Source: Bdellovibrio bacteriovorus
GTDB lineage: Bacteria > Bdellovibrionota > Bdellovibrionia > Bdellovibrionales > Bdellovibrionaceae
Reading direction: 5' to 3'
Assembly: GCF_002208115.1 (NCBI RefSeq)
Contig: NZ_CP020946.1
Location: forward strand, 2,480,001 to 2,544,000
Length of the DNA: 64,000 bases
The notes under the pieces are model-generated. The model searched no databases and was not told the DNA's origin. It saw nothing but the letters and a program-made list of their open reading frames with translations. Positions 1 to 64,000 of this stretch are shown piece after piece. Each line of letters opens with the position of its first letter. Positions within the stretch are counted from its first letter, which is position 1. A program made the translations under genes and the position numbers.

Positions 1-188
1 CACTGCAAAGCCATGGTGAGTGTCGCCGGGCCACAATGGCCTGCGCTTTGTTCAACAAACGGCACACCGGCTATTTCTGTTTTTTGCGGAACCAACGAAT
101 GCAGATTCAACGAATCCACCTGCGGAGTTGTGCTGGCACAACCCGCAGTCAGCAGCAAAATTCCTGTTATCTGCCAGATGAATTTCAT
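1..188 (-). CDS. C39-like cysteine peptidase lipoprotein, PA2778-type (partial)
   Basis: Only the first 62 codons are in the window; the gene continues past the left edge. The start ATG at 188 opens a signal peptide ending in the lipobox LTAGC, so the product should be a lipoprotein with Cys17 as the lipidated residue. Near residues 48-62 the sequence PFVEQSAGHCGPATLTMAL matches the catalytic-cysteine block of C39-like (papain-fold) peptidases, with Cys in GHCGP. It lies immediately downstream of a PA2779-type gene, and PA2778/PA2779 genes are usually adjacent, which supports the assignment. The His/Asp part of the active site cannot be checked here. Confidence 0.75.
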   Translation of the reverse strand, partial: MKFIWQITGILLLTAGCASTTPQVDSLNLHSLVPQKTEIAGVPFVEQSAGHCGPATLTMALQ

Positions 189-189
189 C

Positions 190-552
190 TTAGATTCGCT
201 TAATCAGGAAGATGATCAAGACCACAATGAGGATGGTCACCAGAATGTCGCCTCCGGCCTTGGCTTCCTGCACCTGTTTTGAAAGGTCATTCAGCTCGGC
301 CACGGACAAGCTGGCCAAACGCTCAGACGCTTCGGCAGGCGAAAGGCCGCGTTGAATCAGGGCTGCCTGAACATCCTCGCGGCTCAGGAAATCCTGCACC
401 TGAGCTGTGGCCTCCTCCCGGTTCAGCTCTTCAATCAGCGTCGTGGTGGGAATCATGCGGTTGACCTCGGCGAAGGCCACGGCGGGCGCCTGGGAAATGA
501 ATGCCGCCATGGAAAGCGCACAAACTGATTTAAAAGGTTTAGAAAACAACAT
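190..552 (-). CDS. PA2779 family exported membrane protein
   Basis: This is a 120-residue protein. It has an N-terminal signal segment (residues 7-28, ending near AVAFAEV), a helical middle with SREDVQAALIQRGLSP, and a strongly hydrophobic C-terminal segment (about residues 102-118) ending in the basic tail KRI. This arrangement and the central motif match the PA2779 family, whose function is unknown. The start ATG at 552 follows a strong AAGGAGG ribosome site, and a perfect TATAAT lies upstream. One base separates its stop from the start of the C39-like lipoprotein gene, so the two are almost certainly cotranscribed and may act together at the envelope. Confidence 0.8.
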   Translation of the reverse strand: MLFSKPFKSVCALSMAAFISQAPAVAFAEVNRMIPTTTLIEELNREEATAQVQDFLSREDVQAALIQRGLSPAEASERLASLSVAELNDLSKQVQEAKAGGDILVTILIVVLIIFLIKRI

Positions 553-576
553 AGAGCAACCTCCTTGTTCAGTCCT

Positions 577-582
577 ATTATA
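577..582 (-). promoter_or_regulatory. -10 box (TATAAT) of the PA2779/PA2778 operon
   Basis: On the minus strand a perfect TATAAT lies 24 bases before the start codon of the PA2779-type gene, with AAGGAGG between them. No good -35 hexamer is visible 16-18 bases upstream, so the assignment rests on the -10 alone. Confidence 0.4.
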
Positions 583-726
583 CTAAATTCCCCTGCAAAG
601 AGCGGCAAAGATCCCCGCAGTAATTTGCGAAGTGGCAATAAGTCGTTTTTCAGAGGGGAATCGTCAAAAGAATCGACAAAAAACGGAAATCAGTTTCTCT
701 GTCAGAGACGTGCTATTCTTAAGTCC

Positions 727-1581
727 ATGATCAAGGAACTATGGCATTCATTCCCACGTTTATTGGAACAAAAGATCAATGCCCTGCTGGACGAGGCGGA
801 ACCCACTCCGGCCAAAGCCTTTCAGCTATATAAAACCTGCCAGAATGAAGGTCTGTGGAACGAGTCCTTTGAAAAGTTCTCGGACCGTCTGGAAGATTTT
901 TTTGCCATCGCCCGCAGCGAACGCCGCAAATCCCATATGGATCAACTGCTCGACCGCCCGATGAGCATGGCCGTGTATGAAGGTTTTCATCTGAATTTCC
1001 GCAGCGGTCTGGTGAACAGTCATTCAGTCATGAACATTGTCAGTTGGGCCCATAATCTGATGCGTCTGGGACATAAAACGGACAGCGCGGTGATTTCCAA
1101 GGATGTCCTTGGCAAGACCCTGCACTATATCACTCACCCGCCGTTTTTTGAAAAAGCCGAAAACATTGATTTCGATGATTTTTGCGCAGCCTGGAAAAAA
1201 ACCGTCTTCAGCCTGTTCGGAAAAAAGCACGACGCTGAATTTAATGCCATCGTAAACGAACTGCGCTGGCTGAACACTCAGCTAAAAAGTGAAGAGCAGG
1301 CGATCAAAAAGACCGGCTTTGTGCCGACCATCTATCTGACTCAGACAGAAATCGACTGGACCGAAGCCGTCGAAAAAGCCGTGACCCTGAACCGCGAAAT
1401 CCCAAAATTCCCGCTCTCACGAGGGCCGGAAAAACAAAGGCTGATAGATCTGGTCCGAACTATCAGCCTTTATAAAATCGTGCAAACAAGCAAGCATCCG
1501 GAGTTTTCAGAGCAGCGGGATAAAATCCGCGCCACCATCCTGGATCGCTGTGCCTCGCTGTTGCGGGAATGTGCCCGTTAA
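727..1581 (+). CDS. Hypothetical cytoplasmic protein, 284 aa
   Basis: I do not recognise this protein. It has no signal peptide or membrane segment and looks largely helical, with many Lys/Glu/Arg residues. The frame is open further upstream to 565, but that stretch reads unlike a protein, and the ATG at 727 opens a natural N-terminus (MIKELWHSFPRLL). No ribosome site precedes it. Instead an extended -10-like TGCTATTCT at 711-719 sits so close that the transcript could be leaderless. Its stop overlaps the stop of the convergent gene by 4 bases. Confidence 0.65.
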   Translation: MIKELWHSFPRLLEQKINALLDEAEPTPAKAFQLYKTCQNEGLWNESFEKFSDRLEDFFAIARSERRKSHMDQLLDRPMSMAVYEGFHLNFRSGLVNSHSVMNIVSWAHNLMRLGHKTDSAVISKDVLGKTLHYITHPPFFEKAENIDFDDFCAAWKKTVFSLFGKKHDAEFNAIVNELRWLNTQLKSEEQAIKKTGFVPTIYLTQTEIDWTEAVEKAVTLNREIPKFPLSRGPEKQRLIDLVRTISLYKIVQTSKHPEFSEQRDKIRATILDRCASLLRECAR

Positions 1582-2777
1582 AGACCGGCCGGAGAAATGC
1601 GATAAACCGCGTCTCCGGTGATCTGATTGTCGGTGGTGGCAACCACACAGGCAAAGACCACTTCATTCTTTTCGTTGATATCGATATCCCCGGCAAATCC
1701 CGGGAAGTCTTTTCTTTGCAGAATCTGTCCCGGCCCCAGATCCGTCGGGATGCTGTCGCCCTCGCCGATCAGGCGTTTGATACCGTCCTTGGAGGCCACA
1801 TAGATGCCGCGCAAGCCTTTTTCATTTTTCGCACGGAAGGCCACCACCCCGTTGGAATTCACTTTCGGAGAGAACAGCTCAAGTTCTGAGATTCCGTTTT
1901 GGCCTTCGCTAACCAGTGCCGTCTGGCTGCCATTTTCCCAAAGGATCAGTGACTTGGCGTTGTTCTTGTCATACCCCACGAAAGCCACCAGGCCGTTTTG
2001 AGCCATGGTCACTCCGTTACCAAACCCAGTGAATGGAGAATTCACGTCGCCCTTGTTATCCTGAGCCACGATGATCTTGTCATATCCCTGCGGCGTTGGC
2101 TTAACCAGCAGGATCTGATCGGATTGCTCGTTGCCGATTTCACCGCGTTCACCCACACGAACTTTGAACGCCCAGTGCTTTTTATCATTCACGGCAGGTT
2201 TGAACAAATACGCCGAGGGAACTTCAAAGTTCTTCTGACCTTCCCGGGCAACGGTTTTCAGGCCGCCATTAACTTCATAAAAGCCGCGCTCAAAATCGGT
2301 GTCCATGCCTCTGAAAACGGAAGTGCCGTCATTCAGGGTTTGAACATAAGCCATAAAGACCATTTTATTGGCAGGACCTGATAATTTCTCGACGGTTGTT
2401 CCTGACTTCGTGTCGAACACGAAAAGACCGTCACTCATCACCTCGGTGTATGGGCTGAAGGTGATTTCTCCACGATCATTCACCGTCGGATCAGAAACAT
2501 AGCGGTCTTCCGGGGCTACATAGACAACCTGCCATTTGCTTTCATTCCTGGCCTTGTACCACACCGCCTGATTCGGAGTGCCATCCACGGCCATCAGCTT
2601 GAAAGTCACATCGCCATGGTTATTGATGGAAGGTGACGTGTTGCTGAGGTAAGTCAACGGCGGCAGGTTGTATGCGTTTCGATAGTGTGCACGCACCTGC
2701 ATCTCGGGCGCTTGATAGGAAGGCAAAGCCCAGCAGGAACTCGCCACAAAGAACAAAGACAATCCCAGTGTTTTCAT
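1578..2777 (-). CDS. Exported beta-propeller-like repeat protein, 399 aa
   Basis: The product begins with a signal peptide (MKTLGLSLFFVASSCWA) and then contains about six repeats of roughly 50-60 residues, each with a core like (I/V)N..G.V.F, for example INNHGDVTF, VNDRGEITF, MAQNGLVAF, VNSNGVVAF and INEKNEVVF. This periodicity suggests a beta-propeller secreted to the periplasm or outside. No catalytic motif was seen. The start at 2777 is chosen over upstream in-frame ATGs because GGAG lies six bases before it and the signal peptide starts there. Function unknown. Confidence 0.65.
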   Translation of the reverse strand: MKTLGLSLFFVASSCWALPSYQAPEMQVRAHYRNAYNLPPLTYLSNTSPSINNHGDVTFKLMAVDGTPNQAVWYKARNESKWQVVYVAPEDRYVSDPTVNDRGEITFSPYTEVMSDGLFVFDTKSGTTVEKLSGPANKMVFMAYVQTLNDGTSVFRGMDTDFERGFYEVNGGLKTVAREGQKNFEVPSAYLFKPAVNDKKHWAFKVRVGERGEIGNEQSDQILLVKPTPQGYDKIIVAQDNKGDVNSPFTGFGNGVTMAQNGLVAFVGYDKNNAKSLILWENGSQTALVSEGQNGISELELFSPKVNSNGVVAFRAKNEKGLRGIYVASKDGIKRLIGEGDSIPTDLGPGQILQRKDFPGFAGDIDINEKNEVVFACVVATTDNQITGDAVYRISPAGL

Positions 2778-2818
2778 AGAAACTCCATTTTCCATGAAAA
2801 TCATATGTCGAAAAACTG

Positions 2819-4564
2819 CTACAAAGCAAAGATGTTCCAGTCTTTCAGGTTGTATTTATTAAGAATCTTTTCCAGCTTTCCTGACGCGCGGTGAGTCTCA
2901 AACCACTGATTCAGGATCAGCGGAAGTCCCCCGTGCTCAGGATCTTTCGGGTGCCCCACAAGCACCAGCGCATTATAGCCCGCCAAAGACGTGGGTTGAA
3001 TTTCAAAGCTCAGCAACTGCCGGCGCAGCATATTGTAGCGAAGGACATTATAGTCCCCCAAAGCAAGATCCACGCGTCTTTCGGCAATCAACTTGGTCAT
3101 GCGGTCGCCGATTTCACCGCCGGAAATTTTAAGAGACCGATTGAAATCCGACGGCGGGAGGTGCATCGGTTTTTCATGGGCCAACTGAGCAAAGACGATG
3201 CGTTTATCCGCCAGCGAATCCGAATCCACCAGTTGAAGCTTCACCCCCGGCGTGAACAGGGCTCCGGCCAGACTCATCCCCAGCTTGGGCCCCACAATGC
3301 GCAGATCCGGTGTGTAGCGAACCTTTGAAATAGGACTGATCACAAAGTGAACCTGCTGACTTTGCAAAGCCGGCAGCAGCTTTTCACTGGGCAGGCTGAC
3401 AATCTCCACTTTCAGATTGTTTTCCTTCGCAGCGCTTTCAAGAATATCATAAAGATATCCCGACCATCCTGCCGGGCCCATTTCGCAAAGATACGGGCAA
3501 GACGGAGTCAGACCCACTTTGATGATAGCGCCCCTTTTTAGCTTCCCGACCTTGGCCTCTTTGATAAGCAGATCGCGCAAAGACTGGAAGCGGACCTTTT
3601 CTGTCGGCCGCCCCATCCAGCCGGGATAATCTTTCAGGGATTCCGATGTCACCGGAAATGTAGGAATGAATTTCACCGGCTCCACTTTGCCTGACTGGAA
3701 AAAATGCATCATGGTTCGCGCGGTTTCCCGCCCCAGCTCTCCACAGAACTGAGCCGAATCAATCACCGTCATTTTTTTGTTTTTGATATTTTCAATCGAG
3801 GCCGGATCCCCGTCCACGGTCGCATGAACAAGTTTTTTATGCCCTTCATCCCACAGGGTTTTCACAATAATCAAACCACCGCCATCATTGTTGGTGAATA
3901 TCACATCCACACTGCCGCGCTTGAATTTCTTCAGATATTCCTGCGCCGCCTTCAGACCCCCGACAGGCTCCACCGCTTCAAAATGCCCGAGCACGGTGAA
4001 CTTGCGGTTGCGACTGCGAAGGGCATCAAAAAAACCATCCATGCGCTCAACGGTCGCAGACACCCGAAAGTATTCAAACGGCACAATCCTCAAAACCTTT
4101 TCCGGAGGAAATTGACTGTCGATGTAAAGACCATTGTCCCATCCGGCCTGATAGTTGTCGCTGCTGATGTAGGAGGTCATCTTGGCATTGACGACATACT
4201 GGTCATAGACAAAGACCGGAATATTTTTACGGTTGGCATCCTGAACCCCACGACTGAGAATTGTGATATCGGCAGGCTGGAGGACGATCGCATCCGGCGC
4301 GGATTTCACGGCCTGATCCAGTTGCTCGATTTGTCTGAGCAATCCCTCACGACCTTCCCCCGCCACATAGGGAGTCAATTTTATTTTGTTTTCCTCGTTG
4401 GCCTTATTGTACGCATTGATCTCTTCTTCAAACCCCTCGCGCATTGCAACCTGGCCGGGAATCTTCATGCTCCAATACAAAACTGCCACGTTGTAGGTAC
4501 GGGCCTGACTGACTGCGGAAGCCAGAAAAAGAAATGTAAAAAAGGAAAGAGCTAGGGTGTTCAC
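2819..4564 (-). CDS. Exported tandem periplasmic-binding protein (type I + type II fusion)
   Basis: This is a 581-residue exported protein with a signal peptide of about 22 residues (cleavage near SQARTYN). Residues about 23-330 look like a sugar-type periplasmic-binding domain of the LacI/RbsB fold (NVAVLYWSMKIPGQ, PDAIVLQPAD, IPVFVYDQ, DVIFTNNDGGG). Residues about 345-575 look like a solute-binding domain of the SBP_bac_3 type (KVGLTPSCPYLCEMGP, GWSGYLYDIL, VDLALGDYNVLRY). No membrane anchor, kinase or GGDEF domain follows, and no permease or ATPase gene is nearby. It may therefore sense or scavenge two ligands rather than feed a local transporter. The fusion is continuous, with no sign of a frameshift. 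Confidence 0.7.
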   Translation of the reverse strand: MNTLALSFFTFLFLASAVSQARTYNVAVLYWSMKIPGQVAMREGFEEEINAYNKANEENKIKLTPYVAGEGREGLLRQIEQLDQAVKSAPDAIVLQPADITILSRGVQDANRKNIPVFVYDQYVVNAKMTSYISSDNYQAGWDNGLYIDSQFPPEKVLRIVPFEYFRVSATVERMDGFFDALRSRNRKFTVLGHFEAVEPVGGLKAAQEYLKKFKRGSVDVIFTNNDGGGLIIVKTLWDEGHKKLVHATVDGDPASIENIKNKKMTVIDSAQFCGELGRETARTMMHFFQSGKVEPVKFIPTFPVTSESLKDYPGWMGRPTEKVRFQSLRDLLIKEAKVGKLKRGAIIKVGLTPSCPYLCEMGPAGWSGYLYDILESAAKENNLKVEIVSLPSEKLLPALQSQQVHFVISPISKVRYTPDLRIVGPKLGMSLAGALFTPGVKLQLVDSDSLADKRIVFAQLAHEKPMHLPPSDFNRSLKISGGEIGDRMTKLIAERRVDLALGDYNVLRYNMLRRQLLSFEIQPTSLAGYNALVLVGHPKDPEHGGLPLILNQWFETHRASGKLEKILNKYNLKDWNIFAL

Positions 4565-4690
4565 ACACTGATTCTATAAATCGTGCTTCGGTTCCACCAG
4601 CTCTCACCTTGTGGACGTCTTGATGATTTCGCAAACTTAATCAGCAGGAGTGCTGATACTCAAAGGACTCACATCAAAACACGAGTTAAC

Positions 4691-4957
4691 TCACATCCTA
4701 TAGAAAAACTCTTCTTTGACAATTTTGCCGTCCTTCACTGTATACAGGGCGACCTCTTCCATTTTTATCCGCTTGTTGGTTTTCTTCTCGGTCGCGTCCA
4801 TTTTATAATGAACTGCAAACCGATCTCCGAATGGAAAAGGACCTTCCACTTCAATTCCGTGCATTTCCATCTGCTCGTCAAAGTCCTTCATGTTGTCGCC
4901 CTTCTTGCAAAGTTCAACCAGCTTCTTACCTACGTTTAAAGTTGCGTTTGATTCCAC
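4691..4957 (-). CDS. NTF2/SnoaL-like protein with internal deletion, 88 aa
   Basis: The C-terminal half (GIEVEGPFPFGDRFAVHY, then KMEEVALYTVKDGKIVKEEFF) and the N-terminus (LNVGKKLVELCKKGDNM) both match a SnoaL/NTF2-like family whose members are usually about 120-130 residues. The middle, which normally carries the LYA...VSVEA strand and the WW motif, is missing. The two halves are joined in frame at NMK-DFDEQMEM. The start is probably GTG at 4957, four bases after AGGAGG. It may be a decayed gene or a shortened paralogue. A full-length but different NTF2-like gene lies at 16439-16825. Confidence 0.55.
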   Translation of the reverse strand: MESNATLNVGKKLVELCKKGDNMKDFDEQMEMHGIEVEGPFPFGDRFAVHYKMDATEKKTNKRIKMEEVALYTVKDGKIVKEEFFYRM

Positions 4958-5005
4958 AATTCCTCCTGGGAAGTTTGTGGGAACTATAATCCCCCCGCCC
5001 GTCAT

Positions 5006-5302
5006 CTAAACAAATATGTATCTGAACATCGTTCCTGTTTTTCCGCCCATGGAACATTTCTCTTGCCAACTGTTACGGTCATCGACACTCTTGATGTCGA
5101 GCAACACGCCTGTATACGGCGCCGCTTTGATTGGACTGGTATAGGTAAATTGAAGAATGAACGCACAACCTAAAAAGACTCGCTCGCACTTTAAAGAAGA
5201 TGGCGACGAAAAAACCAATGGCATGACCACACCTGTGACACCCGCCCCAGCCCCCAACTTGGCCTCTGTGTTCAAATAGTGGACAATCCTTTTTTCCATC
5301 AT
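5006..5302 (-). CDS. Possible small protein of unknown function
   Basis: This is an open frame of about 98 codons between two small genes. It starts at a double ATG (5302/5299) with a weak GGA site. The C-terminal half (SPIKAAPYTGVLLDIKSVDD) reads like protein, while the N-terminal half is less convincing. No domain, signal peptide or family was recognised, and it may be non-coding. The surrounding stretch (4958-5450) holds no other gene that I can support. Confidence 0.25.
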   Translation of the reverse strand: MMEKRIVHYLNTEAKLGAGAGVTGVVMPLVFSSPSSLKCERVFLGCAFILQFTYTSPIKAAPYTGVLLDIKSVDDRNSWQEKCSMGGKTGTMFRYIFV

Positions 5303-5450
5303 TGCTGTTTCCAATGTAGAAACAGGCAATTACTGACTTCCTGTCTAGAGACTGAAGGCTGTCAAAACAATGGGCCCTGTAGTCCCCCTATATTCACGGA
5401 AGCACTCGGCACAGCTTTGCAATAGGACTTTTCTGGAGAGAGGGGGATGC

Positions 5451-5723
5451 ATGCGTAAACGCTATATCGCGCTGATCGTCGCGGCTTTCATTGTGGCAAT
5501 TATACTGACTCGTCCGAAGTGGAATGTCGAGGCTGAGCCCAGAGGATCGGCAGCGGGAAGTTCCCCTGCTATTGAACATGCTCCTTTACGCGAAGGAGAT
5601 GAGAAGGCCAATGGTTTTGACACTTCCATGGAGGCCCATGAGAGTGTCCCAGAATTAGACGCCGACTATGACACTCACAAATGGTCTTCCTGGCTTAAGG
5701 CAGGCCAGGAGACCTCTTTGTAA
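5451..5723 (+). CDS. Small membrane-anchored protein, 90 aa
   Basis: An N-terminal signal anchor (RKRYIALIVAAFIVAIILT) is followed by a polar, acidic tail of about 65 residues without a recognised domain, ending in KWSSWLKAGQETSL. The ATG at 5451 is chosen because GGAGAGAGGGGG lies just upstream and the hydrophobic segment begins there. The protein should sit in the inner membrane with the tail in the periplasm, or be released by cleavage. It is convergent with the aminopeptidase gene, with two bases between stops. Function unknown. Confidence 0.6.
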   Translation: MRKRYIALIVAAFIVAIILTRPKWNVEAEPRGSAAGSSPAIEHAPLREGDEKANGFDTSMEAHESVPELDADYDTHKWSSWLKAGQETSL

Positions 5724-5725
5724 AA

Positions 5726-7000
5726 TCACTTCGAAACGACGTTGGTGAGGCTTTCGGCCTCACCTTTCGTGATCAGGATGTCGTCCTCCAGACGAACCCC
5801 GCCAAAGGACTTCCACTTTTCTGCCTCGGACCACTGAATGTGGTCTTTGTATTTTTCGCGGATTTCCTGATCTTCGATAAAGGCGCGCGCGAAATAACAA
5901 CCCGGTTCGACAGTGATCAGATAGTTTTCTTTCAATTCCAGATCCACGCGCAATCGTGCGCCATAGTATCTTTGTGGATTCAAGTTTTCTGGATGACCCG
6001 TGTCGCGCACTTTCAGACCCACCAGGTGCCCCACGCCGTGAGGATAGAACACGGAAATCGCACCGGATTCCAAAGCCGCATCCACCGAGCTTTTCCAGAT
6101 CCCCCACTGCTGCAAACCTTCCGCAATCACGCGGGCGGATTTCATGTGCACGTCACGCCACTGCGTGCCCGGACGGCACATCGCCACTGAGGCCTTGTAA
6201 GCTTCGTGAACCAGATCATAGACGTCTTTTTGTTGCGGGGTGAATTTGCTATCGACCGCATAGACACGCGTGATATCAACACAATAGTCTTCCACGTCAG
6301 CACCGGCATCGACTAGAACCAACTCTCCGGAAGCGACTTTCTTTTTGGTCGGCACTGCGTGCAGAATTGCTGCATTTTCACCACTGCCCACGATCGAGCC
6401 ATAAGGCATCTTGTCAGCACCCGCCATCAGCACGGCATTTTCATAGTGAAGTTGCAGTTCACGTTCCGTGATTCCCGGACGCAGGGCATTTTGCAGTGCC
6501 TGATAGCCTTTGTTCGCCATATCCGCAATCTGACGAATCAGCTGAACTTCGTGGGAATCTTTGCAACGACGAACCTGATCCAGCCTGATGGAAAGTTCGC
6601 GGGTTTCGGCTTCAAAGGTCTTTTCAGAAGTCTGCCCCAGATGGAAGACACGCTTGTACGCCCCACCCTGCAGTTTCTTTTGCAAATCCACCAGAGTGCT
6701 TTCACATTCGAAATTGCCTTCCGCACCTTCCCAGACGATATCCACGGGACTGAGCGGGCGCTGATGTTCGATCCAGCCTTCGCTCAGGGAATAAGCCATC
6801 ACACCCTCATCACGGCGATGTCCGGTCAGCCAGAAATAGGACGGATGAGGAAGGAAATCATACGTCTGATCCAGACCACCAGGTTTCTGGACCGCTTCAC
6901 CACTGTGAACCAGCACCAGATCCTGTGGCCCCAGCAGGCTTTTCCACGCTTCAGCCACTTTACCCTGACGGGTTTTATATACATTTTCAGCAAACAGCAT
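5726..7000 (-). CDS. pepP: Xaa-Pro aminopeptidase, M24B family
   Basis: This 424-residue protein has an N-terminal AMP_N-like domain (residues 1-140) and a C-terminal pita-bread metallopeptidase domain. The expected two-metal ligands are visible: D231 and D242 (DAGADVEDYCVDITR), H325 (HGVGHLVGL), E365 (VEPGCYF) and E405 (GVRLEDD). H214 is the likely catalytic histidine. It should remove N-terminal residues in front of proline in the cytoplasm. AGAGG precedes the ATG, and the gene lies just downstream of the glnS terminator, so it is probably transcribed separately. Confidence 0.9.
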   Translation of the reverse strand: MLFAENVYKTRQGKVAEAWKSLLGPQDLVLVHSGEAVQKPGGLDQTYDFLPHPSYFWLTGHRRDEGVMAYSLSEGWIEHQRPLSPVDIVWEGAEGNFECESTLVDLQKKLQGGAYKRVFHLGQTSEKTFEAETRELSIRLDQVRRCKDSHEVQLIRQIADMANKGYQALQNALRPGITERELQLHYENAVLMAGADKMPYGSIVGSGENAAILHAVPTKKKVASGELVLVDAGADVEDYCVDITRVYAVDSKFTPQQKDVYDLVHEAYKASVAMCRPGTQWRDVHMKSARVIAEGLQQWGIWKSSVDAALESGAISVFYPHGVGHLVGLKVRDTGHPENLNPQRYYGARLRVDLELKENYLITVEPGCYFARAFIEDQEIREKYKDHIQWSEAEKWKSFGGVRLEDDILITKGEAESLTNVVSK

Positions 7001-7020
7001 AAACGACCACCTCTAAAACA

Positions 7021-7042
7021 AAGGCAGCCTTGAGGCTGCCTT
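7021..7042 (-). terminator. Rho-independent terminator of glnS
   Basis: AAGGCAGCC and GGCTGCCTT form a perfect 9-bp stem around a four-base loop. On the minus strand it is followed by TTTGTTTTAG. It lies 22 bases after the glnS stop. Confidence 0.8.
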
Positions 7043-7064
7043 CATCGTTTGATTTTCTTATTTC

Positions 7065-8744
7065 TTAGTGACTGGAAGCGAGTTCAACAACCCGGTTGAA
7101 CACCAAGGCCCCTGGCTTGGAGTCCTTGCTGTCCAGGCAGAAGTAACCCACACGCTCGAACTGGTAGCGGTTTTCAAGTTTTGCGTCTTTCAAACCTTTT
7201 TCCAGTTTCGCGTTTTTGATCACCTTCAAAGAGTTCGGATTCAGATTCACTTTGAAATCCTGACCTTCCGGCACGTTTTCCGGATCTGCCACTTTGAACA
7301 GACGCTCGTACACACGCACTTCCGCATCCACACAATCCGTCGCAGAAACCCAGTGAACGATACCTTTCACCTTACGGCCATCGGCTGTCGGTTTGCCACC
7401 CAAAGTCACCGGATCGTATTCACAGCGAAGCTCAACAATTTTACCGGCAGCATCCTTGATCACGTCCTTGCACTTGATCACATAAGCATTGCGCAGACGA
7501 ACTTCCTTGCCCGGAGACAAACGGAAGTAATCATCCGGTGGATTTTCCATGAAGTCCGCCGCATCGATGTACACTTCTTTGGTGAACGGCAAAGAGCGGT
7601 TCCCCAGCTCTGTGTTCTTCGGATGCACAGATGTTTCGATAAACTCTTTATGGCCGTCCGGAAGATTCTCGATCACAACTTTGATCGGATCCAGAACCGC
7701 CATTGCACGATGAGCTGTTTCATCCAGATGATCGCGCACACAGCTTTCCAGAATATCGTATTCGATGATGCTTTCAGATTTCGCCACACCAATGCGTTTT
7801 GCAAAACGACGGATGGATTCCGGAGTATAACCACGACGGCGAACACCGGAAATGGTTGGCATGCGCGGATCATCCCATCCCGAAACCAGCTTTTCTTTCA
7901 CCAGTTGCAAAAGTTTGCGTTTGCTCATCACCAGATAAGTCATGTTCATGCGCGCAAACTCATACTGATGAGGTTCGGCCGGCACCGGAACATTCTGAAC
8001 GCACCAGTCATAGAACGGACGGTGATCCTGGAACTCCAAAGTACAGATGGAATGCGTGATATGCTCCATCGCATCGGACAACGGGTGAGCATAGTCGTAC
8101 ATCGGATAAATGCACCACTTGTCACCCGTACGGTGGTGATGCGCCTTGCGAATACGGTACAACAACGGATCACGCATGTTCATGTTCGGTGACTGCATGT
8201 CGATCTTCGCACGCAGAATATGCTGACCTTCCTCGAACTCCCCGGCACGCATGCGGCGGAACAGATCCAGGTTTTCTTCAACAGAACGATTGCGGAAAGG
8301 AGAGTCCTTGCCCGGAGTCGTGAAGTCCCCGCGGTTCTTGCGCACTTCTTCTTCGTTCTGGGAATCCACATAGGCTTTCCCGTCTTTGATCAACTGTTCA
8401 GCCCACTGATAGATCTGTTCAAAGTAATCAGACGCATAGTAAAGGTGCTCACCCCAGTCAAAGCCCAGCCATTTGACATCTTCCTGGATGGATTCAACGT
8501 ACTCAGTTTCTTCAGTTTCCGGATTGGTGTCGTCAAAGCGCAAATGGCAGCGACCCTGGTATTCCTGAGCCAGACCAAAATTCAAACAGATCGACTTGGC
8601 GTGCCCCAGGTGCAGGTATCCGTTCGGCTCTGGCGGGAAGCGTGTGACCACTTCGCCTTTGACTTTGCCAGTCTCAAGGTCTTTTTCGATGATTTGTTTC
8701 AGGAAATTAGGCGCATCTACAGGTGTTTTATTGGGCTTGCTCAT
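7065..8744 (-). CDS. glnS: Glutaminyl-tRNA synthetase
   Basis: This 559-residue class Ib synthetase charges tRNA-Gln with glutamine. The HIGH motif appears as LHLGH (residues 44-48) after FPPEPNGY, and the KMSKS equivalent as VMSKRKL near residue 265. The catalytic domain is followed by the anticodon-binding beta-barrels ([19 protein letters not shown] and the C-terminal [11 protein letters not shown]-type region). Length is normal for the family. The ATG at 8744 gives the usual N-terminus; an in-frame GTG 15 bases upstream is less likely because the GGAG would then touch the start. It presumably supports direct glutaminylation in this organism. Confidence 0.95.
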
Positions 8745-8843
8745 AGTGTACCAGTACACTCCGCGCCCTGATTTCTGTCAAGTCTGGGAGGGTCTTAACT
8801 GGCTCTGAAAAAGTCCGAAAGCCCCCCTGCTGCTATGCGCAAG

Positions 8844-10070
8844 TTAGCGCTTTTTTACTCCCATGGATTTCGCGTATCCAGACTTGCCTTTGGCGTCTTT
8901 AAAACGAGTGGTGGAACCAACCCGAGGTTTCCCCATATGCTGGGTCTTTTTCTCCAGCGAAGGAGGCTTGTTTCCATCAAGAGCCGCCATCAAACGACCG
9001 TCCCGTTCGGTGACCAGATTCACCACCAGCCCCGGACGACCTGCGCGCGCCGTACGCCCCGCCCGGTGCAGATAGTTTTCCATTTCTTTCGGCAAATGAT
9101 AGTTGATGACGCGAGCGATATTGGACACATCCAGCCCCCGACCGGCAAGGTCCGTGGCCACCAACAGATCGACCTGACCCTCGCGGAACTTCTTCAGGTT
9201 CGTGCGACGTTCGTTTTTATCCATTTCACCGCGATAAACCACGCAGGCATATCCCTTGTCCGTCAATTCTTTGGCAATCTTGTCACACTGTTCACGGGTG
9301 TTGGCGAAAACAATGGTGCCCCCGTCCACTTTCTGCGACAGAACTTTTTCAAACAACGGCCAGCGCTTGCCATCCTCGACCGTCAGATTTTTGGTTTTCA
9401 AAGTGGAAACGACTTTGCCACTGTTCTTGCTGCGAATGACTTCCGCTTTCGCGAATAAATCATTCATCAGCTTTTCCACGGTTTTGGAAACCGTGGCGGA
9501 AAACAGCGCCAGGTTCACGTCTTCAGGGCAGCAGTCGACAATGCGGTTGGTATCAGGCAAGAATCCCTGATCCAGCATTTGATCGGCCTCATCAAAAACC
9601 AGAAATCGCACATCACGCAAACTGATCAGATCCCGGTTCAGCATCTGCACCAGACGCCCCGGCGTCGCCAGCAGAACTTCAAAGGTTCCGGAGGTGTTGC
9701 GACGGGCTTGCTCCAGACTCATCCCGCCCAGGGCCGGGCGCACGCGCAGTCTTGTATCGTGAGTCATGGATTTAAAGACCTTGGCGACCTGTTCCCCCAG
9801 TTCACGGGACGGCACCATGACCACTGCGCGAGGTGCGTTTTCCTCTTTCACCGGATCACCGGATTCTTCCAAAGACTTCAGATAATTCAAAATCGGCAGG
9901 ACATACGCCAAAGTTTTGCCGCTTCCCGTTTCAGAAACACCGACCACCGCCTGATGGCTCATGATCAACGGAATCGCCTGCTTTTGAATCTCCGTCGGTT
10001 TGGAAATCTTCAAAGTCTTAAGGGTTTTCAAAAGAGACGGCAGCAGCTCAAAATCAGCAAAGGTATTCAT
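8844..10070 (-). CDS. DEAD-box ATP-dependent RNA helicase (RhlE-like)
   Basis: This 408-residue protein carries all core SF2 motifs: Q motif (KPTEIQKQAI, about 24-33), Walker A SETGSGKT (46-53), PSRELG (Ia), DEAD (159-162), SAT (190-192) and HRAGRTARAGR (VI). A short basic tail (about 360-408, with GKPRVGSTTRFKD and KSMGVKKR) probably binds RNA. Such helicases remodel rRNA or mRNA structure in the cytoplasm. Its start ATG at 10070 lies 29 bases from a 39-bp tandem duplication in the upstream region, which could affect its promoter or leader. Confidence 0.9.
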   Translation of the reverse strand: MNTFADFELLPSLLKTLKTLKISKPTEIQKQAIPLIMSHQAVVGVSETGSGKTLAYVLPILNYLKSLEESGDPVKEENAPRAVVMVPSRELGEQVAKVFKSMTHDTRLRVRPALGGMSLEQARRNTSGTFEVLLATPGRLVQMLNRDLISLRDVRFLVFDEADQMLDQGFLPDTNRIVDCCPEDVNLALFSATVSKTVEKLMNDLFAKAEVIRSKNSGKVVSTLKTKNLTVEDGKRWPLFEKVLSQKVDGGTIVFANTREQCDKIAKELTDKGYACVVYRGEMDKNERRTNLKKFREGQVDLLVATDLAGRGLDVSNIARVINYHLPKEMENYLHRAGRTARAGRPGLVVNLVTERDGRLMAALDGNKPPSLEKKTQHMGKPRVGSTTRFKDAKGKSGYAKSMGVKKR

Positions 10071-10098
10071 TGGGAAACTCCGGGATAAAACGAGGGAC

Positions 10099-10176
10099 CA
10101 CTATAGCTTATTTCGCCCTGGAAGAACACCACAATGGCACTATAGCTTATTTCGCCCTGGAAGAACACCACAATGG
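10099..10176. repeat. Perfect 39-bp tandem duplication upstream of the DEAD-box gene
   Basis: Two identical 39-base units (10099-10137 and 10138-10176), each beginning CACTATAGCTTATTTCGCCC and ending CCACAATGG, lie head to tail between two divergent genes. Their perfect identity implies a recent duplication. Confidence 0.9.
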
Positions 10177-10345
10177 CAAAAGCCCCATGCCGGAGCATCG
10201 GCACCCACCGAACCACCGGCACAGGGCCCGCCGGGAACCCGGCAGAAGGCGGCTCATCTCGAAATAAAGGCCTTTAGAGGGTGGTTTCACCTCGGCATGA
10301 CTGATGCTTTTAGATCCAGACATAACAATCAAACTGGAGTTAACA

Positions 10346-11380
10346 ATGAAAAAATCCACCCTTCTGACCCTGATGATCCTGATGAGTAACACCGCTGCGA
10401 TGGCGAATGTTCTTCATGTCACCACCGGCAAGGACTCAGTCCCGGGTTCTTTGCGATCCGTGGTTTCTGAAGCGCAATCCGGCGACACCATCGAAATCGA
10501 CGAAAATGTGACACTGCTGACTTTGAGTGATGGCGAGATCGTGATTCAGAAAAGCCTGACCTTGCAAGGCGCGAAAAACTCCCGCCCGGTTGTGGATGCT
10601 CAAAACCGAAGCCGCATTTTCATGATCAGCGGATTGAATCTGAACGTGAACATTTCCAATATCAACTTCACCCACGGAAATTCCAACAAAGCCACTTTGA
10701 CGACTTATCCTGCAGGCGGTGCCATCAATATTCTGAGTGAAGGTTCCAGAATTGACATCACCAATGCGGACTTCTTTGAAAACACTTCTGCAAGCCATGG
10801 AGGTGCGATTGAGGCCTCGGGGCCGGCGGCCCCTCATTACAGTATGCTGACTCTGAACCACGTGAACATTCATGACAACACCTCCCGCTATGGTGGTGCG
10901 GCCTTGTTTCACTGGGGTACTTCCGTAAAAGCGACGGACACTGTTTTTGAACACAACACTGCAATGCAAGGGGATGGTGGCGCCATCTGGTCTTCCACCG
11001 GATGTCTGGATCTGAATCACGTGTCTATCACCGGCAATCAAGGTCAAATCCAGGGTGGACTATACTCTGCCTCCTTCATGAAACTTGTCGACGTTTTGGT
11101 GGACCACAACCTTTCTGCTGAAAACACCGCCGCAGTCGAAGGCGGCTTCATCCTGAAAATGCAGGACAGCCAGATCCAGAGCCTGGCAAAACCACTTTCT
11201 TTGAAAAGTGACGGAAACAATCTGATCGGTGAATTCACACCATCCCCAACCAAACCACTTTCTTCGGTGGTTTTTCACCCGACCGATAAAGTAGGAAATA
11301 CGGAAAACGTTTCCAGTCTTAACGTCAATGTCGCTCGTCAGCCCACCTACGGTCCATGTGTATGGGAGATGATGAAATAA
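10346..11380 (+). CDS. Exported right-handed beta-helix protein, 344 aa
   Basis: A signal peptide (residues 1-20, ending AAMANV) is followed by a start typical of secreted polymorphic-outer-membrane-protein or pectate-lyase-like folds (PGSLRSVVSEAQSGDTIEID). About eight short repeats rich in N, G and hydrophobic residues then follow (INFTHGNS, ADFFENTSASHGGAIEA, HDNTSRYGGAALFHW, FEHNTAMQGDGGAIW, ITGNQGQIQGGLY). This predicts a right-handed parallel beta-helix. The GGAI/GGAL repeats recall Chlamydia-type Pmp motifs. No C-terminal autotransporter barrel is present, so it is probably released or surface-associated. GGAG precedes the chosen ATG. Confidence 0.75.
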   Translation: MKKSTLLTLMILMSNTAAMANVLHVTTGKDSVPGSLRSVVSEAQSGDTIEIDENVTLLTLSDGEIVIQKSLTLQGAKNSRPVVDAQNRSRIFMISGLNLNVNISNINFTHGNSNKATLTTYPAGGAINILSEGSRIDITNADFFENTSASHGGAIEASGPAAPHYSMLTLNHVNIHDNTSRYGGAALFHWGTSVKATDTVFEHNTAMQGDGGAIWSSTGCLDLNHVSITGNQGQIQGGLYSASFMKLVDVLVDHNLSAENTAAVEGGFILKMQDSQIQSLAKPLSLKSDGNNLIGEFTPSPTKPLSSVVFHPTDKVGNTENVSSLNVNVARQPTYGPCVWEMMK

Positions 11381-11447
11381 ACGCGCCGCTGCCGGACTTT
11401 TCTCGTAACAATTTGTTATTTACCCTAAAACCAACCAAGGAGCCCTT

Positions 11448-12500
11448 ATGAAATTCAACTTTAAACCCGGCCCTCGAAACAGCATCACCGACATTGACTC
11501 AATCCGTGTTGGCCAGGCTGAAGATCCTAAAGTCTGGACCGGCGTTTCCGTAATGCTTCTGGATAACGGGGCTGTCGCCGGTGTGGATGTTCGCGGAGGT
11601 GCGCCGGGCACTCGCGACACCGACGCTTTGAATCCAAGCTGTCTGGTCGACCGTATCGATGCAATTGTCCTAAGCGGTGGCTCGGTGTTTGGATTGGGAG
11701 CCTCGTCCGCAGTCACGGACATTCTGGCTTCCCGCGGAATCGGTTTTCCGATTGGCCCCGCACGCGCCCCGATCGTACCCAGCGCAGTTTTGTTTGACCT
11801 TCTAAATGGCGGCGACAAAAACTGGGGCGACAAGTCCCCTTACTGGGAACTGGGTCGCACCGCTTTGAACAACGCTTCTTTGGATTTCAAATTGGGTAAC
11901 GCCGGCGCCGGTTTTGGTGCGAAGGCTGGCCCGCTGAAGGGCGGCTTGGGCACAGCCTCTTCTGTTTCCGGAGACGGTTTGCAAATCGGAGCCCTTGTCG
12001 CCGTAAACTGCGTGGGAAGCCCGATCATCCCGGGACAATCCGCTTTTTGGGCGTGGCCTTTTGAACAAAACAATGAAATGGGCGGACAGCCGATTCCAAC
12101 TTCAGCAATTGATTTCAATTCTGCTCAGGAAGCATGGACGGGGTCGCCGCTGGATAGCCTGATCCCCCGGGCCGGTGAAAACACCACGATTGGAGTTGTG
12201 GCGACCAATGCCCGTCTGACCAAAGCAGAAGCCCAGCGCATCGCCATCATGGCTCAGGATGGATATGCCCGTTCCATCCGTCCAGTGCACACGCCGTTTG
12301 ACGGCGACACCGTGTTTGCCGTTGCAACCGGCACTTGGGGACAGGACATCGAAAACCGTGCGGATCTGGTGAATCGAATTGGTTTGGTGGCGGCTGACGT
12401 TCTGGCCCGCGCGGTGGCCCGCGGGGTCTATGAAGCCTCAGCCCTTGGCGCACTTCCCGCCTATAAGGAAGTTCACGGAAAGAATTTGCGCAAAAAATAA
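11448..12500 (+). CDS. P1-family peptidase (DmpA/L-aminopeptidase-D-esterase-like)
   Basis: This 350-residue protein matches the autoprocessing P1 family over its whole length: SIRVGQAED, GAVAGVDVRGGAPGTRDTDAL, VLSGGSVFGL and a conserved NTTIGVVATNA at 245-255. In this family the chain cuts itself just before a Ser/Thr, here Thr246 or Thr247, which then acts as an N-terminal nucleophile. Activity is usually aminopeptidase on D- or L-residues or beta-peptides. No signal peptide is seen, so it should act in the cytoplasm. AAGGAG precedes the start. A bidirectional terminator follows the stop directly. Confidence 0.88.
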   Translation: MKFNFKPGPRNSITDIDSIRVGQAEDPKVWTGVSVMLLDNGAVAGVDVRGGAPGTRDTDALNPSCLVDRIDAIVLSGGSVFGLGASSAVTDILASRGIGFPIGPARAPIVPSAVLFDLLNGGDKNWGDKSPYWELGRTALNNASLDFKLGNAGAGFGAKAGPLKGGLGTASSVSGDGLQIGALVAVNCVGSPIIPGQSAFWAWPFEQNNEMGGQPIPTSAIDFNSAQEAWTGSPLDSLIPRAGENTTIGVVATNARLTKAEAQRIAIMAQDGYARSIRPVHTPFDGDTVFAVATGTWGQDIENRADLVNRIGLVAADVLARAVARGVYEASALGALPAYKEVHGKNLRKK

Positions 12501-12531
12501 AAAAAGGCCCGTCACTGCGACGGGCCTTTTT
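12501..12531. terminator. Bidirectional terminator between convergent genes
   Basis: AAAAAGGCCCGTC and GACGGGCCTTTTT form a perfect 13-bp stem with a five-base loop. The A-run on one side and T-run on the other allow termination of both the P1 peptidase gene and the convergent exported-protein gene. Confidence 0.9.
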
Positions 12532-12542
12532 CATTCTGCACT

Positions 12543-13829
12543 CTAGCGATAGATGCGGAACAGAGTACCGCTTTCAGAAAGGATGATGAGGTATTTCATC
12601 ATGATCTCTGATGGATAATTTGCGGCATCGTTGTATTTCGCCTGATACTCAACAATCAGCTCGTAACGCTGGTCACTGGTCATGGTCTTCACTTCACGAG
12701 TCAAGGCCTGCTCTGCCACAGTATAAGCCGATGCGCTCATATCCTGGTGAGTTGTTTTCAGGAAGTTGTCCGGTTTACTTGTGGTTACAAGTTTGTGGTA
12801 CTTGTGACCTTCTGCATCCGCCTGACGGAAGGTCAGACTTTTTGCCGCAAGCTCTTTGCGATACTGATTTGGGATCAGTTTGCCAACACCCAGAACGAAC
12901 GCCTCGTAAAGCTTACGGGCACGGCTGTCAGGTTTGTTGCCTTCCAGACGTTTTTGGAAATCCGTCGCAATTTTGATCATGCCCTCACTGCCAATATTGT
13001 AGCAGGTCTGGTCGCTTTGCAGAGCCAGAATGAAGGCATTGAAGGTTTCCATCGCCATGTTTTTATAAGCCACATCTGCCGCACTTTCTGCACGGGCAGT
13101 GTTGTGACGTTCCGCAAAGAAATTCAGCAGCGTGACGGTGTATTCAGTCGAAGCAAACGCGGTTTTATCGTTTTTGATGACCGAGATAAACTCGTTCACA
13201 TAGCGATTGAACTCTTTGGTGGCGTACTTTTCCTGAATGGATCCCGGCGCACTGACTTCGGCACGCCCCGCCCACACCTGCACCACGTCCAGGTGTTCTT
13301 TCAGGGTGGCATCGATGTTCTTTTTGCAGGCCACTTCTTCCACGCGCAGATTCAGTTTTGGAATCTCGCTGTTGGAAATGGCATTGATGTCCAAGGCCGC
13401 CTTGCCACCCATCGCTTCGGCCTGAACCTCAACAACTGCGATCGGTGCCGGGCTGCTCAAAATCTCAGAGGCCAAAGGCTGATCTGTGCTGGCGATAGTG
13501 ACATTGTTATACGCCTTCACGGGAATCCGATCGCCTTTGTCGGTCACCAAAGTCACCGAAACGATTTTCACTTTTCCGGCACTGGGTTTTGCTTTGAGAC
13601 TGGTCAGCGGCAATGCTTTGACCAGATCCAGTTTATACAAACTTCCACCCGTCTGACGAGTGACATCGCCGATACGACCCACCCCCTCGAACGGTGGTTT
13701 GTTCTGTGTTTCATTAAACAGATCCGCCCCGCTGGTATAAGCCGGAATTTGAACTTCCGCGTGCGCAACGGCTGCAAACTGCAGCGCCAGAACCGATGCA
13801 ACTATTCGTTGAGACCAATAACGTTCCAT
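12543..13829 (-). CDS. Exported protein of unknown function, 428 aa
   Basis: A signal peptide (about 1-24, SVLALQFAAVAHAEV) leads into a beta-rich N-terminal region (about 25-165) that contains VKIVSVTLVTDKGDRIPVKAY and looks like a beta-sandwich. A long helical region follows (about 175-428). There is a cysteine in VEEVACKKN and another in SDQTCYNIG, which could pair in the periplasm. I do not recognise the helical part. It is a single gene between a terminator and a 173-bp intergenic region. Function unknown. Confidence 0.65.
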   Translation of the reverse strand: MERYWSQRIVASVLALQFAAVAHAEVQIPAYTSGADLFNETQNKPPFEGVGRIGDVTRQTGGSLYKLDLVKALPLTSLKAKPSAGKVKIVSVTLVTDKGDRIPVKAYNNVTIASTDQPLASEILSSPAPIAVVEVQAEAMGGKAALDINAISNSEIPKLNLRVEEVACKKNIDATLKEHLDVVQVWAGRAEVSAPGSIQEKYATKEFNRYVNEFISVIKNDKTAFASTEYTVTLLNFFAERHNTARAESAADVAYKNMAMETFNAFILALQSDQTCYNIGSEGMIKIATDFQKRLEGNKPDSRARKLYEAFVLGVGKLIPNQYRKELAAKSLTFRQADAEGHKYHKLVTTSKPDNFLKTTHQDMSASAYTVAEQALTREVKTMTSDQRYELIVEYQAKYNDAANYPSEIMMKYLIILSESGTLFRIYR

Positions 13830-14002
13830 TGAGATTCCTTTCTCTCGTTGTTTTGAAGTACGACTTTAGCCCGAATTGAGATTCTGAATCGTGAGACGCG
13901 AAATCACGACTAATAAAAAAGACAGCTGCATAAATGCATGTGACGCAAACACACTTCACGGTGGGTGACAGTGTGTTGCGGTTTGGAAATTATCAAAGAA
14001 AG

Positions 14003-14545
14003 TCAGTGTTGGCTGGTGGAACCCTTTAGATAGTTTTGAAGCTTGTCAAAGGATTGGGACCATCCTTGAATACATTCAGCCTGCAGCTCATTGGGAATGC
14101 CCTCTTGAGACAACGTGAAGCCACTGCGCTCTTTCCCGTGGGATTCAAACTCGAATGTGATGTAGCCTTTTTCCGGCCACTCCCCGGGCATATTGGCTTC
14201 TTTGGCGGATATCGGCTGCCCCCGTTCATTGGCAAACTGATCGGTCATGACGATGCGTTCGTTTTCGACGACCTCTTCAATTGATCCGGCCATCCCTCCG
14301 CCGCCCTGTTCGTAGCCCTTCATGTTGATATAGTACCTGCCACCGTTGCGAAACTCCCATTCGACATGATCGGTATATATGCCCTCCGGCCACCACCATT
14401 GTTTCAAGGCTTCAGGACTTGAGAAGGCGGCAAACAGTTTTTCCACAGGGACATCATACTGCCGATCGATCACCAGCAGCTTCGAATGCGGGGTTGAACC
14501 TTTGTGTGTGGCAGACTGCTTGCTGCCGCTTTTAATTGGCTCCAT
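14003..14545 (-). CDS. SRPBCC/AHSA1-domain protein
   Basis: This 180-residue protein shows the AHSA1 (activator of Hsp90 ATPase-like) START fold: IDRQYDVPVEKLFAAFSSPEALKQWWWPEG near residues 27-56, then EWEFRNGGRYYINMKG, and a C-terminal helix with CIQGWSQSFDKLQNYL. Such proteins bind small hydrophobic ligands or act as polyketide-cyclase-like folds; the substrate is not predictable. An N-terminal polar extension of about 20 residues precedes the domain. AAAGGAG lies before the ATG. Confidence 0.85.
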   Translation of the reverse strand: MEPIKSGSKQSATHKGSTPHSKLLVIDRQYDVPVEKLFAAFSSPEALKQWWWPEGIYTDHVEWEFRNGGRYYINMKGYEQGGGGMAGSIEEVVENERIVMTDQFANERGQPISAKEANMPGEWPEKGYITFEFESHGKERSGFTLSQEGIPNELQAECIQGWSQSFDKLQNYLKGSTSQH

Positions 14546-14674
14546 TTAAACTCCTTTTTTTGGGGTTTAGCCCACCTTGAGTCTATAGGATCAAATTCGG
14601 TATTTAAGATTAATGGTATTCAATGTTAAAAATGTACTTGCCTGTCTTTCAAAAAACATCATGACAAATCTATT

Positions 14675-16383
14675 CTATGCCGCCTTTTTAATAGGAGTAC
14701 GGCCATTTGCGACCCAGTTCAAAAACTCGTTTAAGTCAGCTGATTTTCTCGAACCGGACTTTTCATATAAAGCTTTACTAAACAAACAGTAAAATCTGGA
14801 TCTAGCCCGGGTAATGGATACATTTAGCCGTCTAGCATCCGCCAAAAAACTCAGATCTCCAGAAGAATTTGCAGATGTTCCAAACGACAGGAATACCGCT
14901 TCTCGCTCCTGTCCTTGAAATCGCTCGACCGTATCTACAAGCACTTTGGAGGCTTCTCCAACTCCCAATTTATCTTGAAGAGCAGCATTTATTTTACCTG
15001 CCTGTGCTCTGTAGGGGCATATGACTCCAACCGTTCTAAGATCTTCTTTGTTTCTCACCATCCGAGCAACCTTCTCTGCAATGAAATTAGCTTCGTCCTG
15101 CGAGACCTTGCCATACGAATCAGAATCGAACCTCTTAGAAACCACTGCGCTGTCAGTAAAATACGTCGGACTGCAAGAGAAGTAGTCCCGATTCGCTACT
15201 GAAACATGTGGGCGTAACTTCCCTCGATAAAACTTTTCAGATGACCAACCCTGAATCTCTCTTCTCATTCGATATTGAGTTTCGAGCATTGGGGTATCTC
15301 TATTAACAAATAGAGAAAACAGGTTATCAAAAGGCAGGTTCGAATGTTCAGTTCAGCGGTTAAAACCGGAGGCAACTGAAATTGATCACCAACCAAAACC
15401 AGTCTTTTCGTAATTCGCTGAATAAATGGCCAGAAGTAAACCGGCACCTGTCCCGCCTCATCAACGACCAATAAGTCAAACATCTGCGAAGAGCCACCGA
15501 AAGCAAGTTTATGAAGAGTTGATCCTATTAACTTAGCTTCGCTTACATCCCCAAATGTGGGCGCCCTAAAACCGCCAAATTCCACATGACTGCGATAGAA
15601 CTCTTTCCTAACCCTGTCCGAATTACCTACTCTGACCCAAGGATAAGGAAACTCGTCACCGACGATTTTACCAAGTAAATTGTCAACGGCTGAATGAGTA
15701 AAAGAAGTTACACACACACGCATGTTAGAACTTAAAGCCAAAGCAACAACTGCCTGCAGCAAATGAGTCTTTCCAGTGCCGGGAGGTCCCTGAATCGCCC
15801 CACTGAGATTATTACCAACCAAATCATGCAGAGCGCTCTTTTGTGTGTCATTAAGTTGGTCGTAATGTACTTTGAATTCCGGTTCATCTACGGACAATAC
15901 AAACTTTTCGGTGCCCAAAACCAAAGACTCAAAATTTGAAGGCAATCTTTGTATCTGGGAAATCAGAAAATTACTAAACACCTCGGTAGAACTCTTAAAA
16001 AGAAAAACCTCGATAGCCCGGTCATCATCAAGCGGTTTAACCCCACAAATGACAACTTCAATTTCCCCTGGAACTGGATATCTCACTGACTCCACCAACC
16101 AGCCATCACTGAAGCGTTCCGAAATATCTGAACCGTTTTTATTAACTCTCAGCTCAACTCTTTCTCCCGGTCTAAATCGAGAAAAAAAGGCACGTCCCGT
16201 TAACTTCCAACGTGCAACACCAAGCTTTGCATTCAGAACCAAAGGTCCAAGAGCATCACCACTATCACAGATATGACTTAGCGGAGACTCGGTCTCGTGC
16301 AAATACTGATGGTGTTGAGCTCGCCTCTCAGCCTGTATCATTTTGATAAGTGGAGCTCGATCAAGTTTAGTATTAGGTTTCAT
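14675..16383 (-). pseudogene. Frameshifted superfamily 1 (Upf1-like) helicase
   Basis: Two overlapping frames together make one SF1 helicase. The upstream frame (start 16383) has Walker A GPPGTGKT, Walker B VVDEAGQ and motif III GDQFQLPPV. The downstream frame holds ETQYRM, TVERFQGQEREAVFLSF (motif V) and NVSITRAR (motif VI). Reading switches at 15347-15348. Adding one base after ...PPVLTAEL restores HSNLPFDNLFSLFVNRDTP and then the rest. So it is a one-base loss (or equivalent) or a sequencing error. The gene is more AT-rich than its neighbours, which suggests transfer. The intact protein would be about 570 residues, and its partner or substrate is unknown. Confidence 0.8.
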
Positions 16384-16438
16384 CCGATAAACATTTCGGA
16401 GTTTTCATAAAAACCTTAATACCAAAGGCGAGTTCCGG

Positions 16439-16825
16439 CTAAATTTCAGCCCACTCCACTGCCTTCTGGCTGTCGGTGAATGTGCGCATAAAGATAATTT
16501 TACCGTTTCGGACAATAAAGCCATCGGCGACGTTGCCTTCGATCCAATCCGATCGGTCTTTCAAGCGTACGTGGACTTTGACGAAGACCACGTACTTGTC
16601 CCCGGCATTCAGGATCTTTTCCGGCTTGCAGGTGCCTTCGGCCCAGGTGGCACGCGCGGTACTGAAGTGCTTCATCATCGCCTCGATGCCCTTGTAGGTT
16701 CCGGACATAGGAAAGCCTTCAGGCTCTATTCGTTCCACCTCGGGGTCAAAATACTGGCGAAGGGCCGGGATGTCGTCACTGTTAAGCAGTGCATAGACTT
16801 CGCGAACAATGGATTCGTTCGTCAT
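16439..16825 (-). CDS. SnoaL/NTF2-like protein
   Basis: This 128-residue protein has the usual single-domain SnoaL layout: helical start ([20 protein letters not shown]), DPEVERIEP, the WAEGT strand, and the C-terminal strands [17 protein letters not shown]. Members include ketosteroid-isomerase-like enzymes and non-catalytic ligand binders, and the substrate cannot be told here. Its ATG overlaps the msrB stop by four bases (ATGA), so the two genes are translationally coupled. Confidence 0.85.
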
Positions 16826-17349
16826 TTTTTCTTTTCCTTTTTATACTTCGGGAAAAGGGACAAATACTTGCCATAACCTTTGGCTTCCATTTCTTCGACC
16901 GGGATAAAATTCAGCGCAGCAGAGTTGATGCAATAGCGTTTGCCGCCCTTGTCCGCCGGGCCATCGTCAAACAAATGCCCCAGATGGGAATCGGCTTTTT
17001 TAGAACGCAGCTCGGTGCGCTCCACCGACATTTCATAATCAGGTTTTGTTACCAGTGAGCCGTCATCAATAGGCTTGGTGAAACTGGGCCAGCCGGTTCC
17101 GGAGTCATATTTGTCTGTGGAGCTGAACAAAGGCTCGCCGCTGACAATATCAACATAGATGCCTTCTCTTTTGTTGTTCCAATAAAGATTGTCGAACGGC
17201 TTTTCCGTTGCTGACTGCTGTGTGCATTGATACTGCATCGGCGTCAGCTTTTTCTTAAGCTCCGCATCCGAAGGTTTCTTGTAATCACTGTCCTTGGCCC
17301 ACAGCACACTGGCAAACAGAAAGCTGAGAATAAAAATCCCGAACCTCAT
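16822..17349 (-). CDS. msrB: Exported peptide-methionine (R)-S-oxide reductase
   Basis: This is a 175-residue MsrB with an N-terminal signal peptide (ending near VLWAKD), so it should repair methionine-R-sulfoxide in envelope proteins. The fold motifs [23 protein letters not shown] and [11 protein letters not shown] are present, as is the catalytic cysteine C140 in [13 protein letters not shown]. The two CxxC zinc-binding pairs found in many MsrBs are absent. C42 is the only other cysteine and could act as resolving residue. It is the first gene of a coupled pair with an NTF2-like protein. Confidence 0.92.
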
Positions 17350-17537
17350 AAGAGACTCCCTTGTATTTTCATTACTCTTTCATCTTCCTCTTAACCCCTG
17401 CCATCATCAAGTCCAGCGAGCAGGCCCGCCATAAGATTCGTAGCCAAAGTCATTTTTCTGTTTTGGCAACAGTTTTCCCTTTCCAGTGCCTTCTAACAGG
17501 TTCATACTGGCGACACTCCCATGGAGTGAGTCTTGTC

Positions 17538-18719
17538 ATGAACACACATTCTCTCAAATCCTGGCTTCCCACTGTCAACATCAGTCTGGCTAGCTTCATT
17601 TTCGTGACCAGCGAGTTTATTCCCGTTGGGTTGCTGCCAGAGATTTCGGCAGGGCTTGGTAAAAGCGAGGCCTTCACCGGCCTGCTGATGACCATCTATG
17701 CATGGATTGTGGCGACGATGTCGTTACCGATGACGGTGGTGAGTTCTCACTGGGACCGACGTCGCCTGATGTTGATTCTGTTGGGAACATTTGTCGTGGC
17801 AAACCTTGCCTCGGGCCTGGCGGCAAGTTTTGGCATGCTGCTGGTGTGCCGGATCATCGTGGCCTTTGCCCATGCCGTGTTTTGGTCTATCGCAATTCCG
17901 CTGGCGATTCGCCTGGGTCCTGCCGGAGGCCGCGCCAAGGCGCTTTCGATTATTGCCATGGGAGCCTCCCTGGGTAATATCCTTGGCATCCCATTTGGCA
18001 CCTTCCTGGGGCAAAGCTTCGGATGGCGCATGGCCTTTAGCGTGATCGCATTGGTGGCCTTCATTATTTACCTGATTTTGTATCGCATGCTGCCCGCTTT
18101 ACCCAGCCAGAGCGTCACTACATTTAAAAATGTTCCGTCGTTATTCAGACGAAAATCCCTGGTGCTGGTTTACCTGATGACCGCCCTGACCGTAACCGGG
18201 CATTTCACCGCGTTTACGTATATCAAGCCCTTCTTGCTGGCCGTTGGCGGAATTTCAACTGATTTTGTCGTGGTGTTGCTTTTCGTGTTTGGTGCTTCCG
18301 GCATCTTTGGCAGCATTCTGGGCAGCAAGATCATATACAAGCACCCTAAAAACTCCCTGTGGGTGTCGTTAGGGATCGTGTTTGCCAGTTTGCTGTTAAT
18401 GTCTTGGGCGGTGCATTCGCAAGTCGGGCTGATGGCGCTGGCCTTTATCTGGGGAACGGCATTGACCATCCTGTGCCTGATCTTCCAGTCTTCCGTGCTT
18501 AAAGAAGCCCCTGATGTGCAGGATGTGGCCATGTCGCTGTATTCGGGAATCTTCAATATTGGTATTGGTGGCGGTGCCCTGCTGGGAAGTATTTCATCCA
18601 CAAACCATATCGGCTCAGTGGGCTATGTGGGCGCGGTCTTTGTCCTGATTTCTCTAATGCTGTCGGCCAAATTCCAGATCTCGCAACTGAAACAAAGCCC
18701 CGGAAGCGGGGCCTTTTAA
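17538..18719 (+). CDS. MFS transporter, sugar-efflux (SotB/AraJ) type
   Basis: This 393-residue membrane protein has about 12 hydrophobic segments. The N-terminal half contains TSEFIPVGLLPEI in TM1 and the loop SSHWDRRRLMLILL between TM2 and TM3, both typical of drug/sugar proton antiporters of the SotB/AraJ group. FGWRMAF after TM5 also fits. The chosen ATG at 17538 has GGAGTGAG upstream and starts the first helix at a normal position; the open frame upstream is not protein-like. The exported substrate is unknown. A terminator stem lies in its last codons. Confidence 0.88.
   Translation: MNTHSLKSWLPTVNISLASFIFVTSEFIPVGLLPEISAGLGKSEAFTGLLMTIYAWIVATMSLPMTVVSSHWDRRRLMLILLGTFVVANLASGLAASFGMLLVCRIIVAFAHAVFWSIAIPLAIRLGPAGGRAKALSIIAMGASLGNILGIPFGTFLGQSFGWRMAFSVIALVAFIIYLILYRMLPALPSQSVTTFKNVPSLFRRKSLVLVYLMTALTVTGHFTAFTYIKPFLLAVGGISTDFVVVLLFVFGASGIFGSILGSKIIYKHPKNSLWVSLGIVFASLLLMSWAVHSQVGLMALAFIWGTALTILCLIFQSSVLKEAPDVQDVAMSLYSGIFNIGIGGGALLGSISSTNHIGSVGYVGAVFVLISLMLSAKFQISQLKQSPGSGAF
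18697..18717 (+). terminator. Terminator overlapping the 3' end of the MFS gene
   Basis: GCCCCG and CGGGGC form a GC-rich stem followed by CTTTTAATTTTTT. The hairpin lies inside the last codons of the gene. Confidence 0.7.
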
Positions 18720-18730
18720 TTTTTTGCAGC

Positions 18731-19153
18731 TTAAACGTAAGAACCCAGTTCCTTGCTCATAAAACGCTTGCGCATTTTAATCGTGTTTTTTGTTTCCAAA
18801 ACACCCAGTCTGCGGGCGATAAGTTCTTTGCTGGAAACCTTTTTAGTCAGGACTTCCGTGGAAGCAAACAATTCCACACCACTTTCCAAAGTTTCATAAA
18901 GCTCAAACACATCACAGGCCTTCAGGTACTCTGTGCGGACGGCCTGACCTTCAAAGTTCGTGTATGTGTACTGACTGTATTCTTTGGCGTCTTTTTCAGC
19001 CGCTTTTACCGCTGCGTTCGCATTCGCAGCCTGGAACAACACCACGCGCTCTTCAAGCAGTTCTGCGAAGGCTTGTTTGCCTTTGGCGCTGGATTTGCCC
19101 ACAGCACGAGTTACATAAAGGGTCTTAACGGCGAACCATTTTTTATTTTTCAT
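18731..19153 (-). CDS. DUF4288-like protein, 140 aa
   Basis: The N-terminus KKWFAVKTLYVTRAVG, the EERVVLFQAANANAAVKAAEKDAKEY region and the FELYETLESGVELFAST strand match the DUF4288 family of small cytoplasmic proteins with no known function. A basic C-terminus (NTIKMRKRF) follows. The ATG at 19153 is preferred to the in-frame alternative two codons upstream because of AGGA at proper spacing. It is a single gene convergent with the MFS transporter. Confidence 0.75.
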   Translation of the reverse strand: MKNKKWFAVKTLYVTRAVGKSSAKGKQAFAELLEERVVLFQAANANAAVKAAEKDAKEYSQYTYTNFEGQAVRTEYLKACDVFELYETLESGVELFASTEVLTKKVSSKELIARRLGVLETKNTIKMRKRFMSKELGSYV

Positions 19154-19371
19154 TACCAAATCCTATACATGAAGTGTTCAGAGCTGATCCCCAGCTCCCC
19201 GCAGAAACTATACTGAAAAGATTGAAGAAGCGTCAATAGAAAGGACCTTGGGGCCGAGGGATCGGGCCACGCCCATAGAATCAACAGTCGATTGCCCAAA
19301 AATGTTAGGGCTGCATAAAAAAGTGATCAAATTAAAATAAAGGACCTCTTACTTGGTTCTGTCATTGCATT

Positions 19372-19394
19372 GACACCTCTTAGGAAGAGGTGTC
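19372..19394 (+). promoter_or_regulatory. Hairpin that hides the ribosome-binding site
   Basis: GACACCTCTT and AAGAGGTGTC pair perfectly (10 bp) around a three-base loop AGG, ending four bases before the ATG at 19399. The AGGAAGAGG ribosome site is inside the stem and loop, so the hairpin should hold down translation unless it is opened. Confidence 0.55.
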
Positions 19395-19398
19395 CCCC

Positions 19399-20223
19399 AT
19401 GCGAAGCCTGGTAGTTTCAGCCTTCATGATCCTGATAGCATTGCCTGCAGCCGCGCAAATTGCGTGTGGCGGTGCTTTCCTGGACACCCGCACGTCTCAC
19501 TTTGAGTCACTTTCGCATCAATCACGAGTCACGGAAACTCAAGTCTATCAAGCTGCCAAATCCGATGTTCTGGGGGACCGCAACTTATCCGCGAAAGCCA
19601 AAATGGCTGCGGCTGAGTTCTTTAACATTTTTCAGCTAAATAAAGACTATCGACAAGAACTGACCATTGAAATCCAGCGCCGCGACTACAAACGCGCCTT
19701 GGAAAAAATGGGTGTCCAAGTCAAGTTGGACCCGATGACACTTCTGCGCCACAATGCTCACTACTTCCGCCTTTTGTTTTCTCTTGGGGCCAACGCCGGC
19801 CTTAATTACCTCAGCTATCAGTATCTCGGGTCTGCCGGGTTTATTGTCTCTGTCCCGCACTTCAAATTCTTCCGCCCAGAGAAAATTCCTGACGCGGTCC
19901 TCATGGAAATCCTGACCCAGCCCGAGGGCGGCCCGTTAACAAAGGCCTATGTCAGTTCCCGGGTTCGCCACGGGGCCGACGTCGTCGTTTCCAGTCTGAA
20001 TAAGTATGTATTCGTGGGCTTGCTTTCCTGGCTGACCGTCTTTCATCATCAAGTCATCACGGACCCCTCTGCCTACATCGAGAATCAGGCGCTCATGTCA
20101 GCCTCGGCCATGACCAAAGCGGTTTATGAGCAAAACATAAAAACCATTTCAGGGCTTGAGTTCAAACTTCACGAGTTCCAGACAACCGGCCAAAGCGAAA
20201 AGGCCGAAAAAGCTCAGGGATAA
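19399..20223 (+). CDS. Exported protein of unknown function, 274 aa
   Basis: A signal peptide (MRSLVVSAFMILIALPAAA) is followed by a helical protein with one or two hydrophobic stretches (LLFSLGANAGLNYLSYQYLG near residue 125; YVFVGLLSWLTVFHHQVI near 205). It could therefore lie in a membrane. I do not recognise the family. Its ribosome site is buried in a perfect hairpin. The next gene starts 14 bases downstream and also encodes an exported membrane protein, so the two probably form an operon. Confidence 0.6.
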   Translation: MRSLVVSAFMILIALPAAAQIACGGAFLDTRTSHFESLSHQSRVTETQVYQAAKSDVLGDRNLSAKAKMAAAEFFNIFQLNKDYRQELTIEIQRRDYKRALEKMGVQVKLDPMTLLRHNAHYFRLLFSLGANAGLNYLSYQYLGSAGFIVSVPHFKFFRPEKIPDAVLMEILTQPEGGPLTKAYVSSRVRHGADVVVSSLNKYVFVGLLSWLTVFHHQVITDPSAYIENQALMSASAMTKAVYEQNIKTISGLEFKLHEFQTTGQSEKAEKAQG

Positions 20224-20237
20224 AAAGGGAGATTAAG

Positions 20238-20840
20238 ATGAAAAAAGCAATGTTGATGATTCTAGCCAGTGCGATGATGGCTCAATCCGTTCAAGCTCAG
20301 GCCTACGCGGTGACGCCCCAGAGAAGTATCGCCTCTCAGGAGGCCATGAGCCCCCAGGCCCTTGCTGCCGTGAAAGCAATTAAAAGCCAATCCCTGACAC
20401 TTCTGCAGTCCGGAAAGTCAGAAGTATCCCCTGAAGACCTGCAGGCCCTTTCAGCAGCGACGGCTGGATTGACCGCTGAACAGCGTCTGGAAGTTCTTCA
20501 GGCAGCCCTCGTGCAGCTGCAACGACTTCACTACTATCTGTCTGTACAGGCGGGAGAAGGCAACGAATCAACTATCGGAGGCGCGCTGGTGTTGAACACC
20601 GTGATCTCGGGATGCCTGACTGCGATCATGTTTGTCAATGACGATGCAGCCAAGCCCAGCATGCTAAAGTGGATTGGTGTCGTAGTTGCTGCTGCCAGCG
20701 TCGGTGGTCTTGTCACAATGATAGTCAAAGGCAACCCAGAGCTGGATCGTCTGGAGAATATGACAAAAGAACTGACCAACGCGCTGATACAAGCAAGCAG
20801 ATCCACAATGATGCAAATTGATGCCGAAGCCTTGAACTAA
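20238..20840 (+). CDS. Exported membrane protein of unknown function, 200 aa
   Basis: It has a signal peptide (MKKAMLMILASAMMAQSVQAQ) and a helical region rich in Gln/Ala/Leu (residues 35-95). Two membrane segments follow (ALVLNTVISGCLTAIMFV and WIGVVVAAASVGGLVTMIV), then a short helix with many polar residues. It follows the previous exported protein after 14 bases with AAGGGAGA before the ATG. The family was not recognised, and the pair may form an envelope complex (inference from proximity only). Confidence 0.65.
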   Translation: MKKAMLMILASAMMAQSVQAQAYAVTPQRSIASQEAMSPQALAAVKAIKSQSLTLLQSGKSEVSPEDLQALSAATAGLTAEQRLEVLQAALVQLQRLHYYLSVQAGEGNESTIGGALVLNTVISGCLTAIMFVNDDAAKPSMLKWIGVVVAAASVGGLVTMIVKGNPELDRLENMTKELTNALIQASRSTMMQIDAEALN

Positions 20841-20978
20841 TAGATCGTGAAGGGAAGCTGGAACAAAAAAGAAGAGCCTAGCTCGTTTTTCGGAAATTTC
20901 CAGTTTCCCGCCGGTAAAAGGGCCCAACGTTACCAAGATGTATTCAAGGGTTCTTCATAGTAAACCGAAATATAAGTC

Positions 20979-22349
20979 ATGATAACACCGGTACGTGTCT
21001 CACTCTGGAACATCATGCTTTTGCTGGTATCACTGGCTTTAACGGGCTGCACGTTTGATTTGCAACTGGTCCCTACCAGCGTCGTCCTGCCTTCAGAAAC
21101 TCCTCCTAATATGACCCCGCCGGCCCCGACAGGGCCGACCTTGAACGTCAGTGCCCCGTCCGTGCCCTATGGAACCGTGGCGACAAACTTCGTTTATACC
21201 GTCAGCTACACTGATGCCACGACCGTCAACTTACAAGATGCCGACATCACCCTGGGTGGCTCCGACACGGCCGGCTGCACGGCTGTGGTGACGAATGGAA
21301 CCACCATGACCCCGACGGTCACCATCAGCGGATGTTCGGGGGATGGCCCGGTGAATATCTCCATTGCTGCCGACACGGCGGCAGATGCAGATGGCCTTTT
21401 AGCACCCGCATACGGACCATCAACAAGTGCCACGATAAAAAACTCTTTCATCATGACCATCGACACCAGCAAAGGCAATGCTGCCAACTCGATGGAGCTG
21501 CCACTGAATGGCTGGTCCGGATACAACTTTGTGGTTCACTGGGGTGACGGCAGTTCCGATCCTGTTGATTCTGCAAGCTGGAATCCCGGCATGCCCGCAA
21601 TTTCACACAACTACGCGACGGGCGGAATCTATGACATCAAAATCAAAGGTGCCATGCCTTGGTTCCGCTTTGCCGGTGCGGGTGATTATCTGAAAGTCAT
21701 CGACGTAAAACAATGGGGCACCAATCAGTGGGGCACTATGCAACTGATGTTTGCGGGCTGCGCGAATATGCAAGTCACTGCGACAGATGCTCCGGACTTG
21801 ACTCAAATGACCGATATGCGCGGCGCATTTATGATGGCTACTAACTTCAACAGCCCTATCGGTCATTGGAACACCAGCGGGATCGAGGATATGAGCAATT
21901 TGTTCATGGGAGCGGCAGCTTTCAATCAGCCCATCGGAAACTGGGACACTTCCAGCGTGATCACAATGAACAGTATGTTCAGCGATGCCCTTGCCTTCAA
22001 TCAAAACATCAGCAACTGGAATACGGCCAATGTCACCGACATGGCTAGAATGTTCATGGGGGCTCTGGCCTTCAATCAGCCTCTGACTAAATCGGTAAGT
22101 TTCTGGGACACATCCAAAGTCACGGATATGACATCCATGTTCCAAAATGCAGACGCCTTCAACCAGCCCCTGGCCAGTTGGGTCTTTGCTACCCCTGGGC
22201 TGACTAGCATGGAGCAGATGTTCTTCGGCGCCGACGCCTTCAATCAGGATATCAGTGGGTGGGTCCTTCCCGCGGGCGTGAACAACACCCTCTTCGATCA
22301 CCAATCCAATCCTGCCTGGGACGCCAGCAAAAAACCGACATTCCCCTAA
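20979..22349 (+). CDS. BspA-type repeat surface lipoprotein (DUF285)
   Basis: The signal peptide ends in the lipobox LTGC (Cys24). A Thr/Pro-rich linker and a beta-sandwich-like domain (about 55-150) follow. Next comes FIMTIDTSKG... with VHWGDGSSD and ISHNYATGGIYDIKIKG, a PKD-like module. The C-terminal half has about six 25-30-residue repeats of the pattern MF..A..FNQPI..W(D/N)TS.V..M, typical of the BspA/DUF285 family of surface proteins. These often serve attachment or binding. The gene is complete, and no ribosome site is obvious before the first ATG. Confidence 0.85.
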   Translation: MITPVRVSLWNIMLLLVSLALTGCTFDLQLVPTSVVLPSETPPNMTPPAPTGPTLNVSAPSVPYGTVATNFVYTVSYTDATTVNLQDADITLGGSDTAGCTAVVTNGTTMTPTVTISGCSGDGPVNISIAADTAADADGLLAPAYGPSTSATIKNSFIMTIDTSKGNAANSMELPLNGWSGYNFVVHWGDGSSDPVDSASWNPGMPAISHNYATGGIYDIKIKGAMPWFRFAGAGDYLKVIDVKQWGTNQWGTMQLMFAGCANMQVTATDAPDLTQMTDMRGAFMMATNFNSPIGHWNTSGIEDMSNLFMGAAAFNQPIGNWDTSSVITMNSMFSDALAFNQNISNWNTANVTDMARMFMGALAFNQPLTKSVSFWDTSKVTDMTSMFQNADAFNQPLASWVFATPGLTSMEQMFFGADAFNQDISGWVLPAGVNNTLFDHQSNPAWDASKKPTFP

Positions 22350-23204
22350 CTAAGGGACCTCAGGGGCCAAGGACTTTGCCAGCTCCACGATCATGGCAAA
22401 TTGTTTCTGAACGCTGATGTAAATACCCTCATCGGTGCAGCGTTCAGTGTCGGCCGTGGCAGACTCTGACGATCGTGTTGTTTTTGAGGCGATCCCCACC
22501 ACATAGGTCCGCCCTTGAATTCGAGCAAAGGCGGGACCACCGGAGTCCCCCTGGCAAAAACCTTTGCCTTGAGACTGTTGCACACGGAAACGGCTTTCGT
22601 TCTTTGCAAAAGCCGACACCGTCAACTGAACCGACCGCAGGGTGTTGCCGCCATCACCTTTAATGTCCGACCAAACACCATTGGTGCGCCCATAGCCTGC
22701 CGCCAGAACAGAGCGCAGATCCCCTACAGAATGATCCATCAGAGGCGTGACTATGATATCCTCAGGCAACTGCTTTTTTAACTTCAAAATCCCAAAATCA
22801 AAATCCTGATTTCCGGCTTTGTACTGCTCTGGCACCACGAACGTTTCTTCGGCATAGGCCAGGTGCTCTCCGGTTTTGGTCTTATATTCGACCGTGCGTA
22901 AATACGCTTGCGGTGTCTTCAGACAATGGGCGGCGGTCAGAATCAACTGTCTGCTGAGTGGAATCCCCGTGCACTGAAACACGTCGTTCATTTCCACCTT
23001 CTGGCCGTTTATAACCTCGATTCGGGTGTTATAGTAGGTGCGCACACTGACAACCATCTGGGACAGGTCGCTCTGAAAAGAAGCTGAAGCTCCGCCGATA
23101 ATCCCCTGCCCTTGCTCCAATTCCATGCGGGTCCCTTGAAAGCTTTCAGGGCTTTCCTGGCAATTGATCAAAAGAAGTGAAAGAAGCATTAACAGTTTTT
23201 TCAT
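22350..23204 (-). CDS. Trypsin-like serine protease lipoprotein (S1 family)
   Basis: The product is 284 residues with a lipoprotein signal (LLINC, Cys15). GIIGGAS at 34-40 resembles the activation site of chymotrypsin-type proteases, implying cleavage of a short propeptide. The triad is present: H93 in LTAAHC, D136 in FDFGILKL and S221 in GDSGGP. Paired cysteines (C78/C94, C217/C250 area) fit disulfides. It should act at the cell surface or in the periplasm. In a predator it could attack prey proteins (inference). Confidence 0.9.
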   Translation of the reverse strand: MKKLLMLLSLLLINCQESPESFQGTRMELEQGQGIIGGASASFQSDLSQMVVSVRTYYNTRIEVINGQKVEMNDVFQCTGIPLSRQLILTAAHCLKTPQAYLRTVEYKTKTGEHLAYAEETFVVPEQYKAGNQDFDFGILKLKKQLPEDIIVTPLMDHSVGDLRSVLAAGYGRTNGVWSDIKGDGGNTLRSVQLTVSAFAKNESRFRVQQSQGKGFCQGDSGGPAFARIQGRTYVVGIASKTTRSSESATADTERCTDEGIYISVQKQFAMIVELAKSLAPEVP

Positions 23205-23449
23205 AAGATACTTTCGCTGGGGCTTAAAACATCCATGCGAGTCTCATGCCTGCGGCCCCCTGATCTTAGAAGAGCTATAAGCCGCTCTTGGCGGCCCCCG
23301 GCTGTCCAGCAACTGAGCGAGGCACCAGAAGTGTCACCGGCTGACATATTTATATGAAGATATTTCTCAAATAATCTGCAAATCACAACCAGTTCCATCC
23401 CTACGCTGGCAGAGTTCTTGTATTACCTGCTGCCACGAGGTGAATGGAA

Positions 23450-25024
23450 ATGGATACGCAACCTGTTCGTTTATTTCTTGCGATCACATCTTTGATTGTG
23501 GCAAGCGGGCTTTCTACGGCAAAGGCTCAAAGTCTTCCGTATTATTCGGCGGCGCCAACCCAAGGTCAAAGTGCGATTGATTATTTAACCGCTGTCGACA
23601 GCCTCAGTGCGGCTTCAATCCGCGAAGCTCTGCTGACAGCGTGGCAGCATGGCCTGAATCCCTCCGTCTATTGGAGTGCCGAACTGGAGCAATCCTTCCT
23701 GCGTGGAACCCTGGAGACTGACTTCGACCGACGGCAAATTCTGGCGGTCTATGTGAAGGCCCTGCGCGACGTCTATAGTGGATCGGTCAATCCGACCGGC
23801 CTGGCATCAGATATCAAAGTCAAAAGAAAGGACTTCCTGACGGCCGAACAGGTTCGCCTTGTCGTCCTGAGCAGTCAGGGCAGCGCAAGACTGGCCCTTG
23901 ATAAAATGGCCCCGCAATTTCCTGTCTATCAGTCCCTGAAAATGGCGCTGCAAAGGCTTTATCCGCTGATGGAAACCGGACTGTGGGAAAGCATCACCCC
24001 CGCAAAAAAGCCCCTGTCCCTGGGGAAAAAAGATCCCGTCATCATCAAGCTGAAAGAACGTTTGCGCCAGTTGGGCTATCGCATCGACAGCATGAATGAC
24101 ACCTTTGATCAGGACATGCTGGCCGCAATCAATGACATTCAAATGAATCTGAAAATGAAACCGGATGGCGTGATTTCACCCGGCGGCCGCACCTGGAAGT
24201 TTTTCAGCGTTTCCCTGTTGGACCGATTGAGCCAGTTACAAGCGGACATGGAACAACTGCGCTGGTTCCCGCAGAATCTTGAAGACCGTCATATTTTCGT
24301 GAATACGGCGTTTTCCCACTTCATGATGACGGATAAAAAGAACAATATCTCAATGAGCTTCAAGGCGATCAACGGCACGGCGGAACGAAAAACGCCCACG
24401 CTTCGGGATCGGATCACCTATCTGGTGATGAACCCGACATGGACAATTCCGCCCACGGTGTTCCTGAACGACAAAGTGGAGATTCTGAAGAAACTCGACT
24501 CCAAGGGTATTCGCAAGTACTTCACTGACAACAGATTTGAAGTGTACACCGCTGACTTTAGCCGAACCATTGACCCCACCAGCATTGACTGGAAGTCGAT
24601 TAAGTCTTCGAGCGTGAACTTTTATATCAGACAGAAACCGAGCTACAATAATGCACTGGGCGTTGTGAAGTTCATGATGACAAATCCTTATGCGATCTAT
24701 CTGCACGACACCAATCAGCGCGACTTGTTCGGCGAGGCGCAGCGCCTGCGCAGTTCAGGATGTGTGCGCCTGGAAAAACCGCTGGATTTGGCCGAATATC
24801 TGCTTGCAGGAACGCAATGGTCCCGACCGCAGATTGAAAACTTCGTGGTTAAAGAAGGTCAAGTGGTTGATAAGGAAACCCGGGTGGACCTTAAAGAGCC
24901 GATGCCGGTTTATTTAGTACCTGTAACTTCCCAAATGAACTCGGACGGTGTTATCCGTTTTGTGGAAGACGTTTACGGACACAATCAGTTAATTTTATCT
25001 CAAGTAAAAGGATTAGGACGGTAA
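23450..25024 (+). CDS. L,D-transpeptidase, YcbB-like
   Basis: The protein (524 residues from the chosen start) has a signal peptide (about 1-27). A helical scaffold follows, then a peptidoglycan-binding domain near 192-240 (PVIIKLKERLRQLGY, FDQDMLAAINDIQ, KPDGVISPG). The YkuD catalytic domain holds YLHDTNQRDLF (His419) and RSSGCVRL (Cys438). It should form or exchange 3-3 crosslinks or attach proteins to peptidoglycan in the periplasm. Start at 23450 is chosen because GAGG is nine bases upstream; the ATG at 23444 is too close to it. The next gene starts three bases after the stop. Confidence 0.9.
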   Translation: MDTQPVRLFLAITSLIVASGLSTAKAQSLPYYSAAPTQGQSAIDYLTAVDSLSAASIREALLTAWQHGLNPSVYWSAELEQSFLRGTLETDFDRRQILAVYVKALRDVYSGSVNPTGLASDIKVKRKDFLTAEQVRLVVLSSQGSARLALDKMAPQFPVYQSLKMALQRLYPLMETGLWESITPAKKPLSLGKKDPVIIKLKERLRQLGYRIDSMNDTFDQDMLAAINDIQMNLKMKPDGVISPGGRTWKFFSVSLLDRLSQLQADMEQLRWFPQNLEDRHIFVNTAFSHFMMTDKKNNISMSFKAINGTAERKTPTLRDRITYLVMNPTWTIPPTVFLNDKVEILKKLDSKGIRKYFTDNRFEVYTADFSRTIDPTSIDWKSIKSSSVNFYIRQKPSYNNALGVVKFMMTNPYAIYLHDTNQRDLFGEAQRLRSSGCVRLEKPLDLAEYLLAGTQWSRPQIENFVVKEGQVVDKETRVDLKEPMPVYLVPVTSQMNSDGVIRFVEDVYGHNQLILSQVKGLGR

Positions 25025-25026
25025 TT

Positions 25027-25335
25027 ATGGCAAAATATCTTTTAATCGTGGGTCTATTCGTATCTTTCAATGTTGTGACGTCACAGGCAAACGCCACTGT
25101 CAGTGCCGGTGCAGCGTCGCAACTGTACGTGACTGGCGTGGTTGAACACATCGAGGCCATGGAAAACGAAGCCATGGTAAAGCTGGTGGGCCTGCCAAAG
25201 CTTCTGATCATCAAAAATCTGATGAGCTTCCCTGAAGCCAAACTGCACCTGTTGACGGAATCTCAGGAAAGCCGCGTTCCATTGAAACTTAAGATCAACG
25301 GCAGCAACCAGATTCTGGATGTTATCAATCCCTAA
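25027..25335 (+). CDS. Small exported protein in operon with the L,D-transpeptidase
   Basis: This 102-residue protein has a signal peptide (LLIVGLFVSFNVVTSQANA) and a short beta-rich mature part with QLYVTGVVEHIEAMENEAMVKL and VPLKLKINGSN. No family was recognised. It starts three bases after the transpeptidase stop, with AGGACGG overlapping that stop as ribosome site, so it is cotranscribed. It may be an accessory or inhibitor of the enzyme (inference). Confidence 0.65.
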   Translation: MAKYLLIVGLFVSFNVVTSQANATVSAGAASQLYVTGVVEHIEAMENEAMVKLVGLPKLLIIKNLMSFPEAKLHLLTESQESRVPLKLKINGSNQILDVINP

Positions 25336-25403
25336 CGAAAACCCAGCACTTGCCGCTGCATCGAAACTGTGGGTATCATCCAAGGCTTGAGACGGAGGAC
25401 CTG

Positions 25404-25928
25404 ATGAAGACCATTTATTTCACAGCGGCCAGCTTGGATGGGTATATTGCTGATCCCAACGACTCTCTTGAATGGCTCTTCAAAAACGGCCCCACGGATA
25501 TTAGTTTCATCGACACTTTTGTAAATACGGTGGGCGCCCTGGCCATGGGCACTTCAACCTACAAGTGGATGCAACAACATGCCGAGGAATGGCCTTATAA
25601 AGTCCCCTGCTTTGTTTTCACCCATCAAAACCTTAAGCCTTTCCCCAACGCCGACATCCGTTTTGTTCAGGGGGATGTTGCCAGTCACCACAAAGAAATG
25701 CAGAAGCTGGCTGAAGGAAAGAACATCTGGGTTGTGGGCGGTGGTGATCTGGCCGGACAGTTTTACGATCAAGGCCTGTTGAATGAAATGCACATTCAGA
25801 CTGTGGCGGTCTTTCTAAATGAAGGCAAAAAACTTTTTGCGCGCCAAACCGACACCGCGTTTAAGATAAAGGACATCCGCCAGCACGGAGACACCTGCGT
25901 TGAGGTCATCTATTCGGTGACCCCTTAA
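25404..25928 (+). CDS. Dihydrofolate reductase-like (RibD C-terminal) protein
   Basis: The 174-residue sequence has the RibD-C/DHFR-like pattern: TIYFTAASLDGYIADPNDSLEWL at the start, ALAMGTSTYKWM, PCFVFTH and the cofactor-binding IWVVGGGDLAGQFYDQGLLNEMHIQTVAV. It probably binds NADPH and reduces an unknown substrate; it is not a true folA by its motifs. GGAGGA precedes the ATG at 25404, which is preferred to an upstream in-frame ATG. It is a single gene. Confidence 0.85.
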   Translation: MKTIYFTAASLDGYIADPNDSLEWLFKNGPTDISFIDTFVNTVGALAMGTSTYKWMQQHAEEWPYKVPCFVFTHQNLKPFPNADIRFVQGDVASHHKEMQKLAEGKNIWVVGGGDLAGQFYDQGLLNEMHIQTVAVFLNEGKKLFARQTDTAFKIKDIRQHGDTCVEVIYSVTP

Positions 25929-25964
25929 GGCCTGTGGCTAACGAGGTCGCCACACTGCTTGAAC

Positions 25965-26285
25965 TTACTCAGCGTAAAGAACGCCATGATCTCTCAGATT
26001 GCAGTCCAAGTCCAAGGCAAAGGCTTCTTGAAACCAGCCACTGTGATAAGAACCACTATTAAGATAAAGATAGACGTCCTGAGTAGAAGGACCAATTTGC
26101 CCTTGTGCGCCCCGACGAGCATCCCCTGCCTGCAGAGTACCTACCAGAACCGGAGACGAGGGACGATCACTGGGGTGTCCGTGCTTGGCTGCGATCTCAG
26201 AGATTTGTAAATCACAGTTGGCTGTAGCAGCCTGAGAGCTCAGGACCAGAGAAAAAGACAAAAAAGCAAAAGCGACTTTGTTCAT
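25965..26285 (-). CDS. Small exported protein, 106 aa
   Basis: It starts with a signal peptide (KVAFAFLSFSLVLSSQAATA) and contains two cysteines in NCDLQI and LDCNLR that could form a disulfide. The mature part includes SSPVLVGTLQAGDARRGAQG and DVYLYLNSGSYHSGW. No family was recognised. The start ATG is 7 bases after AGGTAGAAC, a fair ribosome site. Confidence 0.6.
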   Translation of the reverse strand: MNKVAFAFLSFSLVLSSQAATANCDLQISEIAAKHGHPSDRPSSPVLVGTLQAGDARRGAQGQIGPSTQDVYLYLNSGSYHSGWFQEAFALDLDCNLRDHGVLYAE

Positions 26286-26387
26286 GATGTTCTACCTTTG
26301 TTTAAAAGCTATAGGCCTTTGGCTTTAGCTGACTTTCGGGCGCCCCTCAAGTCAGGAGATTGTTCAGAGCCCCGGCCTATAAGAAGT

Positions 26388-27125
26388 TCAGGGAACAGGC
26401 TTTTTAAAGTACATATCTTTGGCCAGATTCTCCAGTTTCACCGGAGACTCCTGCCACACCTTGAACATCTCCTGGCCGATTTTGTCGGGCACAATATCCA
26501 AAACCTCTCTTTCGACGTGAGCCAAGATACTGTCTGCTACGTCGGCCGGAGAGGTCATATCCATCTCGGCACCTTTATTCATGTCCGTATCGATGGCACC
26601 CGGATTCACCGCATGCACGGCAATACCGTAGGGACTAAGTTCGATACGAGCCGCCTGAGTCATTGAATAAAGAGCGGCTTTGGATGCCGAATATCCAGCA
26701 ATAAAAGGAAAGTTCACGAACTTGGCTATCGACACGATATTCACAATACGACCGTCGCTGTTGCGCTTAAGCACGGGGACAAAGGCCCTCATCACATCCA
26801 TTGTCGAGAAGTAATTAACCTGCATGTCCTGGATGAAGCCGTCCCTATTCCCTTCCAAAAAACTTCCGGCATGAAGAGTGCCGGCATTGTTGATCAGAAT
26901 CTGCACGTCGGCAGCGGACGACACCGCTTCACTGATTTGCTCAAAGTTGGTGATATCGAGCTGAACGGGAACCACGCGCGGGTCTTCATTTATCGGCAAT
27001 TTGTTTTTATCTCTGGCGGCAGCGTAAACCTTGGCGACACCCCGACGGAGGCAGGCCTTGACTAAAGCGGCACCGATTCCGCGGTTGGCTCCGGTGATAA
27101 AAACATTCTTTCCTTTGAAATCCAT
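26388..27125 (-). CDS. Short-chain dehydrogenase/reductase
   Basis: This 245-residue classical SDR has the nucleotide-binding TGANRGIG (11-18), NNAG near 84-87, the catalytic serine in NIVSIAKF, and the active-site YSASK near residue 149. The C-terminal PGAIDTDMN is also typical. It should oxidise or reduce an unknown alcohol or ketone with NAD(P). Start at 27125 is set by AGGAGGTTTT directly upstream; the in-frame extension of seven codons is not likely. Confidence 0.9.
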   Translation of the reverse strand: MDFKGKNVFITGANRGIGAALVKACLRRGVAKVYAAARDKNKLPINEDPRVVPVQLDITNFEQISEAVSSAADVQILINNAGTLHAGSFLEGNRDGFIQDMQVNYFSTMDVMRAFVPVLKRNSDGRIVNIVSIAKFVNFPFIAGYSASKAALYSMTQAARIELSPYGIAVHAVNPGAIDTDMNKGAEMDMTSPADVADSILAHVEREVLDIVPDKIGQEMFKVWQESPVKLENLAKDMYFKKPVP

Positions 27126-27218
27126 AAAACCTCCTGGTAGATCCAAGGCAGGCTAGGATATTTCAACTTAAAATACTGGCCATTTACGGACATTGTCGTC
27201 CTTCTGTTCGGACCAGAA

Positions 27219-27356
27219 CTACTTCCCGGTGGACACGACGTAATAGATCCCGCACAAAGTGATCAGCACCGGTAATATGAAGGTCAATCCTATCACCCAA
27301 AGGGTTTTACGACGTACTTCTCTTTCTGCGATTTCGGAATCTTGAGGCGTGTCCAT
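27219..27356 (-). CDS. Small single-span membrane protein, 45 aa
   Basis: A complete frame of 45 codons runs from ATG at 27356 to TAG. A charged N-terminus (MDTPQDSEIAEREVRRK) precedes one hydrophobic segment (TLWVIGLTFILPVLITLCGIYYVV) and a short end (STGK). AAGGA lies six bases before the ATG. The charge pattern suggests an N-in orientation. It occupies an otherwise empty gap. No family was recognised. Confidence 0.6.
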   Translation of the reverse strand: MDTPQDSEIAEREVRRKTLWVIGLTFILPVLITLCGIYYVVSTGK

Positions 27357-27565
27357 ATCAGTCCTTTACAAAAGACAGGTCTAATTTCGGGGAATTGTAA
27401 CGACACCATTATCGGAAGACAAATAAAAAGCCCCCGCTCCTTAACCTGATCCAAGTGTACAAAATGTTGCTGTCACTCAGCAGGAGCCTTGAGTTCGGCT
27501 CGTATTTCCTTGGAAGGCGCAATAAACAGTTCATCAGCAACTCAGCAATCGTAAAGGAACAAACG

Positions 27566-28096
27566 ATGAAACAGCTTATATCTTCAATAGCGATTATTTC
27601 AATGACAGCTCTGACGGCCTTCGCCGGGGAAAGCCAGCAAGTCACCATTGGCAGTGTGTTTACCAATCTAACCACGGAGTGTGTTGAAGTCAGCGCGGCA
27701 AACCAACAATCCCCGATTGATTTCTATAATGCCGAATGCAAGGGCTTTGGCGGGTATCAATTAAACATCTCAGGCGGCGACCTTCGCTATCATCCGGAGC
27801 TGGCTTACGGTGGGCAGCAGATTGCCCTTAACAACCCGTATTCCTTCCATGACGTGGCTTCAACTGAGGTGGAATGGATGTACCGCAAAACGAATTCCTT
27901 AGAGGACGGCAGCGGATCGTTGCAGTGGATTGGCTTTATCTATCGCCTGTCTGAAGCCACTGAAGATGGAATGTCGGATGTGGAAGTGGTGTATGCGGTT
28001 CGTTTGGATGGGGCGGACACCTGCTCGATTGGCACCGCCGCCACTGAAGAACAAGCACGGGCGCTTGTTCTGAGCTCAAAGGCTCACTGCAAATAG
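27566..28096 (+). CDS. Exported protein of unknown function, 176 aa
   Basis: The signal peptide (ISSIAIISMTALTAFAGE) is followed by a beta-rich sequence with four cysteines (TTECVEV, NAECKGF, DTCSIG, AHCK), likely forming two disulfides in the periplasm or outside. IDFYNAECKGFGGYQLNISGGDLRY and VEVVYAVRLDG are notable strands. AAAGGA precedes the ATG at 27566. The open frame upstream of it is not protein-like. The family was not recognised. Confidence 0.65.
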   Translation: MKQLISSIAIISMTALTAFAGESQQVTIGSVFTNLTTECVEVSAANQQSPIDFYNAECKGFGGYQLNISGGDLRYHPELAYGGQQIALNNPYSFHDVASTEVEWMYRKTNSLEDGSGSLQWIGFIYRLSEATEDGMSDVEVVYAVRLDGADTCSIGTAATEEQARALVLSSKAHCK

Positions 28097-28104
28097 TCTG
28101 ACTC

Positions 28105-28617
28105 TTATTTTGTATTGTCGTGAACGCAAAAGGCCGGAAGCTTATCAAGGGGTCGATCCTGATAGTCGACGGCCCCTAGCTCTTTCAGTTCTTTGAGGGT
28201 TGTTTCCCTGACGACGCCATCACCGCCGCGAATTCTAAGTACAAGATGAGTATCAACGTTCGCTGGATTCTCTTTGTCGATTTTGATCTTTTTCTTGTTG
28301 TCCCAAGCGACGATAGCCGTATCAACAGAGCCATCTTTCTTTTTAATCTGCACCATCATACTGTCCACTTGGGGTTTGCCGAATGCCGCAACCCGGATCA
28401 CTTCTTCCAGGTCCGCCAGCTTCATATTCAAGCCAAGTTGTTTGCCCAGAGTGTGACAGAATGAACCCGCGTCAGCGCGTTTGCTAAACTTAATTTTGGA
28501 AACCGCGACGGAGTTCTCACCGACATTAACATCCTGAGTAAATGGCAGCAGGTTCGCGTGGGCGTGGAAAACGGAGAAGTTCAAAATTAAGACAGTTGCC
28601 AACAAGACTCTTTTCAT
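28105..28617 (-). CDS. Exported protein of unknown function, 170 aa
   Basis: It begins with a signal peptide (RVLLATVLILNFSVFHAHA). The mature protein has two cysteines (GSFCHTLGKQLG and PAFCVHDN), the first in a segment resembling the start of a helix, and a lysine-rich middle (NKKKIKIDKEN) followed by HLVLRIRGGDG. No known family was recognised. It is convergent with the neighbouring exported-protein gene, with eight bases between stops. Confidence 0.6.
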   Translation of the reverse strand: MKRVLLATVLILNFSVFHAHANLLPFTQDVNVGENSVAVSKIKFSKRADAGSFCHTLGKQLGLNMKLADLEEVIRVAAFGKPQVDSMMVQIKKKDGSVDTAIVAWDNKKKIKIDKENPANVDTHLVLRIRGGDGVVRETTLKELKELGAVDYQDRPLDKLPAFCVHDNTK

Positions 28618-28700
28618 AGGGCACCTCTGCCCATTTACACTGCGAGAGTCATTCCAGCGTCAACTGCAATAAAGCTTGTTTATACAAAGCAAGCACTGTC

Positions 28701-28722
28701 GAAGGCGCCAAAAGGCGCCTTC
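28701..28722 (-). terminator. Terminator-like hairpin downstream of the AIG2-like gene
   Basis: GAAGGCGCC and GGCGCCTTC pair perfectly (9 bp) around AAAA. No strong T-run follows on either strand, so it may only stabilise 3' ends. Confidence 0.4.
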
Positions 28723-28782
28723 CAAATTTGTTATGTCTTAAATTGAAATACGAAGCTTCTGTTGCAAAGTGAGACGAGGATA

Positions 28783-29316
28783 TTAAGGATTGCCTCGAGC
28801 TTTAGCTGGCAATGAGGCCACATACGCCTCTGGCAAACCCGAAGCCCGGGCTCCTCTTATCAAGGCCTCGAGATACCGTTCACTGACAGGACCATCAAGA
28901 CTGCGACGACTCGGTGACGTCACAAAGGCCGTCGCCTCAAACTCTTGTCCGTCGACGGAAACACTCAGAGTCGTCTCAACTGACATCCCAGTCACGACAC
29001 CTTCTTTGTGCTGAATAATGGGCCATTCTTTTTCCGGAATCTCAAATAACCTTCCAAAGACAGACGAGTCTTCTTTGGCGACCAACCCGGCAACACGCCC
29101 ACCCCACCAACGCGAAGGAAAATCAAAAATCAAATCGACACCTTTTGCTTCAGCCACCAGCCCCTCGGGCAATGTGAAAAACTGGTAGCTATGCTCTTCC
29201 GCCCAAACCTCGAAAGCCTGGCGATCCAAAACCCCCGAGTATGCAAAATACAATTTGCTTCCGGTTCCTTGAATTTGATTTCTTGCTTGCATCACTTTTC
29301 CGTAATGGGCGTCCAT
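28783..29316 (-). CDS. Gamma-glutamylcyclotransferase-like (AIG2) protein
   Basis: This 177-residue protein has the AIG2/GGCT-like layout: LYFAYSGVLDRQAFEVWAEEH near residues 21-41, VDLIFDFPSRWWGGRVAGLVAKEDSSVFGRLFEIPEKEW with the strand pattern of this fold, and EGVVTGMSVETTLSV. Such proteins cleave gamma-glutamyl amines or act in related cyclisations; the substrate is unknown. The start at 29316 has AAGGAAA upstream. An in-frame extension of 23 codons lacks a ribosome site. Confidence 0.75.
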   Translation of the reverse strand: MDAHYGKVMQARNQIQGTGSKLYFAYSGVLDRQAFEVWAEEHSYQFFTLPEGLVAEAKGVDLIFDFPSRWWGGRVAGLVAKEDSSVFGRLFEIPEKEWPIIQHKEGVVTGMSVETTLSVSVDGQEFEATAFVTSPSRRSLDGPVSERYLEALIRGARASGLPEAYVASLPAKARGNP

Positions 29317-29412
29317 ATTTGATTTCCTTCTGCTTCTAAGTATCAGGTCTTGGCTCAAAGCTGTTGCAGTGTATCCCGGATCCAAGTCATTTGGCTTTTA
29401 ATATCGCCTGAC

Positions 29413-29465
29413 TTTGGCCCATTTTTGAAAAAAAAATGGCGGCCCGAAGGAGACGAGTTCAAAAC
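29413..29465 (-). repeat. tRNA-3'-end-like relic A
   Basis: On the minus strand this reads as a degenerate T-arm and acceptor end (GAACTCGTCTCC ... GGGCCGCCA) followed at once by a hairpin GCCATTTTT..AAAAATGGGC. It resembles the end of a tRNA gene with its terminator, and it is about 85% identical over 30 bases to a copy at 30369-30424. The tRNA-Asp 3' end at 37399-37443 shares the core. No complete tRNA is present. Confidence 0.45.
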
Positions 29466-29578
29466 GCCTTTGTGACAACAACATTCTGTTGTTTATCACA
29501 ATCAAATGTCTAAAAAAAAGACGTGGTATCCTTCAAATTAAACCTTGCGACATCTCAACTGTCTAATAAACTTGGAGT

Positions 29579-30330
29579 ATGAAAACGAAGCTGCTGTACT
29601 TCCTATCTTTTTTTATCTTGGCACATTCAGCGCAGGCAAAAACGGAGACTGAACTTCGCGCCGCGATTCCTGCGGGTCTGGCACCACCTCTTTTGATTGA
29701 AAAAGAAGGAAAAGTGGACGGCCTTATCGTCGACTATGTCAATGCTTTGGCAGAGGCTATGGGACGTACCGCAAGCTTCAGTGTCGTGACTCGTTATCGA
29801 CTTAACAGATACATGCTGACAGGCCAAATGGATGTCCTCTGCTATACAAGCAAAATCTGGGATGACGGAGTTAAAAAATTAGATTTCTCTGAAGTTCTTT
29901 TTAACAAAAAAGAAGTTATTATTGGCCCGGCACCAATGCCAAAAAAAATAAGCGATCTGCAAGGCAAAAAAATCGGAACGATGCTTCAGTATGTTTACCC
30001 TAAGCTCGATCCCTAGATCCCTACTTTGCGTCCGGCAAAATTCTACGCGAAGACAGCTTATCCGAAGAAGGAAATCTAAAAAAACTGCTCAATGGCCGTA
30101 TCCAGTACGTCGTCACAGATCAAATTTTTTTCGATTATTTCCGTCTTGAAAATCCCAACATTGCAAAGAACCGCGAAGCACTTTTTCTGAGAGACTACCC
30201 CATTGTCTGTTCAATCAGTCGCAAAGGGCGAATCACGAAGAAGGAAGTAGACAAAGCCATCGCTGATATTAAAAGTTCGGGAAAAATGAAGGCCTTGTTT
30301 AAAAAATACGGCAGCATGTATGTTGATTGA
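29579..30330 (+). pseudogene. Exported SBP_bac_3-type solute-binding protein, broken by 8-bp duplication
   Basis: The first 145 codons encode a signal peptide (KLLYFLSFFILAHSAQA) and the first lobe of a polar-amino-acid-binding protein (ELRAAIPAGLAPPLLIEKEGKVDGLIVDY). The frame stops at 30014-30016. The bases GATCCCTA occur twice in a row (30008-30015 and 30016-30023). Removing one copy joins the frame to DPYFASGKILREDS and the rest of a normal protein of 247 residues, ending ALFKKYGSMYVD at 30330. The break is thus a recent tandem duplication. The intact protein would bind a small solute in the periplasm. Confidence 0.85.
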
Positions 30331-30346
30331 TTTTGGGCATAAAAAA

Positions 30347-30366
30347 ACCGAAGACTCAGCTTCGGT
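30347..30366. terminator. Small terminator-like hairpin after the binding-protein pseudogene
   Basis: ACCGAAG and CTTCGGT pair (7 bp) around six bases. A run of seven A precedes it, so it is a better terminator for minus-strand transcripts, and GATTTTGG follows on the plus strand. Confidence 0.45.
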
Positions 30367-30368
30367 GA

Positions 30369-30424
30369 TTTTGGCCATGTTTTCGGAGAAAAAATGGCGG
30401 GCCGTATGGGACGAGTTTAGAACT
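30369..30424 (-). repeat. tRNA-3'-end-like relic B, possible left attachment site
   Basis: Like relic A, it reads on the minus strand as an acceptor end (AACTCGTCCC ... GGCCCGCCA) followed by an AT-rich hairpin arm. The 12 bases AAAAATGGCGGG at 30390-30401 recur exactly at 37411-37422, at the 3' end of tRNA-Asp. That makes it the best candidate for the far attachment site of the integrated element. Confidence 0.5.
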
Positions 30425-30572
30425 CAATTGCCATAAATTCGCCAATCGCTTAAAGTTCCAGAGAATGAAAGATGGTCAACGACCCTCAATTCGGCGCAGC
30501 GAATCCATCTAGGTGTATTTCGCCTTTTGGCACCGAATCCCGCAATTAGAATTCCAAAGAAAGATACACAAA

Positions 30573-31214
30573 ATGGCATCCCAAGATTTCTACGTTACAT
30601 TGAAAACAAATGACAGGCCTCTAATCGAGATGAACAAAAGAATCGAGAAGCTTACTTTAATGGAAATATGGGTAATGAAAGCGTCTTCACTTTTTGAGCG
30701 ATATCATCGCCTCCTCGATCAAAATGACAAAGAAACTGACAAAGTAAAAATTGGGATCAACATTGAGGAAATCGACATTTGCTTCATGTCATCGGTGAGT
30801 TATTTTCTGAGATGTTTTTTAAATCAAAAAGGAAGTCTCAACCTTGAAATTAATAATGTTACTGCAGACGCTTCTCAAAGAGCCACATATCAAATGCTGA
30901 TGGACTTGAGGAACGACGAGTACGTTCATTGGAAAGGAGCTCGATCCAAAATTGCTATTAAGTACTCATTTGCCGCACCAACCCCAACTACTTGTGAGTT
31001 TGCAAGAACAGTACAGGCCGACTATTCCGAAACAGTCGGGCCAGATCAAAACTCTGATCAAATTCGAACTCTATTTCGCACAACTCTAGAATACATTAAT
31101 TCACGAAGACTACAGGAGCTTGATGCGATGAGGCAGCGCCTAAGCAAAGCCGAAGCTTGGCCTACTACCAACTTTTACAACCACAATGGGGACCCTGTTA
31201 TTAAGAAGGATTGA
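30573..31214 (+). CDS. HEPN-like protein of the integrative element, 213 aa
   Basis: The middle is helical (MEIWVMKASSLFERYHRLLD; ICFMSSVSYFLRCFLNQKGS). It ends in MDLRNDEYVHWKG, where R113-x5-H119 fits the Rx4-6H motif of HEPN domains, many of which are RNases or toxins. The C-terminal part is unrecognised. The ATG at 30573 lacks a clear ribosome site; a GTG in frame at 30513 is the alternative. It is convergent with the HExxH gene. Motif-based assignment only: the fold was not checked. Confidence 0.5.
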   Translation: MASQDFYVTLKTNDRPLIEMNKRIEKLTLMEIWVMKASSLFERYHRLLDQNDKETDKVKIGINIEEIDICFMSSVSYFLRCFLNQKGSLNLEINNVTADASQRATYQMLMDLRNDEYVHWKGARSKIAIKYSFAAPTPTTCEFARTVQADYSETVGPDQNSDQIRTLFRTTLEYINSRRLQELDAMRQRLSKAEAWPTTNFYNHNGDPVIKKD

Positions 31215-31263
31215 CATCTAGCGCCAGAAAAAGAGGACAGTCTCATTGGGTATGCCCATATTT

Positions 31264-31815
31264 CTATCGCATCTGGCGGCGCTCCGTTAAGCGGACTGCA
31301 AACTCTAGATCAACTCCAAGGGTCTTCGTGATAAACTCTGGAGTCATTGCAAAAAAATTTGGTTCTTCAGAACGAAGCTGCATTACAGCCTTAGGCTTTA
31401 AAATAAGTAACTCTCTAACCAAATTATAGGCGGCACAGTAATTCGAATTCGTTTTAAGGTCCTCGATAGCTAACCTTCTATAGTCACGTCCCATGTAGTT
31501 AGGGGCTTCTATGCTAAACTTAACAGCGAGCCCCTCCTCTAGCATTATCGCTGGAGGATGCCGTGCAGGTGCTAACAAATGAACGACCTCATGAGATAAC
31601 TGATAAAGAGCCTGATCATCCTTCACTCCCTTCATCAGATGTATCTCGACCATTTTTTCATCGCCTGGGGGATAGTAAAGATAAGGTCCGTCACTTGAGA
31701 AGGTTACTCCAGCGAAATTCCAAGTTTTATCTCGACCTCCATACCATTGCTCTGCCGTAGCAAGTAACTTGGATGCTTGTCGTTTGAATTCTCTTCTGGA
31801 TTCTCTGCTGTTCAT
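31264..31815 (-). CDS. HExxH metallopeptidase-like protein
   Basis: This 183-residue protein has the zinc-peptidase motif SHEVVHLL (H75-E76-x-x-H79) and, 14-15 residues on, MLEEGLAV. A Glu there is the usual third ligand of gluzincin-type enzymes. No signal peptide is present, so it acts inside the cell. It is the last gene of the operon that starts with the XRE repressor. In ICEBs1-type elements an HExxH protein (ImmA) cleaves the XRE repressor (ImmR). This protein lacks ImmA similarity beyond the motif, so a similar job is only an inference. AAAGG precedes the ATG. Confidence 0.65.
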   Translation of the reverse strand: MNSRESRREFKRQASKLLATAEQWYGGRDKTWNFAGVTFSSDGPYLYYPPGDEKMVEIHLMKGVKDDQALYQLSHEVVHLLAPARHPPAIMLEEGLAVKFSIEAPNYMGRDYRRLAIEDLKTNSNYCAAYNLVRELLILKPKAVMQLRSEEPNFFAMTPEFITKTLGVDLEFAVRLTERRQMR

Positions 31816-31825
31816 TTACAGGCCT

Positions 31826-32065
31826 TTAATCAAGCCACTCTAGGACAGTATTTTCTTTAGCGAGCAACTTATTTCGATTGCATAGGGAGGAGGTGCACTT
31901 ATAAGTTAATTCTCGCACTTTAGCTTTACGTACGCCACAGCCATCTCGTATGTACGCTTCGACTATCTTCTCATCTGGGGCCCTCGGGGCACACATCGAA
32001 CAGGCACTATAGTCACCATAATTCTTCACGTTAGAATACCCACAGCACTTACAGAACTTACCCAT
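31826..32065 (-). CDS. Small zinc-ribbon-like protein, 79 aa
   Basis: The first 25 residues hold FCKCCGYSN and SACSMCAP, two closely spaced cysteine pairs that could bind zinc. Two more cysteines occur in YKCTSSLCNRN and one in DGCGVRK. It lies between the SecB-like and HExxH genes, 10 bases before the latter, with AAGAGGTG before its ATG. No family was recognised. It may bind nucleic acid or a partner protein of the same operon. Confidence 0.6.
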   Translation of the reverse strand: MGKFCKCCGYSNVKNYGDYSACSMCAPRAPDEKIVEAYIRDGCGVRKAKVRELTYKCTSSLCNRNKLLAKENTVLEWLD

Positions 32066-32201
32066 AGCACCTCTTAAAAGGTTTAGCTCTCAAAGTTCGC
32101 ATCTTTAACTATCTAGCCAATTTGCGGTTTTCACTGTCCGGCCAATAAATCCTTGAGCCTCCCGACACGAATACTACTATTGATGACATGCTCATTAAAA
32201 G

Positions 32202-32501
32202 TTACTGACTTTCTTTTTCTACCCCATCCGTCTTCGCTTGAATTTTAAGCAACGGAAGCACGACAGGGAATCCAACTTCACTCGACAGATTAGTAATCAA
32301 TGCTCGAATGTAGGGCCAACCATTCAGCAGACCATTATGTTTAGAAAAAGCATCAAACATTTCCTGAGTAACTTCTTTAGGGATGTTAGATATAGGCAAC
32401 TTATAAATAACATCGTACTGAACTGAATATACAATCTTAGCTGGTCCTTTATCGATAGTGACCGTTGCTCCGACCAGTGCTATTAACGTTTTTCCTTCCA
32501 C
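32202..32501 (-). CDS. SecB-like chaperone
   Basis: The last 60 residues match the SecB-like family: SVQYDVIYKLP, then EMFDAFSKHNGLLNGWPYIRALITNLSSEVGFPVVLPLL, with the characteristic NGWPY-R and the GFPxxLPLL ending. SecB-like proteins bind unfolded clients, and in toxin-antitoxin-chaperone modules they protect an XRE/HigA-type antitoxin. The gene follows an XRE gene here. The start is the GTG at 32501, preceded by AGAAGG. At 99 residues it is shorter than most. The frame is open back to the XRE stop and reads NVSVDYKSGKRRL there, but no usable start codon is seen, so the N-terminus may be longer or partly lost. Confidence 0.65.
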   Translation of the reverse strand: MEGKTLIALVGATVTIDKGPAKIVYSVQYDVIYKLPISNIPKEVTQEMFDAFSKHNGLLNGWPYIRALITNLSSEVGFPVVLPLLKIQAKTDGVEKESQ

Positions 32502-32596
32502 CAGCCTTCTCTTGCCTGACTTGTAGTCGACGCTAACATTAGTTGCGGTCTTATCTATATAAATACCACAGTAATTATAGATACTTACAAGTAAGG

Positions 32597-32821
32597 CTAA
32601 GGATCAAACTCCAACAGCTTGCGAATCGGCACATTCAAAACATCGGCAATCCTCGCAATAGTATAGACTTCGGGGCTAGTAAGACCATTTTCGATCTTAC
32701 TAATGGTACCTCTGGAGAATCCCCCCTCAAGGTAAAGTCGATCCTGACTATAACCTTTTTGTTTTCTTACCTTGGCGATGTGTGCCCCTAAATTCTTTAA
32801 AAACCGTTCTTTCTTGTCCAT
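32597..32821 (-). CDS. XRE-family HTH repressor
   Basis: This 74-residue protein has an almost complete Cro/C1-type HTH: LGAHIAKVRKQKGYSQDRLYLEGGFSRGTISKIENG, followed by SPEVYTIARIADVLNVPIRKLLEF. It has only the DNA-binding domain. The start at 32821 fits the fold; no clear ribosome site is seen. It is the first gene of the leftward operon. The palindrome CTTCCTATAGGAAG upstream, which is repeated before the excisionase gene, is its most likely binding site. It would therefore repress itself, the divergent gene and the recombination genes. Confidence 0.88.
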   Translation of the reverse strand: MDKKERFLKNLGAHIAKVRKQKGYSQDRLYLEGGFSRGTISKIENGLTSPEVYTIARIADVLNVPIRKLLEFDP

Positions 32822-32854
32822 ATAACAATTTTGAGACAAATAAGAACGATCACT

Positions 32855-32884
32855 CTTCCTATAGGAAGGTAAAGTATAGGAAGG
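32855..32884. promoter_or_regulatory. Operator region: palindrome CTTCCTATAGGAAG plus half-site
   Basis: A perfect 14-bp palindrome (32855-32868) lies in the divergent promoter region between the XRE gene and the gene at 32920. A half-site TATAGGAAGG follows 13 bases away (32875-32884). The same palindrome occurs at 35721-35736. Confidence 0.75.
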
Positions 32885-32919
32885 GGCTTCCGATAAGAGC
32901 ATAAACAAGCGGAGATAAT

Positions 32920-33570
32920 ATGATAAAAATAACGCGACATATTATGACGACAAAAATAGCCATAACCACCCTGCTTACAACCGCCTGCGCCACCCTAGAA
33001 ACGCCATATTCTCGCTGGGACAAACTAACCTCAGATCCCCTATACCAATCTGAGAAGAAGACCTTCAACGAACGCCTGAACGGCAAAGAGCTTTGCCCCA
33101 GTATCGGGGTCGCAAATTTTACTTATGAAACCTCCATAGTACCGGACAAAAAGTGCATCTACCCTGATGTCAAAATTGCAAAGGTGTACCTGGAAAGCGA
33201 CAGGGAGTGGGCGAAATCTCTAAAGGTCCTTCAGGTCCTCGACAATGGTTTCATCGTATCCAGCAACTCCCCAAGGGCCACGACCATCTTTATCCACAAA
33301 ACCGATCAAGAAGGTGTCGTTGATGATACCTACTTAGCGAATGACCCAAATAAATTCCCATTCTATGAGTATACAGGGCCATATTCGTACAATAGCTTAA
33401 GTGGCAAACGAACAGTTCACTCATTTAAGAAGGTCGACAGACAAGTCTTCGTACAAGCCCAGAACGGCCTAAACTCTTACTTCTATCTTCGGGACCTTTT
33501 CGGAAACGAAAATCTATGGGACTGGGTAGAAGCCATAGAGAAGTCATACAAAAAGTTTGGATACAAATAG
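32920..33570 (+). CDS. Possible lipoprotein of the integrative element, 216 aa
   Basis: A short N-terminal hydrophobic stretch (KIAITTLLTTACATL) ends in a cysteine with only a weak lipobox (TTAC). The protein could be a lipoprotein exported to the cell surface. The rest is not recognised (CPSIGVANFTYET, VYLESDREWAKSLKVLQVLDNGFIV, SYFYLRDLFGNENLWDWVEAIEKSY). GGAG lies six bases before the ATG. It is transcribed away from the XRE gene under the shared operator, so it may be silenced by the repressor. Its 3' end overlaps the convergent gene by 27 bases. It could serve as a cargo or entry-exclusion protein (inference). Confidence 0.6.
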   Translation: MIKITRHIMTTKIAITTLLTTACATLETPYSRWDKLTSDPLYQSEKKTFNERLNGKELCPSIGVANFTYETSIVPDKKCIYPDVKIAKVYLESDREWAKSLKVLQVLDNGFIVSSNSPRATTIFIHKTDQEGVVDDTYLANDPNKFPFYEYTGPYSYNSLSGKRTVHSFKKVDRQVFVQAQNGLNSYFYLRDLFGNENLWDWVEAIEKSYKKFGYK

Positions 33571-34446
33571 GTGCATTATTGCTCCTTGATATCTGTGGGG
33601 GAGATAGTCCAGCAGCTTGGGCAATGGCATAGCAGCCTCCCCCTCCCCGCCCAAAGAGTCGGCAACAACTCCAATAGCCTCCGAGAAATAAGGGATTTCT
33701 TCTTTTAATTCAGCAATCGCCAGATCCCATGGCGCTACTTCATGCGCCACACGCCCCAAAATCTTATCCCAAATCTTAGCGCATTTCGGGCACCCTTGCG
33801 AAAGCTTAGAAACAAAGTCCTCGGAGTTCCATCTCGGCCATTCAGATATCACCTTGGGCATATGACAGGCTTTCTTCTTTATAGCCTTATCAACCAACTT
33901 TTTTGCCCTGGAAATTCTATTCTGAACAGTGCCAACCTTAAGAGACTCCCCGAAGCCCCTCCAATATCCAACCTTCTTCAAAATCGCGGTTAAAACATGC
34001 GTTGGCTTCAAAAGACCGTTTTCCACTAAAATCTGATGCAAAACCCAAAGATGAAAATCTATAGCCTGAGCGTCCCGTATGTTACTTTTGATTTTTTCCT
34101 CCTGGATCAAGAACGCTTTCTCTAGCACAGCCAGGAATAACTGCCGTTTGATAAAATCATCTTCAATGAACTCGTAAGGATTCTGATCTCGCTCCAGTTG
34201 CTCGGCGGACCGGCTCAACGTAACCATTCTAAATTGAAGATCTTTTCTGACACTTCTCTTATCTAGGCCACTATTTTGAAGACTCAAAAAGTTGGTCCTA
34301 ATACGAACAGAACTGACCACTGCCCGTCGCTGATGTGGACTCAACTCTATTCCCAGCTTGGATAACTCGATAGCCATTCGGGAAACCAATTCCATCTCTT
34401 TGGGCCAATGTGAAAACTTATCTTTTCTTCTATTTTTTCTATTCAT
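33544..34446 (-). CDS. Unknown protein of the integrative element, 300 aa
   Basis: It is largely helical and basic, with a very basic start (MNRKNRRKDKF) and possible HTH-like segment (VGTVQNRISRAKKLVDKAIKKK). A CPKC pair near residue 215 could bind metal. I do not recognise it. It is divergent from the replication-initiator gene across a 328-bp gap. It may act in replication or DNA binding (inference from basic character and place). Confidence 0.6.
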   Translation of the reverse strand: MNRKNRRKDKFSHWPKEMELVSRMAIELSKLGIELSPHQRRAVVSSVRIRTNFLSLQNSGLDKRSVRKDLQFRMVTLSRSAEQLERDQNPYEFIEDDFIKRQLFLAVLEKAFLIQEEKIKSNIRDAQAIDFHLWVLHQILVENGLLKPTHVLTAILKKVGYWRGFGESLKVGTVQNRISRAKKLVDKAIKKKACHMPKVISEWPRWNSEDFVSKLSQGCPKCAKIWDKILGRVAHEVAPWDLAIAELKEEIPYFSEAIGVVADSLGGEGEAAMPLPKLLDYLPHRYQGAIMHLFVSKLFV

Positions 34447-34774
34447 GAGAAACCGCCAGACCGAACCCTTTGCCGTGAATAGTTACGGCTCACGCTTGAT
34501 ACGAGCAAGAACTAAGTTAGCCTTCATGAAAGTCGTAATACCTTGCACAATGTGCACATCAGATAAAGCATGCACCTGTAAAAGCGCCCTCGTATCGTTC
34601 TTCGAACTATGCCAACGGACTTCGTCCAGGATATTAACGCGGAAACCTTCGTCAAATGCAGTCCCCCTCCCCCTCGCAGGGGCAGGTATTGATAAGCTCA
34701 ACGCTTCACTTCAGGAGTCGCCTCTAGCCTCAGATGTCTTAAACACTGCTCGCAACAACAATCTCGAGGTCAAA
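34447..34774. other. Intergenic region before the replication gene; possible origin
   Basis: This 328-base stretch holds no convincing gene. It contains a C-rich then G-rich hairpin CCCCT-CGC-AGGGG (34670-34682). A 72-codon open frame on the minus strand (34701 to 34483, TTG start) reads like protein in its last 55 residues (FRVNILDEVRWHSSKND) but has no ribosome site. Rolling-circle origins usually lie near the rep gene, so this is the place to look for the nick site. No known nick sequence was recognised. Confidence 0.35.
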
Positions 34775-35518
34775 ATGACTCGTTTAGACAAAAAACCTAC
34801 ACTTAGAGTTGGATCTGAAAAGATGTTTATTCATCTTTTGCTAGACCCCACCCACGAAATGATCACGGGGTTAATCTCAAATCCCAATCGATTCAAAAGC
34901 TGGACGGACTACGTTGAGTTCATCCAGAGCATCCTCCCGCTAACGAGCATTCAAACGGCTAAAGTCACTAGACTTGATTTGAATATCGATTTCAACACGC
35001 CCTTCAATCAGCTAATCCAGCAAATCAATATAAAACAGAAGAGTACCGGCACCCGATACGAGGATAAAAAAGGAGAAAGAACAGGCATTTACATCGGAAA
35101 AGGCAGCGAGATTCTGGTCATCTACGACAAAAGCAAGAAAGACAAACTTTCCTCATCACATTCGAGAATTGAACTACGCCTAGCCCGAAAAAAGCTACCG
35201 ACTCAATCCTTATACGATCTTCCTCAATACCTAAAGAGCAAATCCTTCTTCTCGCATCTGGAAGGAGTTTACGTTGCACCGACGCCAACTCTTATCAGTG
35301 ACAGCCAGAAGAAAAAGATACAGGAGTTTCAATCCATCTTACAAAGAGATGGCTTCTTTGCAGCTCGCAAGGCTATGGATCAGAATCGGAACTTCGACCG
35401 CGACTTCGTCCAGGTTTTAAAGATATCCCCATGGCCTACCCACCCCTCTGAAATCTTTAAACGTGGAATACAAGCCTTTTTAGAGGGCAATAGCGATACG
35501 ACTAGCGACCTTCACTAG
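34775..35518 (+). CDS. Rep_trans-like replication initiation protein
   Basis: The 247-residue protein shows the order typical of Rep_trans (replication initiation factor) proteins of small plasmids and filamentous phages: VTRLDLNIDF near residue 67, RTGIYIGKGSEILVIYDKSKK near 105, then SRIELRLARKKLP. These would nick or bind the origin of a rolling-circle replicon. The start at 34775 is set by GAGG five bases upstream and by the loss of protein-like character before it, although the frame is open back to 34358. A circular form of the element may thus replicate on its own. Confidence 0.7.
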   Translation: MTRLDKKPTLRVGSEKMFIHLLLDPTHEMITGLISNPNRFKSWTDYVEFIQSILPLTSIQTAKVTRLDLNIDFNTPFNQLIQQINIKQKSTGTRYEDKKGERTGIYIGKGSEILVIYDKSKKDKLSSSHSRIELRLARKKLPTQSLYDLPQYLKSKSFFSHLEGVYVAPTPTLISDSQKKKIQEFQSILQRDGFFAARKAMDQNRNFDRDFVQVLKISPWPTHPSEIFKRGIQAFLEGNSDTTSDLH

Positions 35519-35720
35519 CCGACCCCATAAGTCAGCCAGTGTACTGCTAAAGCAGCATAAGGTTTCACTTAGAACTGGATACTCTCCCCGCACGGCTCTT
35601 TTGTGACGAAAGTCCGATAGTTTTTCTTCAGCCGGGGCGAAATTCACCTGCACTTGATCCTTTTTAGACAAAACTCCGCAAGTTTCCAACTTGTGGGGGC
35701 CATACAATTTTACCCAAACC

Positions 35721-35736
35721 CCTTCCTATAGGAAGG
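35721..35736. promoter_or_regulatory. Operator: 16-bp palindrome before the excisionase gene
   Basis: CCTTCCTATAGGAAGG is a perfect 16-bp palindrome, whose inner 14 bases equal the one in the XRE promoter region. It lies 25 bases before the ATG of the HTH gene, between a possible -10 (TACAAT at 35703) and the ribosome site AAGGAGG. A second small inverted repeat, CAAGTT-TCC-AACTTG, lies at 35679-35693. Confidence 0.75.
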
Positions 35737-35761
35737 TTTCATTTTACAAAGGAGGTTTTAA

Positions 35762-35974
35762 ATGGGTATAGAACAATCATCAACCTTAGGTAACATTGCA
35801 CACAATGCTGGACATTGGCTGACGGTCAGCCAGTTGGCGAAGAAGTTCAAAGTTCATCCTGAGACTATTCGACGATGGGCCAACAGCGGGCGGCTAAAAC
35901 ATATCCGTCATCCCATCAATAAATATCGCCTATTTCTAGATACGGACTTTAGCGAGGGTAAAGATCATGATTAA
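35762..35974 (+). CDS. HTH excisionase-like protein
   Basis: This 70-residue protein has a MerR-like helix-turn-helix: HWLTVSQLAKKFKVHPETIRRWANSGRLKHIRHPINKYRLF (residues 18-58). This is typical of excisionases and of the small DNA-binding proteins encoded before IS607-type and large serine recombinases. AAAGGAGG gives a strong ribosome site. Its stop overlaps the recombinase start by eight bases, so the two are translated as a coupled pair. Confidence 0.85.
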   Translation: MGIEQSSTLGNIAHNAGHWLTVSQLAKKFKVHPETIRRWANSGRLKHIRHPINKYRLFLDTDFSEGKDHD

Positions 35975-37457
35975 AAAAGCAGTCGCTTACGCAAGAGTTT
36001 CATCAAAAGAACAAGAGCGCGAAGGCTTTTCAATTCCAGCACAGAAAAAGCTTCTTCAAGACTACGCAAAAAAGAATGGCTTTGAAATTGTCCGATTTTT
36101 TGAAGAGGCGGAAACTGCCAAGCAAGCTGGCCGAAAGCAATTTCGAAGGATGTTGGATTTCCTAGAAGAGAATCTGGACATCAAGGACGTCCTAGTCGAA
36201 AAGGTTGACCGAATGTATCGCAACTTTCACGACTCGGTGTCCTTACAAACGAATGCCAATCATCTTCGCCTGCATTTCGTAAAACAGGGGAAGATTCACT
36301 CAAAAGACTCTAAGTCTCACGACAAGCTTCACCATGATATTGATCTGGCCGTGGCCAATTATCACGTCAACAACCTTTCAGAGGAAGTAAAAAAGGGTTC
36401 TGATCAGAAAGCTGCACAAGGGGGCTGGCCAGGGCCAGCCCCTCTTGGGTACAAGAATCGCCTTGAGGATCACACCATCATCATTCACCCCGAAGAAAGC
36501 GTTCTAATAAAGAAAGCCTACGACCTGGCCGCCACCGGACAATACTCACTACTAAGGCTTAAAAAAGAAATGCACCGTTTGGGCTTGCGCTCCAAAAGAG
36601 CAAAGGTTGAGCTATCGAAATCAGCAATGTCTCGAGTTCTGACCAATCCATTTTACTATGGCTACTTCCTACGCAAAGGAACCCTATACAAGGCCACTCA
36701 TCCCCCTATCATCTCAAAAGACCTTTTCGATAGAGTCCAAGAAATAATGGGCTATGTTAAGAAACCCCATCAGACAAAGCGCCTCCTTACCTACCGTGGC
36801 ACCGTCACCTGTGCCCATTGTGGATGTTCTATCACCGGGGAGGTAAAAAAGGGGCGCTATACATACTACCGATGCACCAATGGGAAGCTCATTTGCGACA
36901 ATGTTGTATATCTTCGCGAAGCCGAACTAGATGAGGGCTTCAAAAACGCACTTAGAAGAATCAAGATACCTCGTGAGATCATCGAATGGACCGAAAACGA
37001 GCTGAAACAGTCCTCGGCTGCGCAATTCAAAGAGAGCCAGGCACAACTGAGCCTACTAAAGAAACGTTTCAGGGAAATAGAAGGACGACTATCACTAGCC
37101 TATGACCACTATTTGGACGGCAAAATCACCTCAGATATGTGGGAACTCAAATCAAAACAATGGCAGGATGAGAAGGCGTCACTTCAGAATCAATTAACCA
37201 CTCTAGAACTCCAAGACCAAGGGGAGCAAAAAAACGTACTTCCCTTGATGGACTTGGCTTCCAAGGCATCAACGCTCTTTGATTCTATGACTTCTGATGA
37301 AAAACGGGAGATGTTAGGTTTGGTACTATCGAACCCACAAATAAAAAACGGAAGTCTTCAATATGACTTCCGTTTTCCTTTTTCCTACTTCGTGGGGATC
37401 GGCCATTTAGAAAAATGGCGGGGTGGACGGGACTCGAACCCGCGGCCTTCCGCGTGA
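35967..37457 (+). CDS. Large serine recombinase (integrase) of the element
   Basis: The protein (496 residues) has an N-terminal resolvase domain with the catalytic serine in YARVSSKEQ (S12), a Recombinase domain (GGWPGPAPLGYKN, SKSAMSRVLTNPFYYGYF, about 150-260) and a zinc ribbon (TCAHCGCSITGE ... YYRCTNGKLICD, about 280-312). A coiled coil follows (about 350-420). It should integrate and excise the element. Its last codons (GGRDSNPRPSA) are antisense to the T-arm and variable region of tRNA-Asp, and the stop lies opposite the anticodon arm. The sequence encoding the C-terminus is therefore rebuilt at each integration. Confidence 0.92.
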   Translation: MIKKAVAYARVSSKEQEREGFSIPAQKKLLQDYAKKNGFEIVRFFEEAETAKQAGRKQFRRMLDFLEENLDIKDVLVEKVDRMYRNFHDSVSLQTNANHLRLHFVKQGKIHSKDSKSHDKLHHDIDLAVANYHVNNLSEEVKKGSDQKAAQGGWPGPAPLGYKNRLEDHTIIIHPEESVLIKKAYDLAATGQYSLLRLKKEMHRLGLRSKRAKVELSKSAMSRVLTNPFYYGYFLRKGTLYKATHPPIISKDLFDRVQEIMGYVKKPHQTKRLLTYRGTVTCAHCGCSITGEVKKGRYTYYRCTNGKLICDNVVYLREAELDEGFKNALRRIKIPREIIEWTENELKQSSAAQFKESQAQLSLLKKRFREIEGRLSLAYDHYLDGKITSDMWELKSKQWQDEKASLQNQLTTLELQDQGEQKNVLPLMDLASKASTLFDSMTSDEKREMLGLVLSNPQIKNGSLQYDFRFPFSYFVGIGHLEKWRGGRDSNPRPSA

Positions 37458-37492
37458 CAGGCGGACGTTATAACCAACTTAACTACCACCCC
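37416..37492 (-). tRNA. tRNA-Asp (GTC)
   Basis: A full 77-base cloverleaf with encoded CCA is present. The acceptor stem is GGGGTGG with CCACCCC, the anticodon loop is CTGTCAC with anticodon GTC, and the T-arm is GCGGGTTCGAGTCCCGT. The discriminator is G. Downstream on its strand a small hairpin GCCATTT..AAATGGC acts as terminator. The 3' end is the attachment site of the integrated element, whose recombinase gene overlaps it antisense. Confidence 0.95.
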
Positions 37493-37660
37493 AGTGGCGT
37501 TTCGGAGAATCTTTTATAGCCAAGTCGGACACCCCTGACAACATTATTTTTAAAAAAACTTAATATCATGGCGTCCTATGCCCTCTTTTTGGGCAAATAA
37601 AGCCCTAGCCGGGCAGTTTTGAAGGGTATAAGGTCTTTGCACCATCAAGGAGACCCCAAA

Positions 37661-37936
37661 ATGAAGAAACTTTTGGCTGTAACTGCCCTGCTACTGTCCC
37701 AAGCCGCTGTGGCTGAATCCATCACCTATGACGTTGAAGGCATGCACTGTGCTTCCTGCGCCAAATCCATCAAGGCTCAGGTGTGCAAAATGGACGGCCT
37801 GGAAAAATGCGATGTTACTGTCGGCAAAGTGATTGTCTCACCTAAAGCCGGTTCAACGATTTCTCAAGATCAGATTCAAGCGGCGATTTCAAAAGCCGGT
37901 GAATACAAGATCATCAACTCTTCAAAGTCCAAGTAA
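37661..37936 (+). CDS. Exported heavy-metal-associated domain protein
   Basis: This 91-residue protein has a signal peptide (KKLLAVTALLLSQAAVAE) followed by one HMA domain with the metal site GMHCASC (C30, C33). It should bind copper or a similar ion in the periplasm, a place less usual than the cytoplasm for this type. Two more cysteines (QVCKMDGLEKC) may form a disulfide. AAGGAGA precedes the ATG at 37661. No metal ATPase is adjacent. Confidence 0.88.
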   Translation: MKKLLAVTALLLSQAAVAESITYDVEGMHCASCAKSIKAQVCKMDGLEKCDVTVGKVIVSPKAGSTISQDQIQAAISKAGEYKIINSSKSK

Positions 37937-38001
37937 GATTGTGGAATCATCGAATCCCCTTTTCAGGGGGTTCGATTAAAAAAAATTGACCATAGAGCGC
38001 G

Positions 38002-38030
38002 ATGACCTGGCCGCACTTCTTTGGCATAAT
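38002..38030 (+). promoter_or_regulatory. Promoter of a possibly leaderless response-regulator transcript
   Basis: ATGACC (38002-38007) and CATAAT (38025-38030) are spaced by 17 bases. The -10 ends six bases before the ATG at 38037, which has no ribosome site, so transcription would begin at or next to the start codon. Confidence 0.4.
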
Positions 38031-38036
38031 GATCCC

Positions 38037-38444
38037 ATGATTAACACAGTATCCGCAGCCCCCAAGGGTCGCCTGCTTATTATCGATGACGAATTTGAAC
38101 TTCTGGAAGTCCTGACGGCCATCCTTGAAGGCAGCACGTCTGAAATCCACCGCGCCAACAACGGCATCGAAGGCATTGATCTGCTGAAAACCCAACAATT
38201 CGACGCGGTTCTTTCTGATGAAAAGATGCCAAAGAAATCCGGCCTGGAAGTTCTGAAGTGGATGCGTGAAAACGGCCTGCAGATCCCTTTTATCATTCAC
38301 ACCGGCTATGGTCAGAAGGACATGGTGCTGGAAGCTCAAAGATTGGGCGTGTATGCCTTTATTGACAAGCCGTGGGATGAAAACTCCCTCATTTCCACCG
38401 TGGAACGTGCCCTAAAAACTGGGATGGAGCAAAAGAAGGCCTAA
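38037..38444 (+). CDS. Single-domain response regulator
   Basis: The 135-residue protein is a lone receiver domain: LLIIDDEFELLEVL (acidic pair), the phosphoacceptor in VLSDEKMPKKSG, the Thr switch in FIIHTGYG, and the Lys in AFIDKPW. No output domain is attached, so it should signal by binding other proteins (chemotaxis-like or phosphorelay). No kinase is adjacent; one lies at 48832. A TTG at 37986 extends the frame, but the ATG at 38037 fits the fold. Confidence 0.88.
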   Translation: MINTVSAAPKGRLLIIDDEFELLEVLTAILEGSTSEIHRANNGIEGIDLLKTQQFDAVLSDEKMPKKSGLEVLKWMRENGLQIPFIIHTGYGQKDMVLEAQRLGVYAFIDKPWDENSLISTVERALKTGMEQKKA

Positions 38445-38520
38445 AGGCCTTGTCTCCCCCACCCAAATCCCTCATCATAGAGAGCATCCGGGCCTGTGGC
38501 GCCCTAGAATAGGAACTCTC

Positions 38521-39048
38521 ATGAACAAGCTCTTTTGGATCGACATGGAGATGACCGGTCTTGATGTCGAGAAGGAAGTGATCATCGAAGTGGCGGCCAT
38601 CGTCACGGATCTGAACTTCAAGGAACTCGAAACATTTGAAACCGTGGTGAAGCAGCCCCAGAAATATCTGGACAGCATGGACGCCTGGAACACGGAACAT
38701 CACAGGAAATCCGGCCTGACCGCTAAGGTGCCTACCGGAATGGATCCGGATCAGGTGGAAGCCAAACTTGTGGACATGGTGAAGAAGCACTTCCCGGATC
38801 CAAAGGACAAGCCGGTACTTGCGGGGAATTCCATCATGCAAGACCGCCTTTTCATCAACAAGTACATGCCGGAATTTGCCGGTCGCCTGCACTACCGCAT
38901 GGTGGATGTGTCTTCCTGGAAGGTCATCATCAACAATAAGTTCAAATACGTGTACCAGAAGGCCAATAAGCACCGTGCCCTGGAAGACATCCGCGAAAGC
39001 ATCCAGGAACTGCGCCACTATACCGATAAAATGCACTTCACGAAATAA
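38521..39048 (+). CDS. orn: Oligoribonuclease
   Basis: This 175-residue DEDDh exonuclease degrades two-to-five-nucleotide RNAs and pGpG. D8 and E10 (WIDMEMTGLD), the later Asp in AGNSIMQDRLF and the H/D in NKHRALEDIRESI make up the active site. Length and sequence fit Orn throughout. It probably finishes c-di-GMP breakdown, an important signal in this group. A strong terminator follows the stop. Confidence 0.95.
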   Translation: MNKLFWIDMEMTGLDVEKEVIIEVAAIVTDLNFKELETFETVVKQPQKYLDSMDAWNTEHHRKSGLTAKVPTGMDPDQVEAKLVDMVKKHFPDPKDKPVLAGNSIMQDRLFINKYMPEFAGRLHYRMVDVSSWKVIINNKFKYVYQKANKHRALEDIRESIQELRHYTDKMHFTK

Positions 39049-39056
39049 CGCCCAAA

Positions 39057-39094
39057 CATGCGTCCACTGCGGATCTTAAGGCAGCGGACGCATG
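39057..39094 (+). terminator. Rho-independent terminator of orn
   Basis: CATGCGTCC-A-CTGC and GCAG-C-GGACGCATG form a long stem with one mismatch, followed by CTCATTTCTTTT. Confidence 0.85.
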
Positions 39095-39152
39095 CTCATT
39101 TCTTTTGACTCGAAAATCAAAGGCCCCTACTTTCTTGTGCAGGAGCTGAATG

Positions 39153-40028
39153 ATGCGCAAAAGTCTGCTGTTTTTGCTATGTCTGTTTCTTCCTGTGGCC
39201 GGCATTGCTGCCGAGATGGTTTACATTTACCATCCGCCGGAATCTGAAATGGATCGTCGTTACGCCTACCACTGGGATCTCTTAAAGGCGGCGTTGGAAA
39301 TCACCAAAGATAAATATGGGCCCTATGTTTTAAAGCCCAGCGTGCGCATGACGGAAGACCGTCAGATGCGCGAGCTTTTGTCGAACTCGCAAAAGCTGAC
39401 TGTCATGATCCGCGAAACATCCATCAAACGCGAGCGTCAGCTTGAGACCGTGCGCATCCCCATCGACAAAAGCCTGATTTCTTATCGCGTTTTGCTGATC
39501 AATAAAAAAGACAAGGCCACTTTTGCCAAGATCACCACACTGGATCAGCTAAAAAAAATCCCCATGCGCCAGGGCGAAGGATGGGGGGACAATGCCATTC
39601 TTGAAAGCGCCGGATTCCGCGTGCTGGAAGAAGTTTACTATGATCGTATCTTTGAAAATCTGGTATTCAGCGCTCACACCACGGCCTTTCCCCGCGGCGT
39701 AACTGAGGTGCTCGAAGAATATCATGCACGCAAAGAACGCCTGCCTCAGTTGATGATCGAAGAAAATCTTTTGTTGTATTATCCCCTGCCGACTTATTTC
39801 TGGTTTCCGCAGACAGCAGAGGGAAAAAAGCTCGCACTCCGAACCAAAGAGGGTTTGGAAAAGCTGATCCAAACCGGTGAATTTGACCGGATGTTCAACA
39901 AAGCCTATGGCAAAGTTATTGCCGATCTGAATCTTAAGAACAGAAAACTGTTCAGAATCGACAATCCCATGTTGCCAACAACGGTTCCCTTCGACGATAA
40001 GAAGCTGTGGTTTGATCCGACCAAATAA
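39153..40028 (+). CDS. Exported solute-binding-like protein, 291 aa
   Basis: The signal peptide (RKSLLFLLCLFLPVAGIAAE) precedes a type II periplasmic-binding fold: KAALEITKDKYGPYVL, VRIPIDKSLISYRVLLINKKDKATFAKITTLDQLKKIP, and LEKLIQTGEFDRMFNKAYG. It resembles the SBP_bac_3 proteins that detect amino acids or similar solutes, but no transporter gene is nearby. AGGAG lies seven bases before the ATG at 39153; the ATG three bases before is possible. It ends 27 bases before the next gene. Confidence 0.75.
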   Translation: MRKSLLFLLCLFLPVAGIAAEMVYIYHPPESEMDRRYAYHWDLLKAALEITKDKYGPYVLKPSVRMTEDRQMRELLSNSQKLTVMIRETSIKRERQLETVRIPIDKSLISYRVLLINKKDKATFAKITTLDQLKKIPMRQGEGWGDNAILESAGFRVLEEVYYDRIFENLVFSAHTTAFPRGVTEVLEEYHARKERLPQLMIEENLLLYYPLPTYFWFPQTAEGKKLALRTKEGLEKLIQTGEFDRMFNKAYGKVIADLNLKNRKLFRIDNPMLPTTVPFDDKKLWFDPTK

Positions 40029-40055
40029 ATTCGGATCAGACGGAAGGGCTGCCTT

Positions 40056-41189
40056 ATGCCGCAGAAGAAAACCGCTGAAAACGAATCGGCCTTTAAAAAC
40101 TGGATCAACGAAGCACTGGTGCGCCGTATGGCCGAACATGTGCAATATCACCACCCTGCTTTTGATAGCATGAGCTTTCAAAAGCTCAGCCGTGAGCTGT
40201 CCGCGCTGGAGATGAAACCTCGTGTTCAGTTGATCCGCGGACGCTTGCAGTCTCATCTTCCCGAAGACTACACCAAAGCCTTAAACATTTTACTTAAAGC
40301 CGTAACGAAGCCCAAACCCGGTGTTGAGCCGCTGGCAGGCTTTGATCTTTGGGCTTTCACTGAGTTTGTCCAAGCTTATGGCCTGGAACATTTTGATGAA
40401 TCCATGAAGGGTCTGCACACGCTGACCCAGAAATTCACCGCCGAATGGGCTGTGCGTCCCTTCCTGATCCACCGTCAGGAAGAAACCCTGAAACAGTTGA
40501 TGGCCTGGACACGGGATGAAAGCCATCACGTGCGCCGCTGGGTTTCGGAAGGCTCCCGCCCCCGCCTGCCGTGGGGCGAGCTGCTGCGCGAATTTATCAA
40601 AGACCCGGCTCCGACATTAAAACTATTGGAAGAGCTGAAATACGATGAAGAGCTTTACGTGCGCAAGTCCGTGGCCAATCATCTGAATGACATCACCAAA
40701 ACTCATCCCGAGGTGGTGATCAAAACTCTGAAGCGCTGGCAGAAAGAGTCTCCGAAAGAGCATAAAGCCAAAATCGACTGGATCACCCGTCATGCTCTGA
40801 GAACGCAAGTAAAGGCCGGAAACCCGGAGGCCTTAAAGCTTTTGGGTTATCACACCGAAGCCACCGTGAAGCTGCATGATCTGACGTTGAAGCCAAAGAC
40901 CGTGAAAACCGGCGGCCACCTTGAAATGTCGTTTGCTCTGACAAGTTCAAAAGATGCAACAGTTGTCGTGGACTATGCGATTCACTATAAAAAGGCCAAC
41001 GGCACAAATTCAGCCAAAGTGTTCAAGCTTGCCAATAAAGAGCTGAAAGCCAAAAAGCGGATGGAGTTCACGAAAAAGCATTCCTTCCGCCCGGTGACCA
41101 CGCGAGTCCTTTACCCGGGCTCGCATGTTGTCGAGATCTTTGTGAATGGAAAGAGCCTGGGGAAGGCCACTTTCCTTTTGAAGGATTAA
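40056..41189 (+). CDS. DNA-alkylation-repair-like HEAT-repeat protein
   Basis: This 377-residue protein looks like the AlkD/AlkC-type HEAT-repeat glycosylase family: FIHRQEETLKQLMAWTRDESHHVRRWVSEGSRPRLPWG and ELYVRKSVANHLNDITKTHPEVVIKTLKRW are typical (about 130-230). The last about 110 residues form an added beta-rich domain (TLKPKTVKTGGHLEMSFALT ... GSHVVEIFVNGKSLGKATF), found in some family members. It should remove bulky or positively charged alkyl bases. It ends four bases into the convergent thioredoxin-like gene. Confidence 0.82.
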   Translation: MPQKKTAENESAFKNWINEALVRRMAEHVQYHHPAFDSMSFQKLSRELSALEMKPRVQLIRGRLQSHLPEDYTKALNILLKAVTKPKPGVEPLAGFDLWAFTEFVQAYGLEHFDESMKGLHTLTQKFTAEWAVRPFLIHRQEETLKQLMAWTRDESHHVRRWVSEGSRPRLPWGELLREFIKDPAPTLKLLEELKYDEELYVRKSVANHLNDITKTHPEVVIKTLKRWQKESPKEHKAKIDWITRHALRTQVKAGNPEALKLLGYHTEATVKLHDLTLKPKTVKTGGHLEMSFALTSSKDATVVVDYAIHYKKANGTNSAKVFKLANKELKAKKRMEFTKKHSFRPVTTRVLYPGSHVVEIFVNGKSLGKATFLLKD

Positions 41190-42859
41190 AGGTCTTTCTT
41201 CAACTGCTCCAGGGATTTTAGAACTTCCTTGAAGCGCTCCTCTTTCACTTCCGGATGAGCCAAAGCGATCTCGATGGTCTTTTTGGCTTCGTCCTTTTGT
41301 TTTAGTTCTTTCTGGATCTCAGCCAAAGTTTGCAGGTTATGAAGACGAAGATCTTCACCCAACTCCACTGCCAGCTTGGCCTGCGGCAGGGCTTTTTCGT
41401 AAGCCTTGTTACGCACGTAGTAGTTTGCAAGCTTCATGTGCGGCACGTAGCTGTTGGGATCAGCCTTTTCAAGTTTCAGCAGCCAGGATTCCTCGATTTC
41501 GGGAAGTCCGGCCTGGCGGAAGTAATACAACGTCGCCATCACTTCGCCCGGTCTTTTTTCCGAAAGCTTCAAAGAACGCACTTCTTCCTGCAGTTCTTTT
41601 TGAATTTTTACGACTTCTTCTTTTTGCCCCAGAGCTTCGGCAGATGTTTTCCACATGGAAAGGGCTTCCGCCCGCTCTACCGGTGCCATCGGACTGACAT
41701 CCCAGGCCGCCACCCATTTGACGGTGTCGGCTTTGGATTTTGTCAGATTCTGCAGGAACTCACAGTTGGCCTTCAGACGTTCTTTCAAATCAGCCGGAAG
41801 TTCTTTCTTTTCATTCTGCAGAAACTCGGCCCATTCGTTGGTGGCTGTCACGCCGGTGAAACTTTGCGGCTTCAGATCGGCCCATTTTTTCAGGATGGCA
41901 AAATACTCGTCCGTCTTCTTGTCAGCACGGGCCTTCTTTGCAGCCATTGAAGTTTCGGCCGAGGCAAAACGATCCGACTGGGAATCAATCTGGCGATACC
42001 ACTTTACTGAACTTTCCATATCCAGAGCGTTGTAGGCATTCTCGGCCAGGGTTTCGATGGCCTTTTGATCTCCGGCCTGTGCCAGTTTTTCAAGATCCGC
42101 AGCGGACTGCAGGTTCTTTTTCGCGTCTTTGATACGTTGGGCGTAAATATCGGCGGGCGCAAAATCCAGGGCACGATAAAGCTCGGTGCCGTCGGGTTTT
42201 AAGATCAACACTGTGGGAATAGCTTTAATATTGTACTGCTTCCCGAACGATTTATTGACGGTCATGTCAGCATTCAAAGCAACAAGAACGAAATCTTTCG
42301 TGACGCTTTTAAAAGCCTTGGTACCAAACACTTCGGTTTCAAGACGAACACAGGCCGGACACCAAGGGGCGCCGTAATCAACCAGCAGATTTTTTTTGGA
42401 CTTTGCCGCCAAAACTTTGGCAGCTTCCAGATCATTTTCGATAAAGCCGTGGTGGTTCTTGTGAACTTTGCCCGTGGAAGCTTTCACTTCCGGCTTGGCA
42501 AGGTCGGCTTTTTTGACTTCGCTTGCTGACTTTAATTTTCCCGCGGAAAGCATGTAAGTGATTTTATGCTCTTCACAGACGGTTTTCTTGTCGTCGCAGA
42601 CATAGAAGCCAAGTTCGAATGGCTCATTTTCTTTTGCTGGCATGGCGAAGATCAATTGAGACTCTTCTTTAACAAGAGGCGCGATCTCCGCGCCCTTCAT
42701 AACAAAGGCAGCAGGAGCTTCTTTATTGAAATGAAAACCTTTTTGAATGGCGCCGACAATTTTTCCGTCTTTCACGGTGAATGTGGCTTTGCCGTCCGAA
42801 AGACGACCGAATGCGGATGCCGCGATGAACAGGGTTAAGATAAAACCAAGAACCTTCAT
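41186..42859 (-). CDS. Exported thioredoxin-domain protein with TPR-like tail
   Basis: The protein (557 residues) has a signal peptide (VLGFILTLFIAASAFG). An N-terminal beta domain (about 20-110) carries a cysteine pair C88/C95 and may be DsbD-alpha-like. A thioredoxin fold holds the active site WCPAC (167-170), and the long helical C-terminal part (about 260-557) looks like TPRs. It should act as a disulfide reductase or isomerase in the periplasm, with the tail as docking site. AGGAGG sets the start at 42859, and an in-frame extension upstream is not protein-like. Confidence 0.85.
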   Translation of the reverse strand: MKVLGFILTLFIAASAFGRLSDGKATFTVKDGKIVGAIQKGFHFNKEAPAAFVMKGAEIAPLVKEESQLIFAMPAKENEPFELGFYVCDDKKTVCEEHKITYMLSAGKLKSASEVKKADLAKPEVKASTGKVHKNHHGFIENDLEAAKVLAAKSKKNLLVDYGAPWCPACVRLETEVFGTKAFKSVTKDFVLVALNADMTVNKSFGKQYNIKAIPTVLILKPDGTELYRALDFAPADIYAQRIKDAKKNLQSAADLEKLAQAGDQKAIETLAENAYNALDMESSVKWYRQIDSQSDRFASAETSMAAKKARADKKTDEYFAILKKWADLKPQSFTGVTATNEWAEFLQNEKKELPADLKERLKANCEFLQNLTKSKADTVKWVAAWDVSPMAPVERAEALSMWKTSAEALGQKEEVVKIQKELQEEVRSLKLSEKRPGEVMATLYYFRQAGLPEIEESWLLKLEKADPNSYVPHMKLANYYVRNKAYEKALPQAKLAVELGEDLRLHNLQTLAEIQKELKQKDEAKKTIEIALAHPEVKEERFKEVLKSLEQLKKDL

Positions 42860-42912
42860 AAGTCCTCCTGAATATCTTAAAACCCTATCACGGCGAAGGC
42901 AGATAACAACGC

Positions 42913-42937
42913 CTACGCCGCTCATGCTGCGGCGTAG
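42913..42937 (-). terminator. Terminator-like hairpin after the chemoreceptor gene
   Basis: CTACGCCGC and GCGGCGTAG pair perfectly (9 bp) around seven bases. On the minus strand GCGTTGTTATCT follows, a weak T-run. Confidence 0.5.
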
Positions 42938-42963
42938 ATGTAAAAAGTCACCAGGCACCTTTT

Positions 42964-44556
42964 TTAGAAGCCGTCGGTGGTTCCTACTTTGCCCCAGTCG
43001 TCCATGGAATCGGTTGCGGGGGCTTTGCGTGGGGCTGCGGCGACCGGCGCTGGGCGCTTCTTGGCGGACTTGATGTCGATTGCTTTGGATTTGGACTGCC
43101 CACTGCTCACAGCGGCTGTGATTTCACGACGCACGCCTTTGATGGTGTAGGTCAACAGGTCCACGACTTTATCCAGTTGCTGGGCTTGCGCTGACAGCTC
43201 CTGGGAAGCGGCGGCCGCTTCTTCCGAAGTCGCGGCGTTCACCTGTGTCACCTGATCCAATTGGTTCATCGCTTTGCTGATCTGAGTAACCCCGTTGGAT
43301 TGTTCTTCGCTGGCGCCGGCAATTTCGGCGTTCAGACTTGAAACCTTCTGAGCGGACTGCACAATTTCGCCCAGGACTTTACCGCTTTGTTGGGCCTGAT
43401 TGGCTCCGCGGTCAATTTTCTCAACACTGCCCTTGATCAACTCAGTGATATCCTTGGCCGCAGAAGAACTGCGCTGAGCCAGGTTGCGAACCGCCTCGGC
43501 CACAACCGCAAAACCTTTCCCCTGCTCTCCGGCACGGGCCGCTTCCACGGCGGCGTTCAAGGCCAGCAGATTTGTCTGGAAGGCAATGTCGTCGATGACA
43601 TTGATAATCTCTTCAATACGCTTGGAGTCCTGGGAAATCGCCTGCATGGATTCCATCAGGGAATGAATCTCTTTATCACCCCGGCTGGCAACCTGACTGG
43701 TTTCGCCAGACAAACGAGCGGCCTCGCGTGCGTTGTCCGCGTTGATCTTGATCATGGAAGTCAGTTCTTCCAGTGTTGCCACAGTTTCTTCCAAAGACGC
43801 CGCCTGTTCCGAGGACGCTTCCGCCAATTGTTCTGAAGAAACCGAGATCTGCTGGGAAGCCCCGGACACTTGCGTGGAGTTTTCCGTCAAATCCGAAATC
43901 ACGCGGTTGATGCTGACACTCAAAGAGCGCAGCACCAGGAACGCACAGGCAATCCCGAACAACAATGCACCCAGCACCGTGCCCACCAAAAGATTGCGGG
44001 ACTGAGCATAGGCGACTTCCGCCGCCTTTTGTTCAGCCTGCATGCGCTCGTTATTGCTCTTTACCATGCCGTCGACAATTTCAGTTCCACGCACGCGAAC
44101 ATCACGGCCTTTGGTGACCAGAATGCTCAAGGCCTCTTTGTCGTGCCCTTGATCATAAAGCTCTGTGACTTGCTGATTCAGCTCAGTCCATTCCTTATAG
44201 ACGGCTTCAAATTCTGCAATACGCTTAAGCCCGGCTTCATCCGCCAGCGTTTTTCGCTGCTCCAGAATCCCGGCCATTTCCTTGTGGCGTTCAGCGATAT
44301 ACTTCCGAGCCGCATCCCGGGCTGGACTTCCAGCCGGATTCAAAGCAAAGTTTCTTTCATTAATGACTTGAGTAAGGAAGACTTCCTTCATCATGTGATC
44401 CCGATCAATTCGAGGCACCGTGATGTTCGTAATATGAGTCAAAGTAAAATTCAGATTCCCAAGACTGCGCCAGCTCATCACCGCAATCAGAGCAGAACAA
44501 ATCACAAGGATCCCAACAATCATAGACACTTTAAAATTCAAACTTCGTACGTTCAT
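42964..44556 (-). CDS. Methyl-accepting chemotaxis protein
   Basis: This 530-residue protein has TM1 (about 12-32), a four-helix-bundle sensor domain with RNFALNPAG (about 35-185), TM2 (190-212), then a long coiled coil. The signalling tip contains the conserved [38 protein letters not shown] pattern near 315-360. No clear HAMP is visible. The C-terminal tail (about 490-530) is rich in Lys, Pro and Ala and ends in a short acidic segment with no CheR-binding pentapeptide. It should control flagellar chemotaxis. It lies downstream of the ahcY terminator. Confidence 0.92.
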
Positions 44557-44774
44557 GATTTCCCCTTAATGGGGGAATGTATCGGGCCCGGATTAAATAA
44601 ACCTAAGGAACAAACCAGTTAAATTATTTTGATTTCGATTCTGAAATCTCAAGATCTTCAATAAATTCCAATTTCAAAACACCACAAAAATTCTTAACAA
44701 CACAAAAAAATTCTACTCTACTCCCCCATCTATCGCACGCCACAAGCCCACACAACCAAGCTGGTCACCAGCAA

Positions 44775-44998
44775 GGGAAGAGGGGCTGTCTGGGGTTAGA
44801 AACCGAGTTCCACAGCGCAAGTTATGTCGGCAATAAAAAAGAAGAACGAACAAAGGCAAAAAAAAGGGAGCCACGATGGGCTCCCAAGCGCGAGGAAAAA
44901 TTGGCCATGATGGCCAATTTTCGCGAAGTCCGAAGGATCGAGGGCAGGAGCCCTCGACACTGTCCGAGAGTTTCTAACCCCAGACAACCCCTCTTCCC
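44775..44998. repeat. 29-bp inverted repeat enclosing three hairpins
   Basis: The arms GGGAAGAGGGGC-TGTCTGGGGTTAGAAAC (44775-44803) and its inverted copy (44970-44998) differ at one base. They enclose about 165 bases with three hairpins, one of which is the ahcY terminator. No transposase or target-site duplication was seen. Confidence 0.8.
44858..44885 (-). terminator. Rho-independent terminator of ahcY
   Basis: On the minus strand GGGAGCC and GGCTCCC pair around six bases and are followed by eight T residues. It lies about 125 bases after the ahcY stop. Confidence 0.9.
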
Positions 44999-45009
44999 TT
45001 ACGGGTTGA

Positions 45010-46425
45010 TTAGTAACGGTAGTGCTCAGGCTTGAACGGGCCTTGAGGACTCATGTGCAGGTACTTGGCTTGTTTGGAAGAAAGTTTCGTCAACTTCACA
45101 CCCAATTTATCCAAGTGCAATGCCGCCACTTTTTCGTCCAAGTGCTTAGGCAAGCGGTAAACGGCGATGTCCTGGTACTTGTCACAGTTGTTGAAAAGTT
45201 CCATTTGCGCCAACACCTGATTGGTGAAGGAGTTGGACATAACGAAGCTTGGGTGGCCCGTAGCGCAACCCAAATTCACCAAACGGCCTTTAGCCAGGAT
45301 GATCACCTGTTTGCCGTTTTTCAATGTGTGGATGTCCACTTGTGGTTTCACTTCACGCATTTTGGAGTTCTTGTTCAACCAAGCCATGTCGATTTCGATA
45401 TCGAAGTGACCGATGTTGCACACGATCGCGTTGTTTTTCATTTTCATGAAGTGCTTGTCAGTGATGATATCGCAGCAGCCAGTTGCTGTTACGAAGATGT
45501 CACCCAATGGAGCAGCATCTTCCATCGTTGTCACTTCGAAACCTTCCATTGCCGCCTGAAGCGCGCAGATTGGATCGATTTCAGTCACAAGAACGCGGGC
45601 ACCCAGACCACGCAAAGAGTGCGCAGAACCTTTACCCACATCGCCGTAACCTGCAACAACGCAGATCTTACCGGCAACCATCACGTCCGTTGCTCGTTTG
45701 ATACCGTCAGCCAAAGATTCGCGGCAACCGTACAGGTTGTCGAACTTGGATTTGGTCACAGAGTCATTGATGTTGATCGCCGGAACTTTCAGTTTACCCT
45801 GTTTTACCAGGACTTCCAGATTGTGAACACCGGTGGTTGTCTCTTCAGAGATACCGATGATTTTCTTCATTTCTTTGGCGAAACGAGGCTCGTGCATCAT
45901 GTTCGTCAAATCACCACCGTCGTCCAGGATCATGTTGAAGCCTTCTTTGCCCCAACCCACGATAGTTTGTTCGATACACCAGTTGAATTCCTGTTCAGTC
46001 AGACCTTTCCAGGCAAACACTGGAATGCCCGCTGCCGCGATAGCCGCTGCTGCGTGATCCTGAGTGGAGAAGATATTGCAAGAAGACCAGCGGATTTCCG
46101 CGCCAAGCTCTACAAGCGTTTCGATCAGAACCGCAGTCTGGATAGTCATGTGGAGGCAACCCGCGATACGAGCGCCTTTCAAAGGCTGCTGTTTTTTGTA
46201 CTCTTTACGAAGAGCCATCAAACCTGGCATTTCAGTTTCGGCAATCTTGATTTCTTCACGACCCCATTTAGCAAGCTTTGCGAAAACCTCTGGGTTTTCC
46301 ATCGCTTCTTTGCTGACTCTGTAGTCAACAACTGGAGTTTTAGCAGCAGCTTTAGTTGCTGTAGGAGCTTTCATTTTAGCATTTTTCTTCATAGCGGTTT
46401 TTCCGTTCGTCGTAGTCAATGACAT
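45010..46425 (-). CDS. ahcY: Adenosylhomocysteinase
   Basis: This 471-residue protein is S-adenosylhomocysteine hydrolase, which splits SAH into adenosine and homocysteine and so keeps methylation running. Typical blocks are present: [38 protein letters not shown], the NAD-binding [18 protein letters not shown] near 262, and the C-terminal KPEHYRY, whose lysine and tyrosine contact NAD. An N-terminal extension (about 30 residues, Lys/Ala/Thr-rich) is additional. The leader has a small hairpin (about 46488-46509) but no SAH-riboswitch consensus that I recognise. Confidence 0.96.
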
Positions 46426-46518
46426 TTGATTGAAGTCCTTGTCTTGTTATGTTTCTAAATTCAAATCTGCTTCAGCTTACGTGCCTACCGGCACTCCAGC
46501 TCTGCCGGCTTTCGCCGC

Positions 46519-47283
46519 TTAAGGCAGCGTTAAGATTTCATAGCCAGTATCCGTCACAAGAACTGTATGTTCAAATTGTGCGGACAGTAGACTATCTGCA
46601 GTATGATAGTACTTAATACTGCTTCCTGGAATGTCGAATTCGATGATTTCGTCAGTCCCTTGGTTCACCATCGGTTCGACGGTGATACAGTGGAACGGCA
46701 CCAGGCGCTCGCCTTTGCCTTTTTTGCCATAGGATGGAACAAACGGCTCTTCATGGAACTTGCGGCCCACACCGTGACCACCGATCTCTTTCACGGCGAC
46801 ATAACCCTTGCGGGTCACAAGCTTGTTCGTTTCAAAACCGATGTCCCCGGTATAACCATTCGGACGAATGGCTTCGATACCGATATCACGCGCCATACGG
46901 GCGGTTTCCACCAGGTCCTTGGCTTCATCAGAAACGTTACCGATCATGTACATCTTGGAAGTGTCTCCAAAGAAACCATCAATCCAAGCCGTCACGTCGA
47001 CATTGATAATGTCCCCGTCTTTCAAGATGGTTTTGTCATCAGGAACGCCATGGCAGACAACTTCATTGATGGAAGTACAAGTGTATTTAGGATAGCCATG
47101 ATACCCCAGACATGCCGACTTGGCACCTTTGGTCGCCATAAAATCGAAGCAAAGCTGATCGATCTCGTTCGTGGTCATACCAATTTTGATATATTTATCC
47201 AGGTAAGTGAGTGTGTCGGCCGCAATACGGCAGGCAACAGTCATCTTTTTGATTTCTTCCAAAGAAAGCGGCTTAATTCCCAT
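46519..47283 (-). CDS. map: Methionine aminopeptidase, type I
   Basis: This 254-residue protein removes the initiator methionine. The metal ligands and surrounding motifs are visible: HGYPKYTCTSINEVVCHGVPD, the DVTAWIDGFFGDTS pair of aspartates, GGHGVGRKFHEEPFVP with the His ligand, and the Glu residues in ITVEPMVNQG and SAQFEHTVLVT. The ATG at 47283 gives the standard N-terminus (MGIKPLSLEEIKKM); the upstream in-frame extension is G/V/C-rich and unlikely. No good ribosome site is visible. Confidence 0.93.
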   Translation of the reverse strand: MGIKPLSLEEIKKMTVACRIAADTLTYLDKYIKIGMTTNEIDQLCFDFMATKGAKSACLGYHGYPKYTCTSINEVVCHGVPDDKTILKDGDIINVDVTAWIDGFFGDTSKMYMIGNVSDEAKDLVETARMARDIGIEAIRPNGYTGDIGFETNKLVTRKGYVAVKEIGGHGVGRKFHEEPFVPSYGKKGKGERLVPFHCITVEPMVNQGTDEIIEFDIPGSSIKYYHTADSLLSAQFEHTVLVTDTGYEILTLP

Positions 47284-47554
47284 AGAGGATGGTATAGCAC
47301 AGCCCCCCACCCTTGAACAGACCAAAACCCCAACTCCCACCAGGGAAAATCCAAGCCCACCTTTGATAAAAGCAGCCGTTTCCCCTCTAAAATCGAGCTA
47401 ATAAACCACCACCCCAAAAGCCAAGCACCACCCCTACCAAGGGGGGCGGCGAAGCCCAAGCGACCCACAAAGCGGAAGCCCATACCCGCAACGACGAAGT
47501 CGAGCCCAAAAGGCGACCCCGCGAAGCGGAAGCCCACAGTACACGACGGGACGA

Positions 47555-47679
47555 GGGGCTGGTCAAAAAGGTCCATATACAAGGCGGAGGGCTGCCCTCG
47601 CAGCGGAGGCGTACCCATGGTACGTCGGAGCGAGAAGGCCGCCCGACAACGCAGGAGATGGGCCTTTTTCACCAGCCCC
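47555..47679. repeat. Long imperfect palindrome between map and the SWIB gene
   Basis: The outer arms GGGGCTGGTCAAAAAGGTCC and its inverted partner at 47660-47679 match at 18 of 20 bases. The inner 85 bases hold further paired segments, including CGTACC-CAT-GGTACG at the centre and GGCGG/GGGCTGCCCTC-type stems. The whole 125 bases can fold as one branched hairpin. Confidence 0.75.
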
Positions 47680-47690
47680 GAAACGAAGGC

Positions 47691-47726
47691 AAAAAAAAAG
47701 CCTAGGAGCAATCCTAGGCTTTTTTC
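47691..47726 (-). terminator. Terminator of the SWIB/histone-like gene
   Basis: AGCCTAGGA and TCCTAGGCT pair perfectly around GCAA, extended by A/T pairs. T-runs exist on both strands, and the minus-strand run follows the SWIB gene by about 20 bases. Confidence 0.9.
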
Positions 47727-47744
47727 CCCGTTTCAAACGACCTA

Positions 47745-48164
47745 CTACTTAAGGTGTTTGGAAACTAGTTTAGTCATGTCGAACATAGAAACTTGAGTTT
47801 TGCCGCCGAAAACTTCTTTCAATTTAGCGTCAGCATTGATGTTTCTTTTGTTCTTAGTGTCTTGAAGGTTGTTCTTCTTGATGTAAGCCCAAAGTTTTTT
47901 AACAACTTCAGTACGTGGAAGTGGAGAAGCACCAACAACTGCTGCCAAAGCTGCAGATGGAGTCAACGCTTTCATGAAAGCTGCGTTTGGTTTACGAGCA
48001 GTTTTTGCTTTTTTAGGAGCTGCTGCTTTTTTTGGAGCTGCTTTTTTAGCTGCTGCTTTAGGAGCGGCTTTTTTAGCTGCTTTTGGAGCTGCTTTTTTTG
48101 CTGCTGCTTTTTTAGGAGCTGCTTTCTTAGTTGTAGCTTTTTTAGTAGCTTTTGCTTTTGCCAT
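47745..48164 (-). CDS. SWIB-domain protein with histone H1-like tail
   Basis: This 139-residue protein combines a Lys/Ala/Pro-rich tail (residues 1-57, repeats of KKAAPKKAA, like histone H1 and bacterial AlgP-type tails) with a SWIB/MDM2 domain (about 62-139: NAAFMKALTPSAALAAVVG, PLPRTEVVKKLWAYIKKNNLQD, NINADAKLKEVFGGKTQVSMFDMTKLVSKHL). It probably binds DNA and may compact or organise the nucleoid. Such fusions are known from Chlamydia and some predators. The start is strong (CGGAGGAATTTCG). Confidence 0.92.
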   Translation of the reverse strand: MAKAKATKKATTKKAAPKKAAAKKAAPKAAKKAAPKAAAKKAAPKKAAAPKKAKTARKPNAAFMKALTPSAALAAVVGASPLPRTEVVKKLWAYIKKNNLQDTKNKRNINADAKLKEVFGGKTQVSMFDMTKLVSKHLK

Positions 48165-48320
48165 TCGAAATTCCTCCGTTAGGTTTTTAGTCTTGTTTAT
48201 CTCGAATGAGCTTAGTGTCCCCTAGGGAAAGCCCCCTTTTCCCCTCTAAAAAAGTCCGTTTTTCACTGGGAAACGACCTTCTGGACTGAGCCTTTTACCC
48301 CTTATACCGATAAGAAAGGC

Positions 48321-48725
48321 ATGAGTTTTCAGGCAAGCTTTAAGCAAATTCTCAGAGAGAAAATGGGTTCCGAATCCTTCGTGAACGCCTCGGAAGAAAG
48401 CCTTTTGAATGCCGACCCCTCCCACCTTGCCTTCCTGATGGGGCAGGTTGGTCGCAAAGAATTCAACTCCCCACGTGGACAATATCCGGCCCCTAAAGTT
48501 CGTCCACAACGCAAAGCTCATAACTTTTCCCCGTCACAACAACAGGCTTACGAGTTTCTGAAAAGCTGGATCTATGACCTTCCGGCCGGCTTCACCGCAA
48601 GCGAATTGAAAAAGGCATTCCGTCAGGCCGCGATGATTCTGCATCCCGACCATGGTGGAAATGCCCCGCAGTTCGTAGAGCTCAAAGCGCACTACGAGAC
48701 TTTGCGCCCCCTTGTCTCACTCTAG
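48321..48725 (+). CDS. J-domain protein, 134 aa
   Basis: The C-terminal part (about 70-130) is a DnaJ-like J-domain with the HPD motif at 108-110 (AAMILHPDHGGN), here placed at the end of a longer protein. The N-terminal 65 residues are not recognised. It should stimulate an Hsp70 ATPase and direct it to a target. The gene lies alone, divergent from the SWIB gene. Confidence 0.85.
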   Translation: MSFQASFKQILREKMGSESFVNASEESLLNADPSHLAFLMGQVGRKEFNSPRGQYPAPKVRPQRKAHNFSPSQQQAYEFLKSWIYDLPAGFTASELKKAFRQAAMILHPDHGGNAPQFVELKAHYETLRPLVSL

Positions 48726-48831
48726 TACGAACAAATTTCAGATAAACAAGATTACATTGCTGAAATAACCTCAGACCTTTTGCATCTGCGCCGATATTGC
48801 ATTAAGGAAGCAACCAGGAATAAAAAGCACC

Positions 48832-50112
48832 ATGCGAGACCTGACTTTTACATCTGAGGATGCCTATAAGAAAAGACTGACCTATTTCAAGGTCATCTAT
48901 TTTCTTACCCTCGCCGTTTCGCTTCTCTATATAATTAAATTCAACTTCCAATATAAGGTCCCGGACTACAACTCAGCCCTGATCCCGATCTGGGTGGTGC
49001 TGCTGATTGTTCCACAAGTGTGCCTAAGACTGCTGAAAAACTATCTGATCTCTGCCTGTATCATGGGCACGATGTCCTCCCTGATCCTGGCCTATTTGCT
49101 TTACCTGTCGGGCGGTGTTGAGGCGCCGGGTATCTTCTGGCTGACGGCCATCCCCTTGGTCTGTGGCATCCTGGTGGGAGTTCCGGGGGCCATCGGTGGG
49201 TATCTGGCAGTCCTTGTGATCCTGGGGTTCTTCTGGTACGCACAGGCTCAAGGGTTCGGCCCCAACGTCATTGCTGAATATGGCGACTATAACCGTGAAA
49301 AGCTCTTCAATGTCGTGGTCTTCCTGCTGTTCTCGGCCTTTAACACCCACTACTACATCCGTGGGGAAAAGAGCCTGATGAAGAACCTTGAGGAGAAAAA
49401 CCTCGACGTGGAAAACCTGCTGCGTGTTCTGATTCACGATATCGCCAACACCCTGTCATCTATGACCTACAATCTGGTCAAAGCCAAAGAAGACCGGGAG
49501 GAAAACCTGTCCGGCGCCCAGGAGCTGGACAAAATCGAACGTGCGGTGGATGACATCGTCAATCTGCTGGCGCAGGTGCGCCATCTAAAGTCCGTGAAAG
49601 ACGGAAAAGCTGCCATGCCGCTGAAGCCTTTGAATCTGACCATGGTGCTGAACGAGGTTTACGAAAACACCGTCGCCACGGCCCAGCAAAAAGGCATCAA
49701 AATGCAGTTGGATATCTCCCGCGACCGCATGCCTATCAATGGTGAAAAAACCATCCTGAGCAGCGTGGTGCTGCAGAACCTTATCAATAACGCCATCAAG
49801 TTCTCTCACCCCGGCGAACGGATAGACCTGAGCGCCTACCCGACGGAAACCGAAGTGATCATCGAGATCCGCGATTATGGAATCGGCATTCCCAAAGAGA
49901 TCCTGGCCAATATCTTCAACCTGAATTCCCAGACCACCCGCCCGGGAACTCAAGGCGAAAAAGGCACTGGCTATGGCATGCCGCTGGTGCGCGAGTACCT
50001 GCAGATGATGGATGGGACGATTGAGATCTTCTCAAGTGAGGAAACCAGCTCCTCTGCCCCGAGTGGCACTCTGGTGGTTCTGAAGATGCCGCTGGCCAAG
50101 ACCGTCCTTTAG
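48832..50112 (+). CDS. Sensor histidine kinase, multi-span
   Basis: This 426-residue membrane protein has about six hydrophobic segments (residues 20-175) with a short sensor region. A coiled coil leads to the phosphorylation helix NLLRVLIHDIANTLSSM (H202), and the ATP-binding domain carries NLINNAIKFSHPG (N box), DYGIGIPKE (G1) and GTGYGMPLV (G2). The DHp sequence is HisKA-like with an unusual HDIAN rather than HELRT box. No response regulator is adjacent, so it is an orphan; the lone receiver at 38037 is a possible partner. Confidence 0.9.
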   Translation: MRDLTFTSEDAYKKRLTYFKVIYFLTLAVSLLYIIKFNFQYKVPDYNSALIPIWVVLLIVPQVCLRLLKNYLISACIMGTMSSLILAYLLYLSGGVEAPGIFWLTAIPLVCGILVGVPGAIGGYLAVLVILGFFWYAQAQGFGPNVIAEYGDYNREKLFNVVVFLLFSAFNTHYYIRGEKSLMKNLEEKNLDVENLLRVLIHDIANTLSSMTYNLVKAKEDREENLSGAQELDKIERAVDDIVNLLAQVRHLKSVKDGKAAMPLKPLNLTMVLNEVYENTVATAQQKGIKMQLDISRDRMPINGEKTILSSVVLQNLINNAIKFSHPGERIDLSAYPTETEVIIEIRDYGIGIPKEILANIFNLNSQTTRPGTQGEKGTGYGMPLVREYLQMMDGTIEIFSSEETSSSAPSGTLVVLKMPLAKTVL

Positions 50113-50204
50113 TTGTCTCGATTTAAGACTCTAAACCCCCTCGCCTTGCAAAGAATTATTAAAATTTCCTGAATCCGTGCCCACAATGAGCCGATAAGTA
50201 TTCC

Positions 50205-53200
50205 ATGGGAAAACTGTACGTCACCGGAATCACAGTTCTTTTTCTTTCGTCGTGGGCTTTGGCCACACCAGGCTCACTCACCTATCAGGGACGCATAAGA
50301 AACTCTCAAGGCGAAGCCCTTGAAGTCAACGGAGTTCAATTCGAGTTTTCGATCACCAACCCCACTGGCTCCTGCGTGCTTTACCGTGAAACTTCCAGCG
50401 CCATTGACATGCGCAATTCCTCTGGCGTCTTCGATGTGCCTATTGGCACAGGCACGAAGAACTACCCCGCAGCACCGGGCTTTAAATTACTGGACAGTTT
50501 TGACAACTCGGTCGCTATTCCTTGTGAGGGCGGTGGCTCTTACACTCCGGTTGCCGATGACAAACGCCTTTTGCGTGTGCAGTTCCATGACGGCACAGGC
50601 TGGAAGCTGATCACCCCAGACAATGAAATCCGCTCTGTTCCCTATGCCGGTCACGCCAAACTGGCGCAAAGCGCTTTGAAACTGGGCTCCAACGTAGCCA
50701 GCGACTTTGTGGCTAAAGCCTCTTTGCCGGTGTGTGGTGCCGGGACTTACCTTCGCCATATTGCTCCGGCTGGAACTTTCGAATGCACAGCGCCCGTGGT
50801 GACGGGCGCTAATGTTTCCGGAAACATTGCAGGCAGCTCTGCGGGCTTCACTGGCAATTTAACGGGGGATGTTTCTGGCACGCAAAGTGCGACTTCTGTG
50901 GATCGCATCAAAGGAACCCCGGTTGTAAATACCGGCTTGGTTTCCGGAAAAGTTTTGAAATTTGACGGGACCAACTGGGCCCCGGCCGATGACAACTCCG
51001 GAACTGCGGGAGCTATCACCTCTTTGACGGGGGCAGTTTCCTCTTCTGGCAGTCCGGCGGCCACAGTCACATTGAACGATAATACGGTTGCAACCGCCAA
51101 GATTCAGGATGATGCCGTGACCACGGGTAAAATTCTGAACGGGACCATTTTGAATGAAGACATCTCGGCCACCGCGGCCATTGCCGACAGTAAACTGGCG
51201 ACAATATCCACTGCCGGAAAAGTTTCTGGCAGCGCGATCACTTCCGGCACCATCGGGGGTTCCACCGCCATCAACACCAGTGGTCTGATTCAGACCTCCA
51301 GCGGCGTGCGTCTGTACAGCGGAGCTAACTATGTGGAGCTGAAAGCCCCTGCTCTTTCGGGAAACAGCAGCTATGAACTGCCTGCCGCCGACGGCACGAA
51401 CGGACAACTTTTAAAAACCGACGGGGCCGGAAAGCTTTCCTGGACAACCGTCACTTCCAGCGGAGGCACTGTCACGGGTGTGACGGCCTCGGCTCCGATT
51501 GCAAGTTCGGGCGGAACCGCTCCGGTCATTTCTTTGAATGACTCCGGCGTGACTGCCGGCACTTACAACCGGGTGACTGTCAGCGCCAAAGGCCTTGTCA
51601 CAGCGGCTTCCAACGCCACGGCCACAGACATTCCGAATGTCGCTGGCGATGTGACTTCAACGGCGGGGCTCAGCAACACCAAAGTTGAAAAGATCCAAGG
51701 CACGGCGGTGGCTTCTGCGACACCGCTATTGGGACAAGTTCTGGTTTACGACAATACCAAGTGGAACAATCAGTATTTTGGATTCGGACAGCTTCGCTCC
51801 ACCGTGACCGGCAATGCCCAGATGCCGGCGGCCTGCGCTACGGCCAATAAGACTTTGAACTGGAGTGCGATCACCGACACCTTCTCGTGTTCGGATATTG
51901 CCATCAGCAACACGCAGGTATCGGGCTTGGGCACGGCTTCCACCAAGGATTTCGGGACTGCTGCAGGAAATCTGGTTGAGCTGGATGGCACTGGAAAAGT
52001 CCCGGCGGCACTGCTGCCGTCCGTGGGCGACAATCTGGGAAATCACACCGCGACCGCCAATCTAAATATGGCGTCTTACAATATCACCAGCGCCGGAAAG
52101 ATCTACCTGGCGGATGGTGCCTGGAATGCGCCTTCGATAAGCTTCTCCAGCAGCCCATCCACAGGCATTTCCAATAACGGCGGAATCATGAAATTCACTT
52201 CCGGAGGAAATCTGGCCATGGATTTAAGCGCCACCTCCCTGACTTTGAATGGCTCTTTCGGGCCTTTGATGCGCTTGGGTGGCGGATCTTTCAATGCTGC
52301 CAATCCGACATATTCCTTCGGTGGATACAGCACCTCGGGAATGTTCCCGGGCACCAACATACTGGGCTTCAGTGTGAACGGAACTGAAAAACTGCGCCTG
52401 GCCAGTGACGGAATGATTGGTGTCGGCACCACCTCCCCGACCCGCCGACTGCATATCGTGGGTGATGGTACGGACTATGGTGACGACATCTATCTGGAAG
52501 GCGTAAATTCCGAAACAGCCCTGCCGCAAATCAGTCTGACTCGTTCCCGCGGCACAACCGCGACCCGCAATCCACTTTTGGCCAACGACACTATCGGAAC
52601 TTTGGCGTTCCGCGGTTGGGACAATACCGCACACGCCTATAGCGCACGCATTTCTTCTTCGGCTGAAACCGACTTTGCCACAGCCGTGAACGGAAACTTA
52701 AGATTCTTCACCGCCTCTGCTGGTACCGATGCCGAACGCATGCGTATCACAGGTGCGGGAAACATCGGTATTGGCACAACCGCCCCGACAGTCCCTTTGC
52801 AAATCGCGACCCGGGTGCCATCTTCTGCGGTTCACCCCCATCGTGCGGGTGTTCAGGCCCTGGGTGAAGGCACTGATGTCGGCGGACGCATTTCAGCTCT
52901 TGTCGCAAGTACGGTGGAAATTGCGACATTCTCAGGGTATCAAAGTGCTGGAACCCTTGCTTCTCCAGTTGCGGTCTCCAGCGGCCAAGCCATCACCAGC
53001 CTGACAGCCTTTGCTTACAACGGCACTCAATATCAAAACGGTGGAAATGCCGCCGTGAACTTCTATGCGACGGAAGCTCATACCACTTCGGCCGGTGGTG
53101 CGAAGATCACCTTCCACACCACCACAAATGGTGCCTCAGGGGCTTCCGAGAAAATGGTCATCAACCACAACGGCAATGTCGGCATCGGCACAACCAACCC

Positions 53201-53567
53201 GACGGCCAAGCTGGAAGTCAACGGCGCGGTAAAGATCGGAACCAGTGCTCCCATCGGACGAATGACCGTTTGCTCTTACGTGACTCAGACGGGAACAACA
53301 GTGGCGGCATACAATGTTCACAACTGGATTGCCGCAGAATGCACCGACGGAGTCCCAAATGCGACTTGCGTTGGCTACATTTCCAAAAGCGTTATTTCGG
53401 GTACAGAAAATAATCTAGCCGCACTAGGCCCAAATGAATCAGTTTATCCAGGATGCCCAGGATCATGCACGGCCAATGCGAATGGGGGGTTTGGGTTCTC
53501 TACGGACACCGCGGCCACGGGAAATGCCATCTATGATATTCGCGTCGTGTACATGTGTCAGAACTAA
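50205..53567 (+). CDS. Large exported fibre-like protein, 1120 aa
   Basis: After a signal peptide (ITVLFLSSWALATPG) comes a beta-rich head (TYQGRIRNSQGEALEVNGVQFEF, about 25-150). A long Gly/Ser/Thr/Asn-rich repetitive stalk follows (about 190-1050), with many short motifs such as SGTQSATSVDRIKGT, VTGVTASAPI, GDVTSTAGLSNTK, and GIGTT.P near 735, 855 and 1040. These stalk features recall phage tail fibres and bacterial adhesins that lack a beta-barrel anchor. The C-terminal part contains CSYVTQTGT and four to five cysteines. No chaperone domain (S74) is seen. It may be a surface appendage for prey attachment (inference). Confidence 0.75.
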   Translation: MGKLYVTGITVLFLSSWALATPGSLTYQGRIRNSQGEALEVNGVQFEFSITNPTGSCVLYRETSSAIDMRNSSGVFDVPIGTGTKNYPAAPGFKLLDSFDNSVAIPCEGGGSYTPVADDKRLLRVQFHDGTGWKLITPDNEIRSVPYAGHAKLAQSALKLGSNVASDFVAKASLPVCGAGTYLRHIAPAGTFECTAPVVTGANVSGNIAGSSAGFTGNLTGDVSGTQSATSVDRIKGTPVVNTGLVSGKVLKFDGTNWAPADDNSGTAGAITSLTGAVSSSGSPAATVTLNDNTVATAKIQDDAVTTGKILNGTILNEDISATAAIADSKLATISTAGKVSGSAITSGTIGGSTAINTSGLIQTSSGVRLYSGANYVELKAPALSGNSSYELPAADGTNGQLLKTDGAGKLSWTTVTSSGGTVTGVTASAPIASSGGTAPVISLNDSGVTAGTYNRVTVSAKGLVTAASNATATDIPNVAGDVTSTAGLSNTKVEKIQGTAVASATPLLGQVLVYDNTKWNNQYFGFGQLRSTVTGNAQMPAACATANKTLNWSAITDTFSCSDIAISNTQVSGLGTASTKDFGTAAGNLVELDGTGKVPAALLPSVGDNLGNHTATANLNMASYNITSAGKIYLADGAWNAPSISFSSSPSTGISNNGGIMKFTSGGNLAMDLSATSLTLNGSFGPLMRLGGGSFNAANPTYSFGGYSTSGMFPGTNILGFSVNGTEKLRLASDGMIGVGTTSPTRRLHIVGDGTDYGDDIYLEGVNSETALPQISLTRSRGTTATRNPLLANDTIGTLAFRGWDNTAHAYSARISSSAETDFATAVNGNLRFFTASAGTDAERMRITGAGNIGIGTTAPTVPLQIATRVPSSAVHPHRAGVQALGEGTDVGGRISALVASTVEIATFSGYQSAGTLASPVAVSSGQAITSLTAFAYNGTQYQNGGNAAVNFYATEAHTTSAGGAKITFHTTTNGASGASEKMVINHNGNVGIGTTNPTAKLEVNGAVKIGTSAPIGRMTVCSYVTQTGTTVAAYNVHNWIAAECTDGVPNATCVGYISKSVISGTENNLAALGPNESVYPGCPGSCTANANGGFGFSTDTAATGNAIYDIRVVYMCQN

Positions 53568-54406
53568 ATGTGAATCCAGCCCAAAAGGTGCAGAAGTAAA
53601 AACAGCACAGCCGGCATCAGGCTGACGACAGCCCGTTTTTTAAAGGGCGCACTGGACAGGGTCACAATCAAAAACAGCTTTGAAACAAAACTTGCAAGCA
53701 AAGAGATCTCTACCAGTTTTTCATATTGAGCAAGACTGACCTGATCCGCCGCCAAAAGCTGAGCTGTGGAAATCAAAGACCCGTGAACTTCGAACAACGA
53801 CACAATAAAGGTCAGAACCATCAGGCCGTCGTTACCCAGCCAGGTTTGCGCTCCCCGGCTGGCCGCCAGAATCAGGACAATAAACACCGTCAGCTTCAGC
53901 GACTCCCAGACATCCAGAACTTTTTCCGGGCCCGTGGTCAGACCTCGGGGGCGACTTTGCCTGTGCCACAAAACCACCGCCATCACCATCGTGATCAGGA
54001 ACAGAATCAGGAAATGCAAGGATACGACCCGTAGTGCTTCAACACTGCCAGCGCCCACCAACACAACCGCTTGCAGCAACATGGCCAGAATCGCCGCGTG
54101 CAAAGCTGCCATCCGAACACTTTGCGACCCTTCCGTGTCATGACTGTCCTTAGCCAAACGAACGGTGGTGGCCGTGCTTGAAAGCAAGCCCCCTAAAAAG
54201 CCAGTCATCAAAGTACCGGCCCGATGACCGACAAAGGAAGACAACACCTTCCCCATCACCTGCAGCGCAGACAGGGCAAAAAACATGAAAAGAATCTTCT
54301 GGGGACGGAAAAGCCCCCAGGGATCGATGGAACCGGCCGGTACCACCTTGGATGCGACAAAAAGAAAGAGCAGGAATAACCCTGCTCTCACCCACTGATT
54401 TTTCAT
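53564..54406 (-). CDS. DUF4010 (MgtC/SapB-related) membrane protein
   Basis: This 280-residue protein has about eight hydrophobic segments and the DUF4010 mark GTLMTGFLGGLLSSTATTVRLA near residues 65-86. It lacks the N-terminal MgtC domain found in many members, so only the DUF4010 half is present. Its function is unknown; family members have been linked to ion or acid tolerance. Its stop overlaps the fibre gene stop by four bases, and its start is seven bases after the ettA stop, so the two are probably cotranscribed. Confidence 0.8.
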   Translation of the reverse strand: MKNQWVRAGLFLLFLFVASKVVPAGSIDPWGLFRPQKILFMFFALSALQVMGKVLSSFVGHRAGTLMTGFLGGLLSSTATTVRLAKDSHDTEGSQSVRMAALHAAILAMLLQAVVLVGAGSVEALRVVSLHFLILFLITMVMAVVLWHRQSRPRGLTTGPEKVLDVWESLKLTVFIVLILAASRGAQTWLGNDGLMVLTFIVSLFEVHGSLISTAQLLAADQVSLAQYEKLVEISLLASFVSKLFLIVTLSSAPFKKRAVVSLMPAVLFLLLHLLGWIHI

Positions 54407-54412
54407 CAGCTA

Positions 54413-56083
54413 TTACACCATTTTGAAACGAACACGTTTTGGACCGGCATTTTCGCCCAAACGACGTTTGCGGTCTTCTTCGTACTCGGTGAAGTTGCCA
54501 GGATAGAATTCAATCTTGGAATCACCTTCAAAGGCCATGATGTGCGTGCACACACGATCCAGGAACCAACGATCGTGCGAGATCACCACGGCAGATCCAC
54601 CGAATTCCAACAATGCTTCTTCCAGCGCACGCATGGTGTTGACGTCCAGATCATTCGTCGGCTCATCCAGAAGCAACAAGTTCGCACCCTGCTTCAGGAT
54701 TTTTGCCATATTCACACGGTTGCGTTCACCACCGGACAACTGACCGACTTTTTTCTGCTGGTCAGAACCCGAGAAGTTGAACCAGGAAACGTACTGACGC
54801 GCATTGATTTCACGCGTGCCCAACTGGATCACATCAGCACCACCGGACAGTTCCTCGTAAATGGACTTGTTCGGATCCAGAGTCTCACGAGTCTGGTCAA
54901 CGTAAGCGATCTTCACTGTTTCACCGACTTTGAATGTGCCGGAATCAGGCTGCTCTTTGCCGGTGATCATGCGGAACAACGTGGATTTACCCACACCGTT
55001 CGGACCGATCACACCCACGATCGCCCCTTTTGGAATCGTGAAGCTCACGTCATCCAAAAGAACTTTGTGGTTGTAGGCTTTGGTGATGTTGTGGGCTTCC
55101 ACCACGATATCGCCCAGACGAGGTCCTGGCGGGATATAGATGGACATCTCCTGGATTTTTTCCGGAGAAGCCTCCTTCAACAGGTTTTCGTAGTTCGAGA
55201 TACGAGCTTTGGATTTTGCCTGACGGGCTTTCGCGCCCTGACGGATCCAATCCAATTCCTTTTCCAAGGTACGGGCCTTGCGGGCCTGATCTTTGGCTTC
55301 GTTCGCCTGACGCTTGTCTTTTTGTTCCAACCAGGAAGTGTAGTTGCCTTTCCAAGGGATGCCTTCACCGCGATCCAGCTCAAGGATCCAGCCAGCCACG
55401 TTATCCAGGAAATAACGATCGTGCGTCACCGCGATCACAGTTCCCGGGAACTTGGAAAGATATTGTTCAAGCCACGCCACGGATTCCGCATCCAGGTGAT
55501 TCGTCGGCTCGTCCAAAAGCAGAATATCCGGTTCAGACATGATCAAACGGGCCAAAGCCACACGGCGTTTTTCACCTCCGGAAAGGTTCGTCACCGGCAA
55601 ATCACCATCTGGACAACGAAGAGCGTCCATCACGATTTCGATCTTTTGATCGACGTCCCAGGCACCCAGGGCTTCCAGTTTTTCCTGAAGAGCACCCTGC
55701 TTTTCGATCAGCTTGTTCATCTCGTCCGGATCCAGATCCGGGTCAGAGAACTTGTCGTTGATCGCGTTGTATTCTTTCATTACTTTCGGCAACTCGCCCA
55801 TACCGGCGAAGATGTTTTCTTTCACCGTCAGTGTTTCATCCAACTGAGGTTCCTGCTCGAAATAGCCGACTTTCATTGTCTTGGAAGGGAAGGCTTCACC
55901 CAGGAAGTCCTTGTCCACGCCTGCCATAATTCTGAGCAAAGTGGATTTACCAGAGCCGTTCAGACCCAAAACACCAATCTTGGCGCCATAGAAGTAAGAA
56001 AGATAAATATCCTTCAACACATATCTTTGTGGAGGATATACTTTACTTACGCCCTTCATTGTGTAGATAATCTCTTGAGACAT
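54413..56083 (-). CDS. ettA: Energy-dependent translational throttle protein (ABC-F)
   Basis: This 556-residue protein has two ATPase domains: Walker A GLNGSGKS and GPNGVGKS, signatures LSGGEKRRV and LSGGERNRV, Walker B LLLDEPTNHLD and LLLDEPTNDLD. A linker with RQANEAKDQARKARTLEKELDW (about 245-285) and the short arm of EttA type lie between them. It binds the ribosomal E site and gates elongation at low ATP. The full-length match and the start MSQEIIYTMKGVSKVYPP leave little doubt. Confidence 0.95.
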   Translation of the reverse strand: MSQEIIYTMKGVSKVYPPQRYVLKDIYLSYFYGAKIGVLGLNGSGKSTLLRIMAGVDKDFLGEAFPSKTMKVGYFEQEPQLDETLTVKENIFAGMGELPKVMKEYNAINDKFSDPDLDPDEMNKLIEKQGALQEKLEALGAWDVDQKIEIVMDALRCPDGDLPVTNLSGGEKRRVALARLIMSEPDILLLDEPTNHLDAESVAWLEQYLSKFPGTVIAVTHDRYFLDNVAGWILELDRGEGIPWKGNYTSWLEQKDKRQANEAKDQARKARTLEKELDWIRQGAKARQAKSKARISNYENLLKEASPEKIQEMSIYIPPGPRLGDIVVEAHNITKAYNHKVLLDDVSFTIPKGAIVGVIGPNGVGKSTLFRMITGKEQPDSGTFKVGETVKIAYVDQTRETLDPNKSIYEELSGGADVIQLGTREINARQYVSWFNFSGSDQQKKVGQLSGGERNRVNMAKILKQGANLLLLDEPTNDLDVNTMRALEEALLEFGGSAVVISHDRWFLDRVCTHIMAFEGDSKIEFYPGNFTEYEEDRKRRLGENAGPKRVRFKMV

Positions 56084-56287
56084 GACGTCACACTCCTAAA
56101 AAGACCGGTTTCGGCCCTGACTTCGTCTATAAACGAAGTAATTTACCAGCCCGAAAACGCTTGTCAAATGGAGTTCCATTTATCACACTATCGCCCCTAG
56201 CGCAGGATGCGCTTCTGATAGAAAGCCGGGTTTCCGGCACAAAAATTAAGCAATAGCTTAGAATTTACGGATAGAAATTAGTATTTA

Positions 56288-56548
56288 ATGAGTGGCGACA
56301 ACCTAGAGCGGCAGCAAAATTCGAATACTGACACGCCGAATTCCCCGGAAAAGCCGGAGAAGCGTGAGCCGTCGTCCAAAAAGTCGCTGTTCGGCAACCT
56401 GAATTCTGACCTGAAGCACGCCCTCAACACATGGGAAACTCTGACAGAAGAGGCCGCCAACAAGGTGTCCCCTGACGAAGAGCAGTTGCAGGAAGTCAAA
56501 CGCCTTCTGGGCGAGCTTAAATCCAAACTCAATCAATTCGACGAATAG
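56288..56548 (+). CDS. Small helical protein, 86 aa
   Basis: It has a disordered, Pro/Glu/Ser/Asn-rich first third (residues 1-33) and a helical rest with heptad-like NSDLKHALNTWETLTEEAANK and EEQLQEVKRLLGELKSKLNQF. No signal peptide or family was recognised. No strong ribosome site is visible. Alone between ettA (divergent) and the BolA cluster (convergent). Confidence 0.6.
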   Translation: MSGDNLERQQNSNTDTPNSPEKPEKREPSSKKSLFGNLNSDLKHALNTWETLTEEAANKVSPDEEQLQEVKRLLGELKSKLNQFDE

Positions 56549-56685
56549 AACTGGCACCCGATGGATGCGGGGATGGCCTTGATGACGGGCTGGGGCTGCT
56601 TGCAGCTCTGGGGCACGCCGTCCGGGCTCAGTTGCCGCCGCCTGCGGCGGTTCGCGCCGGCAGCTCCGCAGATGAACCTGCGTGC

Positions 56686-57012
56686 TTATTTTTTGTCGTG
56701 CTTGCTGCCGCCCAGGCATTCTGGGGAGACAAAGTTCAGAGTGTCTTTTTGTGTTGCCCATTCAGTCGGCGTTAGAGCCTTTTGCGTGAGAGCATGCAGG
56801 CCTGATTGAAGTTCCGACTTCAATAGATCGTTAACCATGCGTTGGCGGTCGATACGAGACTTGCCTTCGAATGAGTCAGAAACCACCAAAACTTTGAAAT
56901 GAGTTTCGCTATTTGGTGGCACTGAATGCATGTGGCTTTCGTTTTCCACCCCTAGCTCTTGAGGAGCCAGGGATTGGGTCAGGATTTCACGGATGCGTTT
57001 TTCTCGGGACAT
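56686..57012 (-). CDS. BolA-family protein
   Basis: The 108-residue sequence shows the BolA fold with NSETHFKVLVVSDSFEGKSRIDRQRMVNDLLKSEL, containing the invariant H and FEG/R-x3-R motifs, and a short extension at the C-terminus (ECLGGSKHDKK). BolA proteins work with monothiol glutaredoxins in iron-sulphur cluster handling or bind DNA. It is the third gene of a cluster with ParA and an unknown protein, three bases after the preceding stop. A GC-rich palindrome (56635-56650) lies downstream. Confidence 0.88.
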   Translation of the reverse strand: MSREKRIREILTQSLAPQELGVENESHMHSVPPNSETHFKVLVVSDSFEGKSRIDRQRMVNDLLKSELQSGLHALTQKALTPTEWATQKDTLNFVSPECLGGSKHDKK

Positions 57013-57015
57013 TCT

Positions 57016-57603
57016 TTAGTGATTTCTTTTTTCGATTTTTGATTTGATAAGGTCAATGCCCATTTTAGCCATGGCATAGACGCCTTTTTCTTCAAGCTTC
57101 TTATCAACATCCTTGGCCGTGCGCAAAGCTTTTGCTGCTGCCATCTGGGCGATCGGGTTTCCAACTGGCAAACCTTCAAACTGCCCGTCTTTCTTCCATT
57201 CATCAGCCACGGTGTCGGCGATTTCCATCACTTTCGGGGCTTTCTGACGGATCACTTCGCTGCCATAGAATTCCAAGTGAACCTTTTCTTCAGGATGATG
57301 AATGTCAGAATCCACGGTGTCTTCAGAATAAACCGGGGCACCTTCGGAAACCATTTTTTTGGCTTCACGCATGGACTCATCCGCTTTTACGCCTTCGTTT
57401 TGCGCTTCGGTGTTGATTTCATCAGCGGCTTCCATCGTTGCTTGGGCCTCGCTCATCGTAGCATGAGCCTCGTCGATGATTTCTTCGGCGTCACCGCGAA
57501 TTTCGGCGGCTTCGTCGATTTCAGCCTGAGCCTCGTGGTGAGGACGGCGTTTTTTTGGATGATGATGCTTCTTCTTTGCGTCGTAATGTTTGATCTCTGG
57601 CAT
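57016..57603 (-). CDS. Unknown protein in the ParA-BolA cluster, 195 aa
   Basis: A basic, His/Lys-rich start (KHYDAKKKHHHPKKRRPHHEA) is followed by a long acidic coiled coil (about 22-85, ATMSEAQATMEAADEINTEA). The C-terminal half contains VHLEFYGSEVIRQKAPKVMEIADTVADEWKKDG and a helical end. No family was recognised. It lies between ParA (12 bases upstream) and the BolA gene (3 bases downstream), suggesting one operon. The His-rich tract could bind metal or nucleic acid. Confidence 0.65.
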   Translation of the reverse strand: MPEIKHYDAKKKHHHPKKRRPHHEAQAEIDEAAEIRGDAEEIIDEAHATMSEAQATMEAADEINTEAQNEGVKADESMREAKKMVSEGAPVYSEDTVDSDIHHPEEKVHLEFYGSEVIRQKAPKVMEIADTVADEWKKDGQFEGLPVGNPIAQMAAAKALRTAKDVDKKLEEKGVYAMAKMGIDLIKSKIEKRNH

Positions 57604-57615
57604 GTTTACTTCCTT

Positions 57616-58545
57616 TTAAACAAATCCCAACATTTCGCGGGTTACAAAATCATAGTCGGCTTTGATCGGAGACTTTCCGGCATAAAGGCTTTTACCGGAG
57701 CGCACGGTGTTCTTCACCTCGGCTGAGGTTCGAATATAACCCTTCATCAGCGAGTCTTCAAAAGACTCTATGCACTTTTGTAAAAGCTCATGACTGAACT
57801 TCTCACGTCCATCGAACTTGGTAAAGAGAACTTTACGCGAGAACTCCAGACTGAAGTCACTGCGGATGTCCTCCAGTTCGCTCAAGTTCTTTTGCAGGCC
57901 CATAAAGGCGAACTTGTCCGGATTCACCGGCAAGATCACCTCGTCGGAAGCCACGGTCACCGCCGTGTTCGTGGCACTCAAGGCCGGCGCAGTATCGATC
58001 AGGATCAGGTCATAGCGGTGCTTGATTTTTTCCAGCGGAGCCTTCACCGCCAAAGACCAGTTGCGATTGGAGTTTAGCAACACCCGGTCCAAGACTGAAT
58101 TGTTCAGACTGGACGGAATCAAATCAACATGCGGCTCGATAAAGCGCACACACTCGTCGATGCTCTTCTTTTTTTCAACGATATCCACCCAGACCGGCAG
58201 GGATTCGTCCTCCACCCCCAAGGCGAAACTCAGATTCGCCTGCTGATCCAGATCCACAAACAAAACACGTGCCCCGTACATGGCGGCTCGCAGGCCCATA
58301 TTCAGGACGGATGTGGTCTTCGCCACCCCACCCTTCAGCATTTGAATGGAAATGACTTTGTGGGGATATTTGTACCCCTCTGCCAGCAACAGTTGACGGG
58401 CTTCTTCCGGCAGCAGCCACGGCGATTTGATCTTTCGTTGCAGAGTCTTTTCAGCCTTGGCTTTGATTTGATTTGGAGGAATCTCCATGAACGAGGCCAA
58501 ATCGCTGAGAGTAATGCAAAACTCCTGTTGCGCCAAAGTGGACAT
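57616..58545 (-). CDS. ParA-family ATPase (orphan)
   Basis: The protein (309 residues) has an N-terminal region of about 60 residues resembling a MerR-like or ParA-type DNA-binding HTH (FCITLSDLASFMEIPPNQIKAKAEKT). The deviant Walker A KGGVAKTTS (71-79), ADLDQQ-like FVDLDQQANLS and LILIDTAPALSATN (Walker B) follow. Such proteins place DNA, chemoreceptors or other large complexes. No ParB gene is next to it, so its cargo is unknown. It is the first gene of a cluster of three. Confidence 0.9.
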   Translation of the reverse strand: MSTLAQQEFCITLSDLASFMEIPPNQIKAKAEKTLQRKIKSPWLLPEEARQLLLAEGYKYPHKVISIQMLKGGVAKTTSVLNMGLRAAMYGARVLFVDLDQQANLSFALGVEDESLPVWVDIVEKKKSIDECVRFIEPHVDLIPSSLNNSVLDRVLLNSNRNWSLAVKAPLEKIKHRYDLILIDTAPALSATNTAVTVASDEVILPVNPDKFAFMGLQKNLSELEDIRSDFSLEFSRKVLFTKFDGREKFSHELLQKCIESFEDSLMKGYIRTSAEVKNTVRSGKSLYAGKSPIKADYDFVTREMLGFV

Positions 58546-58614
58546 GAAGGACCTCCGTCAGTCCTTCAAGCCTACAAGGGGGTGTTCCGCTTGGAAACAC
58601 GCAGCGCGAAAAAT

Positions 58615-58869
58615 CTAGGAAGGTCCAAAATCCTCAAGGTGACTGACCTCCTGCTTTAGCAGAGAGCGCATTTCTTCAATGTCGTCCTTATAGGACCAGA
58701 GTAATTGCTCGCGCATGCGGCGCAATTGCAGGACTTGTTCATTACTTAGCGGACGCAAGGACTCTGCCAGTTGCATTAAATGCAGGTCCACCTCGCGCTT
58801 GAAGTCGCCATAATCCGTGTCGTCTTCTTTATCCAGAAAGTCCAGGAACTCATTGATGTTCGGATTCAT
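58615..58869 (-). CDS. Small acidic helical protein, 84 aa
   Basis: The protein NEFLDFLDKEDDTDYGDFKREVDLHLMQLAESLRPLSNEQVLQLRRMREQLL... appears fully helical and acidic. The ATG at 58869 is set by GGGAGG upstream. The frame is open 106 codons further, but that part is not protein-like. It lies 69 bases upstream of the ParA gene, so it may be part of the same transcription unit. No family was recognised. Confidence 0.6.
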   Translation of the reverse strand: MNPNINEFLDFLDKEDDTDYGDFKREVDLHLMQLAESLRPLSNEQVLQLRRMREQLLWSYKDDIEEMRSLLKQEVSHLEDFGPS

Positions 58870-58986
58870 AGAAACCTCCCTTGTTGTATTTTGCCCCGCA
58901 ACCCTTTGCTGCCTCAAACCCCCGGGCCCAGGCTTGCTAAGAATCAGCCAAAGGAATAAGCTTACAAAGTTCTTGAAAGGACCTCT

Positions 58987-59397
58987 ATGGCCCCCGAACT
59001 TGCCGCCGCCTATGTCATCGGTTGGATCCCCTCGGCTTCCGTCACCGGACTGCACCTGTGGATGCACCGAAAAAAGGTCAAATCCCCTGCGTATCGACAG
59101 CTTCAAAAAAACCTGCAAAAAGTCGGTCTTTACTGGCGCGAGTCGCGCTCGGAAGTTGAAACCTTCACTGAAGGCGCCGAAGAGCAAAATCTGAAGTCCT
59201 ATGAAAAGAACATCCTGCTGATGGGAACTTTTTTCCTGTTTCTGAGCTGGGGCGGATTTCTGTTCAACCTGATTGTTTTAATTTCCGTGCATTCACTGGC
59301 GATCTCCCGTAAAGAAAGAGCCCTGTTTGAAAGTCCACTGACCACTCAGGATCTGCCCACGGAAGAGGTGCAGAAAATTCTGAAGGAGATCCCATGA
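58987..59397 (+). CDS. Membrane protein of unknown function, 136 aa
   Basis: An N-terminal hydrophobic start (MAPELAAAYVIGWIPSASVTGLHLW) is followed by a charged middle (KKVKSPAYRQLQKNLQKVGLYWRESRSEVETFTEG) and a strong membrane segment (NILLMGTFFLFLSWGGFLFNLIVLISVHSLA), then a cytoplasmic tail. No family was recognised. Its stop overlaps the pseudouridine synthase start by four bases (ATGA), so the two are translationally coupled. Confidence 0.65.
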   Translation: MAPELAAAYVIGWIPSASVTGLHLWMHRKKVKSPAYRQLQKNLQKVGLYWRESRSEVETFTEGAEEQNLKSYEKNILLMGTFFLFLSWGGFLFNLIVLISVHSLAISRKERALFESPLTTQDLPTEEVQKILKEIP

Positions 59398-60080
59398 ACC
59401 GCCAGCCCGCTCCCATCCAAATCCCCATCCTTGAAAAATCCAAACACTGGCTGGTCATCAACAAACCTTCAGGAGTTTCCGTTCATAACGATCCCCCCGA
59501 CGTTCGCACACTGCTAAAAAAACAGCTAACACCGGGAAGCTATCAGGACATTCACCCGGTGCATCGTCTGGACAAAGAAACCAGCGGTTTGTTGCTGGTG
59601 GGACTGGATGCCGAAACAGCCGCCAATCTTTCCGGGCAGTTTCAGGAACACAGCGTGGAAAAGACCTACTACGCACTTTTGCGGGGTGAAATGCCGGTCA
59701 GCACCGACTGGCAGGAATGGAACACTCCCATTTCCGACAAGGCCGAGGGACGTAAAAACCCTCAGGGACTTTTAAAAGACCGGGTGGAAGCCCGCACCCT
59801 TTACAAAGTGCTTGAGGCCAACAAATATTTTTCCCTGGTGGAAGTGCGCCTGATCACCGGTCGCCAGCACCAGATCCGCAAACACACGGCCCTGATCCGT
59901 CATGCCATCGTGGGCGACACTCGTTACGGCGATCCCAAGTACAATGAACGCATGGCGAATATTTACCAAACCAAACGCATGTTCCTGCATGCCGCACGCA
60001 TGACCGTGATGATCAATGGCTACAAACACTCGCTTGAAGCCCCGCTGCCGCCGGAATTCAAAGAAGCCATGAAAGGCTGA
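59394..60080 (+). CDS. RluA-family pseudouridine synthase
   Basis: This 228-residue protein has the RluA core: LVINKPSGVSVHN (21-32), the catalytic Asp60 in HRLDKETSGLLLV, and RLITGRQHQIRKH (about 153-165) with IVGDTRYGDP. No S4 domain is present. It should change a uridine in rRNA or tRNA to pseudouridine; the site is not predictable. It overlaps the upstream membrane gene by four bases. It is convergent with the Aer-PAS gene, stops adjacent. Confidence 0.9.
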   Translation: MNRQPAPIQIPILEKSKHWLVINKPSGVSVHNDPPDVRTLLKKQLTPGSYQDIHPVHRLDKETSGLLLVGLDAETAANLSGQFQEHSVEKTYYALLRGEMPVSTDWQEWNTPISDKAEGRKNPQGLLKDRVEARTLYKVLEANKYFSLVEVRLITGRQHQIRKHTALIRHAIVGDTRYGDPKYNERMANIYQTKRMFLHAARMTVMINGYKHSLEAPLPPEFKEAMKG

Positions 60081-61439
60081 TTAGCTGGCTTTCTGCTGCT
60101 CTTGCGAGGATGCAAGAGCAAAGATCTGATCCACGTTGCCCGAGATATTGCGGATGGATGACACGATGAACTCTGAATTTGAAGTCAACGACGTCACCCC
60201 CCGGCCGATTTCACCGGTGCTTTCACGCAGCAACTGGATGAAATCATCCATGGCTTCCAGATAATGAGTGAAGCTGTTTTTGATTTCGGTCGTGCGGGCT
60301 GATTCAATCGCCCCCATCTGACGAACCACCTCAAGGCCGGTCACGAACTTGGCCACTTCCAGCATCTCATAGGAAATCGCCGACAGGCTTTTCTTAAGCT
60401 CGGAAAACTCTTTTTCAAGGTTTCGGCAGTACTGGGCAAACAGATCGGAAAAGGCCTTTTGATTCTGCAGCATTTCGTCGAAAGCATTTTCCGACGACGC
60501 CAGCTTCGCGATGGATTCGCGAACGAAAAAGTCCACCATCAGCATCTGCACATTCAAAGCCGCCGCACGCAAAACACACTTCTGAATCACGCCTGACAGC
60601 TCCTCAACAAAACCAGACAGACCGCCCAGGTGTTTTTCAATTGTCCCTGACAACACTGAAAACTCGTGGGAAACAACGCCCAGACTTGCTGCTATCTCAC
60701 CGAATTTGGCTGCGGCAATTTTCATGTTGATGGAAATAAACTTCAACTGCTGAAAGCCCTGATCCAGTCGGCCCATGGCATTATCAAGGCTTTGATTGGC
60801 CCCTTGAAAGTCCCGCAGCTTTTCAAAGACGTCATTCAACTTGCGGGTGGCGGAATTAGTGACTGCAGTAATTTGCCCAGCACCCTTCGCTCCTGACGAA
60901 TGCGATTCGGATTCAAGAACTTGTACCGCCCGGGCTTTAAGCTCTTCCATGACCGCTTTCATCATAAAGCTTTCATAGTCAGGAAAACCGGCCTCTTGGA
61001 TCTTAAGCATCAGATACTGATGTGACTCTTCCAGAGTGTGCTCTTTTTCATAAGCCAAGACTTCACCATAAAGCCCCTGTACGACCGAGAACAATTCAGA
61101 GGAAGGCTTAAAACGAACGGACAGATATCCATCGTCAATCGGAAACGCAAAGGCATAGACCCAATAGTAACTGCCATTACCCGCCAGATTCTTGACGTAA
61201 GCACCAACGGCTTTCCCTTGATTTAGAAAGTTCCAGAATTCTTTAAACACCGCACGCGGCATGTCTGGATGACGAATCAAACTGTGCGGAGCCCCTAACA
61301 TGGATTCTTTGGGATAAACACTGACGCGAACAAAGACGTCGTTTCCGTACCTGATCACGCCCCGCTTGTCGGTGGTGGAGAAAAAGAATTCATCAAACCC
61401 GAACGGGCTTTCTGACTGGGTGGGCGTTGGACGTTTCAT
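60081..61439 (-). CDS. Aer-type PAS protein without a standard MCP tip
   Basis: The protein (452 residues) begins with an Aer-like PAS domain (about 15-125): FFFSTTDKRGVIRYGNDVF, MLGAPHSLIRHPDMPRAVFKEFW and GSYYWVYAFAFP, a group that usually binds FAD and senses redox state. The rest is long helical coil (about 160-450). It lacks membrane segments and the conserved E...[19 protein letters not shown] tip of chemoreceptors. The helical region KFISINMKIAAAKFGEIAASLGVVSHEFSVLS may be a diverged signalling part. It may be a soluble redox sensor acting by protein contact. Confidence 0.8.
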   Translation of the reverse strand: MKRPTPTQSESPFGFDEFFFSTTDKRGVIRYGNDVFVRVSVYPKESMLGAPHSLIRHPDMPRAVFKEFWNFLNQGKAVGAYVKNLAGNGSYYWVYAFAFPIDDGYLSVRFKPSSELFSVVQGLYGEVLAYEKEHTLEESHQYLMLKIQEAGFPDYESFMMKAVMEELKARAVQVLESESHSSGAKGAGQITAVTNSATRKLNDVFEKLRDFQGANQSLDNAMGRLDQGFQQLKFISINMKIAAAKFGEIAASLGVVSHEFSVLSGTIEKHLGGLSGFVEELSGVIQKCVLRAAALNVQMLMVDFFVRESIAKLASSENAFDEMLQNQKAFSDLFAQYCRNLEKEFSELKKSLSAISYEMLEVAKFVTGLEVVRQMGAIESARTTEIKNSFTHYLEAMDDFIQLLRESTGEIGRGVTSLTSNSEFIVSSIRNISGNVDQIFALASSQEQQKAS

Positions 61440-61566
61440 GGGAACCTCTCAGAAAACTTTTACAGTTTTTTGATCGGCATTTTAATGAGCATCCTTAGCT
61501 CTCCGAGACGAAAGCGACAGATGCTCATTTTAAAAGTCAGTGGATTCAAGTATTGTGAGAAAATTC

Positions 61567-63585
61567 CTATTTTTTGGCAGTTCCCAGCTTACTATCCAGT
61601 TTCGACAGGAAACTTGCAACTAAATCCTCACGTTCCTGCCCGACCACAGGTCGAGCGCCCAGAGGGAATTCAGTGTAAAGCTCTTTAGGAAGCTCCAGCA
61701 GGAATCTGGAAGGTGCCACCGGGCGAACCGCGCCGTTCTTCTTGCGCTGCTGACAGCGTGACATCACCAGACGCTTTTTCGCGCGCGTGACACCCACATA
61801 GAACAAACGACGTTCTTCATCGATGTCAGACCCCAGATTCTTGTGCGGCAACAGATCCTCTTCAAGGCCCGCTAAAATCACCACCGGGAACTCAAGGCCC
61901 TTGGAGGCATGCAAGGTCATCAGTTGAACTTTGTTTTCCAGTTCTTCTTCGGACAGATCGTCACGCAAAAGCATGCAATCCACAAAGGACTTGATGCTTT
62001 CCACGTCATAAGAGCGACGCCCCAGGAATGAATCCAGGATGCGTCCCAAAATTTCAACGACCATCCATTTTTTCTCGGCACTGGTTGGATCCGCTGCGGT
62101 TCCGTAAACGTATTCGCGGTATCCGATGTCCTGGAAGATCTGAACCATCTTCGCCCCCGGTGAAGACCCCACCTGGAAATCGAGGATGTTTTTCGGAAGG
62201 TTTTCAACGAACATCATCAAATCATCAATGGCGGCGCCGGCCTTGTCCTGCACACCTGCCTCTTGCCAGAATCGGCAGGCGTCGACGAAGTTGATGCGTT
62301 TTTTAAGAGCGAACTCACTCAGTTTTTCGATGGACGTGTCACCAATCCCACGTGAAGGCACATTGATGATACGACGAAGGGACACTTCATTCGGAGCCAA
62401 TGCCTGCTTCAGGTAAGCCATCAGATCCTTGATCTCGCGACGGTCAAAGATCGAAGTGCCACCCGAGATATGATAAGGCACATTCGCACGACGCAAAGAG
62501 GACTCAATCAAGCCGCCTTGTGTGTTGGAACGATAAAGCACGGCCATGTCCTTGTAGGTATAGCCCTGTCTTTGGAAATTCAGGATTTCACTGACGACGA
62601 ATTCACATTCGTCCTCTTCACGATCCAGAATGAACAATTCCGGCAATTGGCCGGTGTCTTCCGCGACCTGCGGGCGCAGGATCTTGCCGTGACGGTTTTT
62701 ATTCTTGGAAATCGCCGCATTCGCCACCGCCAGAATTTCTGCGGAAGAACGATAATTGCGTTCAAGCTTGATCACTTCACAAGGTGTGAATTCCTGCGGG
62801 AAGTTTAAGATGTTCTTCACTTCCGCCCCACGCCAGCCATAGATCGACTGGTCATCGTCACCCACCACCGCGATGTTGTTGTGGCTTTGCACGATCTGCG
62901 CAATCAGATCCATCTGCAAACGGTTGGTGTCCTGGAACTCATCGACCATCACTTGCGTGAACATGCCCTGCACTTTTTCCAGGATTTCAGGATTTTCTTT
63001 AAACAACGTGATGGGTTTGATCAAAAGGCCTTCAAAGTCCACCACCCCCAGATGCTCCAGGCGTTTGGTGAATTTCGGTGTCAGGACTTCGACCATCTCG
63101 TGATATTCGTCAAAGCCTTCCGTCTGCGGAGCCATGCCCGTGCGACGGTCATTGATCATGTTCAGGATCTTGTCGGCATCGAACTTGTCTTTGCCCGAGT
63201 TTTTGATGTCTTTGATCAGGTCTTTGACGATGGCATTGCAGTCACTTTGATCGACAATGCCGAAATACGGGGAAAGACCCGCATGTTTGTGGAACCGGCG
63301 CAAAATCTGCAGTCCGAACGAGTGGAAGGTCCCTGCCCACATTCCCGTTCCAGAGCTTCCCAGCTTTGCGCCCACGCGATGTTTCAACTCGCGCGCGGCT
63401 TTGTTGGTGAAAGTAAGCACGCAGATTTCCTGAGCCTGTGCCACACGCTCTGAAATCAGTCGTCCTGTTCTGGAAACCAGAACCGTTGTCTTGCCTGAAC
63501 CGGCACCCGCCAAAATCAACAAAGGCCCGAAGTTGTGCTTCACGGCCTTTTGTTGCTCGGGGTTGAGCCCCTTAAACCAATCCAT
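61567..63585 (-). CDS. UvrD/Rep-type DNA helicase
   Basis: The protein (672 residues) has all SF1A motifs: GLNPEQQKAV (Q), AGAGSGKTT (27-35), TFTNKAARELKHR, VDEFQDTNRLQ, GDDDQSIYGWRGA, NYRSS, TLHASKGLEFPVVI and YVGVTRAKKRL. Its C-terminus is short and it lacks the long UvrD C-terminal tail, so it may be closer to Rep. It unwinds DNA in repair or replication restart. Separated by 22 bases from the zinc-ribbon gene upstream. Confidence 0.95.
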   Translation of the reverse strand: MDWFKGLNPEQQKAVKHNFGPLLILAGAGSGKTTVLVSRTGRLISERVAQAQEICVLTFTNKAARELKHRVGAKLGSSGTGMWAGTFHSFGLQILRRFHKHAGLSPYFGIVDQSDCNAIVKDLIKDIKNSGKDKFDADKILNMINDRRTGMAPQTEGFDEYHEMVEVLTPKFTKRLEHLGVVDFEGLLIKPITLFKENPEILEKVQGMFTQVMVDEFQDTNRLQMDLIAQIVQSHNNIAVVGDDDQSIYGWRGAEVKNILNFPQEFTPCEVIKLERNYRSSAEILAVANAAISKNKNRHGKILRPQVAEDTGQLPELFILDREEDECEFVVSEILNFQRQGYTYKDMAVLYRSNTQGGLIESSLRRANVPYHISGGTSIFDRREIKDLMAYLKQALAPNEVSLRRIINVPSRGIGDTSIEKLSEFALKKRINFVDACRFWQEAGVQDKAGAAIDDLMMFVENLPKNILDFQVGSSPGAKMVQIFQDIGYREYVYGTAADPTSAEKKWMVVEILGRILDSFLGRRSYDVESIKSFVDCMLLRDDLSEEELENKVQLMTLHASKGLEFPVVILAGLEEDLLPHKNLGSDIDEERRLFYVGVTRAKKRLVMSRCQQRKKNGAVRPVAPSRFLLELPKELYTEFPLGARPVVGQEREDLVASFLSKLDSKLGTAKK

Positions 63586-63607
63586 TATTTTTCGATTCTA
63601 TAAAAAA

Positions 63608-64000
63608 TTACTGACGGTTGTGGATCAAAGTACGAACTTCGTCTTCGAACACAACTTCAATTTTATCGGTCAAAGCGTCTTTGATGAAGCCCAGGCCGAA
63701 CTTAGGGTGTTGCAGCTTGGTGTTCTTTTCGAACTTGCCCTTCATGTTGTAAGTCGCAGTTGCTGCCGAATCGTTGGCCATCAGCATGTCGTATTCATTG
63801 CGGTGGCTGGATTTGCGGGAGTTCATCGTCTGCTCACGTTTTTTCGCCGCAGCACCCGTCAAAGGCTTGCCGGTTTTAGTTTGAGCTTTAGGAAGAGAAT
63901 ATGTCTTCTGAGAACCGCAGATCTCGCATTTGATCTTTGCGGAAGTCGCCGAAGTGTGCGCCAGAACTACATGGTATCTGTCAGCATCACATTTTTTACA
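63608..64000 (-). CDS. Zinc-ribbon protein (5' end outside window)
   Basis: The frame enters at the right edge and ends at 63608. The visible part starts CKKC and, about 25 residues later, CEIC, which together form a likely zinc ribbon. A basic linker with KTGKPLTGAAAKKREQ follows, then a C-terminal domain (KFEKNTKLQHPKFGLGFIKDALTDKIEVVFEDEVRTLIHNRQ) that resembles the CarD/DUF3553-type beta fold found beside UvrD-type helicases. The start lies beyond 64000. It is upstream of the helicase gene by 22 bases, so they may be cotranscribed. Confidence 0.7.
   Translation of the reverse strand, partial: CKKCDADRYHVVLAHTSATSAKIKCEICGSQKTYSLPKAQTKTGKPLTGAAAKKREQTMNSRKSSHRNEYDMLMANDSAATATYNMKGKFEKNTKLQHPKFGLGFIKDALTDKIEVVFEDEVRTLIHNRQ

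Follow-up and report, generated by a model that had tools for sequence, protein, structure and literature searches.

Four consecutive minus-strand genes in the 64-kb window (the whole stretch of DNA analysed here) encode an XRE-type DNA-binding protein, a SecB-like protein, a Cys-rich protein and an HExxH protein, raising the question of whether the chaperone-like and peptidase-like products act on the repressor or are merely carried along with it. The original prediction favored the former, with repressor stability set by a chaperone and a peptidase, and export or folding stress thereby linked to excision of a mobile element. All four open reading frames were found at the claimed site and in the claimed order, within a low-GC stretch (Table 1). 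The SecB-like gene is flanked by gaps of 95 and 136 nt, and 10 nt separate the Cys-rich gene from the HExxH gene; the four genes need not form one operon. Promoter and terminator scans gave signals near the shuffled expectation. Their order was not conserved in the loci examined, with no occurrence among about 66 HExxH loci, the SecB-like relatives from 369 genomes and the XRE-relative loci. A programmed frameshift fusing the XRE and SecB-like frames was also considered; no slippery site was seen by eye.

Table 1. Features of the integrative island, in order of position in the window.
Feature	Position	Strand	Remarks
Left end, attL core AAAAATGGCGGG	30390..30401		12-bp repeat of 37411-37422
ORF without assigned function, 233 aa (probable start 30573, 213 aa)	30513..31214	+	Convergent to the HExxH gene
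HExxH gene	31815-31264	-	183 aa; HEVVH at residues 75-79
Cys-rich (zinc-ribbon-like) gene	32065-31826	-	79 aa; CKCC...CSMC by sequence; weak Cys_rich_CPCC match, E 0.03
SecB-like gene	32501-32202	-	99 aa if started at GTG; open frame reaches back to 32603
XRE gene	32821-32597	-	74 aa from ATG; HTH_3 E 3.6e-14
Putative XRE operator 1, CTTCCTATAGGAAGGT	32855..32870		34 bp before XRE start; adjacent half-site TAGGAAGGG
Lipoprotein-like core protein, 216 aa	32920..33570	+	Divergent from XRE; 30-32% identity to counterparts in sister elements L152 and L155
Core protein, 300 aa, weak sigma-70 region 4 similarity	33544..34446	-	Pfam E 0.07; 29-31% identity to sister-element counterparts
Replication initiator-like protein (weak G2P/Phage_CRI)	34514..35518	+	Pfam E 0.008; 39-42% identical in four Bdellovibrionota genomes
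Putative XRE operator 2	35722..35737		40 bp before MerR/excisionase start
MerR/excisionase-type DNA-binding protein	35762..35974	+	HTH_17 E 2e-9; excisionase domain
Large serine recombinase, ending inside tRNA-Asp	35967..37457	+	Resolvase E 5e-24; Recombinase E 7e-14; phrog_95 integrase E 6e-77
Right end, attR core AAAAATGGCGGG	37411..37422		3' end of tRNA-Asp (37416-37492)

The run belongs to an element integrated at the 3' end of a tRNA-Asp gene. Its size of 7,021 bp was established from the 12-bp core, present as a direct repeat at both ends, and from the vacant site in genomes G069 (HD100-like) and G048, where tRNA-Asp directly adjoins the upstream genes with no insert. These ends and vacant sites, together with the profile matches of the recombinase, confirmed the claim of a mobile element that encodes a serine recombinase. 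The same tRNA-Asp holds recombinase remnants in several Bdellovibrio genomes, with 65% identity in G061. Outside the island, a 51-nt stretch of the window (29422-29472) matches the element's left end (30380-30430) at 76% identity and is missing at that place in G069; it is possibly the scar of an earlier insertion. The adjoining periplasmic binding protein gene (29579-30331) has its reading frame shifted near 30010 by a short insertion relative to the G069 copy. Inside the left end, the 233-aa ORF had no match in Pfam, NCBIfam, PHROGs or PADLOC and no relative in plasmids or in 180 genomes. Its product contains RNDEYVH, in which a likeness to a HEPN ribonuclease motif was seen only by eye.

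The XRE protein consists of a single HTH domain and ends about five residues past the HTH_3 match. A palindrome, CTTCCTATAGGAAG, stands both upstream of its gene and upstream of the MerR/excisionase gene; it was the sole recurring 14-bp palindrome in the window, and for its 15-bp form the whole 3.77-Mb genome has only these two places within one mismatch. XRE is likely the element's own repressor and, judging from the sequence, would repress both its own promoter and that of the excisionase and recombinase genes. This favors the proposed connection of the repressor to excision, since the putative XRE operator also stands at the recombinase promoter.

Relatives of the island were then compared. 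In a sister element (L155) from a genome of the same order but another family (G029), XRE was 82% identical over its length and equally long, while identities were 65% for the recombinase, 59% for MerR, 41% for the Rep-like protein, 32% for the lipoprotein and 29% for the sigma-4-like protein. The identical palindrome occurs there at both homologous places, at the same distance of 34 bp before XRE. Genome G331 encodes an XRE protein with 80% identity and has near-palindromes at both places, and in G010 (66% identity) a near-palindrome lies 34 bp upstream. XRE and its operator thus stay together while the rest diverges.

The gene content beside XRE differed. The G029 element carries a DRT2 reverse transcriptase gene (PADLOC Drt2, E 2.6e-133) in place of the SecB-like, Cys-rich and HExxH genes, and none of these three was found near any XRE-relative locus as far as the contigs reach; those of L155 and L152/L181 stop 1-2 kb past XRE, leaving farther cargo there out of view. 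Type I RM genes adjoin a related island in G267, and a PDC-S64 candidate adjoins the G065 remnant (island limits unmapped there). No XRE was detected in the G267 island. A 10.5-kb contig from G162 (C92; locus L151, on the same contig as L015) combines a complete MqsR-MqsA-SecB module with an XRE-like gene, a Rep relative and a serine recombinase, indicating that related elements, in this case with distantly related Rep and recombinase genes, can carry the whole module.

The locus is best explained, and in our judgement probably so, as a repressor-controlled integrative island in tRNA-Asp whose cargo is exchangeable and probably of defence type; the SecB-like and HExxH proteins would not be needed to run the repressor. 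Its core would consist of XRE, the lipoprotein, the sigma-4-like, Rep-like and MerR/excisionase proteins and the serine recombinase. Most likely XRE would bind CTTCCTATAGGAAG in two places, its own divergent promoter and the promoter of the excisionase and recombinase genes, and would thereby keep the island integrated. The SecB-like, Cys-rich, HExxH and 233-aa genes would occupy a variable cargo slot, which holds a defence gene (DRT2) in at least one sister island, and the HExxH gene would be an independently mobile minimal gluzincin. Judged by their position, the cargo genes of this island may have a defence role.

Against this explanation stand the failure to detect an XRE in the G267 island, the early ends of the sister contigs, and the XRE and SecB-like genes, which adjoin on one strand like antitoxin-chaperone pairs. 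The adjacency of the genes on one strand fits the original proposal, in which the SecB-like protein would help the XRE repressor to fold or shield it, the HExxH peptidase would cut it, and export or folding stress would lead to excision. The SecB-like identity, the predicted gluzincin fold and the palindrome at the recombinase promoter are likewise consistent with it, and antitoxin-chaperone pairs lacking a toxin, as well as SecB-like genes on phages and plasmids, have already been described (PMC4257090). However, antitoxins in toxin-antitoxin-chaperone (TAC) modules depend on their chaperone through a C-terminal addiction region (PMC5105189), and no such extension was found on XRE, which ends at the HTH domain, nor on its equally long sister. 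The sister island, moreover, carries DRT2 as cargo and still has XRE and both operators, without the three genes, which, as far as the contigs reach, are also missing near the XRE-relative loci; the SecB-like protein lacks the first strand of its fold; and the HExxH protein fails the PF06114 profile and its relatives, in about 66 loci, are not partnered by an XRE gene. Control of repressor stability by a chaperone and a peptidase is accordingly regarded as highly improbable, and stress as the trigger of excision found no support here.

The SecB-like identity itself stood in part. A profile built from five relatives, with this protein left out, picked out the frame from the window's 1,828 six-frame segments at E 1e-10, with a match covering the C-terminal half, and the family profile that included the protein matched Rv1957 (5mtw) at E 4.4e-6. 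On its own, the Pfam SecB model gave a weak match of 13.7 bits at E 0.06, below its 26-bit cut-off. The blocks on which the assignment had been based, NGWPYIR and GFPVVLPLLK, do exist, whereas alignment showed the first strand of the SecB fold to be missing, and a clear start codon is lacking: the frame 32603-32202 has no ATG, GTG or TTG before the GTG at 32501, codon 34 of the open frame. A single-sequence fold prediction was poor (pLDDT 44) and was left out of fold searching. Four relatives (L015, L017, L111 and L112) lie in MqsR-MqsA-SecB order, with Pfam support for the first two and assignment by position and likeness for the others; another (L016) lies at a contig edge, and none was found in plasmids, phages or viral contigs. 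The L112 protein, from a close Bdellovibrio relative (G048), is without the usual LPLLK end.

By these profile matches the protein is a real TAC-type relative, and its gene is probably the orphaned or decaying chaperone gene of a TAC module. The noted absence of a HigB-type toxin was borne out: the element showed no gene of HigB, MqsR or MqsA type, the element ORFs scanned held no Pfam toxin (HigB, MqsR or HicA type), and the MqsR profile came back empty. The frame could even be a pseudogenized remnant of a TAC module, with the Cys-rich and HExxH genes as unrelated passengers, which we regard as a serious possibility, if somewhat short of an even chance. The late first start codon, the missing strand and the failure to find MqsR or MqsA remains all point in this direction, but the downstream 99 codons are open with the family blocks intact, and translation could begin at a GTG preceded by AGAAGG. 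Decay of this kind would be compatible with the explanation of the locus as an island with exchangeable cargo.

The AlphaFold2 model of the HExxH protein (pLDDT 93.8, pTM 0.90) had a thermolysin-like gluzincin fold, and 162 of its 183 residues superposed on M1 aminopeptidase catalytic domains with VIA-align (Z 11, 3.3 A), while Foldseek alone gave weak matches (E no better than 8.5e-3). Residues H75, E76, H79, E93, E94 and G95 were invariant in 46 aligned family sequences, and no Pfam or NCBIfam model matches the family. The protein is, as modelled, a minimal gluzincin (clan MA) with an M1-like catalytic domain. Of the predicted ImmA-type peptidase, the peptidase-type fold was retained, in M1-like form, and the ImmA identity was rejected by profile: PF06114 had no match in the protein or in the genome, whereas controls matched in 7 of 14 genomes. 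ImmA-like PprI appeared among the weak Foldseek rows with a TM of 0.2, so structure does not settle the ImmA question.

Relatives of the HExxH protein, with 23-43% identity, occur in many phyla and on enterobacterial plasmids. Across the approximately 66 loci no partner gene was conserved, and no SecB-like or Cys-rich gene was found near any of them. On plasmid P3 of Deinococcus gobiensis a relative (L012, 3926-4516) lies between type I hsdS and hsdR, and on pVb1978 of Vibrio alginolyticus a partial, unannotated relative (L013, 4001-4231), possibly in an integron cassette, lies just after the catB resistance gene.

These neighborhoods also bear on whether the SecB-like, Cys-rich and HExxH genes make up a self-contained TAC-like defence module, with an effector peptidase, a Cys-rich inhibitor and a SecB-like protein as both chaperone of the inhibitor and sensor, comparable to CmdC of CmdTAC, which senses a phage capsid protein (PMC11618068). 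Besides this precedent, the 10-nt spacing of the Cys-rich and HExxH genes, the location of all three in the slot where the sister island has DRT2, and the TAC chaperones among the SecB-like relatives agree with such a module. By contrast, the Cys-rich protein had no relatives in the searches made, the HExxH relatives lack the other two as neighbors, and the SecB-like gene lacks a clear start codon. We consider this module unlikely. The specific form in which the three would be a new chaperone-gated anti-phage module, with a gluzincin effector, a Cys-rich inhibitor and a shortened SecB-like sensor, draws its positive support from position and appears quite unlikely.

Read as a repressor-controlled island, the locus defines a family of Bdellovibrionota islands with a putative XRE operator common to the repressor and recombinase promoters, a family that to our knowledge has not been described. 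In a sister island the cargo slot beside the repressor is occupied by a known defence gene. The HExxH gene, for its part, draws attention to stand-alone minimal gluzincins as a widespread family without a name, encoded on plasmids and next to restriction genes.

Compared with known systems, the HExxH protein resembles ImmA/IrrE (Peptidase_M78, PF06114) in that its gene lies close to an XRE gene on an integrative element, but its best structural matches are M1-like and its relatives are unpaired with XRE genes. With the M1 aminopeptidase domain it shares a fold over the whole model and, in addition to HExxH, an EEGLA motif that resembles the NEGFA of M1 aminopeptidases; it differs in being a stand-alone protein of 183 aa with 10-15% identity and with 14 residues separating the last His from Glu94. 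The SecB-like protein has in common with TAC chaperones (Rv1957/HigBA1; MqsR-MqsA-SecB) the C-terminal blocks N-x-W/Y-P-Y/F-x-R and G-x-P-x-x-LPLLK, and its gene likewise follows an HTH gene, whereas the island has neither a toxin nor an addiction-tailed antitoxin, and the protein is without the first strand and clear start codon. With repressor-controlled integrative elements that use a serine recombinase and an excisionase, the island shares an XRE repressor, a putative operator present at both promoters, insertion in a tRNA gene and variable cargo; what sets it apart is a core made up of the Rep-like protein, the lipoprotein and the sigma-4-like protein, which was found, as far as searched, only in Bdellovibrionota.
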